DNA of 64,000 nucleotides, taken from contig NZ_JNJC01000001.1 of assembly GCF_000701525.1 (NCBI RefSeq), positions 1 through 64,000 on the forward strand, written 5' to 3'. Position 1 is the stretch's first letter, and every line of letters begins with the position of its first letter. Shown in pieces: positions 1-64,000 of this stretch. Under the pieces are notes generated by a model. That model saw nothing but the letters and a program-made list of their open reading frames with translations, did not search any database and was not told where the DNA came from. A program made the position numbers and the translations under genes. The DNA comes from Mesoplasma grammopterae ATCC 49580. Its GTDB lineage: Bacteria; Bacillota_I; Bacilli_A; Mycoplasmatales; Mycoplasmataceae.

Positions 1-1790
1 CCCTCAGCATTTACAACTTCTTTAATCGCATTATTAACTGCATCAGTTGAAACTGTTATATCTGATCCTACTCTAGCTTTTACACTAAAATCATTTTTTC
101 CTTCAATTACATAATTTTCTATAAATGTAACAGTAAATTTAATTGTTTCATCACTTCAGTCTTTTGGTGTTTCTGTTGGATAAATAACACTATCAACACC
201 AGTAATAGCTTCTACTGCATTTGTTATACCTTCTTGAGCTGCTTCAATGGTTGCATATGATTTTCCGTTAACAGCAGCTTCAGCCGCTGCTTGAATATCA
301 CTCGCTAAAACTTTATATGATTTTCAAGTATGAGTTAAAATTACACCTCCTGTATAAACAAATTCGTTTTCATCATTAGAATTACCAATAAATTTTCATT
401 CTTTTGTATTATTTACAACATTTGAATTATCATCTTTTAATGCAACAACTTCGGATACTGTAATTTGTCCTTTGCCAAATTTATTATCAACAGTTTTTTG
501 CAATTCATCTAGAGTTCATGTTTTTTCTTCATAAGCGTCATTATTTAAAATTTCTTGTAAACCAGTTTTAATTGTACTTATATTAGCAGTAACTTTATAA
601 TCATGAGTAACTTTAAGTTCTCCTTGATATTGTTTGTTGTTTTCTTTTGAGCCTTGACCTGTAATAACAAATTTTTCTGTTTTTTTACCAAGTTCAGAAT
701 TATCATAAGTTACAGTAGAATCATCTTCAGTAACAACAAATTCTCCAGAACCATATTTAGTATTTAATGCAGATTGCAATCCATCTTTAGTTCAAGCTTG
801 ATTTTTATGTGCTTCATCATTAACAAAACTTGTTAATTCTTGTTTAAATTCATTATTAGTTGATATATCTGTTCTTGACATTAAATTTACAGTAACTTCT
901 ACTGTATTAGCTGTTTGTTCTAAAACATAACCAGTTGATAATGTTAAAGTAACTGTGAAGCTTGATTTATCACCTACAACAGATTTATTATATTTAGCAA
1001 CAGCTTTTTCAATACCTTTAATTCCTGTTGATTCTGCATCTCCTGCAGCTTCTTTATAAGCAAATGCAACTTCAATAGCTGTTTTAGCAGTTTGCTTATC
1101 ATCAAATTTAGCATGGCTTGCTAAATCATCAACAACAGTTTTTATTTGTTCATTGCTAATTACAGTTTGTTTTGTATATGTATGAGTTAATGCTATTTCA
1201 CCTTTATACTTTAATGTATTTTGTGGATCTGTTGTTGCATTACCTTTAAATGTAAATTCAGCTTTTTTCTTTGTTTCACCAGTATAGTTATTATCGTCAC
1301 TATAAATTCCACCAGAAACTGTAATTTCACCAGCTCCATATTCAGCATTTATCTCTGTTTGTAAATCAGTAACAGTTCATTCATCATGAGATTTTTCAAA
1401 TAGAATGCTTGTTAGTCTTGTTGAAATAGTTGAAATATCTTCAGCTATATTTTCTTTAACTGTATAAGTTTGAGTTAATGATAACTCACCAGTATATTTT
1501 TTATTATTTGCTTTAAATATAAATTCAACTGTAGCTACACCTTTTACTTTTGCATAGTCTTTGAATGAAACTGTAATTTCACCTTGACCGATTTCTTCAT
1601 CTACTTTTTTTTGTAATTCTGATACATCTCATCTAGCATCAGTTTTTGAATTTAAAATTGTTTGCAATTTAGATTGCAAGATTTTAATATCGTTTTGCTT
1701 GTTTTTGTCTGCATTAGCAATTGAAACACCTGCTACAACAACGTTTGTTGTTAATGTTACAACTCCTAATAGTGCTAATAATTTTTTCAT
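1..1790 (-). CDS. Repeat-built secreted/surface protein, 3'-truncated by window edge
   Basis: The ORF runs off the left edge, so about 596 residues are visible and the C-terminus is missing. The start at 1790 follows a GGGGG ribosome site; an in-frame ATG at 1820 lacks one. The N-terminus is a Lys-Lys plus hydrophobic signal segment ending near VSIANA, with no lipobox Cys, unlike the lipoproteins elsewhere in the window. The body contains four copies of a module of the form IL-x(6-9)-WT-x(3)-LQ-x(7)-GxGxITV, with the Trp (UGA) near 1628, 1385, 800 and 520. Thr-rich beta-type segments separate the copies. A related module occurs in the lipoprotein at 26404-27993. The function is unknown; a cell-surface adhesin or variable antigen is inference. 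A T16 tract lies 109 bp upstream. Confidence 0.75.
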
Positions 1791-1899
1791 ATAAACCCCC
1801 TGTTTAATTAATTTTTTCAATAATTACTATAATTTTAGATTATTCATCCAAAAAATACTCTTAAATGGGGAGAAAATTTTCTATTTTAAGTGTGTTTGC

Positions 1900-1937
1900 A
1901 AAAAAAAAAAAAAAAGTCAAAAACACTTCTTTTTGAC
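1900..1937 (-). terminator. Intrinsic terminator with unusually long T16 tract
   Basis: An 8-bp stem (GTCAAAAA/TTTTTGAC, 1916-1937) is followed on the minus strand by 16 T residues (1900-1915). It ends the operon whose last gene stops at 1961. The T tract also lies upstream of the gene starting at 1790. Confidence 0.85.
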
Positions 1938-1960
1938 CTCTAAATTTTGATCATGTTAAA

Positions 1961-2290
1961 TTACTTGTTTTCTTTGATAAATGTAAAAATTTGTTTTATT
2001 TCACCTGACAGATATTCGCAAAATTTACTTAAGAATTTTTCTTCAACACTTTCGATTTTACCATTGAACTCAACAAGCAATTGATCATTTTCTAGATATT
2101 TATCAATTTGATCCTTTTCCATGCATTTTATTGACAAGAATACCTCATCAAAAATTTCAATAAATTCATTTTCATTAAAATCTGTTGCACTAATTTTTTT
2201 TATTGTTTTATTTTCCCCAAAAGTAAATTCAAAATCTCTTTCTGTTTCTAAAAACTTTGTTGTTAAAAATACATTGTTAATGTTTTCCAT
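1961..2290 (-). CDS. Small acidic protein, last gene of the PHP-ATPase operon
   Basis: This is a 109-aa soluble acidic protein starting MENINNVF. The start at 2290 has an AAAGGGA site; an upstream ATG at 2326 has no such support. It overlaps the 3' end of the PHP-ATPase gene (stop at 2277) by 14 bp, which suggests translational coupling and a functional link. I recognise no domain. It could be a partner, regulator or immunity-type protein for the ATPase, but that rests only on position. Confidence 0.7.
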   Translation of the reverse strand: MENINNVFLTTKFLETERDFEFTFGENKTIKKISATDFNENEFIEIFDEVFLSIKCMEKDQIDKYLENDQLLVEFNGKIESVEEKFLSKFCEYLSGEIKQIFTFIKENK

Positions 2291-4436
2291 AAATTTTTTC
2301 CCTTTCAAAGAGAGCTTTCTCTCCACCTTCTAATAAGTCTACAAAAATATTTGTAGAAACATTTTTTTTGCCTTCAGAATTAATTAATTCATCTAAAAAG
2401 ATGTTTCCAAAATATGATTTATCTTTTTCACCATATGCCCTATAAATTATTTGAGATGGAAAACTCCTTAGTGCTATATTTGCATTATGTGTAGCAACCA
2501 CAACAATTTTATTATTTTTGACTAAATCATTTATTTTTGAAAGCACAAAATCTGAAATGAATAGATTATCTAATGATTTTTCTGGCTCGTCAAGAATATA
2601 TACTCTACAATTAGAATCTAATAATAATTTATTTGTTAAAATAAAATTTGATTGTTGACCCGAAGATAATGAATCATTTATAGAACCATCGCTTAAAATA
2701 AATTTTTGTTTTAAGCTGTATATTGTTTCAAAAATGTTTTGCTTTTGTTTATCTTTTTCTAAAGATTTTATGTAGTTTTTAAGGTTTTCAATGCAACTTA
2801 CAATTGATGTTTTATATAACGAATTTTTAATCTCAGTTAAACTTTTAACTAATACTACTTTATTATTTTTTAATTTAGTGAATATTTTCAAACTAACACT
2901 CACTTTTTCGTTTATAAAACCTATTATCTTGCTATCTTCAATAACATTATCATCATACTTTAGTAAATTATCAATTTCCTTTTCAATTTCTCAATGTTTT
3001 TTGAAAATAGAAAATAAACCAAGATCATTTGGTAAATAATCAATCCCTTTGTTTTCCAAAATTTTTTCTTTATACTGAATTACTAATTGAGAAACAATTT
3101 TATTTGAAAATCATTTTAGAATTAATAATTGTTTTTCTTCATTTAATATCTCAATTATTTTATTTGTCGTATTAATAAAATTATTATCTTCAATCTTCTT
3201 TTTACCTTCTAATATTTTGAAAATATTTTTAGTTTCATTAATTTTCTCAATATCATTTTTATATTTAATCAAAGTTTTAAATAAAAAGTTTTCATCTAAA
3301 ATTTCGTTATACATAGGTAAGCTAAGTGCATTCATTTCTTGAATTTTTTTAAACCTTAAATTTTCAACAGGTTTATATTTTTTCAATGCTGACAAGTTAT
3401 TTTTTAAATTTGAATAATTTACATTTTCGAAAGTTTTTTCAAATGCTTCCGATACTTTTAGGTCGAAAATAGGAATATTATTCTTTTGTAATTTATAAGT
3501 TTCATCTTTTAATATTTTTTCGAATTCACTTTTTGTATCACTTCCATTAAAATATTTTATGTTTTCTTCATTATATTTTTCTTCTAATTTTAATTTTATT
3601 TGAGACAATATTTCTGATTTGCCAGTACCTCTTGAACCAATTATTAAATTTGAACCGTTATAAATTTTAATTTTTTCACTATTTCAATCTAAGTCAACAT
3701 CGATTTCATAAACATTCAGTTTATTAAGTTCTTTTTCAATGAAGTCGGGGTTTTTATTAAGGAACAATAAAAGATTGTTAAAATCTTTTATTTCTATTAC
3801 AATGTTAGGCAATTTACTATAATCAACATTTTTGTGCTTTTTATTATCTGTTCCGTATAAAGAAGGCAAATTACTTTTATTTAACACTTTTGCAGAAGTA
3901 AGATTTCTAACCTCAAATGCTATAAAATCATTTTCATTTTTAAGCTGACTAATTTCATTAATTGTTTCTAAATTTAACATGTATTTTTCTTTTTGATAAT
4001 GTGGAAGCATACAAATTTTATTAAATGATTTAAGTTTTTTAAACAGTTCTGTTATTTCTATTCTGAATTTATCAACATTACAGCCATTTATTATTTCTTT
4101 TATTTTTTCGTTAAACAATTCAAGATTTTCATTAGAAACTATAATATTCATATTTGCAGTTATTTCTAGTTTTTCGCTTCTTAAATCGTATACATCAATT
4201 TCAATTCCTGGTAATAGTAAACAGTCATAATCATATTTTTTAAATGATTCCTTTAAAAATTTGTAATGTTCCATTGAAAATGTATTATGGTCTGTTATTG
4301 CAATTACTTTGACATCGTTTCTTCTCAAATCATCAATTATTGATTCAATATTATTTTTAAAATATTCAAAATCTCTTTCTGTTCCAATTTCACCTGATTT
4401 ATATTTTTGTATATGGTGATGTAAATCTATTCTCAT
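2277..4436 (-). CDS. PHP-domain / ABC-SMC-type ATPase fusion (TrlF-like)
   Basis: The 719-aa protein has two parts. The N-terminal PHP metal-dependent hydrolase domain (about 1-230) shows DLHHH at 4-8, TDHN at 48-51, GIEID at 77-81, a Pro-His at 144-145 and GTDNKKH near 195. The rest is an SMC/RecF-type ATPase: Walker A GSRGTGKS at 267-274, a helical, probably coiled middle (280-570), an ABC signature LSSGQQ at 590-595, Walker B VYILDEPE at 612-619 and H-loop ATHN at 648-651. This architecture matches proteins annotated as TrlF-family PHP-ATPases, which occur sporadically, often in mobile or defence contexts (family knowledge; I could not search). The start has AAGGAG 5 bp upstream. It lies between a membrane-protein gene (41 bp upstream) and an overlapping small gene. 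Nuclease or phosphoesterase activity is inference. Confidence 0.82.
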
Positions 4437-4477
4437 TTTTGTTCTCCTTAATTTTATAAATACTTTAAATTTATATT

Positions 4478-5197
4478 TTAAAATACTTCTTTTCGATCAT
4501 TAATTAAATATACTAATGTTCCTATTCAACTAAAGATATTAATTGATAATACTGATGTAATTATAAATAGAATTTTAATTGCTCTATTTTTAGACAACAT
4601 TAATCTTCAAGCAAAAATAATGTTTAATAGATTAATTATAGTTAAACTAGTTGCAGCAATTACTATAATTAACATTATTTGATTATAGTCATCAAGATTT
4701 AGTTTTTTAATTAAATCTCTTAAGAAATCTAAATTAACATTCTCAGGAATTTTAATTTCACCAAAATCTAAGAATTCGTTAATCATTTTGATAAATTTTT
4801 CTTCTGGTAAAACTTGATTAAATAAATCTATTACTTCTTCTGGTTCTAAAGACTGTTCATTAATTGAAATATTTGTAGTATTTAAGTTTTTTATTATTTC
4901 ATTATAAATCTCTTCAGGATTTGTATTATCTTTAACTGTTTGTATTGCATCATTGATCAATTTCTCTATATTAGTTTTTAAATCTTTTTCTAAATTATCA
5001 ACTAAAGTTATAAGGTTTTCTTGACGCACATAAATAAAAATTAAGATAGAAATTAAAGAAAACATTATTAGTCCAATAATAATGGTTGAAGAACCAAATA
5101 AGTTAAGTAGAATACCGTTCTTTCTATGTATAACTTTTTTATTCAATTTCTTTTCTTCTTTTGAAGGTTCTTGTTTAATTGTTTTATTAACTTTCAT
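4478..5197 (-). CDS. Membrane protein with extramembrane helical domain, first gene of PHP-ATPase operon
   Basis: The 239-aa protein has a Lys-rich cytosolic N-terminus, a transmembrane helix at about 33-55 and an acidic, mostly helical region of about 120 residues. Two further membrane helices follow (about 180-203 and 215-232). No family is recognised. The stop at 4478 is 41 bp from the PHP-ATPase start and no terminator lies between, so co-transcription is likely. If the operon works as one system, this would be its membrane component; that is inference from gene order. Reading through three UGA codons near the C-terminus gives the full length. Confidence 0.72.
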
Positions 5198-5263
5198 ATT
5201 TTGCTTTCTTTAATTGTTATTTAATTATTTTACTTCTTTTTATTAATAAAAATTATGTTTAAA

Positions 5264-5290
5264 TAAAAAAACTTACTATTTCTAGTAAGT
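5264..5290 (-). terminator. Terminator overlapping ABC permease stop codon
   Basis: The 8-bp stem ACTTACTA/TAGTAAGT (5271-5290) contains the permease TAG stop and is followed by a run of T on the minus strand. Confidence 0.8.
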
Positions 5291-6115
5291 TAATTTACGA
5301 TTTATTATTGTTCATAATCAAATGAATAAACTAATTAATGCTAGGTTATATGCATATCCTACAAATATTAATCAATTATGTATATTTCATCAAATAATTG
5401 ATCCAGAAGACACTGAAGGAATAATCGAAATTATTCATGCTATTACAACTTTATCACTATCAGCTAAAATAATAGATCCAAAACTAAATGATAATAACAT
5501 ATACTGAGCTATAAAAAATAAAACCATTACAATTCTTTTTATATAACCTTTAGGTAATGCACCTAATAATACAGACATTAATAAACCTAACATAAAAGCA
5601 GATAATAGCTTTAAAAGTAAAGTTGCAAAATATTGTAAATTAATAATTGCTTTAAATGAATTATAATCACTTGCTAATGTTGCTATACCAAATATAATAA
5701 CACTTAAAATAATAGCAATTAAAGCTTGGATAAGCAACAATATAATATTATAAATTAAAGCATAGTTTTTTATTTCATGTCTTTTTATTCCACTAAGTAA
5801 AAAGATACGATTAATCCTTTTATTTATATTGCTATTAAGTGTCATATTTAAACTAGCTATGCTATTTATTAAAAGGATAAATCCAAGACACATCATTACA
5901 CTTGAAGTTTTAATAAGTGAACCTTCTACACCATTTGTTTTGGTTGCTAAATATGCTAACATACTTAACATTCCAACTGCAGCTAAAGTAAAGAATACTA
6001 AAATCATTAATCCAGAATTAGTTCCACTAAAGAAGTTATACTTACAATAAATTAAAAATTTATTTGTAGTTTTAATCTTAGTACTTAAGATTATTTTTTT
6101 ATTATTTGATCTCAT
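5282..6115 (-). CDS. ABC transporter permease (ABC-2 type)
   Basis: The 277-aa integral membrane protein has about six predicted helices and starts MRSNNKKIIL. It begins 2 bp after the stop of the upstream ABC ATPase gene, so the two form an ATPase/permease exporter pair. The C-terminal 50 residues are Trp-rich, with five UGA codons, and end in a charged NRKLTY tail. The ABC-2 (antibiotic/lipid exporter-like) assignment rests on size, topology and the CcmA-type partner; substrate unknown. A broken copy of its 5' end is found at about 10103-10210. Confidence 0.8.
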
Positions 6116-6117
6116 AA

Positions 6118-6825
6118 TTAAAAATTCCCTATTTCAGTAAATTCATAAAATGATTTAAAGCTTTCTCTTAAATTTGATTTATGTTCTTTAATATCTACAT
6201 CTTTAACAATAGTGTTATCTTTAATAATTAATCCACGATCACAAAATTTTTCAACTTCGTCTAGAATATGACTACAATAAATGATAGTTAAATCTTTTTC
6301 TTTTAATTTTTCCATAATTTTTTCAAATAGTTCTACAGCAATCGGATCTAATCCTCTTGTTGGTTCATCAAAAATTAAAATCTCTTTATCTCCTGATATT
6401 GCTAAAATAATTTTTAATTTTTGCACCATACCAGATGATAAACTACCAATTAATGAACTGTCATTCAAATCAAATGCTAATACTTTAGCAAACATTTCAA
6501 TGTTAGTGTTAAATTTTTCACTATTTTCTAATTCTTTAATATAACCTACATACTCAGATACACTTAGTTTTTTAGGAATATCTAAATTAGCTGATATATA
6601 GCCAATTTTACTAATATCAAAATTTTTATCTGTTGACTTAATACCATTAATAAGAATTTCACCTTTTTTTGGTAAGTGAAAACCTAATAATAGTTCAATA
6701 AAAGTTGTTTTACCAGCTCCATTGGGACCAACTAAACCTATTTGTTCTTTATTAATAATAATATTTACACCTTTTAATCCTTTATTAGATGCAAACATTT
6801 TATCTACGTTTTTAAATTCAATCAT
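6118..6825 (-). CDS. ABC transporter ATP-binding protein (CcmA/ABC-2 type)
   Basis: The 235-aa cytosolic ATPase has Walker A GPNGAGKT at 33-40, signature LSSGM at 128-132, Walker B ILIFDEP at 148-154 and H-loop CSHILDE near 184-190. The usual Q-loop glutamine is replaced: the sequence reads GYISAN. Closely spaced with the downstream permease, it powers a small exporter. A truncated duplicate of both its ends lies at 10103-10538 with 447 bp deleted from the middle. Substrate unknown. Confidence 0.88.
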   Translation of the reverse strand: MIEFKNVDKMFASNKGLKGVNIIINKEQIGLVGPNGAGKTTFIELLLGFHLPKKGEILINGIKSTDKNFDISKIGYISANLDIPKKLSVSEYVGYIKELENSEKFNTNIEMFAKVLAFDLNDSSLIGSLSSGMVQKLKIILAISGDKEILIFDEPTRGLDPIAVELFEKIMEKLKEKDLTIIYCSHILDEVEKFCDRGLIIKDNTIVKDVDIKEHKSNLRESFKSFYEFTEIGNF

Positions 6826-6918
6826 AAATAATACCTTTAACCTTATTTAGATAGATTATAAAGAAAATATTTTATTATAAGTATCTTTAAGATTTAATTG
6901 ATTCATTTATAGTATTAA

Positions 6919-6972
6919 AAAACACTTGAATTTGGAATTTTTCCCAAATTCAAGTGTTTTTTTTTTTTTTTT
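6919..6972 (+). terminator. Hairpin with T16 tract between divergent genes
   Basis: A 15-bp perfect stem (AACACTTGAATTTGG and its complement, 6921-6957) with an 8-nt loop is followed on the plus strand by T16 (6957-6972). No plus-strand gene lies upstream, so this is not an ordinary terminator. It sits between the divergent ABC ATPase (start 6825) and the GH123-like gene (start 7060). A TAAAAT -10-like box lies about 35 bp downstream of the T tract. Confidence 0.7.
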
Positions 6973-7059
6973 GTAGAATCATATTTAAGAAAAATAATAT
7001 TTGCTAATAAAATAGTGAAATTAATTTAATAAAGTAATTGATTAAAAAATGGGGGTTTT

Positions 7060-9354
7060 ATGTCAAAAAGATTATTCATGAGTATTTTAATAATAGTACA
7101 AATATTTTTAATTGGATTTATTGCTTTTGTTAGCTTAAATCAAGTTAAGTTGCAAAGAGATGTTTATTTAAATCCAAGTCCATATGCAAAGAAAGTTAAT
7201 GAAAACCAGATAGCTCCAGTTTACACATTTGCTACAGACGCATACGAGAATTTGTCTTTATATGAACCAAGTGGTGAAAATAATTCATTGAAGGATGCAA
7301 AATTTTATGGTGACTTTGATAGTTACAATGGAATTGAAAATAATAAAGACAATCCACAATCTATTGATTTATGAATAAATGATTTTAATACTAGTCAAAT
7401 AGTGGTTGTAGTAAATGATGATTTTGATGAGCTCCAAGTAAAACTTAATAATGAAGAATTCATTCAATCACAAGGACTAAGAGTAGAATATGGTTTTAAT
7501 GAATTTATATACGCTAGTGGAAATGGTTCAACAAATTTTTATGGAATTAGAAAACCTCTTTTGGTACCAGAAAAAATAACAAACAATAAAATACTAAATG
7601 AAGTATATAGCAAAAGAGTTTATATTATAAATGTTGCTGTTAATTCAAATGACAAAATTACTGATGGAAATGTTAATTTAGATTTTGAAATAACTGGGAT
7701 TAACAAAACAGATTCTTCAAAAAACTATACAAGTAATTCCTTAATAAAAGTAGATTTATTTCCTATTGATTATAATCCACAAAATGGTGAAGAAAGTAAA
7801 ATAGATTTTAATCTTTTTAGTTTTCCAGAATGAGCATCAGATTATTATAATAAATCATACGATGATGGTCATCCTTCTAAAATGATTAATAGCAATGGAA
7901 TTGAAGAAGAAGTGGATCCATTAAATTATAATCAATATATTGAATTTAACTGAAATAAATACTGGGGGCCTCAGTTTGAGTATTTATCTAAAAATATGGG
8001 TATGGATTGATTTCAATTAAATGCTGTTGATTCATGAAATATGAATTGAACTTATGAATTAGGTTTTAAACGTGAATATCATAATCCATGAAAAATAAAA
8101 AGAAAATCTCTTAACTTTTTAAGTTGAACATATACAGGAGATTTTGATACTTCTAATTCTCAAAATAAAGATATTAAGTTTGATGACATTAAGGAAGGTT
8201 TAAAAATTCCTGCTAGTGATTGAGAATCTTTTGATAGGTACTTAAACCTTATGGCTGATGCTGGAATGAAAAGAGGAATGATAAATTCTTTAAACGGCGC
8301 ATGAGGAACTCAAGGTAAAAGTATTGATATTTATAATACAAAAACTGAAGAATATTTTAAAGTTCCTTCATCAATTATTGATTCTAATGGTTCAAAAGAT
8401 GCTGAAGGAAGAAAATATAGTAACTGATGATTTGAACAACTAAAAAATCATATGGATACAGAACCTGATTGAGCAGATAAAATAGATTTATATTACTACT
8501 TAGATGAAAAAGATTCATGACAAACAACTGAAACAAATGATTGGCTCTATGAAATTGATCCAAAAAAAGATTATTTACATTTTGCAGTTAGTGATTGAGA
8601 ACGTGATATCGATTATAAAAAGATGGAAAAATATGATCATGCAGATTATGTATGAGTTTATATGCTTGATATTTATAATCAAAAAAATAAAAACTTTAGC
8701 GAATTTACAAAAAGAAGAAACAGCAAAGGTTTACATACTGGACAATATTCTTTGGATGCTGATAATACATTTAATTTAGCCAGAGCCGAGCCAGGAATCT
8801 TAGGTTATACTCAAGCTGCATTGTATAAACAAGATTCTCCTAATTTCATGAAGTATTCACTTACAGGTTGAGAAGATGGGATAAGTTCTTGATCTTCAGA
8901 TTTTAATGATTATGATTTTGTTAATATGACTTATATTTCAGGAGATACTGTTTGGGCATATCCAAAATATAATAATGAAACTTCTGAAGGCAAACAATCA
9001 ATTATGAATGATGAGAAAATAGAATTTAACCCTTCAACCAGATTAGAGCAATTAGCAGTTGGCACAAAAAATATGCAAAAAATTGATTACTTAATTAATA
9101 AAAATGCTTTGTCTAAAGAAATAATTAATTCTAATGTTTATAGTGGATTAAAACTAACTAAAAAATTGAGTAGAACAAAATTTGATTTGAATTTTACAGA
9201 TACTTCAATACCTTCACCTACAAATACAAATTCATTTGTAAAAAAATATTTAAAAGCTGGTAAAGGGCCTGATGAAATAGAAGCTTATAAAGTTATCATT
9301 AATAATTTAAAACAAGCAACAAGAAGTTATTATATAGCAAAGGGGAAAAAGTAA
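7060..9354 (+). CDS. Membrane-anchored GH123/DUF4091-like glycoside hydrolase
   Basis: The 764-aa protein is read through many UGA Trp codons and begins with an N-terminal membrane anchor (about 4-26, no lipobox Cys). The late region contains GDTVWAYP followed by NPSTRLEQL and GTKNMQKIDYL. This is the characteristic end of DUF4091/GH123 catalytic domains (GDG-x-YP ... SIRLE-x-LRDG). An Asp-Glu pair at D482-E483 in YYYLDEKD matches the GH123 catalytic DE dyad of substrate-assisted beta-N-acetylgalactosaminidases. It is probably an extracellular exo-hexosaminidase-type enzyme; substrate is inference. The next gene starts 2 bp after its stop. A second, lipoprotein-type member lies at 18038-20677. 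The start has a GGGGG site. Confidence 0.72.
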
Positions 9355-9355
9355 T

Positions 9356-9769
9356 ATGGTTGAATGATATCTAGTAGACTTAGAAATTTTAGGTTATATT
9401 GCAATTACTTTCTTTTCTCTGACTTTATTTTGACTGTCAATAAATTATTTTTCATTACTTTTTAAAAACGAAAAAAAGATTTCATTAACCTGATTTATTC
9501 TAAATATTTTTTTGAGCTTGTTAATGATATTTTTATTAATTCTTTGATTTATTAGTCTTTACGCTCCTGAGATAATAATTAATTATGACATAAGTAATGA
9601 AAAAGGATTAATTTTCTTTGCAACAGTTACTGTTACTTTTTTAATTGTTTCATTCTTATATTTTATTTATGTAATAATTTGCTCAAACTTATTCGGATCA
9701 TGAATGAATCAAGATAAAGAAATTATAAAATTTGCAAAGAAAAAACCTAGTAATAAAAAAAGAGTTTAA
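9356..9769 (+). CDS. Small membrane protein downstream of GH123-like gene
   Basis: The 137-aa protein (MVEWYLVDLEILGY...) has three hydrophobic helices and a basic C-terminal tail ending NKKRV. Five of its Trp codons are UGA. It starts 2 bp after the hydrolase stop with AAAGGGG as ribosome site, so the pair is an operon. No family recognised; it could anchor or assist export of the hydrolase, but only position suggests that. Confidence 0.75.
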
Positions 9770-9836
9770 ACAAACAAAAAATTCAAGATTAATAAACTGG
9801 GGGGAAAAAATAAATCTATAGGTTAAATAATTAACT

Positions 9837-9862
9837 AACGCTAGCAAAGGCTGGCGTTTTTC
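9837..9862 (+). terminator. Terminator of GH123-like operon
   Basis: Stem AACGCTAGC / GCTGGCGTT with one G-T pair and an AAAG loop, followed by TTTTT, lies 68 bp after the stop at 9769. Confidence 0.85.
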
Positions 9863-10102
9863 AATTTAAAACTTTCTGTATTCTATAATTATTGTATCAA
9901 TTTATATATCAATGTATATGTTTACAAATTCCCTTTAACCTCATTTTTTGATTATTTATTCTATTTAAGTATTCACCTTTTAAACAACTAAAGAAATATT
10001 AGCTTCTCTTTTATCTAAAGAATTTCCATTCTACTCATAGATATTCGTGAGTTCATTTCTTTTACTTTTTTAGTAATTTCATAAGAAGAATATTAAAAGC
10101 CC
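9863..10102 (-). other. Intergenic stretch with no recognisable gene
   Basis: AT-rich sequence without a reading frame of note on either strand. It adjoins the duplicated ABC remnant and may be further decayed DNA, but I see no readable similarity. Confidence 0.5.
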
Positions 10103-10538
10103 TAATCCAGAATTAGTTCCACTAAAGAAGTTGTACTTACAATAAAATCAAAAATTTATTTGTAGTTTTAATCTTAGTACTTAAGATTATTTTTTTATTA
10201 TTTGATCTCATAATTAAAAATCCCCTATTTCAGTAAATTCATAAAATGATTTAAAGCTTTCTCTTAAATTTGATTTATGTTCTTTAATATCTACATCTTT
10301 AACAATAGTGTTATCTTTAATAATTAATCCACGATCACAAAATTTTTCAACTTCATCTAGAATATGACTACAATAAATTATAGTTAAATCTTTTTCTTTT
10401 AACCTATGTTCAGCGTTATGATTTCCTAACAATAATAATTATTTACATCTTTTAATCTTTTATTAGATGCAAAGATTTTATCTACGTTTTTAAATTCAAT
10501 CATAATAATACCTTTAACCTTATTTAGATAGATTATAA
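10103..10538 (-). pseudogene. Truncated duplicate of ABC permease start / ABC ATPase ends
   Basis: Positions 10103-10402 are a near-identical copy of 6008-6306 (permease start, ATPase C-terminus). Positions 10430-10538 copy about 6754-6860 (ATPase N-terminus plus its upstream region). The intervening 447 bp are missing and replaced by about 27 unrelated bases. A 72-codon ORF inside (10214-10432) is only the ATPase C-terminus and is unlikely to be functional. The copy lies in the same orientation as the original, so the two form direct repeats of about 300 bp around the GH123 genes. Confidence 0.9.
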
Positions 10539-10544
10539 CTAGTA

Positions 10545-10571
10545 TTAATAAAAAAAGAGTATTAATACTCT
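10545..10571 (-). terminator. Terminator of beta-glucoside operon
   Basis: The palindrome AGAGTATTAATACTCT (10556-10571) is followed by seven T on the minus strand, 22 bp after the bgl stop. Confidence 0.75.
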
Positions 10572-10592
10572 TTTAAAAATTATATTTAGTAT

Positions 10593-12032
10593 TTAATTTA
10601 TGATTTTTGTTTCCATAAATTTTTTAAATCATTTATAAGATTCTTTAGGATATCTGTTTCCTGTTCCTTTTCCTCAATCATCATAATCTACATACACAAT
10701 TCCATATCGTTTTGAGAATTCTCCGGTCCCAGCAGATACTAAGTCAATAGGAGCTCACATTGTATATCCAAAAACATTAACACCGTCATCAATACATTCT
10801 TGTATTGCTTTAAAATGATTCTTCATATAATCAATTCTGTATTCATCATTAATTATTTCATTATTTTTTTGAGTTTCAATCATACCTAATCCATTTTCGG
10901 AAATAAATAAAGGTACATTATATTTATCTCAAATATTGTTTAAAGTGTATTTTAAACCTTCTGGATCAATTTGTCATCCTCACTCGTTTGACTTAAGATA
11001 CGGATTCTTAACTCCCCCTAAAAGGTTTCCTCCTGTTTGTTCTCCACTGGTTATTGATACAACACGTGACATGTAATAACTGAATGAAATAAAACTTATT
11101 GGGTTATTTTTTATTATATTCATGTCATTATCATCTATTTGAACATTTATATTTTTGTCTTTTCAATATTTTTTAATAAAATTTGGATATTCTCCTTTTA
11201 CCATGACATCTAAATATTGATCTTGACCAAGTTGTTTATCCTTGTATCAAGCTGTGATATTTTCAGGATTACAATCAATTGGATATGCAGTTAAAATCGC
11301 CAACATACATCCCACTTGAATATTAGGTGCTATTTTTTTTGCGAGTTCAATTGTCTTTGCTTGAGCTAAGAATTGATTATGCAATGCTTGAGTTCTTCTT
11401 TCAGCAGGATTTTCATATTCATCTTCAAAAATTCCTGCTGTTTTTCAACCAAAATACGAAGTAAAATTAATTTCATTAAAAGGCAATCAAAATTTTACAT
11501 CATCTTTAAACTCATTAAATAAAACTTCAGCATATTTTAAAAACAGATCTATTCATTTTTTATTAGTTCAATCGCCATATTTAAGAATGGTTGGAATAGG
11601 AAAGTCAAAGTGAGTCATTGTAACCATAACTTCCATATTATATTTTCTGCATTCCTTAATTACATTTCTATAAAAATCCAAACCTTTTTGATTAGGTTCA
11701 TTTTCATCACCATTTGGGAAAATTCTTGCTCATGCAATAGAAAGGCGGAAAATATTCATTCCACTTTCAGCAAGTAATCTAATATCTTCTTTATATCTAT
11801 TATAAAAATCATTTCCTTGTCTTTTTGGATAATATCCTTTTTTATCCGACATAATGAAGTGTAATTCATCTCTTGAAATAGATTTATGTCTTAGTTTTTT
11901 TCTGTCAAGATTTGGATCATAATCCATTAATTCAGCAGTTGTTAAAGTTTTTCCGTCTTTGTTATATGCACCTTCAACTTGACTAGCTGAGCATGCTCCT
12001 CCTCATAAAAAATTTTCTTTAGTAAATTTCAT
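10593..12032 (-). CDS. bglA: 6-phospho-beta-glucosidase, GH1 family
   Basis: The 479-aa cytosolic GH1 enzyme has the family's usual length and starts MKFTKENFLWGGACSASQ. The acid/base is E187 in FNEINF and the nucleophile is E379 in ISENGLG. It hydrolyses beta-glucoside 6-phosphates delivered by the PTS permease. Its start lies 2 bp after the permease stop, so it is the last gene of a RAT-licT-EII-bgl operon. Aryl- versus cellobiose-type specificity cannot be told from the sequence. Confidence 0.93.
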
Positions 12033-12033
12033 A

Positions 12034-13989
12034 TTACACCTCTTTTACAATACTTACCATTTTTATATTTTTTCTAGCATAGGCTTCATCAAATTCTTTT
12101 AAAATTTTATGATTATCAGGCTTGTCCAAAATAATTAAGTAGAATCTTTTATCTAATTTATTTTTTTTGTATTCTTTTAAATCTATTTTAAATAGAGTTT
12201 CATTTAATTCAACTTCTTGACCTTTTTTAACCAAAATATCAACTTTTAAATTTTCTGCACTCATTCCGATAATAACTTTAACATTTTTATTAGTATCTTT
12301 TAAAATTATTGAAGAATTTTCTGTATCAACTAATTCTATTTTTCCTTTAAAAGGTGCGTTAATATTTTCTTGATTTATATTAACTGCAAAACCTTTTTTA
12401 TCACTAAATGCTTTTACTGTTGGATTGTTAATTTCATCTAATGTTAAAATTTTACCCTTTGCAAAAGTTTTAATTCTTAAACCATCTTTATAAGCTTCTT
12501 TCAATATTTTATTTTTACCTTTATTATTTTTTAAAGCAATTCTGTAAGCTTTAATATATTTTAAAATTTGGTATTTTCTTATTCCATTATATAAATTTTT
12601 GTTTTCTTGTTTGTATTCGTCTATGCCAAATAAAATTGTTAGTGACATTGACATACCTAAAGAAACAAATGTTAAGCATATAATAACTATAAATTTTCAA
12701 ATTGGTTGATCAGGACTAAAGAATCCTGCAATTGTTAATCAACTTGGTGAAGCAAATGCGTATGAATAAAGTTTTAGTCCTGCTGCTAATCCACCCATTG
12801 TAGCGCTTGTTAAAATGGCAGCTACAAAAGAAAGTTTATGTTTAAGCATTACACCATATAATGCTGGTTCAGTAACACCAAAGAAACCTGAAATTGTTGC
12901 AGCTGTGGCAATTTGTTTTTCTTCACGTTTCTTTATTAAGAATGTTGCACCTAATGCAGCACCTGCTAGTGCATAGTTTGTTAATAAATGTATTGGAAGT
13001 AAGAAGTCTCTCGCTTCAGGAGATGCTAAGTTAGAAAGTATAACTGGGAAGAAAGCATAATGCATCCCAAATATAACTGTGAACGGTCTTAAAGCTCCAT
13101 ATATCATTCCTGCCAATCATGGTTCTCATGAAAATAATATTTCAATAAATTTAGCTAATCCTAAACCAATATAATTACCAATTGGACCAAATACAATTAA
13201 CATTAAAGGAATCATTATAAATAAAGCTATACAAGGTAATAAAACAAATTTTATTATTTTTGGTAAAACTTTATCTAATCCTTTTTCAACAAAGTATAAA
13301 AATAAAACCATTAATATACTTGGGAAAACGGCTCCTGCATAACTTAAAGCTGGTATTTGCATACCTAATAAATATAAGTAATTTGTTGTTCCTTTATCAG
13401 GAGATATATTTTGAATTATTGTTGGTGAAATAAGTACACCAGCAACAACTAACGCTAAATAAATATTAACATTGAATTTTTTAGCAGCAGTTATTGCAAG
13501 AAGCAAAGGTAAAACTGCCATTGCAGATCCACCTATCAAGTTTAATACTTGAGCATTTTGTCCGGTTACCAGATTTGTACTTGTAAATATTGCAAGAATA
13601 CCCTGAACAATTCCAGCACCACTAATAACCCCAAGTATAGGTGTAAATAATGATGCTATAACATCTATTATGCTATTCATGTTAAATTTAAATTTAACAT
13701 TATTTTTTGTTTCAAATTCAGGTTTTACTGATTCTGAAACAATATCAAGTTGTTTGCTTACTTCTTTGTAAACATCTGCAACTTCTTTACCAATGATCAT
13801 TTGATATTGTCCAGCTTGTTTTTTAATGCCTAATTGTCCTGGCATTTTTTTTAATTGTTCCATATTTATTTTAGATTCATCATATACTGTGAATCTAAGT
13901 CTAGTAAAGCAATGATAAGCCTTACTAATATTTTCTTTTCCACCCATGTATTCAATAACATCGGATGCAAAATTTTTATACTTTGACAT
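12034..13989 (-). CDS. bglF: Beta-glucoside PTS EIIBC with degenerate EIIA domain
   Basis: The 651-aa permease has an EIIB domain (1-85) with phosphocysteine C27 in HCFTRLR, a ten-helix-class EIIC domain (about 105-460) and a C-terminal EIIA-like domain (about 515-620). The EIIA domain still aligns (FSDKKGFAVNI, NAPFKGKI), but both histidines are gone. The motif normally KHAIGL reads ENSSIIL, and LIHIGIDTV reads VKVIIGMSAEN. It therefore probably cannot accept phosphate from HPr and would rely on another cellular EIIA. It lies between licT (8 bp) and bglA (1-bp spacer), under RAT/LicT control. Confidence 0.9.
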
Positions 13990-13997
13990 ATTTCCTC

Positions 13998-14855
13998 CTA
14001 TTTGGAGTGATTACTTATTTTTGCTACATGTATCGCTAAATAAAATTCATCATTTGTTGTTATCTTATGATTAAATTTGAATTGAATATAGTTTTTTATT
14101 TCTTGCACACATTTTGTTATTTCGGGGTATTTATTGCTAAGATCATTTAATGAGTCTTTGAAATCATGCAAATTATTATCAAACATATCATTAGCATTAT
14201 TTTCATATAAATTATGTGTAATGAATTGTCTTAAATGTGAAATTAATCTTGCGAAATCAAATTCATTTTTCTTGTTTTTTTCAATTCCCAAATTATATTT
14301 AATAATACGCATAACAGCATCAATTAATTCAGTCATTAAAATTACTTTTGATGAATCATGGCCTAATTCAGCGTCAATTAAATGAATAGCTATAAAAGCT
14401 GCTTCTTCCTCATTTAATTCAACATTAAATTCATCGTTAATCATTTTGACTGATTCAATACCAATTTTATATTCCTCTTTATACAAATTTTTAATTTCCC
14501 AAAAAAGATTATTAATAATTGGAATATTATTTTGATATCTTTCAATTGCAAATTGACAATGTGAAATTAAATTGTAATATATTTCACTCTTAAATTTTTT
14601 GTTCAATTCTTTTTCAGCATTTTGTATTATTTTTGAAACTACATCAATATATTGATGCGAGACATTAGTAAATAAATTGGAAATATTATCTAAGTTTACT
14701 TCACCCTCAATAAATATTTTCTCACATATTTTTGTATCAATTGCATCACCAATTTTACGCTGAAAACCCAATCCTTTACCGATTGCTATTATTATTGATT
14801 TGTCATCATTTTCACAAATTATTGCATTATTATTAAGTATTTTAACAAGTATCAT
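13998..14855 (-). CDS. licT: BglG/LicT-family transcription antiterminator
   Basis: The 285-aa protein has an N-terminal CAT RNA-binding domain (1-56, containing GKGLGFQRKIGD) and two PTS regulation domains. The four regulatory histidines are present: H99 and H158 in PRD1, H207 and H276 in PRD2. When PRD2 is phosphorylated by HPr and PRD1 is not phosphorylated by the EII, the protein binds the RAT RNA and blocks termination (family knowledge). A strong RAT match lies in its own leader, so it is probably autoregulated with the permease and glucosidase genes. Confidence 0.93.
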   Translation of the reverse strand: MILVKILNNNAIICENDDKSIIIAIGKGLGFQRKIGDAIDTKICEKIFIEGEVNLDNISNLFTNVSHQYIDVVSKIIQNAEKELNKKFKSEIYYNLISHCQFAIERYQNNIPIINNLFWEIKNLYKEEYKIGIESVKMINDEFNVELNEEEAAFIAIHLIDAELGHDSSKVILMTELIDAVMRIIKYNLGIEKNKKNEFDFARLISHLRQFITHNLYENNANDMFDNNLHDFKDSLNDLSNKYPEITKCVQEIKNYIQFKFNHKITTNDEFYLAIHVAKISNHSK

Positions 14856-14910
14856 GTTGTACCTTTCAAACGTATAAGTAGCTAAAAATTTTAAAAGTAT
14901 TCACTCTTTT

Positions 14911-14938
14911 GGTTTTGCCTTATGAAAAGTAACAATCC
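14911..14938 (-). promoter_or_regulatory. RAT (ribonucleic antiterminator) site for LicT
   Basis: The minus strand reads GGATTGTTACT, 9 variable bases, then GGCAAAACC. This matches the BglG/LicT/SacY RAT consensus. It lies 56-83 bp upstream of the licT start. An AAAAG/CTTTT weak stem followed by TTAAAATTTTT overlaps just downstream and could be the competing terminator. Confidence 0.88.
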
Positions 14939-14980
14939 TTAATTTTATTTTAGCAAAAAAATATTTAAAAAGATAAATTT

Positions 14981-15011
14981 TTAAAAATAAAAGACTGAAT
15001 ATAACTCAGTC
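14981..15011 (-). terminator. Terminator of GNAT gene
   Basis: GACTGA (14993-14998) and TCAGTC (15006-15011) form the stem; T-rich sequence follows on the minus strand. It separates the GNAT gene from the beta-glucoside operon promoter. Confidence 0.75.
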
Positions 15012-15016
15012 CAATT

Positions 15017-15802
15017 TTATTTCTTATAAAAAACTTCCATATAAGTATCAATTAGTTTAAAACCTAGTTTTTCATAAACTGGAGTTCCGTCCTCTGTACC
15101 AAATAATAATACTTCAGATTTTCCTATTTGTTTTGCATAAGATATTAAGTGAAACATTATCATCTTTGCATACCCTTTTCCTCTAGCTTCAACTAAAACT
15201 GAAATATCATCAATAACGGCATGTTGATCATCAAAGTAAATATTACCTGTTCCAACAAATTTATTATTTTGATCTTTAACTAAAATCATATGATTAACTT
15301 TATTTTCTAAGTTATATTCATGTATTGGTAAGTATTTGTCTAATACAATAGTTTCCAAATCAAATGTATTCTCAATAATATCAGTAAATGCTTTAACTTC
15401 ATTTTGATTTTCTACTACTTTAATATTAGGATTACTTAAACTATCTTTAATTTCTCAGTTTTCTGTTTTTAAAACCATTGCTTGATATACATGCAATAAT
15501 TCAAAATTATTCTTAATTAACACTTCATGATTTTCATTATGTTCATTATTAGAGAAGTTAATTCAAGTCATTGCATTTTGTTCTTTTATAATTTCTTTAA
15601 TTTGGTTATTGTCTAATTTTAATAAATCATTTGAAACAACTGTTAAGTTATTTCTTTGATCTTTAGTTATTATACATACATGATCAGTTTCTCATTTAAA
15701 GTTTTGTTTTATGTATTCTTCAATTGGATTAGCATAATATTTAGCGAAGTTATTAATCAAATCATTCGCATGTGCATTATGCATTTTAAATTTCTTTTTC
15801 AT
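15017..15802 (-). CDS. GNAT-family N-acetyltransferase
   Basis: The 261-aa protein has a C-terminal GNAT fold. The acetyl-CoA loop is ARGKGYAK, followed by the typical helix and a final PVYEKLGF motif. The N-terminal 150 residues are less conserved and may be a degenerate second GNAT lobe. The start at 15802 follows AAGGAG. Acceptor substrate unknown. It appears monocistronic, between two terminators. Confidence 0.82.
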
Positions 15803-15843
15803 AATATTCTCCTTACATAAATATTATACTCTATAGTTTGTTT

Positions 15844-15872
15844 TTAAAAAAGTAAGAACTTAGGCTCTTACT
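15844..15872 (-). terminator. Terminator after GH53 pseudogene
   Basis: Stem AGTAAGA/TCTTACT (15851-15872) followed by TTTTTTA on the minus strand. Confidence 0.75.
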
Positions 15873-15880
15873 TTTATTTA

Positions 15881-18010
15881 TTAAATTACATTCACATCAA
15901 CTTTTATTGCAAAGCTATCAAAATTTTTTCAATTTTCTAAACCATATAAATCAAAAATTAATTTGTTTTGTAAAAACTAAACTAATTCATACTTGCCTTT
16001 ATTAAAGTTGTTTTTCAATTTTGAGAATTTTTATTCAAATAGTTATAATCTATCTTTTTATTATTGAATATATTAGTTTTATTATCTTTTAATATATTTG
16101 TATTAAAGTATCTATTAAAATTATTTTTAGTGTCTCAAAAAGCTAAATCATTATCTCCATTAATTCCCATTCAACTATAATTATCATTTTTTGGAAATTC
16201 TGATTTTATTTATTTATTTATACATTAATTCCTCTAAAACTTCATTGTCTAATTCTTTTAATATTTATTTTAATCAATTTTGATCGATGCTACTTATTTC
16301 AACAGTTCCATCATGTATCTACGTATTCTCTTCAAAATCATATATAGTGAAATTTATTTCCTTTTTAAAAGGTTGATAAACTACATTTTTTTCAGAGTCT
16401 GAAATAGTCAAACCACCTGACTTTTTATCTGAATTTATTTTTACACCTCTATTTTTATTTGATTTTCAAATAATTCTGGATTCTATTTAAAAACATTGAG
16501 TATATGTCATTATCATTACGCTTATTAATGCTTATATTTAAAGCTTCATTATCAATTCAATTATCTATATTTTATGCTTTATTGAAATTATTAATTCTTT
16601 GATTTTGATAAAAATAATCTTTTTTGCTTGTAATATAAGTGTTTTATTTGTTAATTCTTTCCAACTTATAAAATCATTTTGTTTATTTATTCTTTCAAAT
16701 TCTTTTATCATTTTTAAAACAGGTAATGGTTTAGCTTCTTTTGTGAAAAAACCACTATTTCATTATGTATTACCTGTCATAAATAATTTTTGATTTTGTT
16801 GGTTATTAGATTCACAATAAACTATGCCTTCTTTTGTTGTTCAACTAATTTTACCATTTGTTAATAATCAGGCTGGTTCTCATCAATAAATTCCAGTTTG
16901 ATAATTAGGTGATGCCTTTGAAGCTGCTTCCATCATTGAATTTATCATTGTTATTTGAGTCGCTGAAACAGGCACTTCAGAATACTCATTTTTCTCATGC
17001 TGCGAATTTTCAAGATCTCCTGAAAGATTCGTTTCATTCATTGTAAACATATTTGATGTTTCAGATACAGATGAGTTCAATCCATATTCTTTTTTGATCA
17101 TAGTAATAATATCAAATAAATGTTCAGATCCTTGTCATCATTCAAGATAGCTAGTTATACCAATTTCATCAACATAATTTATTAAATTATTTTTCAATAA
17201 ATACTCATTAAGAACACTTTTCCACTTAGATAATGCTACTATTCCATCAAGATGTAAAACCTTAATAATATTCTTTTCATTTTGATGAGCTAAATTAAAT
17301 TTGTCAATAGCTTGAAATCCACCTTTCATTATATTAGAAGTATACATATAATTTTTTCGAGTTTTACTTTCATTTTTCGAATCTCAAAAACTAATTCTTG
17401 TAGCTTCATTATCAACTTGAATTCTAAACGGCATTATTTCAGTTTCATTATAAAATTTTTCTATAGATGAATATGCATAATCATGAACCAAGTCAGTTAA
17501 TTGTTCTTCGTTTTTACCCATTCATTCTTTTGCAAGTCATTGTCTTGCGGGATCTGCTCAAAATTCAGACTAGTGAAAATCTAGCATTACATTATTGATT
17601 CCGTATTTTTATGCTTAATTTGATATTTAAATATCGGTTTGAATATCATTGTGACTTCCACCATAACTATTTCCGTATTCATCATATGAATCATTTCAAA
17701 CTCTAAGTCTTATAGAATTAATACCTTTGTTTGCAAGTATTTCAAAAAGATTTTTTTGTTCACCATCATAATCATAAAATATTTACTTATCTTGTTCAGA
17801 TAAATCATAATATGTTTTAAATTTTCCTTCATCAAAGGTGCTTTACTCAATAACTTCAGCATATGAAGAAATATCCACGCCTTTAATGAATGAATCGCTT
17901 GTTACAATTATATTTTCAATTGACTTTCATTTGCTATCACAAGAAACTGCAATCATAGATAAAAAAGGAGAAAATATAATGATACCTGCTTGACGACATT
18001 TTCTGATCAT
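15881..18010 (-). pseudogene. GH53 endo-beta-1,4-galactanase lipoprotein, decayed
   Basis: The frame starts at 18010 with a lipoprotein signal (lipobox AVSC). It continues with clear GH53 blocks: GVDISSYAEV, LFEILANKGINSIRLRVWND, YGGSHND, LDFH-stop-SEFWADPARQW, RIQVDNEA (acid/base Glu), VSETSN (nucleophile Glu) and TGIYWWEPAWLLTNG. Seven in-frame TAA/TAG stops interrupt it (17844, 17783, 17627, 17615, 17609, 17570 and 16763; each is the leftmost base). Several replace residues the family conserves, such as Tyr in FHYS. A frameshift near 16670 and many further lesions ruin the C-terminal module, whose last remnant ends at 15881. The gene would have encoded extracellular galactan degradation, plausible for a flower- or plant-associated ancestor. 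Confidence 0.88.
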
Positions 18011-18037
18011 TATTTTTTCTCTTTTTTAATATTTTTT

Positions 18038-20677
18038 CTAATAAGAATTTATAAATTCTTTAATTTTAAAAAGTTGAACATAAACACTATCTTTTTTACT
18101 TTCAAAACTTTTCATTGAAATTTGATCATTTAATGAGTTTGTTCATTTATATTCAATATTTGATTTTATGTCATTATTTCATTTAATATAATTTTTTATT
18201 TTTAATGAATCCGACTCTGATATTTCTCCGCTTTGTTCAAGAGTCATTAATTTTCAAACCATTTTTATTCCGCTTTGAATATTCAATAATCTTAAACTAT
18301 CGTAAATATTTTCTGAATCACCAGGATAAATTAATGAACCATCTGCTGGTTCATGAGGATTACCAATAATATAACCATCTAATGAAATATCATTTGTATA
18401 AAAACCATCTAATTGAAATCTGTCAAAACCATTAGTTCCATATTTATATGCCATTAAAGTAGACCAAGCTAAATCTCCCGGTACAGATGATAAATATCCA
18501 CCTGGAAAGTTTTGTCATGAAGAATAAAATCTTGTGTTTTTTCTTTGTTCATGACGTTTTTCAACCAGACTTCTAAAATTATCTACATCTTGTTGTGTGC
18601 CCTTTTCATAGTTAAAAATATATTCTCTTTGCTGAAGAGTTATTTCATCATACGGACTAAATTTATCTTCTAGTTCTTTTGTATCATAGTAATTATCTAC
18701 CTTAAATTGTCAACCAATATAAGCATGTGTTTTAATTAAATTTTCTTTGTCATATTTTTTCAAAATTTCAATTACTTGTTCGTTAATTTCTTGTTTAGTT
18801 TCATCAAATGAATAATAAAGATCGATATTTGAATAAGCATCATAGTATTTTGATGTTGGTGTGTTTTTTATGTAATTAATGTGCTCAATTAAGTTTTTGG
18901 TAAGTAAAGGTATTATAGTATCTCTAAATTGGTTTCAATCTTCAGATGTATTTCCATTGCTATCAATAAATTTATTTTTGTAAGTTACATTTGCTAAAAC
19001 TTTTTGATCAACTGTATTACCATCGCTATTATTAATTGATTCATCATTTGTTTTGTAATAAAAATTAAAAGGATTAGCATTTCTGGCCACAATTGGCATG
19101 AATATTTTTTTGTAACCACTTTCATTTAAAAAATTCATATATTCATCGAAAATATCAAAGTTTATTTCTCAAGTAAGATCATTTTCAAAAACATCTGATA
19201 ATTTATTTTTATCCATATCGCCTCAAAAATCCTCAACATTTTTTGCTGTATTATTAGTTGCTATATACTTTAAATAACTAAGACCAAAATTTGGTGTATA
19301 TCCATATTTTGCATTATTCTCGCTTTGCAATTTAGTAAATTCTTTACCATATTTATTATTTAAACTTCTATTTTCATTTTCGTTATCTTCCTTAACCATA
19401 AAATCATGTAATGTATTTTTAGGATTATTTAGCCTTGAGTAGTTTTTTTCTGGATTTGAAAGTACTGATGTTACTGAATCTGATTTAAAAGTTGGTTTTT
19501 CATATACTGATTTGTTATATTTGTTTGTGTATTCAGCGTAAGAAGAAATTGTTGGATTATTGAAATAAATTTGAATTTTGTCTGTCGTGTTAACTTGTCC
19601 ATTTATTTTATTAGCTGCCTTATTAGAAACAAAGTATGAATCAGATTGTATTAACAAGCTTACATGTTTATTATTTGGATCTTTTCTAAAAATTTGACCT
19701 AAATTAGCTTCATCTTGTCATCTTATAATTTTTGTGTCTGAAGGTAAACTTGGATTAAAACATTTTATTATTTCTAATATTTCTTTTTCAGAATTAAAAT
19801 ATAAATTTTCATATTCTTTTTCACTTAAAACAATATTCTTTTTAGTTACAACCTTATCAAATTGTTTTAATACAAATTTTTGAGATGACGTAGGAAATGC
19901 CATTGAATCTGAACTAATTGAATTTATTTCACTATTTTTTCTATCTATAGTTCTTTCAATTACATCTACTTGTTGATTAAAATAAATACTTTGTTCATGC
20001 CCGTTTGCATTAAAAATTAATTTGAAATTTATATTTCTTGTCCCTATTTTTGATTGATTATTTGTTTTAATAGTTATCATAATTGGTTGAAAATCAAACT
20101 TTATAGAATCTAGTTCATCAGTTGCTATTTCATCATAATTATATAAAATAGCTTTGGGAGATGCAGGATTATATTTATTATTAACTGTATTTTTTGCTTT
20201 AATTGGTTTAACGAAGTTTGCGCTAACTTCCAAATCATCCATATCATTTAAAACTTCTATTTTTAAATCTGTTATCTCATCTTCATTATTTTCTTTAAAT
20301 AATACAAGTTGTGAAGATTGTGTATCATTTTTTCATAATTTTAATTCTTTTTGATTTACAGGCGTTCTTTTTACGTTTTCTAGATCACCATTAAATTTAA
20401 CTACTTCATTTTCTAAAGTATTTCCAATATCTTCACCATCAACAAGGTATGTTGCATAATTAAACTCAGGTTTTCCAAAAAAATAATCAATATATTCATT
20501 ATTTGATGCACTTTTAGTTTTAAATTTATTTTTAGGACCATACTGGTAATTATTTTCTCAAAACTTTTCTTTTTGGTTATTCTTATCCTCTATATTTTTT
20601 ACACCACAAGAAACCATGTAAAAAAGTGGTGTTACAGTTAAAATTGATATTGTTAAAATGTTTATTATTTTTTTCAT
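18038..20677 (-). CDS. GH123/DUF4091-like lipoprotein
   Basis: The 879-aa prolipoprotein starts at 20677 after AGAGGAAAAG and has lipobox YMVSC near residue 24. A long N-terminal beta-rich region is followed by a DUF4091/GH123-type catalytic half: YYSFDETKQ carries the DE pair at D625-E626, and a terminal GDGSLIYPG-type block reads DGSLIYPGDSENIYDSLRLLN. The protein probably acts on host or plant amino-sugar glycans at the cell surface; substrate is inference. It lies 27 bp upstream of the GH53 pseudogene in the same direction. It is a distant paralog of the gene at 7060-9354 but has a different anchor (lipid versus helix). Confidence 0.78.
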
Positions 20678-20783
20678 TTCTTTTCCTCTTCATAATTTCT
20701 ACAAATTATACAATAAATTTTTTAAAATTTTAAAAATGATTATTTATATTAAAAATAAATATATTAAAAAACAAATTAGACTG

Positions 20784-21136
20784 CTACCAAAAAAAGTAAC
20801 TATTAAATAAGATATTAGGGAATGCTACTTGATCATATCTATTACATTTAGCACACATTGTATATGCTATTAATATTAACACTCCTGAAAGTACTCAAAT
20901 GAATATAACTGAACTTATACCTAAAACTAAGTGTGATCTTTCAATACCATTAATTAATTCATCTCTAGCTTTTCTTGTTGCAAAAGTCATTGGTACAATT
21001 TAACATGCACTAATAGCACAAAGAAATAGATTGCTCCTAATATAGGTTCGTGTCGCTAATCCAACTAAAATTAAATTGTCAAAGCTAGTCAATTAAAACC
21101 AATCGCTGCATTATAAAAACGTATCTTTTCGTTCAT
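20784..21136 (-). pseudogene. Remnant of small multi-helix membrane protein
   Basis: Reading minus-strand from ATG 21136 gives MNEKIRFYNAAIGFNWLA, then stop codons and a frame change. A later open stretch reads MTFATRKARDELINGIERSH, followed by two hydrophobic helices and a C-terminus at 20784. At least two stops (near 21080 and 21000) and one frameshift separate the pieces. It looks like a decayed integral membrane gene; family unknown. Confidence 0.6.
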
Positions 21137-21171
21137 TTTATTTTACTTTTATTTAAACACTTATTAAATTA

Positions 21172-21206
21172 TAAAAAACTTTATGTAAAATACATAAAGT
21201 TTTTTA
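21172..21206 (-). terminator. Terminator of spiralin-like gene
   Basis: The near-perfect stem AAAAAACTTTATGTA / TACATAAAGTTTTTT with AAA loop has T-runs on both strands. It lies about 50 bp after the lipoprotein stop at 21256. Confidence 0.85.
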
Positions 21207-21255
21207 AATTTATTAAATTGTGAATTAGTAAATCAAATTTTATTAGTTATTGTGC

Positions 21256-21900
21256 TTATTCTGTTCCAGTTTTTGCAATTGTTAAAACTACATTAGTACC
21301 TTTAACTTTTGTTGAACCTTCAACAACAGCTATTGTGATTGTTCCATCAGTTGTTTCTTCAGCAGGAACAATTTCAATAGTTACATCAGTTGACAATACT
21401 AATATAGCGTCACCTTCTAATTCAAAGTGAGTATTTAATGCTGCTAAAACATTTTCTTTTGTTGTTTCATTAGAAACTTCTAATTTTAAAGCTTCAGCTG
21501 TTAATCCAGTAATATCTTTTCTAGTATCTTCTGGTGGTGTCACTTCACCTTCGGCTTTAATAGCTCCTTCAATATCAAAAGTTGTTTTGTCTAATTTGTA
21601 TCCATCCTTTGCAACTGCAGTAACAGTTACATTAGTTTTTGAATCAACTTTAAGTGCTGCTGTTAAAGATTTAATTCCTTTCAAAGTTTCATCTTTAGTG
21701 TCTTTTAATTTAGCAGTTAATGCTGTGTTAACTGCATCTAAATCTTTTAAATCTTTGATGTCAGTTCCTACTGCTTTTTCAACGTTAGCAATTGTAATTG
21801 CTTTGTCCCCTGGATCTGTAGGATTGCTACATGAAACAGCAACTGAAGCTCCTGTTGCTGTTAAACCAACAGCTCCTAATATTGATAATAATTTTTTCAT
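21256..21900 (-). CDS. Spiralin-like surface lipoprotein
   Basis: The 214-aa prolipoprotein has signal MKKLLSILGAVGLTATGAS and lipobox VAVSC. The mature part is Ala/Thr/Val/Lys/Glu-rich, has no Trp and contains two similar halves, each with a DI/NVEKAV-type helix followed by beta strands (VTVTAVAKDGY; VTIEIVPAEE). Size, composition and two-repeat plan resemble Spiroplasma spiralin, the abundant lectin-like surface lipoprotein; homology is my inference. The start at 21900 follows AAAAGGGG. A TATAAT box lies about 55 bp upstream, and a T17 tract ends 33 bp before that box. Confidence 0.75.
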   Translation of the reverse strand: MKKLLSILGAVGLTATGASVAVSCSNPTDPGDKAITIANVEKAVGTDIKDLKDLDAVNTALTAKLKDTKDETLKGIKSLTAALKVDSKTNVTVTAVAKDGYKLDKTTFDIEGAIKAEGEVTPPEDTRKDITGLTAEALKLEVSNETTKENVLAALNTHFELEGDAILVLSTDVTIEIVPAEETTDGTITIAVVEGSTKVKGTNVVLTIAKTGTE

Positions 21901-21996
21901 TATTTATCCCCTTTTCTTATTAAATATTAAAAGCAAGAAAAATCTCACCTTGTTAAAATTATAAAACTAAAAATTCTAAATTTGTGAGTTTGGAAT

Positions 21997-22046
21997 AAAA
22001 AAAAAAAAAAAAAGCAAAATTTTGGAAAAAATTCTCAAAATTTTGC
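21997..22046 (-). terminator. Hairpin terminator with T17 tract
   Basis: An 11-bp stem GCAAAATTTTG / CAAAATTTTGC (22014-22046) is followed by 17 T on the minus strand (21997-22013). It terminates the membrane-protein gene ending at 22065, and the T tract lies 96 bp upstream of the spiralin-like start. Confidence 0.85.
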
Positions 22047-22064
22047 TTTTTTTACTCTTTTTGG

Positions 22065-22820
22065 CTAAATTATTGATAAAACAAAACGTTTATATTTAAT
22101 ACTTTGAATTAAGTTATTATTATAAACTAATCATAAATGTTGCAATGAAAATCAAACAAAGAAGGTTATTATTAAATACAATACATATAATCAAACTGAA
22201 TTACCTATAAATAAGTTTTGAAAGTCTACAAATGGGTAAGGATATCAACCAGTTACTCCCCCGTTTTGTAAATATAACTCACCTCTAATATATACATATG
22301 CTAAATAACTTGCTGCATAGATAAATACAATGTAGATATCTCATTTCTTATAAAAGTTATATTCATATCTTTCATTGCCCATACTGAATTGGTAAATAAT
22401 AAATAATAATATAGGACAAATTAAATGCGTTACTATGGTACAAATTATTTGATTAGTGCCATAGTTAGCTATACTATCTTCACCAGACTTAACATAATAT
22501 ACTACACCCATTCAAAATATTAAGAACACTAACATATTTAAATTCATAATAACCATTCTAAAACGATCAGTTATTATTCCATGTTTTTCTTTTTTATCAA
22601 AATTAATAACATAGATAATTAATCAAACTATTGTCATAATATTGACTTGCACTGAAAAAAAGCTCATTAAAATATCATAATTTGTAAATGCATTTTTACT
22701 ATATCAATATTCAACAAAGCTTGAAAGGTAAAATCCTCAGCATAAAAAACCTATAAATAGTAAACAAGCTATTAAATGATAATATCAAATTCAATTTTTA
22801 TAATATGGTTTTGTTTTCAT
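22065..22820 (-). CDS. Multi-helix membrane protein, Pr6Pr/FAR-17a-like
   Basis: The 251-aa protein starts MKTKPYYKNWIWYYH and has about six to seven hydrophobic helices with many aromatic residues. It includes FFSVQVNIMTIVWLI and THLICPILLFIIYQF, which resemble the N/Q...W and H-x(3)-P helices of the FAR-17a/AIG1 (Pr6Pr) family. A second member of similar plan lies at 47795-48535. Function in Mollicutes unknown; eukaryotic relatives hydrolyse fatty-acid esters. Confidence 0.65.
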
Positions 22821-22837
22821 ACTATGATTTAAGCATA

Positions 22838-22866
22838 AAAAAGCAAAAGACTATAGAAAGTCTTTT
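22838..22866 (-). terminator. Terminator after lipoprotein gene
   Basis: Stem AAAAGACT (22845-22852) / AGTCTTTT (22859-22866) with a T-rich tail on the minus strand. Confidence 0.75.
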
Positions 22867-22899
22867 GAATTTATTATTAAAGTTAAATAAATTTTGCTT

Positions 22900-23736
22900 T
22901 TAAACATTTATAGTTGTATTAAAGTAATATTTAAGCATTACACTACCTTGATAATATTCATCATTATCATCAACATTTATAATTACAAGGAAAAGATTTG
23001 ATTCTATTTCTTCTTTATAAATAACAAATAATCTATTTATAAGTTGTGGTACTAATTTATAAACACTTTCTAGGATTCCTTCATCAGTATTTTCTTCAAC
23101 TTGAATAAAACTTCCTTCTTCTATTAAAGAATTAATTTCAATTTGAAATTTTGGTATTTCCTCTTCTTTGTAAATAGTTACGTTGATAATAATATTGCCT
23201 TGATATATTGGATCTTTATCGTATACAGATAAATTTCATTCTAATTGAGTTAATCTTTCAAGTTTCAAATTAGTAGAAATTAATTCGGGATAAATTTCTT
23301 TAATTTTGTTTAATATATTTAATTCATTTAGTTCACTATTTTTATCTAATATAATGTTTTTGTCTAAAAATATATCAATCAAATCCTTTTTAACTGATGG
23401 GGGCTTTGGCATCTCTTCATTTTTAATTAAACTAAATTCTTTGAAACCTTCAAAATACAAGTCATTATCATCAACATGGACTTCTCACTCTGGTTCAAAG
23501 TAAACTAGTTTTAATTTACAGTCTTTTAATTTTGGATATGCTACTTTTATTGCGTTTAAAATATTATCTTTATTTGTTTCCATTCAATAAGGTATCTCAA
23601 TATAGTTTTCAGTAAATATAGTTTTTATATCAGTTTTTACAATTATTGGTTTCTCTTTTGTGTCACAACTAATTACTATTGTTGATGTACACATTGTTAA
23701 AGTTGAACATGCTAATAAATTAAGTATTTTTTTCAT
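22900..23736 (-). CDS. Lipoprotein (paralog of the next one)
   Basis: The 278-aa prolipoprotein starts at 23736 after AAAGGAAAG (upstream in-frame ATGs lack a site). The lipobox is VISC at about residue 24. The mature part contains three copies of a module: ILNxIKxxYPEL, then x-L-x-W and a YxGxxxxNV strand pair. It shares this module and gene order with the lipoprotein at 23817-24584, so the two arose by duplication. Function unknown. Confidence 0.8.
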
Positions 23737-23790
23737 AAGCTTTCCTTTGCGGGGTGTTACCCTCAACTTCATTTTATGACTTAAAAATAA

Positions 23791-23816
23791 ATAAAAAATG
23801 GTTTTAAACCATTTTA
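23791..23816 (-). terminator. Terminator between paralogous lipoproteins
   Basis: AAAATGGTT TTA AACCATTTT stem immediately after the stop at 23817, with a T-rich tail on the minus strand. Confidence 0.8.
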
Positions 23817-24584
23817 TTAAATATATAATTCTATAATACATTCCCCATAATAAAATACTTCATTTGAATCTATAATAATTGATCAATGAGATTTGTCTAA
23901 TTTGATGGCTGACATTTTAATATTATTTAATTCTGGGTAATTATTTCTAATTAACTTTAAAACTAATATCTCGTGTGTGTTTAAAGTTGTTACTTTAAAT
24001 TCTTTTTGCTTTATAACTTCTTGTATATCTTTAACAATAAAAACTTTTAATATTAAATAACCATCATAATTTTCATCACTTGTTTTAGCTAATATTTTTC
24101 AAGTATTATTATTTTTCTCACAAATTAAATTAGCATTTTCTAAAATAGGGTTACTCTTTTTAAAATTGAAAATTATTGTATCTGGATTTTCTTCTGCTAA
24201 TTTTAAATAAATGTTTGGATCAAAGATATTTATATTAATTTTCTGTTTTATTTCTATTTGTACAGAACCAATGTAAATATTCTCATTTAAACTAGTTAAG
24301 AAATATTCTTCATTTTTTATTACAGTTAATTCATTTCAATCTATTTTAATTTCTTTATTTAAAAAAAATAACTTTTCTAATATTAATTTTTCATTGAACT
24401 CTTCATCACTTGATAATACAACTTTTGTTATTAAATCTAAAGACTTTAAGTCTATTGGCGTATTATTAATTTCTGGTTGTTCAATATCATTTTTATCATA
24501 ATCATTAGTCGTGCAAGCAACCAAACTACTAATTGCAATTGTTGAAAGACTAATTCCTGTTATAAATAGTAATAATTTTTTCAT
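23817..24584 (-). CDS. Lipoprotein (paralog of the preceding one)
   Basis: The 255-aa prolipoprotein has signal MKKLLLFITGISLSTIAISS and lipobox LVAC. The mature region repeats the module L-x-LIRxxYPEL ... W-x-I ... YYGE seen in the 22900-23736 protein. It is acidic, lacks recognisable enzymatic motifs and is separated from its neighbours by terminators. A surface-exposed role is inferred from the signal peptide only. Confidence 0.8.
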
Positions 24585-24667
24585 AATTTCATTCCTTTAT
24601 ACTTTCTAATTGTTATTAAGTATTAGAAAAGCAAAAAAACAATTAATATAATAATTTTTATTTCAAT

Positions 24668-24698
24668 TAAAAAAGAATCTTACTTGCATGTAAGATTC
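24668..24698 (-). terminator. Terminator of HU-like/XRE operon
   Basis: The 9-bp stem GAATCTTAC/GTAAGATTC (24675-24698) with loop TTGCAT is followed by seven T on the minus strand. Confidence 0.88.
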
Positions 24699-24728
24699 CT
24701 AAAATATAATTTATTTTCTAAGTACAAA

Positions 24729-24956
24729 TTAAGTCTTTAATAATTCTTGAGGTGTTGTTTCAAGTCCCTCAATAAGTTTTTGTAAAATTTTAATTGTTAT
24801 ATTTCTTCTTCCTCTTTCAAAATCAGAAATATAATTTTTTGAAATGCCACATCTAAAGCCTAATTCTTCTTGAGTTAAACCTTTGTGCGATCTAATCTTT
24901 CTTAGATTAGTTGCAATAATCAAAATTAAATCTTCTTCTCCATTATATTTTTTCAT
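24729..24956 (-). CDS. XRE/Cro-CI family DNA-binding regulator
   Basis: The 75-aa protein is almost entirely one HTH_XRE domain (about 12-68): LRKIRSHKGLTQEELGFRCG, then ISKNYISDFERGRRNITI. It resembles small phage repressors and restriction-modification C proteins. Its start overlaps the end of the membrane-anchored HU-like gene by 14 bp, so the two are translated together. Regulation of that operon or its neighbours is plausible but not shown. Confidence 0.88.
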   Translation of the reverse strand: MKKYNGEEDLILIIATNLRKIRSHKGLTQEELGFRCGISKNYISDFERGRRNITIKILQKLIEGLETTPQELLKT

Positions 24957-26070
24957 TATTTAAACTTTCTCTTAAACCTTTTAATGACTTAAATTTGATT
25001 GTTTTACGTGATGGTACCATTTTTAATTTGCCAGTTTTCATATCTTTCATTGTTGTTTCATTAACAAAAACTGTTGAAAACTTAGCAAAATTATTAATTT
25101 TAATTTCTGAACCTTCATTAACTAAATTATTTTCCATCAATTCAAATAAACTATCAACAATTTTTTTAATTTTAACTTTTGTCAATTTATTTTTATTATT
25201 TGAAAAAATTGAATTAACCAAATCATTTTTTGTAACCTTATTTTTTCTTATCACGGGCTTTTTTTGATTTTTTTTACCCGCCTCAACAATATCAATATTT
25301 TCTGATTGTTTTTTTTCATTAATTTGATTTTTATTTTCAGTAATTTTAATTGTTGTATCTGTTGAAACATCTTTAAAATTAAGATATTGATATTCAACTT
25401 TTCTTAATTCGTTACCTATTTTTTTCATAAATAAAATTAATTCTTTTTTAGTCATTTCTTCCAAAATTACATCATCAACTTTAATGTTGTTTAAAATAGC
25501 GTAATTTCTAATTTTATAAGCATTTTTAACTAACTCACTTAAATTTTCTTTGATTAAAACTGATCCGTCTGTTTTTGCTCTTTGTTGTAACAAAGTCAAA
25601 TCGTAATCGTTTTCATTATTAATTTCTTCAAAAAATGTTTTATCTTCCTCAAAATGAGGATATAAATCAATATCAGGATTTTCAACTTCTAAAACTATTT
25701 CAGTTTCAACTTTTTTATTTTTTATTGAAGCTTCAACATCTTTTTTTGGTTTATATGATTTTTTGTTTTTAAATTTAATAATTAGAACAATTCAAGTAAG
25801 TACTAAAATAGGTAAAACTATTAGCAAAATAATATTAGATATATAATCAATTAAATTTGGCAAACTTAAATCTGTTGGGGGAATTAATCCAATAGTTTTG
25901 AATACATTTAAAATATCCATATTATTTACTAATGCATTTACTATTTTCATTAAAAAGAAAATAACTATTGTAATTAATACAGAAAATTCCAAGCTTACTT
26001 TAATTACATTATTTTTTGATTTTTTTAAAAAATTATTTTTTTGCTTTATATTTTTTTCTTGTTTTTCCAT
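24943..26070 (-). CDS. Membrane-anchored HU/IHF-like DNA-binding protein
   Basis: The 375-aa fusion has a Lys/Asn-rich N-terminus, transmembrane helices at about 23-46 and 75-99, and a basic then acidic linker (100-275). The C-terminal Bac_DNA_binding (HU) domain occupies about 279-371. That domain starts VTKNDLVNSI and contains GSEIKINNFAKFSTV and a DNA-arm region with GKLKMVPSRKTIKFK, as in HU (GFGTF ... F.PGK). HU proteins are normally about 90-aa soluble dimers. This one would tether DNA to the inner face of the membrane. It overlaps an XRE regulator and follows a lipoprotein/ABC gene set after a terminator. One UGA in the second helix links the parts in a single frame. Confidence 0.82.
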
Positions 26071-26091
26071 TAGTATCCTTTCTTAATATAA

Positions 26092-26118
26092 AACCCTTCT
26101 TTTGTTTAAAGAAGGGTT
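26092..26118 (-). terminator. Terminator between the ABC/lipoprotein set and the HU-like gene
   Basis: An 11-bp stem AACCCTTCTTT/AAAGAAGGGTT with loop TGTTT lies 30 bp after the stop at 26148. The T tract after it is weak (TTTTATATT), so read-through into the HU-like gene is possible. Confidence 0.8.
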
Positions 26119-26147
26119 CAAAGTTATTTTTGATAAACCATTGCTTA

Positions 26148-26384
26148 TTATAAATTTATTCGATTTATAATATCTTCTAAATCATTAATCAATTTATTTA
26201 ATTGTGAGTTAATCATTTCAGCATCTGATATAGAAATTCTAAATTCACCTAATTTAAGTAAATTTTTATTAGAACTAACTTCATTAATTAAATTTTTACT
26301 TAATTCTTTTTTAAATTTAATTAGATCTTCTAAATTAGTTTCTACATCATGACCACTAAAAAATTTTTTAATTTGTTCTGTCAT
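26148..26384 (-). CDS. Small helical protein, end of ABC/lipoprotein operon
   Basis: The 78-aa soluble protein starts MTEQIKKFFSGHDVET and is predicted to be mostly alpha-helical (two long amphipathic helices, the last NSQLNKLINDLEDIINRI). It has no signal peptide. It lies 19 bp after a lipoprotein gene and before a strong hairpin, so it is the promoter-distal gene of the set that begins at 36673. Family not recognised. Confidence 0.72.
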   Translation of the reverse strand: MTEQIKKFFSGHDVETNLEDLIKFKKELSKNLINEVSSNKNLLKLGEFRISISDAEMINSQLNKLINDLEDIINRINL

Positions 26385-26403
26385 AATCTTTTATCTTTCT
26401 ATT

Positions 26404-27993
26404 TTAATCAACTACAGCAATTTGTTGAAGTAGAACGTTTAATGTTCTATTTGCAGCTTTATATTTATCATTACTGTCTTTTGTTAAAAATACTGCGTAA
26501 TAACTTATATTTTGAGTATTTTTAATAGTTGTTCTAGTCAATGCGTTACTTGTAGAAACAAACTCGTCTAATGTTTTAGTTTGTCCTAAAACGCTTTCAA
26601 TATTATTATTTAAGTTTTCTTGAGTTTTATCAAAGAATAAAACTTCATCAACTTTGAATAAATTTTCACTTGCATCAGAACCATAGTTAAATGCAGTTGT
26701 ATTTGTAAAGTATTCAGTATTAACAAATTTACTTATTTTTTCATCTTTATCATCACCAGTAAAAATATCTAGACTTTCAACAAATTGTTTTTGTTGAGCT
26801 TTATCATCTTCTTGGTTTCATTCATAAGTAATTTGTTGATTTGATAAATATTCCTTTTGAATTTTACTTGCATTAACACTTGTATCAAATTGAATAAATT
26901 GTGGTTCAATATATTTTTCATCTTTACTTGTCAAGACATGTCATTTTAAAGGATTTGATTGTATTTTTAAAATTTCAATTTCTGTTTTTATTTTATATTG
27001 TTCACTTTCAATTACTTCTTTTGAAAATTCATAACCAACATTTGCTTTTAAGTTGACAATAACTTGATTTGTTCAATAAATTGAATCAATATTTGCTCCA
27101 TTTTCAGTTATTACTGAATTAGTAACACTTTCAATTGCAATTTGATCATTTGCTAGAATTTCTTTTTGTTGAGTTAAAAGCTTATCTTTAAAATCATTAT
27201 AATCGCTAAAATTTTCAGTTTTAATTCAATTATTAATTGATTCTATTGTTTCAGTTATAACAGTATCTTCTATAATAACTGGATCTACAATTGTTCCCTC
27301 ACATGTAAATTCCTTATCTTTCTCAGCAACATCATCATCAAATTGATAGTATTCAGAATCATTATTTTTAATTCCAATTGTTCCACTTATTTTAAATTTT
27401 GTAAGTTTTGGTATTGATGAATCAGTTGGTTGATTTGAATCAAGAATTGTGACTTTAACAGTTTTAAAAACTAAGCCTTCAGCTGGAGTACCCGGAATAT
27501 TTGCATTTGGTACAAATGTATTTTTAACAGTATTTTCACTTTTAAAATAAATTTTATCTAAGAAATTTTGTAATCCTATTATAGTTGTGGTTAATTCTTC
27601 TTTAGTTATTTTTTTCTTAGGTGCTGGTTTGTTTCCACCAAAATTATAAATTAAAGTTATTGAACCTGTATATTTGTAACCATTTTTTGAATTACCATTA
27701 CCATTAAATAAAATGCTTTGTTGTTTATTGGTAATTGTTCCTTCTTTTATTTCATCGCTAGCTTTCACACTAATTCCACCAGCTACATCGACTTTTTGAT
27801 TAACTAGTTCTGCTTCCAGATCATCATTAGTTCAAGGTTCTTGATCATCTTTTTTACTATGTAATATTGTAGTCAAAAATCTTTCAATTGAATCAATTTT
27901 TTGTTTTTCTACTTTACTAGAACATGAGACAGCAATTGTTGATGCTGAACTTGTAACTACTAAAGATGATAGCACTAATAATAATTTTTTCAT
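26404..27993 (-). CDS. Lipoprotein with WT..L modules
   Basis: The 529-aa prolipoprotein has signal MKKLLLVLSSLVVTSSAST and lipobox IAVSC. After the Cys comes a segment reading IERFLTTILHSKKD...WTNDDLEAEL and a GGISV strand. This is the same module as in the 1-1790 protein. Later parts contain two more W-containing repeat units (INNWIKTENFSDYNDF). It lies 28 bp after another lipoprotein gene and 19 bp before the 78-aa gene, inside the ABC/lipoprotein operon. Surface location is inferred from the lipobox. Confidence 0.8.
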
Positions 27994-28021
27994 TTTCAGC
28001 TTCCTCTCCTATTTTTGATTA

Positions 28022-30028
28022 TTAAACTCTTTCAATAAATGTGTATCTACCTAATGAACTAAAGTCAAATTCTGAGTCTTCTCCAAAAGTAACATCAAAT
28101 AAGTTTGAAGAAATTCCAAATTTTAGTGCTGAGTTACGTGTTGTTTGCATTGCTAACCCTTTCATTAAAGGAGTTCCATTGTTTCCAGTATAATTGCTAT
28201 CTTGTATATATGCACTTCTGTATTTTCTAAATCCAGTTTTACCAGCATCTGAATATGTAAAGTTCATGTATGTAACACCTGACATTTTTGCAATTAAGTT
28301 TTGCTCCTTAATTTGTTGAGCTTCAATTCCTGTGTTTAAGCTTAATGCATTTGCGAAATTACTTGAATTAATTTGTCCATTAACTGCTCCAGTTTCTTTT
28401 AAGTAATCTCAAATATTGAAATCAGTTCCGTCTTCTTTTTTAACACCTGTTTCACCTGACATTTTAAATTTATTATTTAATTGTTGACGTGATGCATTTG
28501 GTGATGTTCAAATGTCACTTTCTTGTATTCCGTAGAATGTTTGGAACACATTTGAGATTTGCTCAATTCCTTTATAATAAGAGTTAAAGATTTTTGATTG
28601 AGTTGAATCTGTTGTTTCAGATACAGCTGTTGCAGTGTTATCAATTGCAATTGAATATGTGAAACCAACGTCACTTAATCTTTGTGTGTAACCATTATTT
28701 AATGAAATAGTTAATCCTTTAATTGTCATTGTTTCACTTGAAATTGACATAGCTAATAGATCATCTACTTTTTCATCTTTTTCAACATTTGTTGATTTTT
28801 CTGTTCTTTTTGTATATTCACTTACAATTTTTGAATTATATTCGCTTAATGAATTTTTTCATTGTCCATCAATCGCTTCATATAAAGTTTCATCTCCAGC
28901 TACTTTTTTACCTTCTAATTGAATGCTTCCAGTAGTTTTTATTTTACCAAAGAATGTATTTCAAGCTGTTCAATCATTATAACCATAATTTATGTTAATT
29001 TTACCTGTATTATCAAAATGGTTTGTTTGTTCATGTCTAATGATATCGTTTTCATTATAATAACTAACTTTAATAGCACTTACAACAGGTGACCCATTTG
29101 TAAAGTATTTATTTTTTACAGTAGATGTCATTGTTTTAGCTAAGTTTTCATTATATTTATTAATTGCTGATTTATACACATCTGTATTAGCAGTTAATAA
29201 ATCTTGTGTTGTTAAACTTGGTTCTAATGCTTTTAATGTTGCAAAGTCAACATAAACATTTGAATTTGCCTCTTTCAACATATCACCAGCTAATTCATTA
29301 CTAATTTTGTTAATTGAAGCAATAATTTCGCCATTATCTGAAACAGTAATAACAATTGTTCCTTTTACAGCTTTTGTAACTGTTGCTTGTTCAGCATCTT
29401 TATATCTATAAGTTGAAGAGAAATTTAAATCAATACTTGAAATAAATCCTTCTCCGTCGTTACCAGTAGCACCATAAGTCATTTCAGCATCTTCATAATC
29501 AAATTTAAGATCATCAATTCATTTTGAACCGAAACCTCCGATTAAAACACTGTATGTTGAAGTACTGATAGCATTTCTTAAATCAGCCATTGCTTTAGCT
29601 GGGCTTAATAGTGATTCAACATTTGATGTTAAATCTTTTTGTTGGTCAGATGTTAAAACATCATAAAACTTAACTGCTTGGTCATCTGCGTATGTTGAAA
29701 TTTTAGATTTTGTTTCACCGCTACCTGTACCAGCTGATGCTTGATCATAAATTGATTTTAAATTATCTTTTTGAAAGAAAATTAAACCATTTTTTGATGC
29801 TTCTGTATCTAATAATGTTGATCTTGTTGCCATTGGAGTTGAAACAATTGTTGAAAATTTAGATTGAACTTCAGATTCAAATTGTTTAATTAATTGTCTT
29901 ATTGCTTCTTTTTCCTTTTCATTTGGATCAATTGTGGGGTCTGTAGTGCCATTCGAACATGAAATAACAGCCATTGATGAAGTACCAACTACAGCGAATG
30001 ATGATAATATTAATAATAATTTTTTCAT
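28022..30028 (-). CDS. Large lipoprotein of ABC/coiled-coil operon (paralog 2)
   Basis: The 668-aa prolipoprotein has signal [19 protein letters not shown] and lipobox AVISC. It shares a core with the lipoprotein at 31920-33791. One block reads [14 protein letters not shown] ... [15 protein letters not shown] here and KWFEGLSYDFSN ... IVITISDQNDIIENL there, at the same relative position. It is therefore a paralog within one operon, separated by the permease gene. It may belong to the Mollicutes paralogous (MOLPALP-type) lipoproteins, which I could not confirm. It is probably the extracellular partner of the neighbouring ABC permease. Confidence 0.8.
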
Positions 30029-30069
30029 TTTTGTATTTTTTCCTTTTTTTCATTTTTTTTAAAATTTTT

Positions 30070-31884
30070 TTAGAAATCAAATTTTCTAAATTTATATAAA
30101 GCAATTGAAAAACTCAATGTGCTTATTCCAAATAAAATAACCAAATAATATCAAGGTTTAACATAATTTGATGTAGTATTTTTTTCAATCATATTAGTAG
30201 AAGTAAGTTTTATATCATACTCTGGATATCCTAAAAATAAATTTTTTTGATCTTCTAGATAAATCTTTGAAAAAGAATTTGGAGAAAATCAAATATCATT
30301 ATTGTAGAATCCTAAGTTTTTGGTATATACCATTCACAACCCACTATACAAGTTGAAATAGGATAGGCCACGCATCATGCTTCTGCCTTTAGTATAACTA
30401 TTTCAGTCTCCTGAAGTTTTAGATACCGCATTTGAAGACATAATTATGTAATTACTTGAATATTTAATAAAATATTCTTCAATGACTCTAGCTGAGTACA
30501 TTAAATTAAAGTTTAATTGTTTTTTAACTAAATTATTTGCATTTGTAAATCTAAATCCATCATTTCGGATTCCCGCAACTGAATATTCGTAAAATGAAAC
30601 AATATCTTGTTTTTTCAAAGCGTAAGTAACTTTATTTTCTTTTATTTCTTCCTTAGTTGGATCAAGCTTTTCTAAATAACTTGTCTGAATCCCTGAATCT
30701 AAAAATAAGAAATCATAAAATAAATCATATTTTTCAAATTGAAGATCATTGCTAAAATATTTGTTAATTTCATTTGTAAAACTTCTAAATTCTATTAGAG
30801 TTTTTTTTGCATTTTGATCTACTGTTTTAATAATTAATTCATCTAATTGTTCGTTTGTTATAAAAGTGTCTTTTAAGGTTATTTGAATATTAAATTTATC
30901 ATTAATTTTTCAAGTATCTGGAACAGATGCATCTCTAAGGGGTTTTGAGAATAAATCTAAATTTGTTTCTGTTATAACAACTGGATTAGCATTTATAAGT
31001 CCTAAATCTTTTCACATTTGCGTTCTATAATTTATATTTTTTGTGTTATGAAATTGATCAGTCACCATTTCTTTTGAAAGAAAATAGTTGTAAACGTATT
31101 TGGATAAATGGGGATATTTAATATTTCCTTCGTTCACATGATCATATAAACTGTACGCGTCATATATATCGTTTAATTGAAAAATATCACCGCTTGTAAA
31201 TTGTACATAATAACTTTTTTCATTTGCCTTTATAAAAGACATGGGGATATTTGCTATAAATGATAATGCCAGTAATAATGTACAAATAATTGTAGTAGTT
31301 TGCAACGTAAATATAAAAATTAAGAACGTAATAAAGTTAATTAAAAAGAATGTTGCAAGTAAACAATATATAACATACATCGATGTCATTCTAAGTATAA
31401 ATATGTCATAATGAAACAATGTAAATGATGCATAAAATATATTAATAATAATAAAACTCATTAAAATATTTACAGCACAAATTAAAATAATTAATAAATA
31501 TTGAGCTATAAAAAACTTTGTTCTGCTTACTTGATTAGTTAAAACAATATATGTTGTTTTATCTTCAAAATTCTTACTAAAGAAAAATTGAATCATTCTT
31601 AAAATAAATACAAACATTAAACAACAAACAAAAAATAATATATAAAAGTTGAATATTACAACTTGGGAACTTCCAGATTTTACAAAAGCTAATATAATCC
31701 CAACTAAAATGGAAATAATAATAGTTGCTAAATTTAAAATATAAAATAACTTTTCTTTTAATAAACTTTTAAAACTAAATTTCATTAATTTAACAAAAGG
31801 AATTCTCCTATATTTAATAAGCTTTTCTTTTATAAAATTTTGCAAAGGTTTTGTTTTCTTTTTTTCATAATTTTCTTCTACCAT
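30070..31884 (-). CDS. ABC permease with large extracellular domain
   Basis: The 604-aa protein starts at ATG 31884, which is preceded by AAAGGAGGTG (the ATG at 31905 overlaps that site and is rejected). It has a basic cytosolic N-terminus (about 1-40) and six hydrophobic helices within 45-225. An extramembrane domain of about 330 residues follows, then a last helix (about 572-594) and a short basic tail KFRKFDF. This plan resembles an ABC-2 or MacB/FtsX-like mechanotransmission permease. It is sandwiched between two paralogous lipoproteins and downstream of the ABC ATPase-coiled-coil gene, its likely motor. Substrate unknown. Confidence 0.78.
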
Positions 31885-31919
31885 AGTACCTTCACCTCCT
31901 TTCAATGTAAATCAATAAA

Positions 31920-33791
31920 TTAAATAGATTCAATTAGTATCCTTTCGAATCAATAAAATTTTTCTGATTTAATTACAAAATTTAGGTTTAAAAATGATAA
32001 ATTAAAATCGACTGAAAGGTTACTTGATCCTTCTTTAAATTTTTTAAAAATAAGTTGATTATTATTCATTTCAATTATTGGAATATTTTGTAACTCTTCA
32101 TTATTGTTAAACTGAAAATGAAATGTTGAAGTATTGGTTTTATTTAAAAAACTTTGACGTTCTGATTCTGCAGAATAAGTTAGGTTTTTATTATTTAGTA
32201 AACTTAGCTGAGCATTTACATCTGAAATACTTTTGTCAGTTGTAGTTGCTGCTCTAGATTGCAAAATATTTGAATTTTTCATACTGATTAATTGTTGATT
32301 GTCTGACAAAGACATTCATGTTGTTTTAGTTGTTCCATAATTTTCTTGAAAAACTTGTAGCGCACTTATTGTATTTTGATAAATTGCTTTAAAAATTGGG
32401 TCCTGATTAGGTAAAACTATTTTAGTTTTAACTATTTCATTTTCATTATTTAAATAACTGTCGTTAAAGTTATTAGCTGACACTCCTACATAATATGAAA
32501 TTGGGCTAATTGGGTGATAATAATTAAATTCATCAAAATATAAACAAAAGTTATCTAAAGTAATTTCTCCGTAATTAACAAGTGAATCCGAAGCAATATC
32601 AAGTTCATTATTAGCTTTGCTTTGAAAATCACTTACTCATGTTTTATACTCTTTACTTAAATATGCATAAATATCTTGATTTCCTTTTACGAATTTATTT
32701 TCTAAGACAATTGTGTCGTCTGTTATTAGTTCACTAAATACTGTTTTGAATAAATTTATGTTGTTTGTATTAATTGTTGAAACTGTATCATCAATAATTA
32801 ATTCGTTAGACCCATATTTATTTTGACGTGGATTGAAATTATCAATTTTATTAATAGACTTAAAATTCTTAAATCTATTTTCATCTTTAAAAGTAAAAAC
32901 ATAACTTTGTATAGGTTTACTTGAATTAGTATTATGCTCAAAAATGTAAGTTAATAAACTTTTTTCAAATTTATCAAATTTAAATATATTTTCAAAATCA
33001 TTTTTTGATAAATTAAATAATCTTGAATAATCATTTATTCTAAGATCATAAGCATCAAATCAAGCTCACTCAAACTTATTTTTAATAAGGTTTTCTCTCA
33101 GTTCACTCGTTGTAAACTTTAAATTTTCAATTATGTCATTTTGATCAGAAATCGTTATTACTATATCTTCATGGTAATTATTTTTAATTATATTTTTATT
33201 AATGTCAGTGTACTGATAAGTGAAAACTAAACTTAAATTGACATTTGCTATATATTTTTTGTTTTCCTTATCAAAATCTAAATATCCAAAATCTATGTTA
33301 CTAAAATCATAAGATAATCCTTCAAATCATTTTTGATCTTCATTTTTAAATTCCAAAATACTTGAATAAAAATCAAATTCAGGTTTCATTGAATCTAAAA
33401 TTGATTCTTCTAATTTACTACTTTTTGTAATTTTATTTAAATCATTAGTTAGAGCATCTTTTTCTCTTTGAGATAAAAGTTCATAATTTGAATTTATATT
33501 TTGATTTTGTTTACGCAAATTTATTTCTTGTAAATTAGACTGAGTAAAAAAATCAAGATTTTTATTTTGCTGCATTGTTTGATCAATATAAATAATTTCA
33601 TTTTGTTGTTTAGCTAATGCATCATGAAATTTTTTTTCAACTTCTTGCTCAAAAGATTCACCAAGAACAAAGTAGTTATAGATTGGTTTGTATTCTTGTT
33701 TATAATCTTTTGGCTTTTGACCACAAGCAGTAGTTACTAAACCAAAACCTAGAATAAATGTAGAGGCAATTGGTAATATTTTTTTTAACAT
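31920..33791 (-). CDS. Large lipoprotein of ABC/coiled-coil operon (paralog 1)
   Basis: The 623-aa prolipoprotein has signal MLKKILPIASTFILGFGLV and lipobox TTAC. It starts 11 bp after the stop of the ABC ATPase-coiled-coil gene, with TAGGAGG-like ribosome binding inside the gap (cctcctaaaat on the plus strand). It shares domain order with the 28022-30028 protein (see there). The mature part is Asn/Asp/Phe-rich with several aromatic clusters, such as KFEWAWFDAYDL. A cell-surface component coupled to the ABC permease is the likely role. Confidence 0.8.
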
Positions 33792-33802
33792 TTTAGGAGG
33801 AT

Positions 33803-36673
33803 TTATTTGTTAAACTTTTGCATTAGCAATACTTCATTTAATTTATTTTTTTCTTCTTGGATTTCACGTCTAATTCTTTCAAGTTCTAAAACATTTTCAC
33901 GTTGTTTCATTTCATTGTCAAATTTTGCTAGCTTTTGATTCATTTCTTTTTCAAATGCCATTTCTTTTCTTAACTGTTCAAAATATTCCTTTTCTTTATT
34001 TAAATCAGCTTTAATTTTTTCCAATTCCTGATCTTTTAATAAAATTGAATTTTGTTGATTTCACATTGGCTGTTCCATATTATTTGTAAAATTATTTCAA
34101 CCTTGTTGAACATTTGCATATCTTTTAATATTTTGCTGCTCATTCATTTCGTATTTTAATTTCTCTAATTCTTCTTTTAATTTTAAGATTTCAAAATCTG
34201 ATTCTTTAATACTTGTTGAGTCTTCATTAATTAAATTAGCTTTTGTAGCTATATTGTTTTGAATTGCATTAATTTCACTATATTGGCTCTCTAATTGTTT
34301 TTGTCTTGATTGAGTTGAAATATTTTCGGCTTCAATTTTAGCTAATACTGCACTTTGTGTCTCTTTAAATCTTTTTAATTCTTCTTCAAGTTCCGCTTTT
34401 GATTGATTAACTTCATTTGATTCGATTTGAAATTGTGATATAAATTCTTTTAATTCGGAAATACTATTTTTAATTGAATCTTTTTCGGCAAGAGCTGTCT
34501 TATTAAATTCATCATGATATTCTTTGAATTCTTTAATTTTTGCTAAATATTCATTTTTTGATTCTTGAACAATTTGTGTTTCTGCGCTAATGTTTTCAAC
34601 ATATGATTTTAAATCTATAAGTTTACTTGTAAATTCAGCTTTAATTGAATCAATTTCTTCATATTCTGTAATTGTTGCTACAGCAATGTCTTCTTGTAAT
34701 TTTTTCAATTCATCAAGTTTTATATTTAATTCAAGTTTTTTCATTTCAACTTCTTCTTGCTCTAAATCAACTTCAATCAAGAATTTTTCTCTGCTTTGTT
34801 TTAAAGCAGATAGATCTTTATCTAATGCATCTCTGGAATTATTAATTTCATCATTCTCAATTTCAATTTGAGTTAAATAACTTTTAAAATCTTTAATTTC
34901 TTCTTGAATGATTTCTCTTTGAACAGCAACCAAGTCTTTGAATTGATTTTCAAATTCTTTAAACTCATCTATTTTTGATTCAATTTCAGAAGTTAATGAA
35001 TTTTCAGATTCAATCTTAACTTTTTCAATGTAAATTTTTAAATCTTCAAGTTTATTCGAGAATTCAGTTTTCACTAGATTAATTTGCTCATACTCATTTG
35101 CTGAAATAGAAGCAATTTCATCTTGTAATGCCTTCAATTCATCAATTTTGATTTGTAAATCAGTTTTTTTAAATTCTAAATTTTCAGTTTCAACTTCTGT
35201 TTGCTGTAAAAGTACTTTTAAGTTGCTTGCTTCATCATCAAATGTTGTTTTTACTTGATGAATGATTTCTGATTCCAATTTAATTTTTGCAAAGTAGTCT
35301 TTTAAGTCATCAATGTTTAAATCAATTTCATTTTTTTGTTCAGTAACAATTTTATTTATCTCTAATTTTAAATTTTTAAGTTCTTGCACTTTATCAAAAA
35401 AGTCATTTTTAATTGTATTAATTTCTGTTGCTGTTAAAACGTCATCGCTTACATAACTCAGATCTTTTAAAACTAATGCTTCATGAGTTTCAGTTGATGA
35501 TTCAGATAAATTTTCACTTATTAATAAAAGATCACTTGATAAACCAACTTTGATTTCATCTTCTTTTAAATTTAAAATGTTTTTATATTTATCTTCTATT
35601 TTGTTTAAGAAGTCTAATGCTTTGTCTAAATCTATTGACTTATTTGAACTATCAATTACAAATTCTTTTAAAGGCTCATATTTTGGTTTATGGGGTTTTT
35701 CTTTATCTTCTAATGCTTTTGTAATTGCATCCATATTAATAGCTTGTGCTATAACATCTTTTGGTTGTAAATGATTTTTTTCTAAAATAGCTAAAGCATC
35801 ATTAAATGCTTGATACTCATTTAAGCCAACAACTAATGAGTTAGTACTTAAGTCAAAACTAAATGTCAAAATATTATGTTGATTTAAAAGTTTTTCAACC
35901 TCTGCTAGCACAACGTCTTTCTCAAATGAAATGTTTATTTTTTTGTATAAGTTTAATTCAGATTTTGATCCAGAAAATAATAATTTACCTTTTTCTAAAA
36001 TTACAAAATTTTCAATTGTATTATAAACTTCATCAATGTTGTGAACAGTTAATATTATTGTGCTATTAAATTCTTCTTTAAATTCTTTTAGTATTTTATA
36101 AGACTGCCCTCTTCATTTAGAGTCTAAGTTTGCACCTGGCTCATCTAAAATAAGAATTTCAGGTTCTTTAATAAAACATAAGATTAAATTCATACGATTT
36201 TTCATTCCTCATGAAAATTCATTAAGAGATTTATCTTTAGATGTTCATAAGTCAAATTTTTTTAATCAATATTCAATTCTTGATTTCACTAATGTTTTAT
36301 CTAAACCCATAACATTACACATATTGTATAAAAAGTCATAAGCTGTAATTGAATATAATGAAAAATCCATTTGAGAATAAAACCCTACATTAGAGTTATT
36401 TTCAATTGAACTACTTTTTTTACGTTCTTTACCATTAATATAGATATTTCCATCATAATTCAAAGTAGCTCCAAGTAATGAATTTAAAAATACACTCTTA
36501 CCTGATCCACTACTTCCAAGTAATGCTGTAACTTTTCCTTTTTCTATATTAAAAGAAAATGGGCCTATATTTATGTCCTTAAATTTTTTATGAAAATGGT
36601 CTACCATCACAGCATTATTAGAATTAAAATTTTCTAAAATAACACGTTTTGACTTTAAAATATTTTTTTCCAT
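33803..36673 (-). CDS. ABC ATPase fused to long repeated coiled coil
   Basis: The 956-aa protein begins with a full ABC ATPase: Walker A GSSGSGKS at 53-60, Q-loop YSQMD at 99-103, divergent signature FSWGMKNR at 153-160, Walker B ILILDEP at 173-179 and H211. A C-terminal ATPase subdomain follows to about 320. From about 415 to 840 comes a continuous Glu/Lys-rich coiled coil with a repeat of about 143 residues: KIDELKALQDEIA near 508 and KLDELKKLQEDIA near 651, with DLKDYFAKIKLE, DFKSYLTQIEIE and ELKEFISQFQIE at about 456, 595 and 741. A Trp/Asn hinge (859-880) and a second coiled coil (880-945) end the protein. ABC importers and exporters do not normally carry such a rod; the family is unrecognised. 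First gene of the operon. Confidence 0.85.
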
Positions 36674-36754
36674 TTCGTTTCTCCTATATCATTTAAATAA
36701 TTTGTTTGATTTGATTTTTAAGTTTCACTTTTCAAACCATGAGTTAATTGTCAC

Positions 36755-36770
36755 AAAAAAAAAAAAAAAA
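36755..36770 (-). repeat. T16 homopolymer upstream of ABC-coiled-coil gene
   Basis: Sixteen T on the minus strand, ending 81 bp upstream of the start at 36673. No hairpin precedes it, so it is not a terminator tail. A TAAAAA -10-like box lies 34 bp downstream of its end. Confidence 0.85.
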
Positions 36771-36834
36771 CAAGTCTTTCATGAATTTTGTTAAAAAAAC
36801 ACTTAAATCTTAATCAGCCAATAAGTTTAAAAAA

Positions 36835-36862
36835 ACAAAAAAGAAAGCATTTATGCTTTCTT
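36835..36862 (-). terminator. Terminator of hpt
   Basis: Stem AAGAAAGCAT/ATGCTTTCTT followed by a T-rich run on the minus strand, 33 bp after the hpt stop. Confidence 0.85.
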
Positions 36863-36894
36863 TAATATTATTTATATATAGTTTAATAAATATT

Positions 36895-37464
36895 TTATCA
36901 TTTTCAATCAGCTAATTTGTCAGTATCACAAACAGCTACATAAGGTAAGTTTCTTAATTTTTCTTGATAGTCTAAACCATAACCTATTACAAAGTATTTT
37001 GCAATTGAGAAACATGTTCAATCTGGTTCAATATCTACTTTGCGTTCAGTTGGTTTATCTAACATAGTTAAAATTTTAACTGATTTAGCACCTTTGTTTA
37101 ATAAGTAGTTTTGTACAAATTCTAATGTTAAACCAGATTCAACAATATCTTCAACTATTAATATATTGCGATCTTTAACAGACATATTAACATCTAAGTT
37201 AATTTTGGGTTCTCCTGAACTTTTTGTTCCACCCAAATATGAACTTACAACCATAAAATCCATATCAATTAAAAAGTCAAAATTCATACAAAATGTTTGA
37301 TAAAAAGGAATACACCCTTTTAATAATCCTATAACCAATAATGATTGGTCTTCTTTATCATTTTGTTCATAAAATGCTTTAATTTCTTTTGCTACTTCAA
37401 TTGTTCTTTCTTTTATTTGTTCTTCAGTAAATAATACGTTTTTTACTAACGGGTGTAATTTCAT
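36895..37464 (-). CDS. hpt: Hypoxanthine phosphoribosyltransferase
   Basis: The 189-aa cytosolic enzyme salvages hypoxanthine/guanine with PRPP. The PRPP-binding motif reads ILIVEDIVESGLTL, the PPi loop is LLKGCIPF, and a late DxxxKP-like base-binding region reads MLDKPTERKVDIEPDWTCF. The C-terminal 42 residues come after a UGA Trp, giving the family's usual length. It lies downstream of ruvX with a weak hairpin between. Confidence 0.93.
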
Positions 37465-37493
37465 TGTGCTCCTTTGTTTAATTTTTATAATAT

Positions 37494-37535
37494 AAAAATA
37501 ATACCTATTATTAATTTCTTAATCAATAGGTATTA
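37494..37535 (-). terminator. Probable terminator of ruvX
   Basis: AATACCTATT/AATAGGTATT stem with a 14-nt loop and a T-rich minus-strand tail (ATTATTTTTAT), between ruvX and hpt. Confidence 0.6.
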
Positions 37536-37539
37536 ACAA

Positions 37540-37968
37540 TTATTTCTTAATTTTTTCTAAATATGTTTCTAAAATCAACTGTGCAGCTAGTGTATCTTTA
37601 TTTTCTTTTTGTTTTTGACGAGATAACCCAGCTTCGATCATAATTGATTTAGCCATTTTAGTAGTTCTTCTTTCATCTATTCTAATTATTTGTTCTTCTT
37701 TAATTTCTGGATTATAAACCATAAATCCTTCAATAAAATAATCAACCATTTCAGCTCTTTCACCAATTGTTCCATTCATGTTTTTAGGATAACCAAAAAC
37801 AAATGTATCAAAAGATTTATCTTTTATAAATTCAGTTAATAAACTAACTCCTTCTTCAAAGTTTCATTCTTCAAATTTTAAGTTAATTTCTTTCTTTGCT
37901 ACGTTACCTGTTGAAGAAGCTAAACCTATTGTTTTACTCCCAACATCAAGTCCTAGAATATTACTCAT
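37540..37968 (-). CDS. ruvX: Holliday junction resolvase-like / pre-16S rRNA nuclease YqgF
   Basis: The 142-aa RNase H-fold nuclease starts [18 protein letters not shown] (first catalytic Asp in DVGSKTIG). It also has [25 protein letters not shown] (Glu) and [15 protein letters not shown] (final Asp). Its start follows GGAGGAG and overlaps the PAP2 stop by 8 bp. The likely role is 16S rRNA 5'-end processing, as in other YqgF proteins. Confidence 0.92.
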
Positions 37969-38860
37969 AATCTCCTCCAAGCTTTTTATTTAGCATTTTT
38001 AAAAAGACATTTTCGAATACTAAAAATCAAGTAAAAGCCATAATACATGCAAATGTAATATCTGTTAAAAAGTGTTTTGCTAAAACCATTCTCGAACTAC
38101 CTACTAAAGCTGCAAATAAGAAAGCAATAGCTAATACACCATAATAATATAATGTATCTTTATTAAATAATAAAGCTACACCCAAAAATGTTATAGCGCT
38201 TGTTGTGTGACCAGATGGGAAAGATTTATTTTTACCAAATCCAAAAGCATAAGTTATATTTCATCATTCTCTATATTCATAAGTACCATTAATAACTGAA
38301 CTTATTGGTCTTGGTCTTGAAAAAATATTTTTTAATAATTCTGTTGTTAGTGAAATTGTAATTATATATACAATTACTAAACCTGCTTTTAATAAAAAAT
38401 TTCTTTGTTCTACAAAAGTTGGGTTTAATTTATAAAATACATTTGTTGCTATAAACAATGAAACAAAAACTAAACTATTAAAAATATCTACACTAAGTTC
38501 GTGAATGTGTTTTTCTTCTTTTGAGATTAATGGAGCAAATAAATAAATAATAGTACCGGCATATATTAATGTGTAATAAATAGTTTTAAACATGAATAAA
38601 TGTAAAGCTCAGTCTTTTTTCATTCTTGTTAAGTAAATAAATATACCAACAATACAAAAATTGACTGGTATTAAGAATGTAAGTTGTCCGAATTTATCAA
38701 AAGCATATCCAAATCAAGAATTTTCTTTATAAATATTTTCAGCTATTTGAGCATCTAAAAAAGTTCCCACCATAAAAATGGTAAACAATACTATTCCTAT
38801 TGATAAAAAAACATATAAGTATGGTTTTTTAAATTTTTCTTTGTCTATAAGTAGTTTCAT
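37961..38860 (-). CDS. PAP2-family membrane phosphatase
   Basis: The 299-aa integral membrane protein has about seven helices. The three PAP2 motifs are present in the C-terminal half: KNIFSRPRP, PSGHTTS and SRMVLAKHFLTD, which supply the catalytic His residues and phosphate-binding Arg/Lys. It probably dephosphorylates lipid phosphates (phosphatidate, PGP or undecaprenyl-PP type) at the membrane. It forms an operon with ruvX (8-bp overlap) and is divergent from cdd. Confidence 0.88.
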
Positions 38861-38933
38861 ACAATTAATTATACTTAAATTATTTCTTTTTTAATTTAAG
38901 TAATGTTAAAATATAAATCCAAGAGGTATTTAT

Positions 38934-39338
38934 ATGAATTATGATAAATTATTAGAAATTGTTAAAAAAGAAGTTTATGCAAGAAAATTTGAGTCTGATA
39001 AAGTGACAGCAGGTGCTGTTGCATCAGTATTAGTAACAAAAGATAATAATATTTACACAGGTGTTTGTGTTGTTATGGATTGTGCTTTAGGAACATGCGC
39101 TGAAAGATCTGCTGCTTTTCAAATGATTAAGAATAATGAAACTGAAATTAAAACAATTTTAACTATAGGTAGAAATGGATATATTTATCCTCCATGTGGT
39201 GCATGCTTAGAATTGATTAAGTTAATAAATCCTAATAACAAAAATACGCAATTTTATATTTCAAAAAATCAAACATTAAATTTAAATCAGTTAATGATTA
39301 AAAACTGACAAGATAAAGAAAAAATGGAAAAATATTAA
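38934..39338 (+). CDS. cdd: Cytidine deaminase
   Basis: The 134-aa homotetramer-type deaminase has Zn ligands C55 (in TCAERSAA, with catalytic E57), C88 and C91 (in PPCGACLE). It converts cytidine/deoxycytidine to uridine in pyrimidine salvage. A UGA Trp near the end extends it to the usual length. The start follows AAGAGG, and a TAAAAT -10-like box sits in the 73-bp divergent spacer. Confidence 0.94.
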
Positions 39339-39352
39339 TTCCATTTTTTTAA

Positions 39353-39383
39353 TATAAAAAAACTAAGCTTAAAGCTTAGTTTG
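39353..39383 (-). terminator. Terminator of eno, facing cdd
   Basis: Palindromic stem AAACTAAGCTT / AAGCTTAGTTT, then seven or more T on the minus strand; convergent with cdd, whose transcripts may also stop there. Confidence 0.85.
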
Positions 39384-39398
39384 AATAATTATTTAAAA

Positions 39399-40760
<1,362 letters not shown>

Positions 40761-40890
40761 ATAATTTCCTCTCTTTATTTAAATTATGTATTTAACTCCT
40801 ATATTATATTCTCTTTTTAAAAAAAATTAAATAGAAATTATCTCTTAAAATGTGATATCATTTAAAAGTTATATAAAAAAGGAGAAATAA

Positions 40891-42729
40891 ATGTCAAATC
40901 AAAAAATTATTAACATTGCGGTTATTGCTCACGTTGATGCAGGTAAATCAACATTGGTTGATGCACTTTTAAAACAAGGTGGAGCTTTTAGAGATAACCA
41001 AGAAGTTGTAGAACAAATCATGGATTCAAACGATCAAGAAAGAGAACGTGGGATTACCATCTATTCAAAAAACTGTGCTATTGAGTACAAAGGAACAAAA
41101 ATTAACATCGTGGATACTCCAGGTCACGCCGACTTCTCAAGTGAAGTTGAACGTATTATGAAAACTGTTGATACTGTTATTTTATTAGTTGACTCAAGTG
41201 AAGGACCAATGCCTCAAACACGTTTTGTTTTATCTAAAGCATTAGAATTAGGATTGAACCCAATCTTAATGATTAATAAAATTGATAAAAAAGATCAAAG
41301 AGCTGAAGAAGTTGTTGAAGAAGTATTAGAGTTATTCATGGAATTAGATGCAACTGATGAACAATTAGAATTTAAAACATTATATGGTATTGCTCGTGAA
41401 GGAATTGCTCAATTAAACTTAAGTGATCAAGGAGTTAATCTTTCACCAATGTTTGATACTATTATTGAACAAGTTGGAACATACCCAATTGAATTAGCTG
41501 AAAAACCATTAAAAATGCAAGTTAGTTCATTAGCTTATGATTCATTTATTGGAAGATTAGGAATTGGAAGAATCTTTGAAGGTAAAATTGCTGAAGGTCA
41601 AACAGTTAGTGTTGTTAAAAATGATGGTGAAGTTAAACAAGCCAAAATTTCTAAATTAACAGTTTACCAAGGATTAAGCAAAGTTGCTGTTAAAGAAGCA
41701 TTTGCTGGAGATATTATTACATTCGCTGGTATTGAACATATTTCAATTGGAGATACTATTAATGAATTAAACAATATTAATCCAATGGAACCAATTACAA
41801 TTGAAGAACCTACAATGAGTATGAACTTCTTAGTTAACACTTCTCCTTTTGCTGGTAAAGTTGGTAAATTTGTTACTTCAAGAAACATTAAAGAACGTTT
41901 AGAAAAAGAATTAGAAGTAAACGTTGGTTTAAAAGTTGAACCATTAGATAACCCAACTATTGAAGGATTCAAAGTTTTAGGACGTGGAGAACTTCACTTA
42001 TCTGTTTTAATTGAACAAATGAGAAGAGAAGGTTTTGAATTAGCTATTTCTAAACCTGAGGTAATTTTTAGAAAAGGTGATAATGGAACATTATTAGAGC
42101 CTATGGAAAGAGTTATCTTAAACATTCCTACTGAATATTCAGGAACTGTTATTAATAAATTAAACCAACGTAAAGGTTTAATGACAGATATGGATTCTGA
42201 TGGAGTTAGAGATAAAATTGTTTACAACATCCCATTAAGAGCTTTAATTGGATTTAGAAGTGAATTTACTAATGATACTCATGGTGAAGGAATAATGGTT
42301 AGAAGTTCAAATGGATTTGAACCATACAAAGGTGAAATTGAATCACGTAAAAACGGAGTTCTTATTTCAATGGCTTCAGGTAAAACACTACCTTACGCTT
42401 TAAATAACTTAGAAGAACGTGGAATTTTATTTGTAGGACCTCAAATTGAAGTTTATGATGGAATGATCGTTGGACAACACTCAAGAGATAATGACTTAGA
42501 AGTTAACCCAACTACTGGTAAAAAGTTAACTAACACTCGTGCTAGTGGTAGTGATGACTCAGTTAAATTAACTCCACCTAAATTAATGACTCTAGAAGAA
42601 GCATTAGAATACATCGAATGAGATGAATTAGTTGAAGTTACACCAGATGATATTCGTTTAAGAAAAAGATGATTATCAAATACTGAAAGACGTCAACACA
42701 GAAACGATAATAAAAAAGTTTTTGATTAA
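40891..42729 (+). CDS. typA: Translational GTPase TypA/BipA
   Basis: The 612-aa ribosome-binding GTPase has G1 AHVDAGKS (13-20), G2 ERGITI, G3 DTPGHADF and G4 NKIDK. The EF-G-like domains are followed by the BipA-specific C-terminal region (GEGIMVRSSNGFEP, IVGQHSRDNDLEVNP). Reading through UGA at 42622 adds the last 36 residues, ending NKKVFD. The start follows AAAGGAG. Confidence 0.96.
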
Positions 42730-42736
42730 AATAAAA

Positions 42737-42767
42737 ATGAACTCAAGATTCTGAGTTCATTTTTTTA
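42737..42767 (+). terminator. Shared terminator of typA and the convergent PTS operon
   Basis: Stem ATGAACTCA/TGAGTTCAT around AGATTC, with seven T on the plus strand and an A/T-rich tail on the minus strand. Confidence 0.85.
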
Positions 42768-42770
42768 TGT

Positions 42771-42980
42771 CTACATAATAGGGCTAATAACACCAAACAG
42801 TAACACCATTATACCTGCTGCAAAAAATATAATGCAAAGCATACTTGAAAAATATGCCTTAAAATTTTTTGAAGTGTGAAAGTTTTTACTATATTTTTTC
42901 TTATGAAAAATATATCTACCTATTGCTAATGCAAATAATACTATTGATATTATTGAACTGATTATAACGCTAACTAACAA
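42771..42980 (-). CDS. Small two-helix membrane protein
   Basis: The 69-aa protein has two hydrophobic helices separated by a basic loop (YIFHKKKYSKNFHTSKNFK). An ATG at 43010 is in frame but lies 41 bp inside the upstream gene without a ribosome site. A TTG at 42980 sits 9 bp after a perfect AAGGAGG and is the better start. It overlaps the MreB-like gene end by 11 bp. Last gene of the PTS/phosphatase/MreB-like string; function unknown, possibly a membrane anchor for that protein. Confidence 0.68.
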   Translation of the reverse strand: MLVSVIISSIISIVLFALAIGRYIFHKKKYSKNFHTSKNFKAYFSSMLCIIFFAAGIMVLLFGVISPIM

Positions 42981-43692
42981 AACTAAATACCTCCTTAAAT
43001 TTTTTATCATACTTTATGTTTTGAGAATTATGGGTTAAGTTTTTTATGTCTGAAAATATTTCATTAAATATATTTTTAAATATATCTATGCTTTCAATCT
43101 TTATTGTTTGATCTTTTCCATCATCATATGATCTGCAGATAACTTCATTAATATAATTATTTTTATTTAATTCACAAATTAATTCTAATGTTTTTTTTGT
43201 ATTAAGGGTTGCATTATGATTTAAGTAAAAAATACTGTTTATTGCATTTTGTATATAAAGCATACCTTTTTTAATAGTGTTTACTTTGTTTTTTATATTA
43301 TCAAAAACAACAATTTCATCGTTTCTTAATTCGACATAATAATTATTATCATCAGATATTTCTTTCAAAAAATCTAATTCATCAATTTTGTTAAACTCAA
43401 TTAACTCATTTGCATTATATCTATCAACAAATTTATATTCATTTATTTCATTATCATCTAATATTTTTTTTAACCTTATATTAAAGTCTTTAATTGAATT
43501 AATTTTTCTATTCTCTATGCAATTTATAGCAATTACATTAATAGGTTTACTCATTTCCTCAATTGCAGATTGTCCATAATTAATCATTTCCTCAGAAGTT
43601 AAGTCACGCAATACAATAGATTTTTCTGATTTGATTATTTTTTTATTTTCTCAAATATTTATTAAGTTTCAATCAATATCTATATAATGCAT
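42970..43692 (-). CDS. Divergent MreB/actin-like protein lacking nucleotide-binding motifs
   Basis: The 240-aa soluble protein starts at 43692 after AGAGGAA. Three stretches align with MreB in order. YIDIDWNLINI-x-ENKKIIKSEKSIVL fits the N-terminal DLGTANTL..KGKGIVLNEPSVV block. MINYGQSAIEEMSKPINVIA fits VGxEAKxMxGRTPxNIxA. TKKTLELICELN followed by an IKIESIDIFKNIFNE helix fits the IGxxTAExIKxEIG...I.GKEI region. The phosphate-1 motif (DLGTAN) and DIGGGTTE have lost their Gly residues, and the C-terminal quarter with GGG is absent. It therefore probably cannot bind ATP as actin does. Homology is my visual inference. It overlaps the phosphatase gene by 13 bp. Confidence 0.55.
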
Positions 43693-44201
43693 TTTTCTAA
43701 TTCCTCTCAACTTTTTTCAGCTAAAGTTTTTATTTCTCTGAAAGGATAATTCTCTTTTAAAAAACTAAAAACTCCATAATTAACTTTCATGTAAGGATAT
43801 ATTTTAGAAACATAAAATTTAATTGCTTCTTCAAATTTTAAATTATTATCAATATCATTATTAATAACTAAAAATATAAATATTGTTGAAGCACTTCTAC
43901 TTACGCCTAATTGACAATGAGTATAAATTATTTCATCTTTTTTCTTTTCATTCAAATACTTTATTGCTGGGGCAAAAAGAGAGTTACTAAAATCTGATGG
44001 ATCATGAGAATCTAATATGTTTATACCCATCTTATTTTCAGTCATTACAAAATTTTTATTTTGATATATTATTTTTTCTTGTTGATTGTTCAAAATATTA
44101 AAATAAATATTACTCATTTTTAATTCTTTATCAGCATTTATACTATTTTTTGAAAATTGATCCCCCAAAAAAATTTTTTCTTTTATTTTTTCTATAGGCA
44201 T
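43680..44201 (-). CDS. Dual-specificity/tyrosine phosphatase
   Basis: The 173-aa cytosolic cysteine phosphatase has the P-loop HCQLGVSRS at 95-103 (nucleophile C96, phosphate-binding Arg) and a general-acid Asp in the LDSHDPSD loop (64-70). Its start overlaps the PTS gene stop by one base and its end overlaps the MreB-like gene. In a sugar operon it could dephosphorylate sugar phosphates or a protein partner; neither is shown. No signal peptide. Confidence 0.88.
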
Positions 44202-45823
44202 TAGTTTTCAACTCCTAATTTTTCTCTTACAATTGTTGCAATATTTGTAACACGTGGGCCATATATTATTTGAATTTGTTCTCCAACTTCAGCATAACCA
44301 TATGGACTTGTTTTATCAACTATTGATTTATCAAATTTTGTTTTATCATGTAGTGTAACTCTTAATCTTGTTATGCAATTTGCCATAACTTTGATATTGT
44401 TTTTTCCACCACAACCTTCAATTATGTTATTGATAAATTCATCATCATATTCTTCTTTTTTACCTTTTGCTGCTTTTTTATATTTTGCAACAATTTTTTC
44501 TTGTTTATTTTCAGCTAAGGCTTTACCAATAATTGCAACTTCACCATCTCTTCCTGGTGTTTTGTAATCCTTTTTCTGAATCAAGAAATAGAAACTAAAG
44601 AAGTATACAGCTCCCATGATTGGACCAACAATAAATAATCCTCAAACATTTTGAATATTATTTCAGTTCAATGCATCTACAGCTAATCATGTAATTAATC
44701 CACTTCCTCTAGTTGAAACCTGAGCAAAGTTTAATAGGTACATTGTCATATATGTTATTCCTGTAAAGATAACGTGTAAAACATATAATAATGGTGCTGT
44801 AAATAAGAATGTGAATTCAATTGGTTCTGTTGTTCCTGCTAGAAGTGAAGCTAATAATGCTGATATAATTGCACCACCAGCAACTTTTCTATTCTCTTTT
44901 GGAATACAGAAGTACATAGCTAATGATGCACCTGTTAAGCTAAAGATATTTGTTGGGAAAGTTCCGTTAACAATTCATGTGTCTTTAGCATATATAAATT
45001 CACCAAAACCTAATTTGGCAATAGCTATGTTATAAATACCTTCAATTTTTTCACCAGTTGGAGAAATTCAAGTAGCACCAACTGAAGTATAGTATAAGAA
45101 ATAATTAATTACTTGGTGTAAACCAAATGGAATTAATGCTCTATTTGCCATTCCATATAGTAATGGTGCGCCTGCTCCCATGTACTGTCATGAATCACCA
45201 ATTGCTTTTAAACCTTGTGATATGTATATTCACAATATACCTAATGGCATACCGACAACTCAAGCAACTAATGTAGAAGCTACTGGTGAAAATCTTGGTC
45301 CACCAAAGAATGATAAGAATTCTGGGAATTTTAGTTTATATGTTTTTTTATGAATATAAAATCCTAATAGACCAGCAACCATTCCCCCAAACGCACTATA
45401 TTGGAATGATACAACTCCAAATCTTGTTATTAAACCATATTCTTTTGCGTCTTTAAGCATTTCTGGATAAACAACTTGAAGCATTAAGTTTGCTGCAAAG
45501 TGCAAGGCTGCATAAGCCATTAATCCAGATAAAGCAGCAGAAACTTTTTCTGATTTTGCTAAACCAGCAGCTAATCCAATGGCAACTAAAAAGTCTATGT
45601 TTGAAATTGCAATCATACCTATATTTTTAATAGCATCAAATGCAATCTTAACTCCACCTTCATAAGTTCCGGCTTGTGTTGCTATAGCTTGACCAGCGTA
45701 TCCAATACTACCTATTAAAGCCAACAAAGGGATAACAGTAACTGGAACTAATATAGCTCTACCAAAACTCTCTAAAGATGCTCTAAACCTAGAAAGTGAA
45801 GTTTTAAAATTTATTTTTTTCAT
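44201..45823 (-). CDS. PTS EIICB, glucose/maltose family
   Basis: The 540-aa permease has an EIIC domain of the glucose superfamily (about 1-420, roughly ten helices; GTTEPIEFTF and PFGLHQ motifs) and a C-terminal EIIB domain (about 455-540) with phosphocysteine in NCITRLRVTL. It has no EIIA domain, so phosphate must come from a separate EIIA. The substrate may be glucose, maltose or an amino sugar; the RpiR-type regulator gene upstream is of the kind linked to amino-sugar systems. It begins 89 bp after that regulator. Confidence 0.9.
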
Positions 45824-45912
45824 ATTTTACCTCCTCAAAATTAATTATATTTTTAATTTTGACCGCAAAATATTTTCATTTTTTATATTTTTAACAAAAA
45901 AAGTAAATTTTG

Positions 45913-46728
45913 TTAAATTAAGTTTTTTGTTTGTATTTTCTCTTGAAATTTAATTTTCTCTAAATCTGCATTATTTATAATAGATAGTATTAAAAGAACT
46001 ACTATGTATTGAATTTTATATTTTTCCATAAATGGATTAGCCCTATTGTCATTTAAAAAGAAATTATTTTCATTTCCATGCAAATGGTAATCAACTTCTA
46101 CATCAGAATTAAAAATTGGTGAAGATGTTATTGCTAAAATCATTCTTGGATTTCTATTTTTTATTAAATTTAAATATCTATTAATTTTACTGTTTCTACC
46201 TGATATAGAAATTGCTAAGACAACAGAATCTGCTACATCATATGCTTTACTATCATATGGCGAAGAAAAAATATCCACATTGAATCCCATTTCTAAAAGT
46301 TGAAAAAACATAAAGTCAATAAGTGTTTTGGTTTTACCTGTACAAAACAAAATTATTTTTTGACTTTTGACTATTTCTTTTGCTATGAGTTCTATTGCGT
46401 TATTATCTATAAAATTTTTGACTTGAGAAAAACTAGTAATTATTTTATTTTCAAATTCTTCAATTAATAAATTTGAGTATTCATTAGACTCATTTTTAAA
46501 ATAATTATAAGTTTTATCTAAACTTTCTCTCAACTGTTTTAAACCACCAATTTGAAGTTTGATTAAAGTCTTTGTTACAACAGATTCTTTGACGTTAGCT
46601 TTTTTTGCTATGACCTTAACTGAAAAATCTCTGTAGTCAGCTAAATTATCAAATATAAAATCACACACTTTTCCCTCTTGAGGAGATAAGAATTGTCTAT
46701 TTTGATTTATTTTTTCTATGATATTCAT
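45913..46728 (-). CDS. MurR/RpiR family transcription regulator
   Basis: The 271-aa protein has an N-terminal HTH_6 domain (1-76; SVKVIAKKANVKESVVTKTL helix-turn-helix) and a SIS sugar-phosphate-binding domain (about 115-235; ILFCTGKTKTL and LAISISGRNSK). It probably senses the phosphosugar made by the PTS encoded immediately downstream and controls the operon. Confidence 0.9.
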   Translation of the reverse strand: MNIIEKINQNRQFLSPQEGKVCDFIFDNLADYRDFSVKVIAKKANVKESVVTKTLIKLQIGGLKQLRESLDKTYNYFKNESNEYSNLLIEEFENKIITSFSQVKNFIDNNAIELIAKEIVKSQKIILFCTGKTKTLIDFMFFQLLEMGFNVDIFSSPYDSKAYDVADSVVLAISISGRNSKINRYLNLIKNRNPRMILAITSSPIFNSDVEVDYHLHGNENNFFLNDNRANPFMEKYKIQYIVVLLILSIINNADLEKIKFQEKIQTKNLI

Positions 46729-46802
46729 TTTTTTACCTCATTTTTATATTAACTTAAAAAATAAATTAGCTTAATAATTAATTAGGATATATTTTTTAAC
46801 TT

Positions 46803-47219
46803 TTAATTTTTTAAAAAGTTTTCGTATTCATTTTTTACATAATTGTAGTTTTGTGGGGCATTAAAATTATAATTATCTTTTAATTCTTTATAAGGTATAT
46901 AATTTTCAAATTCCTTAAATTCAGATATTGTTAATACAAAACAACCACCTCTATGACTTATTCATTCTTTCATTATTTGGTATGCTGCTTTTTTATCTTT
47001 TAATTGATTAGAATAAAATGTGCAAGCTTCATCTTTACTCATTCATTTAACATCTTTTATCTTAATGTAACCATAAATCCCGGCTTTACTTTTTGCTATG
47101 TATAAATAAAGTTTGTCATTAATATTTAATTCTGGCATTTTGAATCTATATTCGTATTTTTTCTTTCCACTTTTAATTAAATCAAAATACTCTTTTTTCA
47201 TTGATAAAATTAAATCCAT
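46803..47219 (-). CDS. ASCH/PUA-like domain protein
   Basis: The 138-aa protein starts MDLILSMKKEYFDLIKSGKK, the typical opening of ASCH domains, which bind RNA or modified nucleosides. The start at 47219 lies 1 bp after the stop of the Nudix gene (47221), so translation is probably coupled. An ATG at 47252 is in frame but lies inside the Nudix gene and precedes the conserved start. The C-terminal part contains WISHRGGCFVLTISEF. Specific substrate unknown. Confidence 0.75.
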
Positions 47220-47220
47220 A

Positions 47221-47745
47221 TTATTTATCAAACTTATATGAACCTCGTTCATCTTTCAATAAAAACATCAAATCAATAATTTCGAAATGAAATGGCAAAA
47301 ATTCACCAGTTTTAATCATATCAATTATTTCTTGTTTTGTTGCTCATTTTACTTCTTCAACTTCTTCTTTTTGTAAAATTAGTTTTTCAATTTCTACTTC
47401 TTTTTTAATTAAATAAAAATCATCAAATCCTTCAGTAAAATTAATTGTAAATGATGGTCTGATATTTGAAAAATCTATTTCCAATCCTAACTCTTCTTTT
47501 GCTTCTCTTGCTGCTGTTGATTGGCTATTTTCACCAGTTGAAACAGAACCACTAACTGATGGTGTTCACATTCCAGTTCAATACTTTCTTTCCTTAGAAA
47601 CTTTTTGAATTAACATTTCTTCTTTATTATTAAAAATTCCAATAGTTATTTTTCTTCTATAAAAACCTTTTGGAGGTTTAGTCCCTCTTATCATTGTTTG
47701 ATCAGTTTTATTACCTAATATGTCATATAAATCTAAAATTTCCAT
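47221..47745 (-). CDS. Nudix hydrolase
   Basis: The 174-aa protein has a Nudix box GSVSTGENSQSTAAREAKEE, matching G-x5-E-x7-REUxEExGU (the next residues are LGL). The N-terminal part (MEILDLYDILGNKTDQ...RGTKPPKGFYRR) resembles isopentenyl-diphosphate-isomerase-like and other general Nudix proteins. The start follows AAAGGGG. Coupled to the ASCH-domain gene, it may sanitise a modified nucleotide; this is inference. Confidence 0.87.
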
Positions 47746-47794
47746 ACGCGCCCCTTTAATTAATAAAATGATAACAAAAAATATCCCTATTGGG

Positions 47795-48535
47795 TTATCT
47801 TACAAACTTATATTTAATACTTATTTTATTGTTTAATTTTATAGATGTAAAGTTTACTAGTGAACTAACAAAGTAAAATAATGCAATGAAAGAAATCATT
47901 CCAGGTAATCATAAATAAACGGGTTGATCTGTTGGGTCCAATTGTGAATATGGAAATGGTGTAAATCAATCAGCTTTATCAGAAAATTTAACAATCATTA
48001 ATCCTCTAATAGAAATGAAAAATATATAAGCAAAAGGAATAACACAATTTATTCAAGCTTTTTTCTTCATAAATTCGTTTGATATTAAAGTTGACTCTCT
48101 TTCTCTTAAAATATAATAACCAATTACTACAAAAGGCAAAATTCAATGTTCAAGAACTGACTTTAATACTTTATATCATGTACTAAAACCAACTATACCA
48201 TCTCTAGCAGCGATAAAAGTAAATGTATAAATTAAAAACACAACTATTTGATATGATACAACCATTGTCATTACATTATCAGATTCTGCTCAAGCTATTT
48301 TCTTACTATTCTTTCTAAAATAATTTAATACAGCAGCTATTCCTCAAAAAGATGTTATTAATGTAGTTCAAACTGAAAAGTATATAACTTGATTAATAAT
48401 TGATTCATCAAAAGTAAGCGCACCACCAGATCCTGGGTCAGCTTGAATAACAGACATAAGTAAATCAATACCTACACAAAAGATAGGTACTATTGCAATA
48501 AAAAGTAAAAATGTTAATTTTATTCTATTCTTCAT
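47795..48535 (-). CDS. Multi-helix membrane protein, Pr6Pr/FAR-17a-like (second copy)
   Basis: The 246-aa protein has about six hydrophobic helices and contains EHWILPFVVIGYYIL, which resembles the H-x(3)-P helix of FAR-17a/AIG1 proteins. It shares topology with the 22065-22820 protein. The start follows AAGGAAAT. A TACAAT -10-like box lies about 46 bp upstream, directly after an A19 tract. Function unknown. Confidence 0.66.
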
Positions 48536-48587
48536 ATATTTCCTTAATTTAACAAGGCCAAAAAAGCCTACAAGTTAAATTGTATTG

Positions 48588-48606
48588 TTTTTTTTTTTTT
48601 TTTTTT
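48588..48606 (-). repeat. A19 homopolymer just upstream of a -10 box
   Basis: Nineteen A on the minus strand, then CAA, then TACAAT, which lies about 46 bp before the start at 48535. It is the only one of the five tracts that reads A in the direction of its gene. It would lie between -35 and -10. Confidence 0.85.
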
Positions 48607-48612
48607 AAAGCA

Positions 48613-48651
48613 TGTAAAAAAACAGACAAATTTTAAGAATTTGTCTGTTTT
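48613..48651 (-). terminator. Terminator of the lepA operon
   Basis: A 12-bp-class stem AAACAGACAAATT/AATTTGTCTGTTT just after the stop at 48651, followed by T on the minus strand. Confidence 0.88.
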
Positions 48652-49460
48652 TAATCTTCTTCGTTCATGATTTTGAATGTTTCAATTTCTTTATATCTAT
48701 CTAAAATATTCATTCTGTAGAAATTATCAGGTAAACCTTTTTGTTCTACATATTGATATTCAATATGTTCTTTTAATAAAATTAATCTATCAAAAATTAT
48801 TTCAAATTTAATTAATAAAGCTATGAAATCATTTGAACTTTCAATCATTTCATCGGTTAAATCAATTGATAAATCATCAAAGCCATCAATTGTTGTAGTT
48901 AGATAATCAAGCAATTGATAAGCTACATCTAGCTTATCTTCTCTTGATTCATAACTGTTAAATCTTTTTACTAATTCAAGTAGATCTCTTCAACAATATT
49001 TAAATTCATCTGGAACTTCAGTGTTTCTGACTATTGTAATTAATTCTTCATAGTATTTTTCTGATAATTCTAAAAATGCTTTATTAATCGCCACATCAAT
49101 TCCGCTTTCATCAACTGCGTTAAATGAATGTTGACTAATTTCGTTAAAAGCATTTACATAATCTGAAGCTATATTGTATAATCCATCAATTCTTAAATGA
49201 AAAACACCACTAATGAAGGATTTAATATATTCATCAGTTTTGCAAACTTCTTCGTTTTCTAAAAAACCAGGTAAGTTATCAATAGCAAGTTTTTCTTCAT
49301 TTTCTTTAATAAAATTATGATAATCTTGAGAATCTAATCATTTTTCATGTAATTGAATAACTTCATCAAAAATAATGTTATTTTCTGATGTGTTAATTTG
49401 TATATATCAATCATCATTAATAAATTGCATTAATCAATCATCATATTTGAATTTTGTCAT
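48651..49460 (-). CDS. Conserved-looking acidic cytosolic protein, unknown
   Basis: The 269-aa protein starts MTKFKYDDWLMQFINDDW and is acidic and predicted mostly helical. It has no signal peptide or membrane segment. It lies 14 bp after lepA and is the last gene of a five- to six-gene operon. I recognise no family. Confidence 0.75.
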
Positions 49461-49474
49461 GTTATTAAACCTTT

Positions 49475-51277
49475 CTAATCATCAAGTTTTAATACTGCAA
49501 TGAATGCTTCTTGTGGTACTTCAACACTTCCGATTTCTTTCATTTTCTTTTTACCTTCTTTTTGTTTATTAAGAAGTTTTTTACGTCTTGATTTATCAGC
49601 TGCATGAAGTTTTCAAGTTACATCTTTACGATATGCTTTAATTGTTTCACGAGCTAAAACTTTATTCCCAATAGTTGCTTGAACAGGAACCTCAAAGTTT
49701 TGACGAGGAATTAATTCTTTAAGTTTTTTAGTTAAAGCAGCCCCTCTTTGATATGCAAAGTGTTTATTTACTATCATTGAGAATGCATCAACCATGTCTC
49801 CATTTAATAAAATATCCATTTTAACTAATTGAGATTCTTGATACCCAATCATTTCATATTCAAATGAAGCATACCCTTTTGAAATAGATTTTAATTTATT
49901 GAAGAAATCAAAAATAATTTCAGCTAATGGCATGTCATAAACTAACATCATACGATTATCATCAACAACTTGTAAGTCCTTATAAGTTCCTAGTTTGTTT
50001 TGACATAAACTCATTAAATCACCAACTGATTCTTTTGGTGTCATGATTTTTACATTAACAAATGGTTCTTCCATAAACTTGATCTTTTGTGGATCAGGTA
50101 ACTTTGCAGGGTTATCAATTTCAATCATTGTTCCATCAGTTAAATGAATTTTATAAATTACAGATGGTGCTGTTGCGATTAAGTTTAGATTGTATTCTCT
50201 TTCCAATCTTTCTTGTACAACTTCCATGTGTAATAAACCTAAGAAACCAACTCTAAAACCAAAACCTAATGCTTGTGAAGTTTCTGGTTCGTAAACTAAT
50301 GATGAATCTGATAATTCCATTTTTTCCAAAGCTTCTTTAAAATCTTGATATTGATTTGTATCAATTGGATAGATACCACAATAAACCATTGGTTTTAGTT
50401 TTTTATATCCATCAAGAGGATGTAAAGCTGAATTAGTAACTGTTGTTATAGTATCTCCAACATTAATGTCTTTAATAGTTTTAATTGAAGCAGCTACTCA
50501 TCCTACTTCTCCAGCACTTAATTGATCTTTTTTAACTATCTTAGGATTTTTAACTCCTAATTCTGTAACTTCATAACTGCTGCCATTTGCCATAAGTTTA
50601 ATTCTATCTCCAACTTTAATAGAACCTTCTCTTACTCTAATTGACATAACAACACCTAAATATTTGTCATAGTAACTATCAAAAATTAAAGCTCTTAGTG
50701 GTTTTGCATCGTCTGCATCATATGGTGCTGGTATTTTATCAACAATAGCTTCTAAAACATCTTCTACGTTTAAACCTGTTTTAGCACTAATTAATGGAGC
50801 ATCACTACAATCAATTCCAATTGTATTTTCAATTTCTTCTTTTACTCTTTCTGGATCTGCACTTGGTAAATCAACTTTGTTAATAACAGGGATAATTTCT
50901 AAATTATTTTCAATGGCTAAATAAACGTTAGCAAGTGTTTGTGCTTCAATACCTTGAGTTGCATCAACAACAAGTATTGCTCCTTCACAAGCTGCTAAAC
51001 TTCTTGATACTTCATATGCAAAGTCAACATGACCAGGAGTATCAATTAAGTGGAAAGTATATTCTTGCCCATCTTTTGCTTTGTAATACAGTTGAACAGA
51101 GTTTAGTTTAATTGTGATTCCACGTTCTCTCTCAATATCCATTGAATCAAGAAGTTGTTCTTGCATTTCACGTTTTGTTACAGTATTAGTTAACTCTAAA
51201 ATACGGTCAGCCAAAGTTGACTTACCGTGATCAATATGAGCAATAATACTAAAATTCCTAATTTTTGATTTATCCAT
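49475..51277 (-). CDS. lepA: Elongation factor 4 (LepA)
   Basis: The 600-aa translational GTPase has the standard length: G1 AHIDHGKS (13-20), G3 DTPGHVDF and G4 NKVDL, then EF-G-like domains. The LepA-specific C-terminus contains [17 protein letters not shown] and [13 protein letters not shown] and ends in a basic tail. It lies between the alpha/beta-hydrolase and the 269-aa gene in one operon. Confidence 0.97.
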
Positions 51278-51294
51278 GTTTTCTCTTTCTACAA

Positions 51295-52224
51295 TTAATA
51301 ATTTTCTTTGTATTTATCAATGAATTTTACAATATCATCAATAACAACTTCGTTAACTTCTTCTTCTAATAATTTATTTTTTAAGTTTTGATAAATTTTA
51401 AAGTCAGTATCTAAACCTAACTTTGTAAATCTATAAAATAGCTTTTGTGAATCTTTACCCATTTTTGTATAGTTATCTAATCCACCACTTTGAATTAATA
51501 TTGGTAAGTCTTTAGTTATAAATTCATTATTTGAATTTTTAGAAATGAAATTATTACCAACAGCAATATCTTTAAAAGCTGACCAACTAAGTTTTAAATT
51601 ACATAAAGGATCATTATTATATTTCTCTACAAATTTTCAATCACTTGATAATCATTGGTTATCAAATTTTAATAATTGATTATGTCTCTTATTCATTCTC
51701 TTTGCTCTAATGTTATTAAGGAATTTTGCATCATTTCTTACATTAAAAATCATTTGATTCAAATTCATATATTTTAAAAATATATTTGAAATGTAATAAT
51801 TGTAATCACGTGTATTAATTAGAATTAGTCCAGCCATTTCTTCTGAGTATTTAATTGAGAACGCTCTAGCTAAATTTCCACCTAATCCTTGCCCCATTAC
51901 AAAAATGGGTAAGTCTGAATGGTATCTTTTAATTCATGTATTTATATTTTTGACATCTTCAACTAATTTACTTCAACCTTGTTTTTTATCAAAAATAATA
52001 TTTGAACCATCAGTTTCATCTCTACTTTCACCAATTCCTCTTAAATCAGTTCCCACAACTAAAATGTTATGTTCTTTCATGATTTTGGCAAATTTATCAT
52101 ACATTTCCATATGTTCATCAAAGTTAGGTACAACTTGAATAACGGCAATAGGTTTTTTAGAAGTTTTTCATTCAAAATTAATTAATTCTTTTCCATCAAT
52201 CATTTGTAATTGAAATTTTCTCAT
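51295..52224 (-). CDS. Alpha/beta-hydrolase (lysophospholipase-like) with altered nucleophile elbow
   Basis: The 309-aa protein of the Hydrolase_4/monoacylglycerol-lipase type has an oxyanion region ([16 protein letters not shown]), [10 protein letters not shown] and an elbow. Where GHSMGG is expected, the sequence reads GQGLGGN, so the nucleophilic Ser is replaced by Gly. The active site may be lost or reassigned. The start follows AAGGAGG. It lies 3 bp downstream of rnhA. Confidence 0.8.
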
Positions 52225-52227
52225 GTT

Positions 52228-52848
52228 TTAAACCTCCTTAACGTATTCTTCAAATGTTGCATTAGCTGCCAATTGATCAGCTAAATCATTGTAATAATCA
52301 TTACTATGACCTTTTACTCAAATAAATTCTATTTCTACTTTTGTTCTGATTTGATCAACATATTTAATATATTCATTACCTTCATCAGATTTTGCTTTTC
52401 ATTCATGGTTTGCTCACTTAGCAATGCCTTCATAATCATGATATAAATATAATTTCTTAATGTTATTAGCATATGCGAATAACATCACCCTTTTTGCTCC
52501 TTGTAGTTCTCCACTTACATTTCACATTGACTTTAATTCATCATCACGATATCTTTTTGAAAAATGAAACTCTTTATTTTGTCACATTACAACTGCACCA
52601 TATGAATAAGTATTATTGTCTTTAATAAAACTACCATCACTATATGCAACTGCAGCATTTTCTTCTATTTTGATTATTTGTTTAGGTTTAGATAATGTTT
52701 GTGCGCCCTTAATAAAGGCTTCAGCATCTGCTTTGCTTGAAAAAGATTTATAAATAGCATTAGTATATCCTTCAACTTGAGTTTTGCATTCTTCTCAAGT
52801 TTCATATACGCCAATATTTCTTCCTTGTTTAACAGCGTAATATTTCAT
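52228..52848 (-). CDS. rnhA: Ribonuclease H (RNase HI type)
   Basis: The 206-aa protein has an N-terminal dsRNA/hybrid-binding domain (YYAVKQGRNIGVYETWEECK, about 2-48) and a C-terminal RNase HI domain. The four acidic residues are visible in YSDGS, GELQGA, YHDYEG and NDLADQ. It removes RNA from RNA-DNA hybrids. The proS stop lies 26 bp upstream, and the next gene starts 3 bp after its stop. Confidence 0.92.
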
Positions 52849-52873
52849 TTCTAAACCTCCTTGCTTCTATTAA

Positions 52874-54295
52874 TTAATAAGCTCTTGCAAAATAAACTTT
52901 TAATGTTGTATCTTTGTTACAGTTAAAACATTTTTCAGTTTTGTTATCTTGTTCAAATGGAATACAACGTGAATTTGTAGATGTTTGTTTTTTAACATCA
53001 TCTTCACATTCAATTTCACCACAGAATGGAACTAATACAAAACCTTGGTTTTGAGCTAGTATGTTTTTGTATTCTTCAATTGAGTTAGCCTTTGAAGTTC
53101 TTTCTTCACGGTTTTTTAAAGCCTTAGCATATAAATTAGCATCATATTCATTGATCATTTGATCTACTGTGTTTGTAACTTCATTTACATTAACTTGAAT
53201 TTTTTCTCTTGTATCTCTTCTTGAAATAGTTACTTGATTATTTTGTAAATCTCTTGGTCCTATTTCTATTCTTAAAGGAATCCCTTTGATTTCAGCTTCA
53301 CTTATTTTAAATCCAAATGATTTATCTGTTTTATCAATGTCAACACGATATTTATTTTTTAATGCTTCTTTAATATCTTCTGTTACCTTAATAACTTCAT
53401 CAGTCTCTTTTATTTGAATTAATCTAACTTGAACTGGTGAAACCATTGATGGAAGTACTAAACCATTGTCATCAGAGTGAGTCATAATAATAGCACCAAT
53501 TAATCTTGTTGAAACTCCTCAACTTGTTGAATAAGCATGCTCTAATTTACCTTCTTTATTTTGGAATTTAATTTCATATGGTTTAGAGAAGTTATCTGCA
53601 AAGTAATGAGATGTACCACATTGTAATGCCTGACCATCATGCATTAATGATTCAATAGTATATGTTGAATCAGCTCCTGCAAATTTTTCTTTTTCAGTTT
53701 TCTTACCTGGGATTACAGGTAACAATAATGCATTTTGAGCAAACTCAGTATATGTGTCTAATATTTTTAAAGTTAAATCAGAAGCTTCTTTTCTTTCTGA
53801 ATGCACAGTGTGTCCTTCTTGTCATAAGAATTCACTTGTTCTTAAAAATGGTCTAGTTGTTTTTTCTCAACGCATTACATTAGTTCATTGGTTAAAGATT
53901 AAAGGTAAGTCACGATATGATTTAACTTCATTTTTGAAAAAATTTGCCATCAACACTTCACTAGTTGGTCTAATGAATAATGGTTCAGGTAATAAAGTAT
54001 CTCCAACTCTTGTTACAGTTGCTATCTCAGGTGAAAAACCTTCAATGTGGTCTTTTTCTTTTTGAAATAATGATTGTGGAATTAATAATGGGAAGTAAAC
54101 ATTTTGTACTTCAAGTTCTTTGAATTTTGCATCCAAGTATTTTTGAATTAATTCTCAAATTGCATAACCATATGGTCTAAAGATAATTGTTCCTTTAACT
54201 GGACCATAGCTTGCTAATTTAGCATTAATAACTGTATCAGTATATCATTGTGAAAAATCAATATCTCTTGGTGTTATTTTCTCTAATTGTTTCAT
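52874..54295 (-). CDS. proS: Prolyl-tRNA synthetase
   Basis: The 473-aa class II synthetase is of the eukaryote/archaea-like short type. Motif 2 is [23 protein letters not shown] and the proline-binding region is ALQCGTSHYFADNF. The C-terminal zinc-type domain contains FCGEIECE, CIPF and CFNCNKD, and the protein ends in the family's Tyr (FARAY). It charges tRNA-Pro. Confidence 0.95.
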
Positions 54296-54299
54296 TCTA

Positions 54300-54926
54300 T
54301 TACTCTCCTATTTTTACTAAGCCATCATGACTTAAATATAATTTTATTTCTAATCCTAATTCCTTGATAATGTTATTAGCATAGCTATAATATTGTTCGT
54401 TTCTTATCAATATTCATTTGATTGTGTCAAAGTGAATTGTTTCAATAATGTTAATCATTCCAAATGATCTATCAAAGATTCAATCCTTTGTAGTTGTTTT
54501 TGCTAGTTTTTCAGGATCAATTCCAATAACACAAAACTTACTTGTATCAATTGTTGCATCTGCTGATCATTTTCAAAAGTGTGCTCTTGATGAAATGTCA
54601 AAGTCTAAGTTACTTGAATCTTGTTTTTGGTTATAACCTCAAACATGATATGATTCATCTTTATTTAAAACTATTTCTTGGGTTGGTTGTATTCCATTTT
54701 TTAAAATATAACCAATGTTTCTAACATCAGTATAAAATAAAAAACTTTTAATTCCTCTTTTTTTAATTAAGTCTAGAACAATCTCTTTTTCAGAACCGGC
54801 ATTAACAAATAATGATTTAAAAAAGTTATCTAATTCATTCTCATTTAAAATGTCATCTTTATCAGCTCTTCAAAACAAAAGTTTTTCTTTTCACGAGCTT
54901 TTAGTTCTTTTTTCTTTTGATTTCAC
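54300..54926 (-). CDS. DarT-like/DUF4433-like protein, unknown function
   Basis: The 208-aa protein starts with GTG at 54926 behind GGGGTGG (no ATG in range). After a basic N-terminus, the core reads FLFYTDVRNIGYILKNGIQP, like the opening of DarT/DUF4433 ADP-ribosyltransferase folds (YHxTxxxNLxxILxxG). It continues with SSRAHFWKWSA and a WIFDRS strand. The assignment is tentative; no DarG macrodomain gene is next to it. It is the first gene of the proS-rnhA-lepA operon. Confidence 0.6.
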
Positions 54927-54979
54927 TATACCACCCCAGACTATATAATATTATATAATTTTTTAACTATTTTTGATAT

Positions 54980-55007
54980 AAAAAAGCCACCTATTAAAGG
55001 TAGCTTT
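54980..55007 (-). terminator. Terminator after tRNA-Ser
   Basis: Stem AAAGCCACCT/AGGTAGCTTT with one mismatch, followed by TTTTTT on the minus strand; ends the ffh-rlmH-tRNA transcript. Confidence 0.8.
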
Positions 55008-55018
55008 GTTGTTTTTAC

Positions 55019-55108
55019 TGGCGGGTTAAAAGAGACTCGAACTCTTGCGCCGGAAACCGACCTAACACCTTAGCAGGGTGTCCTCTTCACCAACTTGAGT
55101 ATTAACCC
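55019..55108 (-). tRNA. tRNA-Ser (GCU anticodon)
   Basis: A 90-nt class II tRNA with acceptor stem GGGTTAA pairing TTAACCC, D arm, anticodon loop CTGCTAA (anticodon GCU), a long variable arm typical of Ser, TTCGAGT T-loop and encoded GCCA end. It reads AGC/AGU serine codons. It lies 50 bp after rlmH. Confidence 0.95.
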
Positions 55109-55158
55109 AATAATTACACTTAATTATTATAACAATTAAGTGTGACATATTCAAAAAA

Positions 55159-55626
55159 TTATTTATGATATTTTTCATTATTCATTATTTTAAATGCACG
55201 ATATATTTGTTCAGCTAAAATAATTCTAAATAATTGATGTGGTAATGTAATGTTACCAAAAGAAACTTTTTTATAATTTTGTTGTAAAAATTTATCACTA
55301 AAACCATCACTTGGCCCTATTACAAAAACAATTTTTGCTTGCTTTAAATTTTTATTATTTTCAATGATTGACATAAACTCTTCTGTTGAATAATTTTTAG
55401 AACTTACATCCATACAAATTATTTCATGATCAGAAAATGTTTTTAATTTATCCATTAATAAATCTGAATTAATGTTTTTATTTACTACATCTTCTTTTTG
55501 GTATTCTTCTTTAAGTTCAATAACTTGTAAATTAGCATACTTTGATATTCTATTTGCATATTCATTAAATGAATCAATAAAGAATTTCTTATCTAATTTA
55601 CCAAAACAAACTATTTTGATATTCAT
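55159..55626 (-). CDS. rlmH: 23S rRNA pseudouridine-1915 N3-methyltransferase
   Basis: The 155-aa SPOUT methyltransferase starts MNIKIVCFGKLDKKFF. The SAM-binding knot reads FVIGPSDGFSD and LPHQLFRIILAEQIYRA, and the protein ends in the conserved NNEKYHK tail. It methylates the pseudouridine in helix 69 of 23S rRNA. It starts 12 bp after the ffh stop. Confidence 0.96.
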   Translation of the reverse strand: MNIKIVCFGKLDKKFFIDSFNEYANRISKYANLQVIELKEEYQKEDVVNKNINSDLLMDKLKTFSDHEIICMDVSSKNYSTEEFMSIIENNKNLKQAKIVFVIGPSDGFSDKFLQQNYKKVSFGNITLPHQLFRIILAEQIYRAFKIMNNEKYHK

Positions 55627-55638
55627 GATGAGATTTGA

Positions 55639-56991
55639 TTAAAAACCAAATCCTCCTTTACCCATTCCAGGCATTCCTGGCATACGTCCGCTTTTCATCA
55701 TTTTAGCCATTTCAAGAACTTGTTTTTTACCTTTTTCAAATGAGTTAATTAACTCATTTAATTCTTTTTCTGTACGACCTGAACCACTAATAATTCTATT
55801 TTTTCTCGTAAGTGATTTTAACAGTTTAGGTTCTCTTCTTTCTTTTAATGTCATTGAGTCCATTAAAATTGAGAATACAACTAATTTTCTTTGTGCATCT
55901 GAAATTTGATTATCTGATATTTTAGCATTTGGCATCATTTTCATAATTCCGCCAATGTTACCCATTTTAGAGACTTGAACTAATTGGTTTCTTAAATCTT
56001 CTAAATCAAATTGTCCCATGAACATACGTTTCATAGTTTTTTGCATTGAACGTTCATCAATATTATCAACAACTTTTTCAAAAAGAGTTTCAATATCTCC
56101 CATTCCAAGAATTCTATCAGCCATTCTTTTTGGATAGAACGGAGCAAGAGCTGAAACCCCTTCTCCTTCACCAATAAATTTAATTGGTAATTTAGTCATG
56201 TATCTAATTGATAATGTAGCTCCCCCACGAGCATCACCGTCTAATTTAGTTACAATAACCCCTGTTAATTTTAATTGATTGTTAAATTCATTAGTTACAT
56301 TGATAATTTCTTGACCGATCATTCCATCAACAACTAATAAAGTTTCATTTGGTGAGGTAATCTTTCTTAAGTCATTTAATTCATTCATTAAATCTTTATC
56401 AATTTGTAAACGACCTGCTGTATCTAAAATAACAACATCATGTCCATTTTTTTCAGCAAATTCTAATGCTTGCTTAGCAGTTTTTAAAGGTGATTGTTTT
56501 CCTTGTTCAAAAACTGGTATGTTATTTTTATTTCCTAATTCAACCAATTGGTCAATGGCCCCTGGTCTATAAATATCTAAACCAACTAGTAAAGGCTTTT
56601 TAGCTTCTTTTTTTGCTAAATAGTGAGCTAGTTTAGATGATGAAGTAGTTTTCCCTGATCCTTGTAACCCAACCATCATAACAACAGAAGGTTTTTTAGA
56701 AAGATTTAAAGGTGCTTTTTCAGTTCCTAAAATATCAATTAATTCTTCATGAACAATTTTCAACATTTGTTGGTGTGAAGTAACACCTTCTTGAATATAT
56801 TCACCAACTGTTTTTTCTTTTATTTTACTTATTAATTCTTTGACAACTTCAACGTTAACGTCAGCTTCTAATAAAGCTAAGCGTATCTCACGAAGTGTTT
56901 CTTGAATGTTTTCATCAGTCAATGTAGATTTTTTGATATTTTTCTCCATTGATTTTTTCATTCGTTTAGTTAAAAAATCTCCAAATGCCAT
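55639..56991 (-). CDS. ffh: Signal recognition particle protein Ffh
   Basis: The 450-aa GTPase of SRP has an N domain, a G domain with VGLQGSGKTTSSSKLA and DTAGRLQID, and the SRP54 M domain. The M domain is methionine-rich and ends MPGMPGMGKGGFGF. The start is ATG 56991, 7 bp after GGAGG; the ATG at 56997 is too close to that site. It targets membrane proteins and lipoproteins, relevant to the many lipoproteins here. Confidence 0.96.
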   Translation of the reverse strand: MAFGDFLTKRMKKSMEKNIKKSTLTDENIQETLREIRLALLEADVNVEVVKELISKIKEKTVGEYIQEGVTSHQQMLKIVHEELIDILGTEKAPLNLSKKPSVVMMVGLQGSGKTTSSSKLAHYLAKKEAKKPLLVGLDIYRPGAIDQLVELGNKNNIPVFEQGKQSPLKTAKQALEFAEKNGHDVVILDTAGRLQIDKDLMNELNDLRKITSPNETLLVVDGMIGQEIINVTNEFNNQLKLTGVIVTKLDGDARGGATLSIRYMTKLPIKFIGEGEGVSALAPFYPKRMADRILGMGDIETLFEKVVDNIDERSMQKTMKRMFMGQFDLEDLRNQLVQVSKMGNIGGIMKMMPNAKISDNQISDAQRKLVVFSILMDSMTLKERREPKLLKSLTRKNRIISGSGRTEKELNELINSFEKGKKQVLEMAKMMKSGRMPGMPGMGKGGFGF

Positions 56992-57044
56992 ATTCATACC
57001 TCCAGTTTTAATCTTTATTTATTATACCAAACTTAATATTCAAA

Positions 57045-57068
57045 ATAAAAATGCCGTAAGGCATTTTT
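57045..57068 (-). terminator. Terminator of asnS operon
   Basis: Stem AAAATGCC/GGCATTTT around GTAA with a T-rich tail, 16 bp after the asnS stop. Confidence 0.88.
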
Positions 57069-57083
57069 GAATATATTTATATA

Positions 57084-58448
57084 TTAATACAATAATGTTT
57101 TAGGCGTTCTTGGGAATGGAATAACATCTCTAATGTTTGAAGCACCTGTAATGTACATAATTAATCTTTCAAACCCTAAACCAAATCCAGCAGATTTGTA
57201 GAATCCATATTTTCTTAATCCAATGTATCAGTCTAATTCTTCAGGATTAATTCCATAGAACTCACATCTTTCAAGAATCTTATCTAAGTTAGCTTCACGT
57301 TCACTTCCACCACATAATTCACCAATTCCTGGAACTAGTAAGTCTACAGCTGCAACTGTTTTACCATCATCATTTTGTTTCATATAAAATGATTTAATAT
57401 CTTTTGGATAGTTAATAACAAATGTTGGGCATTTGTTAACTTCTTCACAAATAAATCTTTCGTGTTCTGTACCTAAATCTAAACCAAAATGAATATTGTT
57501 TTCTTCAAATTTATGTCCGTTATCAATAGCATTTTGTAATGTTTTTAAAACTTCTTCATAAGTATTAACTTTGAATTCAGCATTAACAATTCCTGTTATT
57601 TTATCAATTAAACCAGGTTCTAATTGTTCTTGTAAAAATTCTAATTCAGTCATGTTTTTTTCTAAAACATAACCAACAACACTTTTTAACATATCTTGCA
57701 TTAATTGAATGTTATCATTAATATCTGCAAAAGCAACTTCTGGTTCTATCATTCAAAATTCTGAAGCATGTTTTGTTGTGTGTGAGTTTTCAGCTCTGAA
57801 TGTTGGTCCAAAAGTATAGATATTTTTAAATGCTTGAGCAAATGCTTCACCATTTAATTGTCCTGAAACTGTTAAACTAGCTTTTTTACCAAAAAAGTCA
57901 TTTGCATAATCTTTATCTTCATTAACTGTAACTATGAATTGTTCACCAGCACCTTCAGCATCATTTGAAGTTATGATTGGTGTTGTTACATAAACATAGT
58001 TATTTTCTTGAAAGAATTTATGAACTGCAAAAGCAGCTGTTGAGCGAATTCTAAAGATTGCTTGAAATGTTTTTGTTCTAGCTCTTAAGTGAGAGATTTC
58101 TCTTAAAAATTCAGAAGAATGTTCTTTTTTTTGTAATGGATACTCTTCAATTGCTTGATCAAGTAGAGTAATTGAAGTTGCATTAATTTCAAAAGGTTGT
58201 GGTCTTGTTGGTGTAGGAATTAAAATACCTTCAATTTCAACAATTGAACTAACTCTTGCTTTACTTCCTTCTTCAAAACCAATTGTTTCTGGTTTATAAA
58301 CAACTTGTAAGTCATTTAAAACAGTTCCGTCATTTAAAACCATAAAGCTAACTGCTTTTCCCTGACGATTTGATCTAATTCTACCAACGATTGTTACTTT
58401 TTGTTCTTTTAAAGTTTCATGGTTATCATATAAAAATTTAATATCCAT
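57084..58448 (-). CDS. asnS: Asparaginyl-tRNA synthetase
   Basis: The 454-aa class IIb enzyme has an N-terminal OB-fold anticodon domain ([20 protein letters not shown]). The catalytic core contains [25 protein letters not shown] and, after a UGA Trp, MIEPEVAF; the motif 3 region is [12 protein letters not shown]. It charges tRNA-Asn directly, as expected in Mollicutes. It starts 4 bp after the HAD gene stop. Confidence 0.96.
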
Positions 58449-58452
58449 ATTT

Positions 58453-59301
58453 TTATTCTCCTTTTAATACATATTTTTCTATAAATTTACCAACTCCACC
58501 ATTAAGGTTTGTATCAGTTTCAAATTTTGCTATTTTTTTAATTGCTGGTACTGAGTTTCCCATAGCAACTGAATTTGGAACAACTTCAAACATGCTTATG
58601 TCATTCATATTATCACCAAAGATTAATATTTCATCAAGTTTAATATTTAGTAATTCTGCTAATTTTAATACACCATTACCTTTACTTGCCTCAATGTTAA
58701 TAAACTCATAAATTGGTGTTGATTCAACATTACTTCTCATTTTGTTTAACACTTTATTTTTATCAGTTTTTTCAAATCATTCTAACATTGCAGCTTCTTC
58801 TTTTTCCTCAACAAAAATCATAAACTGAATAACGTCTTGATAGTTATTAAATGTTGACACATCAATTGGTTCAACATCATATTTATCAACTCAATTTCTT
58901 TCTTTTAATGACTTAACATTAATATCAATTTTATTTCAATATGCATGTGCAGGAACTTTTGTATATGCTAATGTTGGAATGTTCATTTCAAACATTTTTT
59001 GCATAAATTCTTTAACTAATTCAATATCGATTGTTTCGCAATATGTTGGTTCAAATTTTGATACTGTTGAAATAACAGATCCGTTTGAAAAAATAGAAAC
59101 ATCAGAATGTTTATCAACATCAAACATTTTTGCTCTTACTGAACCACTTGATCAACCTTGACCCGTAACAACAGCTACATGAACACCTTGTTCTGATACT
59201 TTTTTTAACATTTCTAAATCAAATGGATTTGATATTTTTCCATGCTCTAAAATTGTTCCATCTAAATCTGTTGCAATCAATTTAATATTAGTTAACTTCA
59301 T
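58453..59301 (-). CDS. HAD-superfamily Cof-type phosphatase
   Basis: The 282-aa HAD-IIB protein has motif I ATDLDGTIL, a TGQ motif II region, a C2 cap (about 85-190) and motif IV GDNMNDISMF. Such Cof/YcsE-like enzymes dephosphorylate sugar phosphates or FMN; the substrate cannot be read from the sequence. It directly abuts the alpha/beta-hydrolase gene. Confidence 0.92.
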
Positions 59302-60450
59302 TTATTTATTTTCCTTTTTTCTATTTTTTGTTGAATTTACATAGAAAGTATTAACTTCATATTTTTCTAAGAAATTATTATCAATAATTTCAGAGTTAAT
59401 ACCTAAATTTTTTAAAGCTCTCTCAGTTGCTTCGTCATCTTTCATTATTTTGTTTTCAAAAACTAATCATCGATAAACTGTTTGATAATAATGATGTTTT
59501 AAAGATAAACAATGCGATGAATAGTCATAAATTAAAATTTCATCATCTCTTGAATGAATTGTTCTTTTAACAAATAATCTCATTGAATCATCAAATGGTG
59601 TTACATTATCATTTCTACAATGCAAGAAAAACATTGGGAATATCATCTTTAAATCTGATTCATAGTATTTAAATACATCTAAATCATTTCAATCTAAATC
59701 AGTATCTTGAATTTGGTTTTTAATAATTCTATTAATAGATTTACCAACTCTTTTGTAACTTACTAAGTTTTTTAATCAAACATTTCTTGTATGCACTAAT
59801 AATGTTTTAATGCTTCCATAATATGAGTCTGAAATTGCTCATTTAATATTATATTTAGAAAATTCTTTGTTATATTTTACAATACCATATTGCATTGTAA
59901 ATCCACCCATACTCATTCCAACTAAACCAATTGTTTCTGGTTTGTGGTTTTCATGTAATCATTTCATTGCTGCTCTAAAGTCTTTAACTTCACTAGCACC
60001 CATAGTTACATATTCAGTACTTTCAGATTCACCGTGATTTCTAAAATCAAAAACTAAAATGTTATATCCTAGTTCAATGAATGGTCTTGCTTCGTATAAA
60101 GCTCAATATTTATGTCCAGCAAATCAGTGTAATGATACAACTCATTTTTTAGAATTAGGATCAGTTATGTACTTCATTCCTGAAATAACTACTCCATCTT
60201 CTGTTTCAAAATTAAAAGGGATTAAATTATCAGTTGCTTTTAATTGTAGTTGTGGTGTTTTATAAAACTTACGCATGATTTTATTCATACGTCTTAATTC
60301 AGGATAATAGTATTTATTCTTATTAGAATCTCCCATTGTTCCTTCTAAAGCTTTATAAAAAAATTTAAATCTAAGGTTAACAGTTTTAAAAATTTTGCTA
60401 CCTAATCTAGATCTGAATTTTTTATTATTTTTTTTCTTTACTTTGGACAT
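59302..60450 (-). CDS. Alpha/beta-hydrolase
   Basis: The 382-aa protein has a very basic N-terminus (MSKVKKKNNKKFRSR) that could contact membrane phospholipids. Its alpha/beta-hydrolase domain contains the oxyanion strand VVSLHWFAGHK, DFRNHGESES, nucleophile elbow GMSMGG, FLHCRNDNVTPF (Asp) and SSHCLS (His), so the triad is intact, unlike the homolog at 51295-52224. It is probably an esterase or lysophospholipase. It lies in the tsaD-rpiR-asnS operon. Confidence 0.88.
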
Positions 60451-60462
60451 ATATTAATCTCC

Positions 60463-61245
60463 TTATTTTTTCTCACTATTTAAGTAATGGTAAATTAATA
60501 AATCATTAAAGTAATGGAAAGGTAATGATTTTGAAATTAAAACATTATCATCATTTATTTCAACACCATCAACAATTAATGTATGCACTAAACTGGCATT
60601 TTCTTCAACTTCTTTTGAAGGCACTTTACCTGAAATAAAAATTGATTTACCTTTTTGTTTTCTTATTGCTTCTATAACTTTTGATAAGTGTGTAGAAGTT
60701 CCATATTTTGTTAAGAATATGTATAAATCATTTGTTTGTGTATTTTTAATTCTATTATTGATTGAGTCTCAATCTGAATCTAATAATGTTACATTAACAC
60801 CTTGGTTATAGAAAAAGTTAGAAAGATCCATTGCTGGTCCTCTTAATACACCTTCTCAGTAACAAATAACAATTCTTGGTGATGAATCAATTAAATTAAT
60901 TGTTTTAACTAAATTAGCTTTTTTAATTAAAGTGTAATTTTGTTTAATTAAATTGATATATCCATTAGCTACGTTTTCATCATTTTTTGCAATATTTAAT
61001 TCTGCATGTTCAACGTCATTTGCTAAACAAATCATGAAATCTCGATATCCATCAATATTCATTTTTTTCAATAAATTATAAATTGCACTAAACCCTGTTT
61101 TTGCACGTCTTGCTAATTCATCAATTTTAATATTTTCTTCTACTATTTGTTTTGAATTGCTTTTAATGTAATCAACAATAATTAATTCACGTGTAGTTAA
61201 ATTATTTTTCTCAATTGTTGAAAGTTTTGCTAAAAAAGATCTCAT
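60463..61245 (-). CDS. MurR/RpiR family transcription regulator
   Basis: The 260-aa protein has an HTH_6 N-terminal domain (RRAKTGFSAIYNLLKKMN as the recognition segment) and a SIS domain (IVICYWEGVLRGPAMD; IFLTKYGTSTHL). It is a second RpiR-type regulator in the window. No PTS gene is adjacent; it may control the metabolic hydrolase/HAD genes downstream. Confidence 0.88.
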
Positions 61246-61311
61246 ATTTCCTCCGTTGTAAAATTATGCATTTTTGCATATTTATTTATTATATTTTATC
61301 ATTTTTGGAAA

Positions 61312-62265
61312 TTAATTACTACTTTTCAACTTTTCGTACGCTAATTTCGCTATCATTGCTGCATTATCTGTGCAATATTCCATCTTTGGAACAAATGTGT
61401 TTGTTATATTATATTTTTTACCCAATGATATTATTATGTTTCTAATTTCACTATTAGCACTAACACCACCAGCTACTGTTAATGTTTTTGGCTTAAACTG
61501 AATAATTGCTTTTTCTAGTTTTTTTTCAACAATTTTTGTAGCTGCATATTGAAAACTTGCAGCAATATCTGCAACCGGTATTTCCTCACCTTTTTGAGTT
61601 AAATTATGAATAATATTAATGACTGCTGTTTTTAAACCTGAATATGAAAAGTCATAACTATCATCATTTTTAGATATAGGAAATATAAAAGCTTCTTTAT
61701 TTCCTTTTTGAGCCAATTTGTCAATTTTTGGTCCACCAGGATAGCCTAATCCCATTACTCTAGCTACCTTGTCATAACATTCACCAATAGCATCATCAAG
61801 TGTTGCACCAATTACCTCAAATCCATTAGGTGAGTTAACGATTTCAATTTGCGTATGTCCTCCACTAACAACCATAGCTAGTACTGGATAAACAAAATCA
61901 TTTTCAATTGATGCTCCATAAATGTGACCTTCAATATGATGTAATGGCATTAATGGTTTATCAATATAACTAGCGATAGTTTCAGCAACTAATTTACCTA
62001 TGATTAAAGAACCTATTAAACCAGGTTTTTCAGTATATGCAACATGATCAATTTCTTCAATTTTTGTATTTGAAGATTCAAGCGCAGATTTGATTACTCA
62101 AGATATATTTTCCAAATGTAATCTTGCAGCTAATTCAGGTACAACACCACCAAATTTAACATGTTGTTCTATTTGAGAAGAAATAATATTAGTTAATATT
62201 GTTCCATCTTTAATAATTGAAATTGAAAATTCATCACAACTTGATTCAATAGCTAATATTTTCAT
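61312..62265 (-). CDS. tsaD: tRNA threonylcarbamoyladenosine transferase subunit TsaD
   Basis: The 317-aa protein (Kae1/YgjD family, ASKHA fold) starts [14 protein letters not shown] at 62265; earlier in-frame ATGs belong to a neighbouring frame. The metal-binding HIEGH occurs in [10 protein letters not shown], with VSGGHTQ and CTDNAAM also present. It transfers threonylcarbamoyl to A37 of ANN-decoding tRNAs. Confidence 0.96.
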
Positions 62266-62275
62266 TGTTTTCTCC

Positions 62276-62680
62276 TTATAACGATTTAATAAATTCTTCA
62301 TACATTTTTGAAATGTTATAACCAAATTTTTGTGCATCTTGTGTATGTAAATAGTCTACTTTAAATATAATTCCACTTTTGAAAATCATAGTCAGATCAG
62401 CAATATCACCAAGTACGCCTAATTTTACATCTTGTATTTGTTCTAATCCATATTGCTTAATTTGACTTGCTGTTTGAATAAATTTACTTATTGTAAATAG
62501 CCTCTTGTTTGTTAGTAAAACCATATGAGCAAAAGCATTTATTTCTCCCACAATAATATCTATAACGAATTCTTCAGATAAAAAATATTTTTCAACTTCT
62601 TGAAATTCTTTTTTATTTATTAATTCATATTTGTCAAAATTGTAAATTTCTAATTTACTTAAGTATTCTTTGTTGTCCAT
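62276..62680 (-). CDS. Small PH-like (YokE-type) domain protein
   Basis: The 134-aa soluble protein contains a bacterial PH-like pattern: [36 protein letters not shown] and a terminal helix. No other domain. It precedes tsaD by 10 bp. Function unknown. Confidence 0.75.
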
Positions 62681-62696
62681 AAATAGATTATAACAA

Positions 62697-62721
62697 ATAA
62701 AAAAACCACATTATATGTGGT
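62697..62721 (-). terminator. Terminator of DHH gene
   Basis: ACCACATTATATGTGGT palindrome overlapping the region just after the stop at 62722, followed by T-rich sequence on the minus strand. Confidence 0.8.
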
Positions 62722-63666
62722 CTATTCATTATCAATTATTATTTGATTTGCGTCTTCAACAATTTGCATTGCTTCATCTAAGTTGTTAATGATTGCTCCA
62801 GCAGCCATTTTGTGACCACCTCCACCTCATTTAACAGCTAATTCATTAACAGCAATACCATTTGAACGGAATTCAACTCTTCATTTTCCATCCTCTCTAA
62901 TTGAGAATGTAATTCAAATGTCAATTCCTTCTAAGTCTTTTAATAAGTTTGAAAATTTTCCATTTTCATCATAACTTAAATTATATTTTTTCATTAATTC
63001 ATATTGTAAGATGATATATCCAACTTTGTGATCAGTTACTTTAGCTGATGCTATTAATTCTGATTGTAAAGCTAAAACTGGGAATGAACGTTTGTACATA
63101 GTTTTATACATTTCAAACACATCAAAACCTGTTTCAATTAATCTAGCACATACTTCAAAAGTTCTTGGCGTAATACCACCAAATAAAAATCTTCCACTGT
63201 CTGTACAAATTCCATGATAAATAACTCTAGCAGCAACTGGTGTTATTTCTCAGTTATTATTAACAGCTAAATCTCCAACCATTTCACTTGCACTTGTATA
63301 ATTTACATCAACTCATGATAGATCTCCATATGGTGTTGCATCTGGGTGGTGATCAATTTTTAGTAAAAATGCACCTTTATCATAATTTTGATTATCAATT
63401 CTTTCGACATTACCACAATCAGTTACAATAACTAATGCATCTTTAAATATTGCTTCATTTGTGAAAACATCGGGTGTTCCAGCGTGTTTTAAATACCCAA
63501 TTTCTTCACCAAATGCGTAAACTTGCTTATTTGGATAATTTGTTTTAATTAATTCTTTTAATCCTAATTGTGAACCATAAGCATCTCCATCTGGAACAAT
63601 ATGTCTTAAAATAATTATCTTGTCATATTTTTCAATAATTTCTTTTATTTGTTTATAAATTGTCAT
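62722..63666 (-). CDS. nrnA: DHH/DHHA1 phosphoesterase (NrnA-like nanoRNase/pAp phosphatase)
   Basis: The 314-aa protein has a DHH domain with HIVPDGDAYGS, VTDCGN and IDHHPDA metal-binding motifs. A DHHA1 domain with GGGGHKMAAGA follows near the C-terminus (WGGGGHK uses a UGA Trp). It resembles Mollicute bifunctional oligoribonuclease/pAp phosphatases. It is flanked by terminators, so probably monocistronic. Confidence 0.9.
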
Positions 63667-63727
63667 AATTCTCCTTATATTATTAATATTTTACCAACTA
63701 TTTGATAGAACATTTTATTTTACAATA

Positions 63728-63751
63728 AAAAAAGCAATCCCTTACGGAATT
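63728..63751 (-). terminator. Terminator of right-edge membrane gene
   Basis: AATTCC GTAA GGGATT stem (one G-T pair) followed by seven T on the minus strand. Confidence 0.7.
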
Positions 63752-63780
63752 ACTAATTTTTTATTAATCTAAAGAACTAA

Positions 63781-64000
63781 TTATTTAGCTGCTTTTGTAG
63801 ATTTTTTTGCTTTTGCATTTTTTAATGCATCTGCTTCAACTGCTTTACGTAATTCTCTAGCCATGTTTGGTGAAATTAAGTTGTTGATTAAGAAACTTGA
63901 AATTGATAAATAAATTCAGAATCCAACTAAAGTAACTCCATTGATTGCTGCGAAAATGCTTTGTAAGCTATTTCCATCTGGTCCATATAAAGCCATGAAG
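63781..64000 (-). CDS. C-terminal fragment of membrane protein, 5' end beyond window
   Basis: The last 73 residues are visible. They contain one membrane helix (TLVGFWIYLSISSFLI) and a Lys/Ala-rich cytosolic tail ending KSTKAAK. The rest lies outside the window, so no family can be assigned. Confidence 0.7.

Follow-up and report, generated by a model that had tools for sequence, protein, structure and literature searches.

ABC-2 systems are mostly exporters, and their permeases have six transmembrane (TM) segments with a coupling motif between TM2 and TM3. The type VII systems MacB, LolCDE, and FtsEX also act on the envelope by means of ATP and an extracytoplasmic domain, but have four TM segments, the first two of which flank the outer domain. 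SMC and Rad50 proteins combine an ABC ATPase with a long coiled coil, which separates the Walker A half from the Walker B half. In mycoplasmas, surface genes of the Vlp and Vmc type are phase-variable and carry a simple-sequence tract in the promoter region. For lantibiotic immunity, the outer-face lipoprotein LanI is found beside the ABC exporter LanFEG, which contains two permeases of about 250 aa without a large outer domain (PMC5786555). Here, we describe an operon in the window, the whole 64,000-nucleotide stretch of Mesoplasma grammopterae ATCC 49580 DNA that was analysed. It encodes a previously undescribed form of a known type of transporter, the core of which is genuine, conserved, and found widely among related bacteria.

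Under genetic code 4, six minus-strand ORFs of 956, 623, 604, 668, 529, and 78 aa are present (Table 1), separated according to their coordinates by 11, 35, 41, 28, and 19 bp. Lengths and spacers match the initial annotation, which had described six genes head to tail, with spacers of 11–41 bp and no terminator between them. The limits given there (26148–36673) are too narrow, as two more genes precede the next hairpin, one for a two-TM protein of 375 aa that carries an HU-like domain, the other for a 75-aa HTH protein. The former starts 77 bp past the 78-aa gene, and the latter overlaps it by 14 bp. A terminator-like hairpin on the minus strand (36863–36840) precedes the operon, another closes it (24700–24673), and no terminator-like site was found on this strand between the two; with hairpins at both ends and none inside, the HU-like and HTH genes are therefore probably part of the unit. 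Spacing and hairpins thus support a single transcription unit of eight genes, reaching from the T16-tract promoter region to the terminator-like hairpin. Every gene of the unit is intact and evolves under purifying selection (dN/dS 0.04–0.49); the ATPase and the TM parts of the permease have the lowest values (0.04–0.12), and LP2, LP3, and the HU-like protein have the highest (0.21–0.49).

Table 1. Features of the operon, in the order of transcription (positions in the window).
Feature	Position	Strand	Basis
T16 tract upstream of the ATPase start, context CTTG-T16-GTGACAATTAACTC (A16 on the + strand)	36755..36770	-	sequence
ABC-2 type ATPase (~1–330) with ~600-residue coiled coil (~376–951), signature FSWGMKNR	33803..36673	-	Pfam, motifs, heptads
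Lipoprotein LP1, 623 aa, of a ~600-aa permease-linked family	31920..33791	-	lipobox Cys23, HMM family
Permease of 604 aa with six TM and a 363-residue outer domain (TM5–TM6)	30070..31884	-	topology, relatives
Lipoprotein LP2, 668 aa, LP1 paralog	28022..30028	-	sequence
Lipoprotein LP3, 529 aa, separate family	26404..27993	-	full length only in this operon type
78-aa acidic helical protein	26148..26384	-	only in genomes with fused-coil operon
Two-TM protein of 375 aa with a conserved helical domain and an HU-like domain at the C-terminus	24943..26070	-	Pfam Bac_DNA_binding 1.9e-17
XRE/HTH_3 regulator, 75 aa	24729..24956	-	HTH_3 2.6e-16
Terminator-like hairpin, unit end	24673..24700	-	hairpin prediction

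The permease has TM segments at residues 49–67, 76–94, 129–147, 171–189, 199–217, and 581–599, a basic N-terminus, and a large loop at 218–580; this extramembrane domain had been recognised before, with a slightly shorter length of 330 residues. Between TM2 and TM3 lies FEDKTTYIVLTNQVSR, which we take to be the ABC-2 coupling motif. No Pfam model matched the permease itself and no model in the family libraries used names its family; among its relatives, 4 of 30 aligned family members match ABC2_membrane_2, the full-length homolog L119 passes the ABC2_membrane_4 cut-off (36.7 vs. 27), and the profile-linked permeases L115 and L116 pass that of ABC2_membrane_2. By motif, topology, and the Pfam matches of its relatives, we assign the permease to the ABC-2 superfamily. 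The system shares with those of ABC2_membrane_2 and ABC2_membrane_4 proteins the six TM segments, a TM2–TM3 stretch reading FEDKT...QVSR, and the ATPase class, and differs in the extra TM5–TM6 domain of ~360 residues, the dedicated lipoprotein family, and the coiled-coil tail. Because its topology is that of a six-TM ABC-2 protein, it lacks the MacB/FtsX/LolCE layout, and the MacB/FtsEX likeness proposed earlier is not upheld; an extracytoplasmic domain and ATP-driven envelope action are shared with these systems, while topology and family differ. Structure prediction of the permease reached a pLDDT of 36 and the fold search was uninformative.

The ATPase (Pfam ABC_tran 3.3e-24) contains all motifs of an ABC transporter ATPase in order, namely Walker A (GSSGSGKS53), Q-loop (YSQMD99), signature (FSWGMKNR153), Walker B (LILDEP174), and H-loop (TVHNI209), and is nearest by sequence to ATPases of the DrrA/ABCA type (ABC-2 exporters). 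The signature is degenerate yet conserved, being the same in most of the family, and its tryptophan is encoded by TGA. The ABC motor with a giant coiled coil, as annotated initially, is seen in these motifs and in heptad-like segments with a hydrophobic periodicity of 3.5 residues, and the protein contains an internal duplication (142 columns, 36% identity, score 275 vs. 77 ± 10 for shuffled sequences). As in SMC and Rad50, an ABC ATPase is joined to a long coiled coil, but here the coil, found only beyond residue ~305, follows a contiguous ABC domain in which Walker A and Walker B are not separated by it.

The fused coil is found in the g1 copies of the operon and in G059, while the ATPases of g11 and g12 have a shorter tail, mostly without a dominant 3.5-residue period. 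At five loci of these sister lineages (L038, L039, L040, L064, and L059) a separate coil protein of one family is encoded in the operon. In six genomes tested, matches to this family were confined to G058 and G055, the latter with one copy in each of two operons; no match was found in the fused-coil genomes G007, G012, and G059, nor at the threshold used in G057, which has the weak profile member L059. Fused and separate coils are thus complementary in five of the six genomes. No homology was detectable between the two coil types, and a coil partner may therefore have been gained more than once, a pattern that is suggestive. Judged by composition alone, and counted before the SMC protein was taken out, permease operons were not significantly enriched in separate coil genes (p 0.07). 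A 983-aa coil-rich neighbour in L052 was rejected as a partner, as it is the housekeeping SMC protein.

The surface lipoproteins named in the initial annotation are supported, as is the paralogy of the second to the first: LP1 and LP2 match over their full length (E 6e-10 after removal of the signal peptides). Their family has 46 members, collected with an HMM built without signal peptides; iterative growth with them drifted. No known fold was found with the lipoprotein profile, for which a binding-protein match stayed at chance level (E 0.75), and structure prediction of LP2 gave a pLDDT of 41 and an uninformative fold search. Homology of the lipoproteins to the permease outer domain, considered for a shared DIW.SPN motif, was rejected after hhalign found nothing. 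Full-length LP3 and an intact 78-aa gene are absent from the operon-less genomes among the 60 family genomes sampled; full-length LP3 also occurs in g11 and g12. Other proteins of G059, G057, and G003 contain ~90-residue repeats that correspond to the N-terminal ~115 residues of LP3; in G003 these stand in tandem at C1:111296–112993. With anti-phage defence models, only generic ATPase matches and a weak match of the 78-aa protein to CasR were obtained.

The basic HU-like domain (pI 10) belongs to the HU/IHF type by its match to PF00216 (Table 1) and by profile matches to solved HU proteins (best 2e-7), while its aligned arm reads VNETTMKDMKTG in place of R...NPQTG and lacks the usual R and NP residues. 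The gene is linked to the operon in the g1 and G059 copies, with loss of the HU-like domain in L037, and the HTH gene adjoins it also in L031, L033, L034, and L036. A second membrane HU protein is encoded in the same genome outside the operon (L117:1658–2737; G000:C1:265501–269000). The linker of this protein is rich in Lys and Ala, and its C-terminal HU domain keeps an NPSTGE arm and is a better HU domain (PF00216 3.3e-24) than that of the operon protein.

Of the eight fused-coil copies examined (g1 and G059), seven have the T16 tract before the ATPase gene, with mostly the same flanks; the remaining copy, L032, is without it. Tracts of T16 and T20 precede L038 and L040, and in the cassettes of genus g8 a T16–T19 tract precedes the lipoprotein gene. 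Tracts of T15–T20 occur at 17 of 125 upstream-side genes of permease operons compared to 11 of 495 genes elsewhere (Fisher p 1.7e-6, relatedness ignored), and the opposite tract showed no enrichment. Judged from the sequence, the tract probably makes expression of the operon phase variable; the near-exact retention of 16 T argues for a constrained length, and in the single assemblies examined no difference in length was seen within a strain, both of which count against phase switching. A simple-sequence promoter tract is shared with the Vlp and Vmc genes, but here it stands in front of a transporter operon, mostly with a length of 16–17 across species. Elsewhere in the window, T16–T17 tracts at 1900–1915, 6957–6972, and 21997–22013 lie upstream of secreted or lipoprotein genes (a 596-aa frame at the window edge and genes of 764 and 214 aa), and a T19 tract at 48588–48606 is oriented against the neighbouring genes. 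Another lipoprotein of the window (879 aa, 18038–20677) contains a glycoside hydrolase 123 catalytic domain (PF13320 7.7e-10).

Among 60 genomes of the GTDB family of the window, the permease is matched in 38; a single genome has as many as 17 matches, of which some are fragments. Full-length homologs found by profile search reach other families of the order, and in most loci, including those of other families, the permease adjoins this ATPase. No LP-family gene was detected beside the permease-ATPase pairs of other families of the order, and this family is therefore not in the oldest core. Within the GTDB family it shares many operons with the permease, and in g8 lipoprotein, permease, and ATPase form tandem cassettes. 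Only the permease, the ATPase, and the LP1/LP2 family recur widely across regions. The conserved core is thus the ATPase with the six-TM ABC-2 permease, joined within the GTDB family by the LP family, while the fused coil, LP3, and the 78-aa and HU-like proteins are additions of a single lineage; the genes for the last two are found in the g1 copies and G059. The sole permease and the only two LP-family genes of the window genome all lie inside the operon. The synteny on which the initial annotation had hung its proposal is strict inside the lineage of the window, while outside it the six genes are not always together. It would have given up a novel machine for lack of synteny in relatives or for membership of ATPase and permease in a known transporter family, and this applies by half, since synteny outside the lineage is incomplete and both motor and permease fall within a known superfamily.

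The chromosomal site varies between genomes: other lipoprotein genes occupy it in G011 and G012 (L100 and L101 vs. the window), and in G012 and G007 the operon is located elsewhere. The g1 genome G011 has no permease match anywhere and other genes at the corresponding site, whereas the absence in G010 is probably an artefact, as the ATPase and LP1 are present and followed by a long stop-free stretch. The operon is duplicated in G009 (L034/L035) and G007 (L031/L032); the 78-aa gene is broken in the second copy of G009, and G007 has permease fragments at 404 kb. Scans of genome contigs gave M. seiffertii as the sole match, and a viral-contig scan and a plasmid search gave none.

We tentatively favour a lipoprotein-assisted ABC-2 extruder with a motor positioned by a rod. 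A permease homodimer with two ATPases would use ATP to drive cargo out of or off the membrane, and the permease outer domain with LP1 and LP2 on the outer face would receive, bind, or pass on this cargo. In this lineage, the motor tails, each ~85 nm long when fully extended, would pair within the dimer into a rod that places the complex inside the cell, where the membrane-anchored HU-like protein may be its inner partner, and the T-tract before the first gene would switch expression. The fast evolution of LP2 and LP3, with the ATPase and TM parts the slowest, is expected of an outward specificity part. The arrangement may be likened to LanI and LanFEG, in which an ABC exporter also stands beside an outer-face lipoprotein, a likeness of the lipoproteins by role, but LanFEG has two short permeases, short motors, and no large outer domain (PMC5786555).

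That the ATPase stroke acts through the outer domain to release or reshape lipoproteins, as in MacB, LolCDE, or FtsEX and as proposed initially, would fit the presence of dedicated lipoproteins and a large outer domain in one operon; it is nevertheless unlikely, given the ABC-2 topology and family of the permease and the lack of homology between the lipoproteins and the outer domain. It is rather unlikely, too, that the lipoproteins themselves are cargo or display products, placed by the ABC part and varied by the promoter tract. Their fast evolution and tandem amplification, and the T-tracts before other surface-protein genes of the window, point this way, but they carry ordinary lipoprotein signals and should therefore be exported by the general pathway.

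A link between envelope and DNA, in which the coiled-coil motor and the membrane HU-like protein tether the nucleoid or position the chromosome, would give a role to the long coil and to the basic HU-like domain on a two-TM protein in the g1 and G059 copies. We consider it improbable, because this domain is absent in L037 and has an atypical arm, another membrane HU protein (L117) is encoded in the genome, the lipoproteins and the permease are left unexplained, and the core occurs without rod and HU in most genomes. Equally improbable is the broader proposal that one ATP motor couples surface lipoproteins, permease, ~85-nm rod, and HU-like protein to the nucleoid under an on/off switch formed by the T-tract. 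Least probable of all is an importer with LP1 and LP2 as solute-binding proteins; it agrees with a layout of lipoprotein, permease, and ATPase genes, but the lipoprotein profile gave no binding-protein fold above chance, the ATPase most resembles those of ABC-2 exporters and ABCA proteins, and ABC-2 systems mostly export.

The extruder reading would thus concern a module of lipoprotein, permease, and ATPase for which the literature search found no description, and for whose permease and lipoprotein families the libraries used hold no described member. The module, which these libraries do not name, is represented by as many as 17 permease matches in one genome, complete or partial. Its carriers are wall-less and have small genomes, yet the module is amplified, which suggests that selection at the host-facing surface is strong. 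A motor with a long rod, either its own or encoded by a neighbouring gene, would make the placement of membrane machines in wall-less cells testable.
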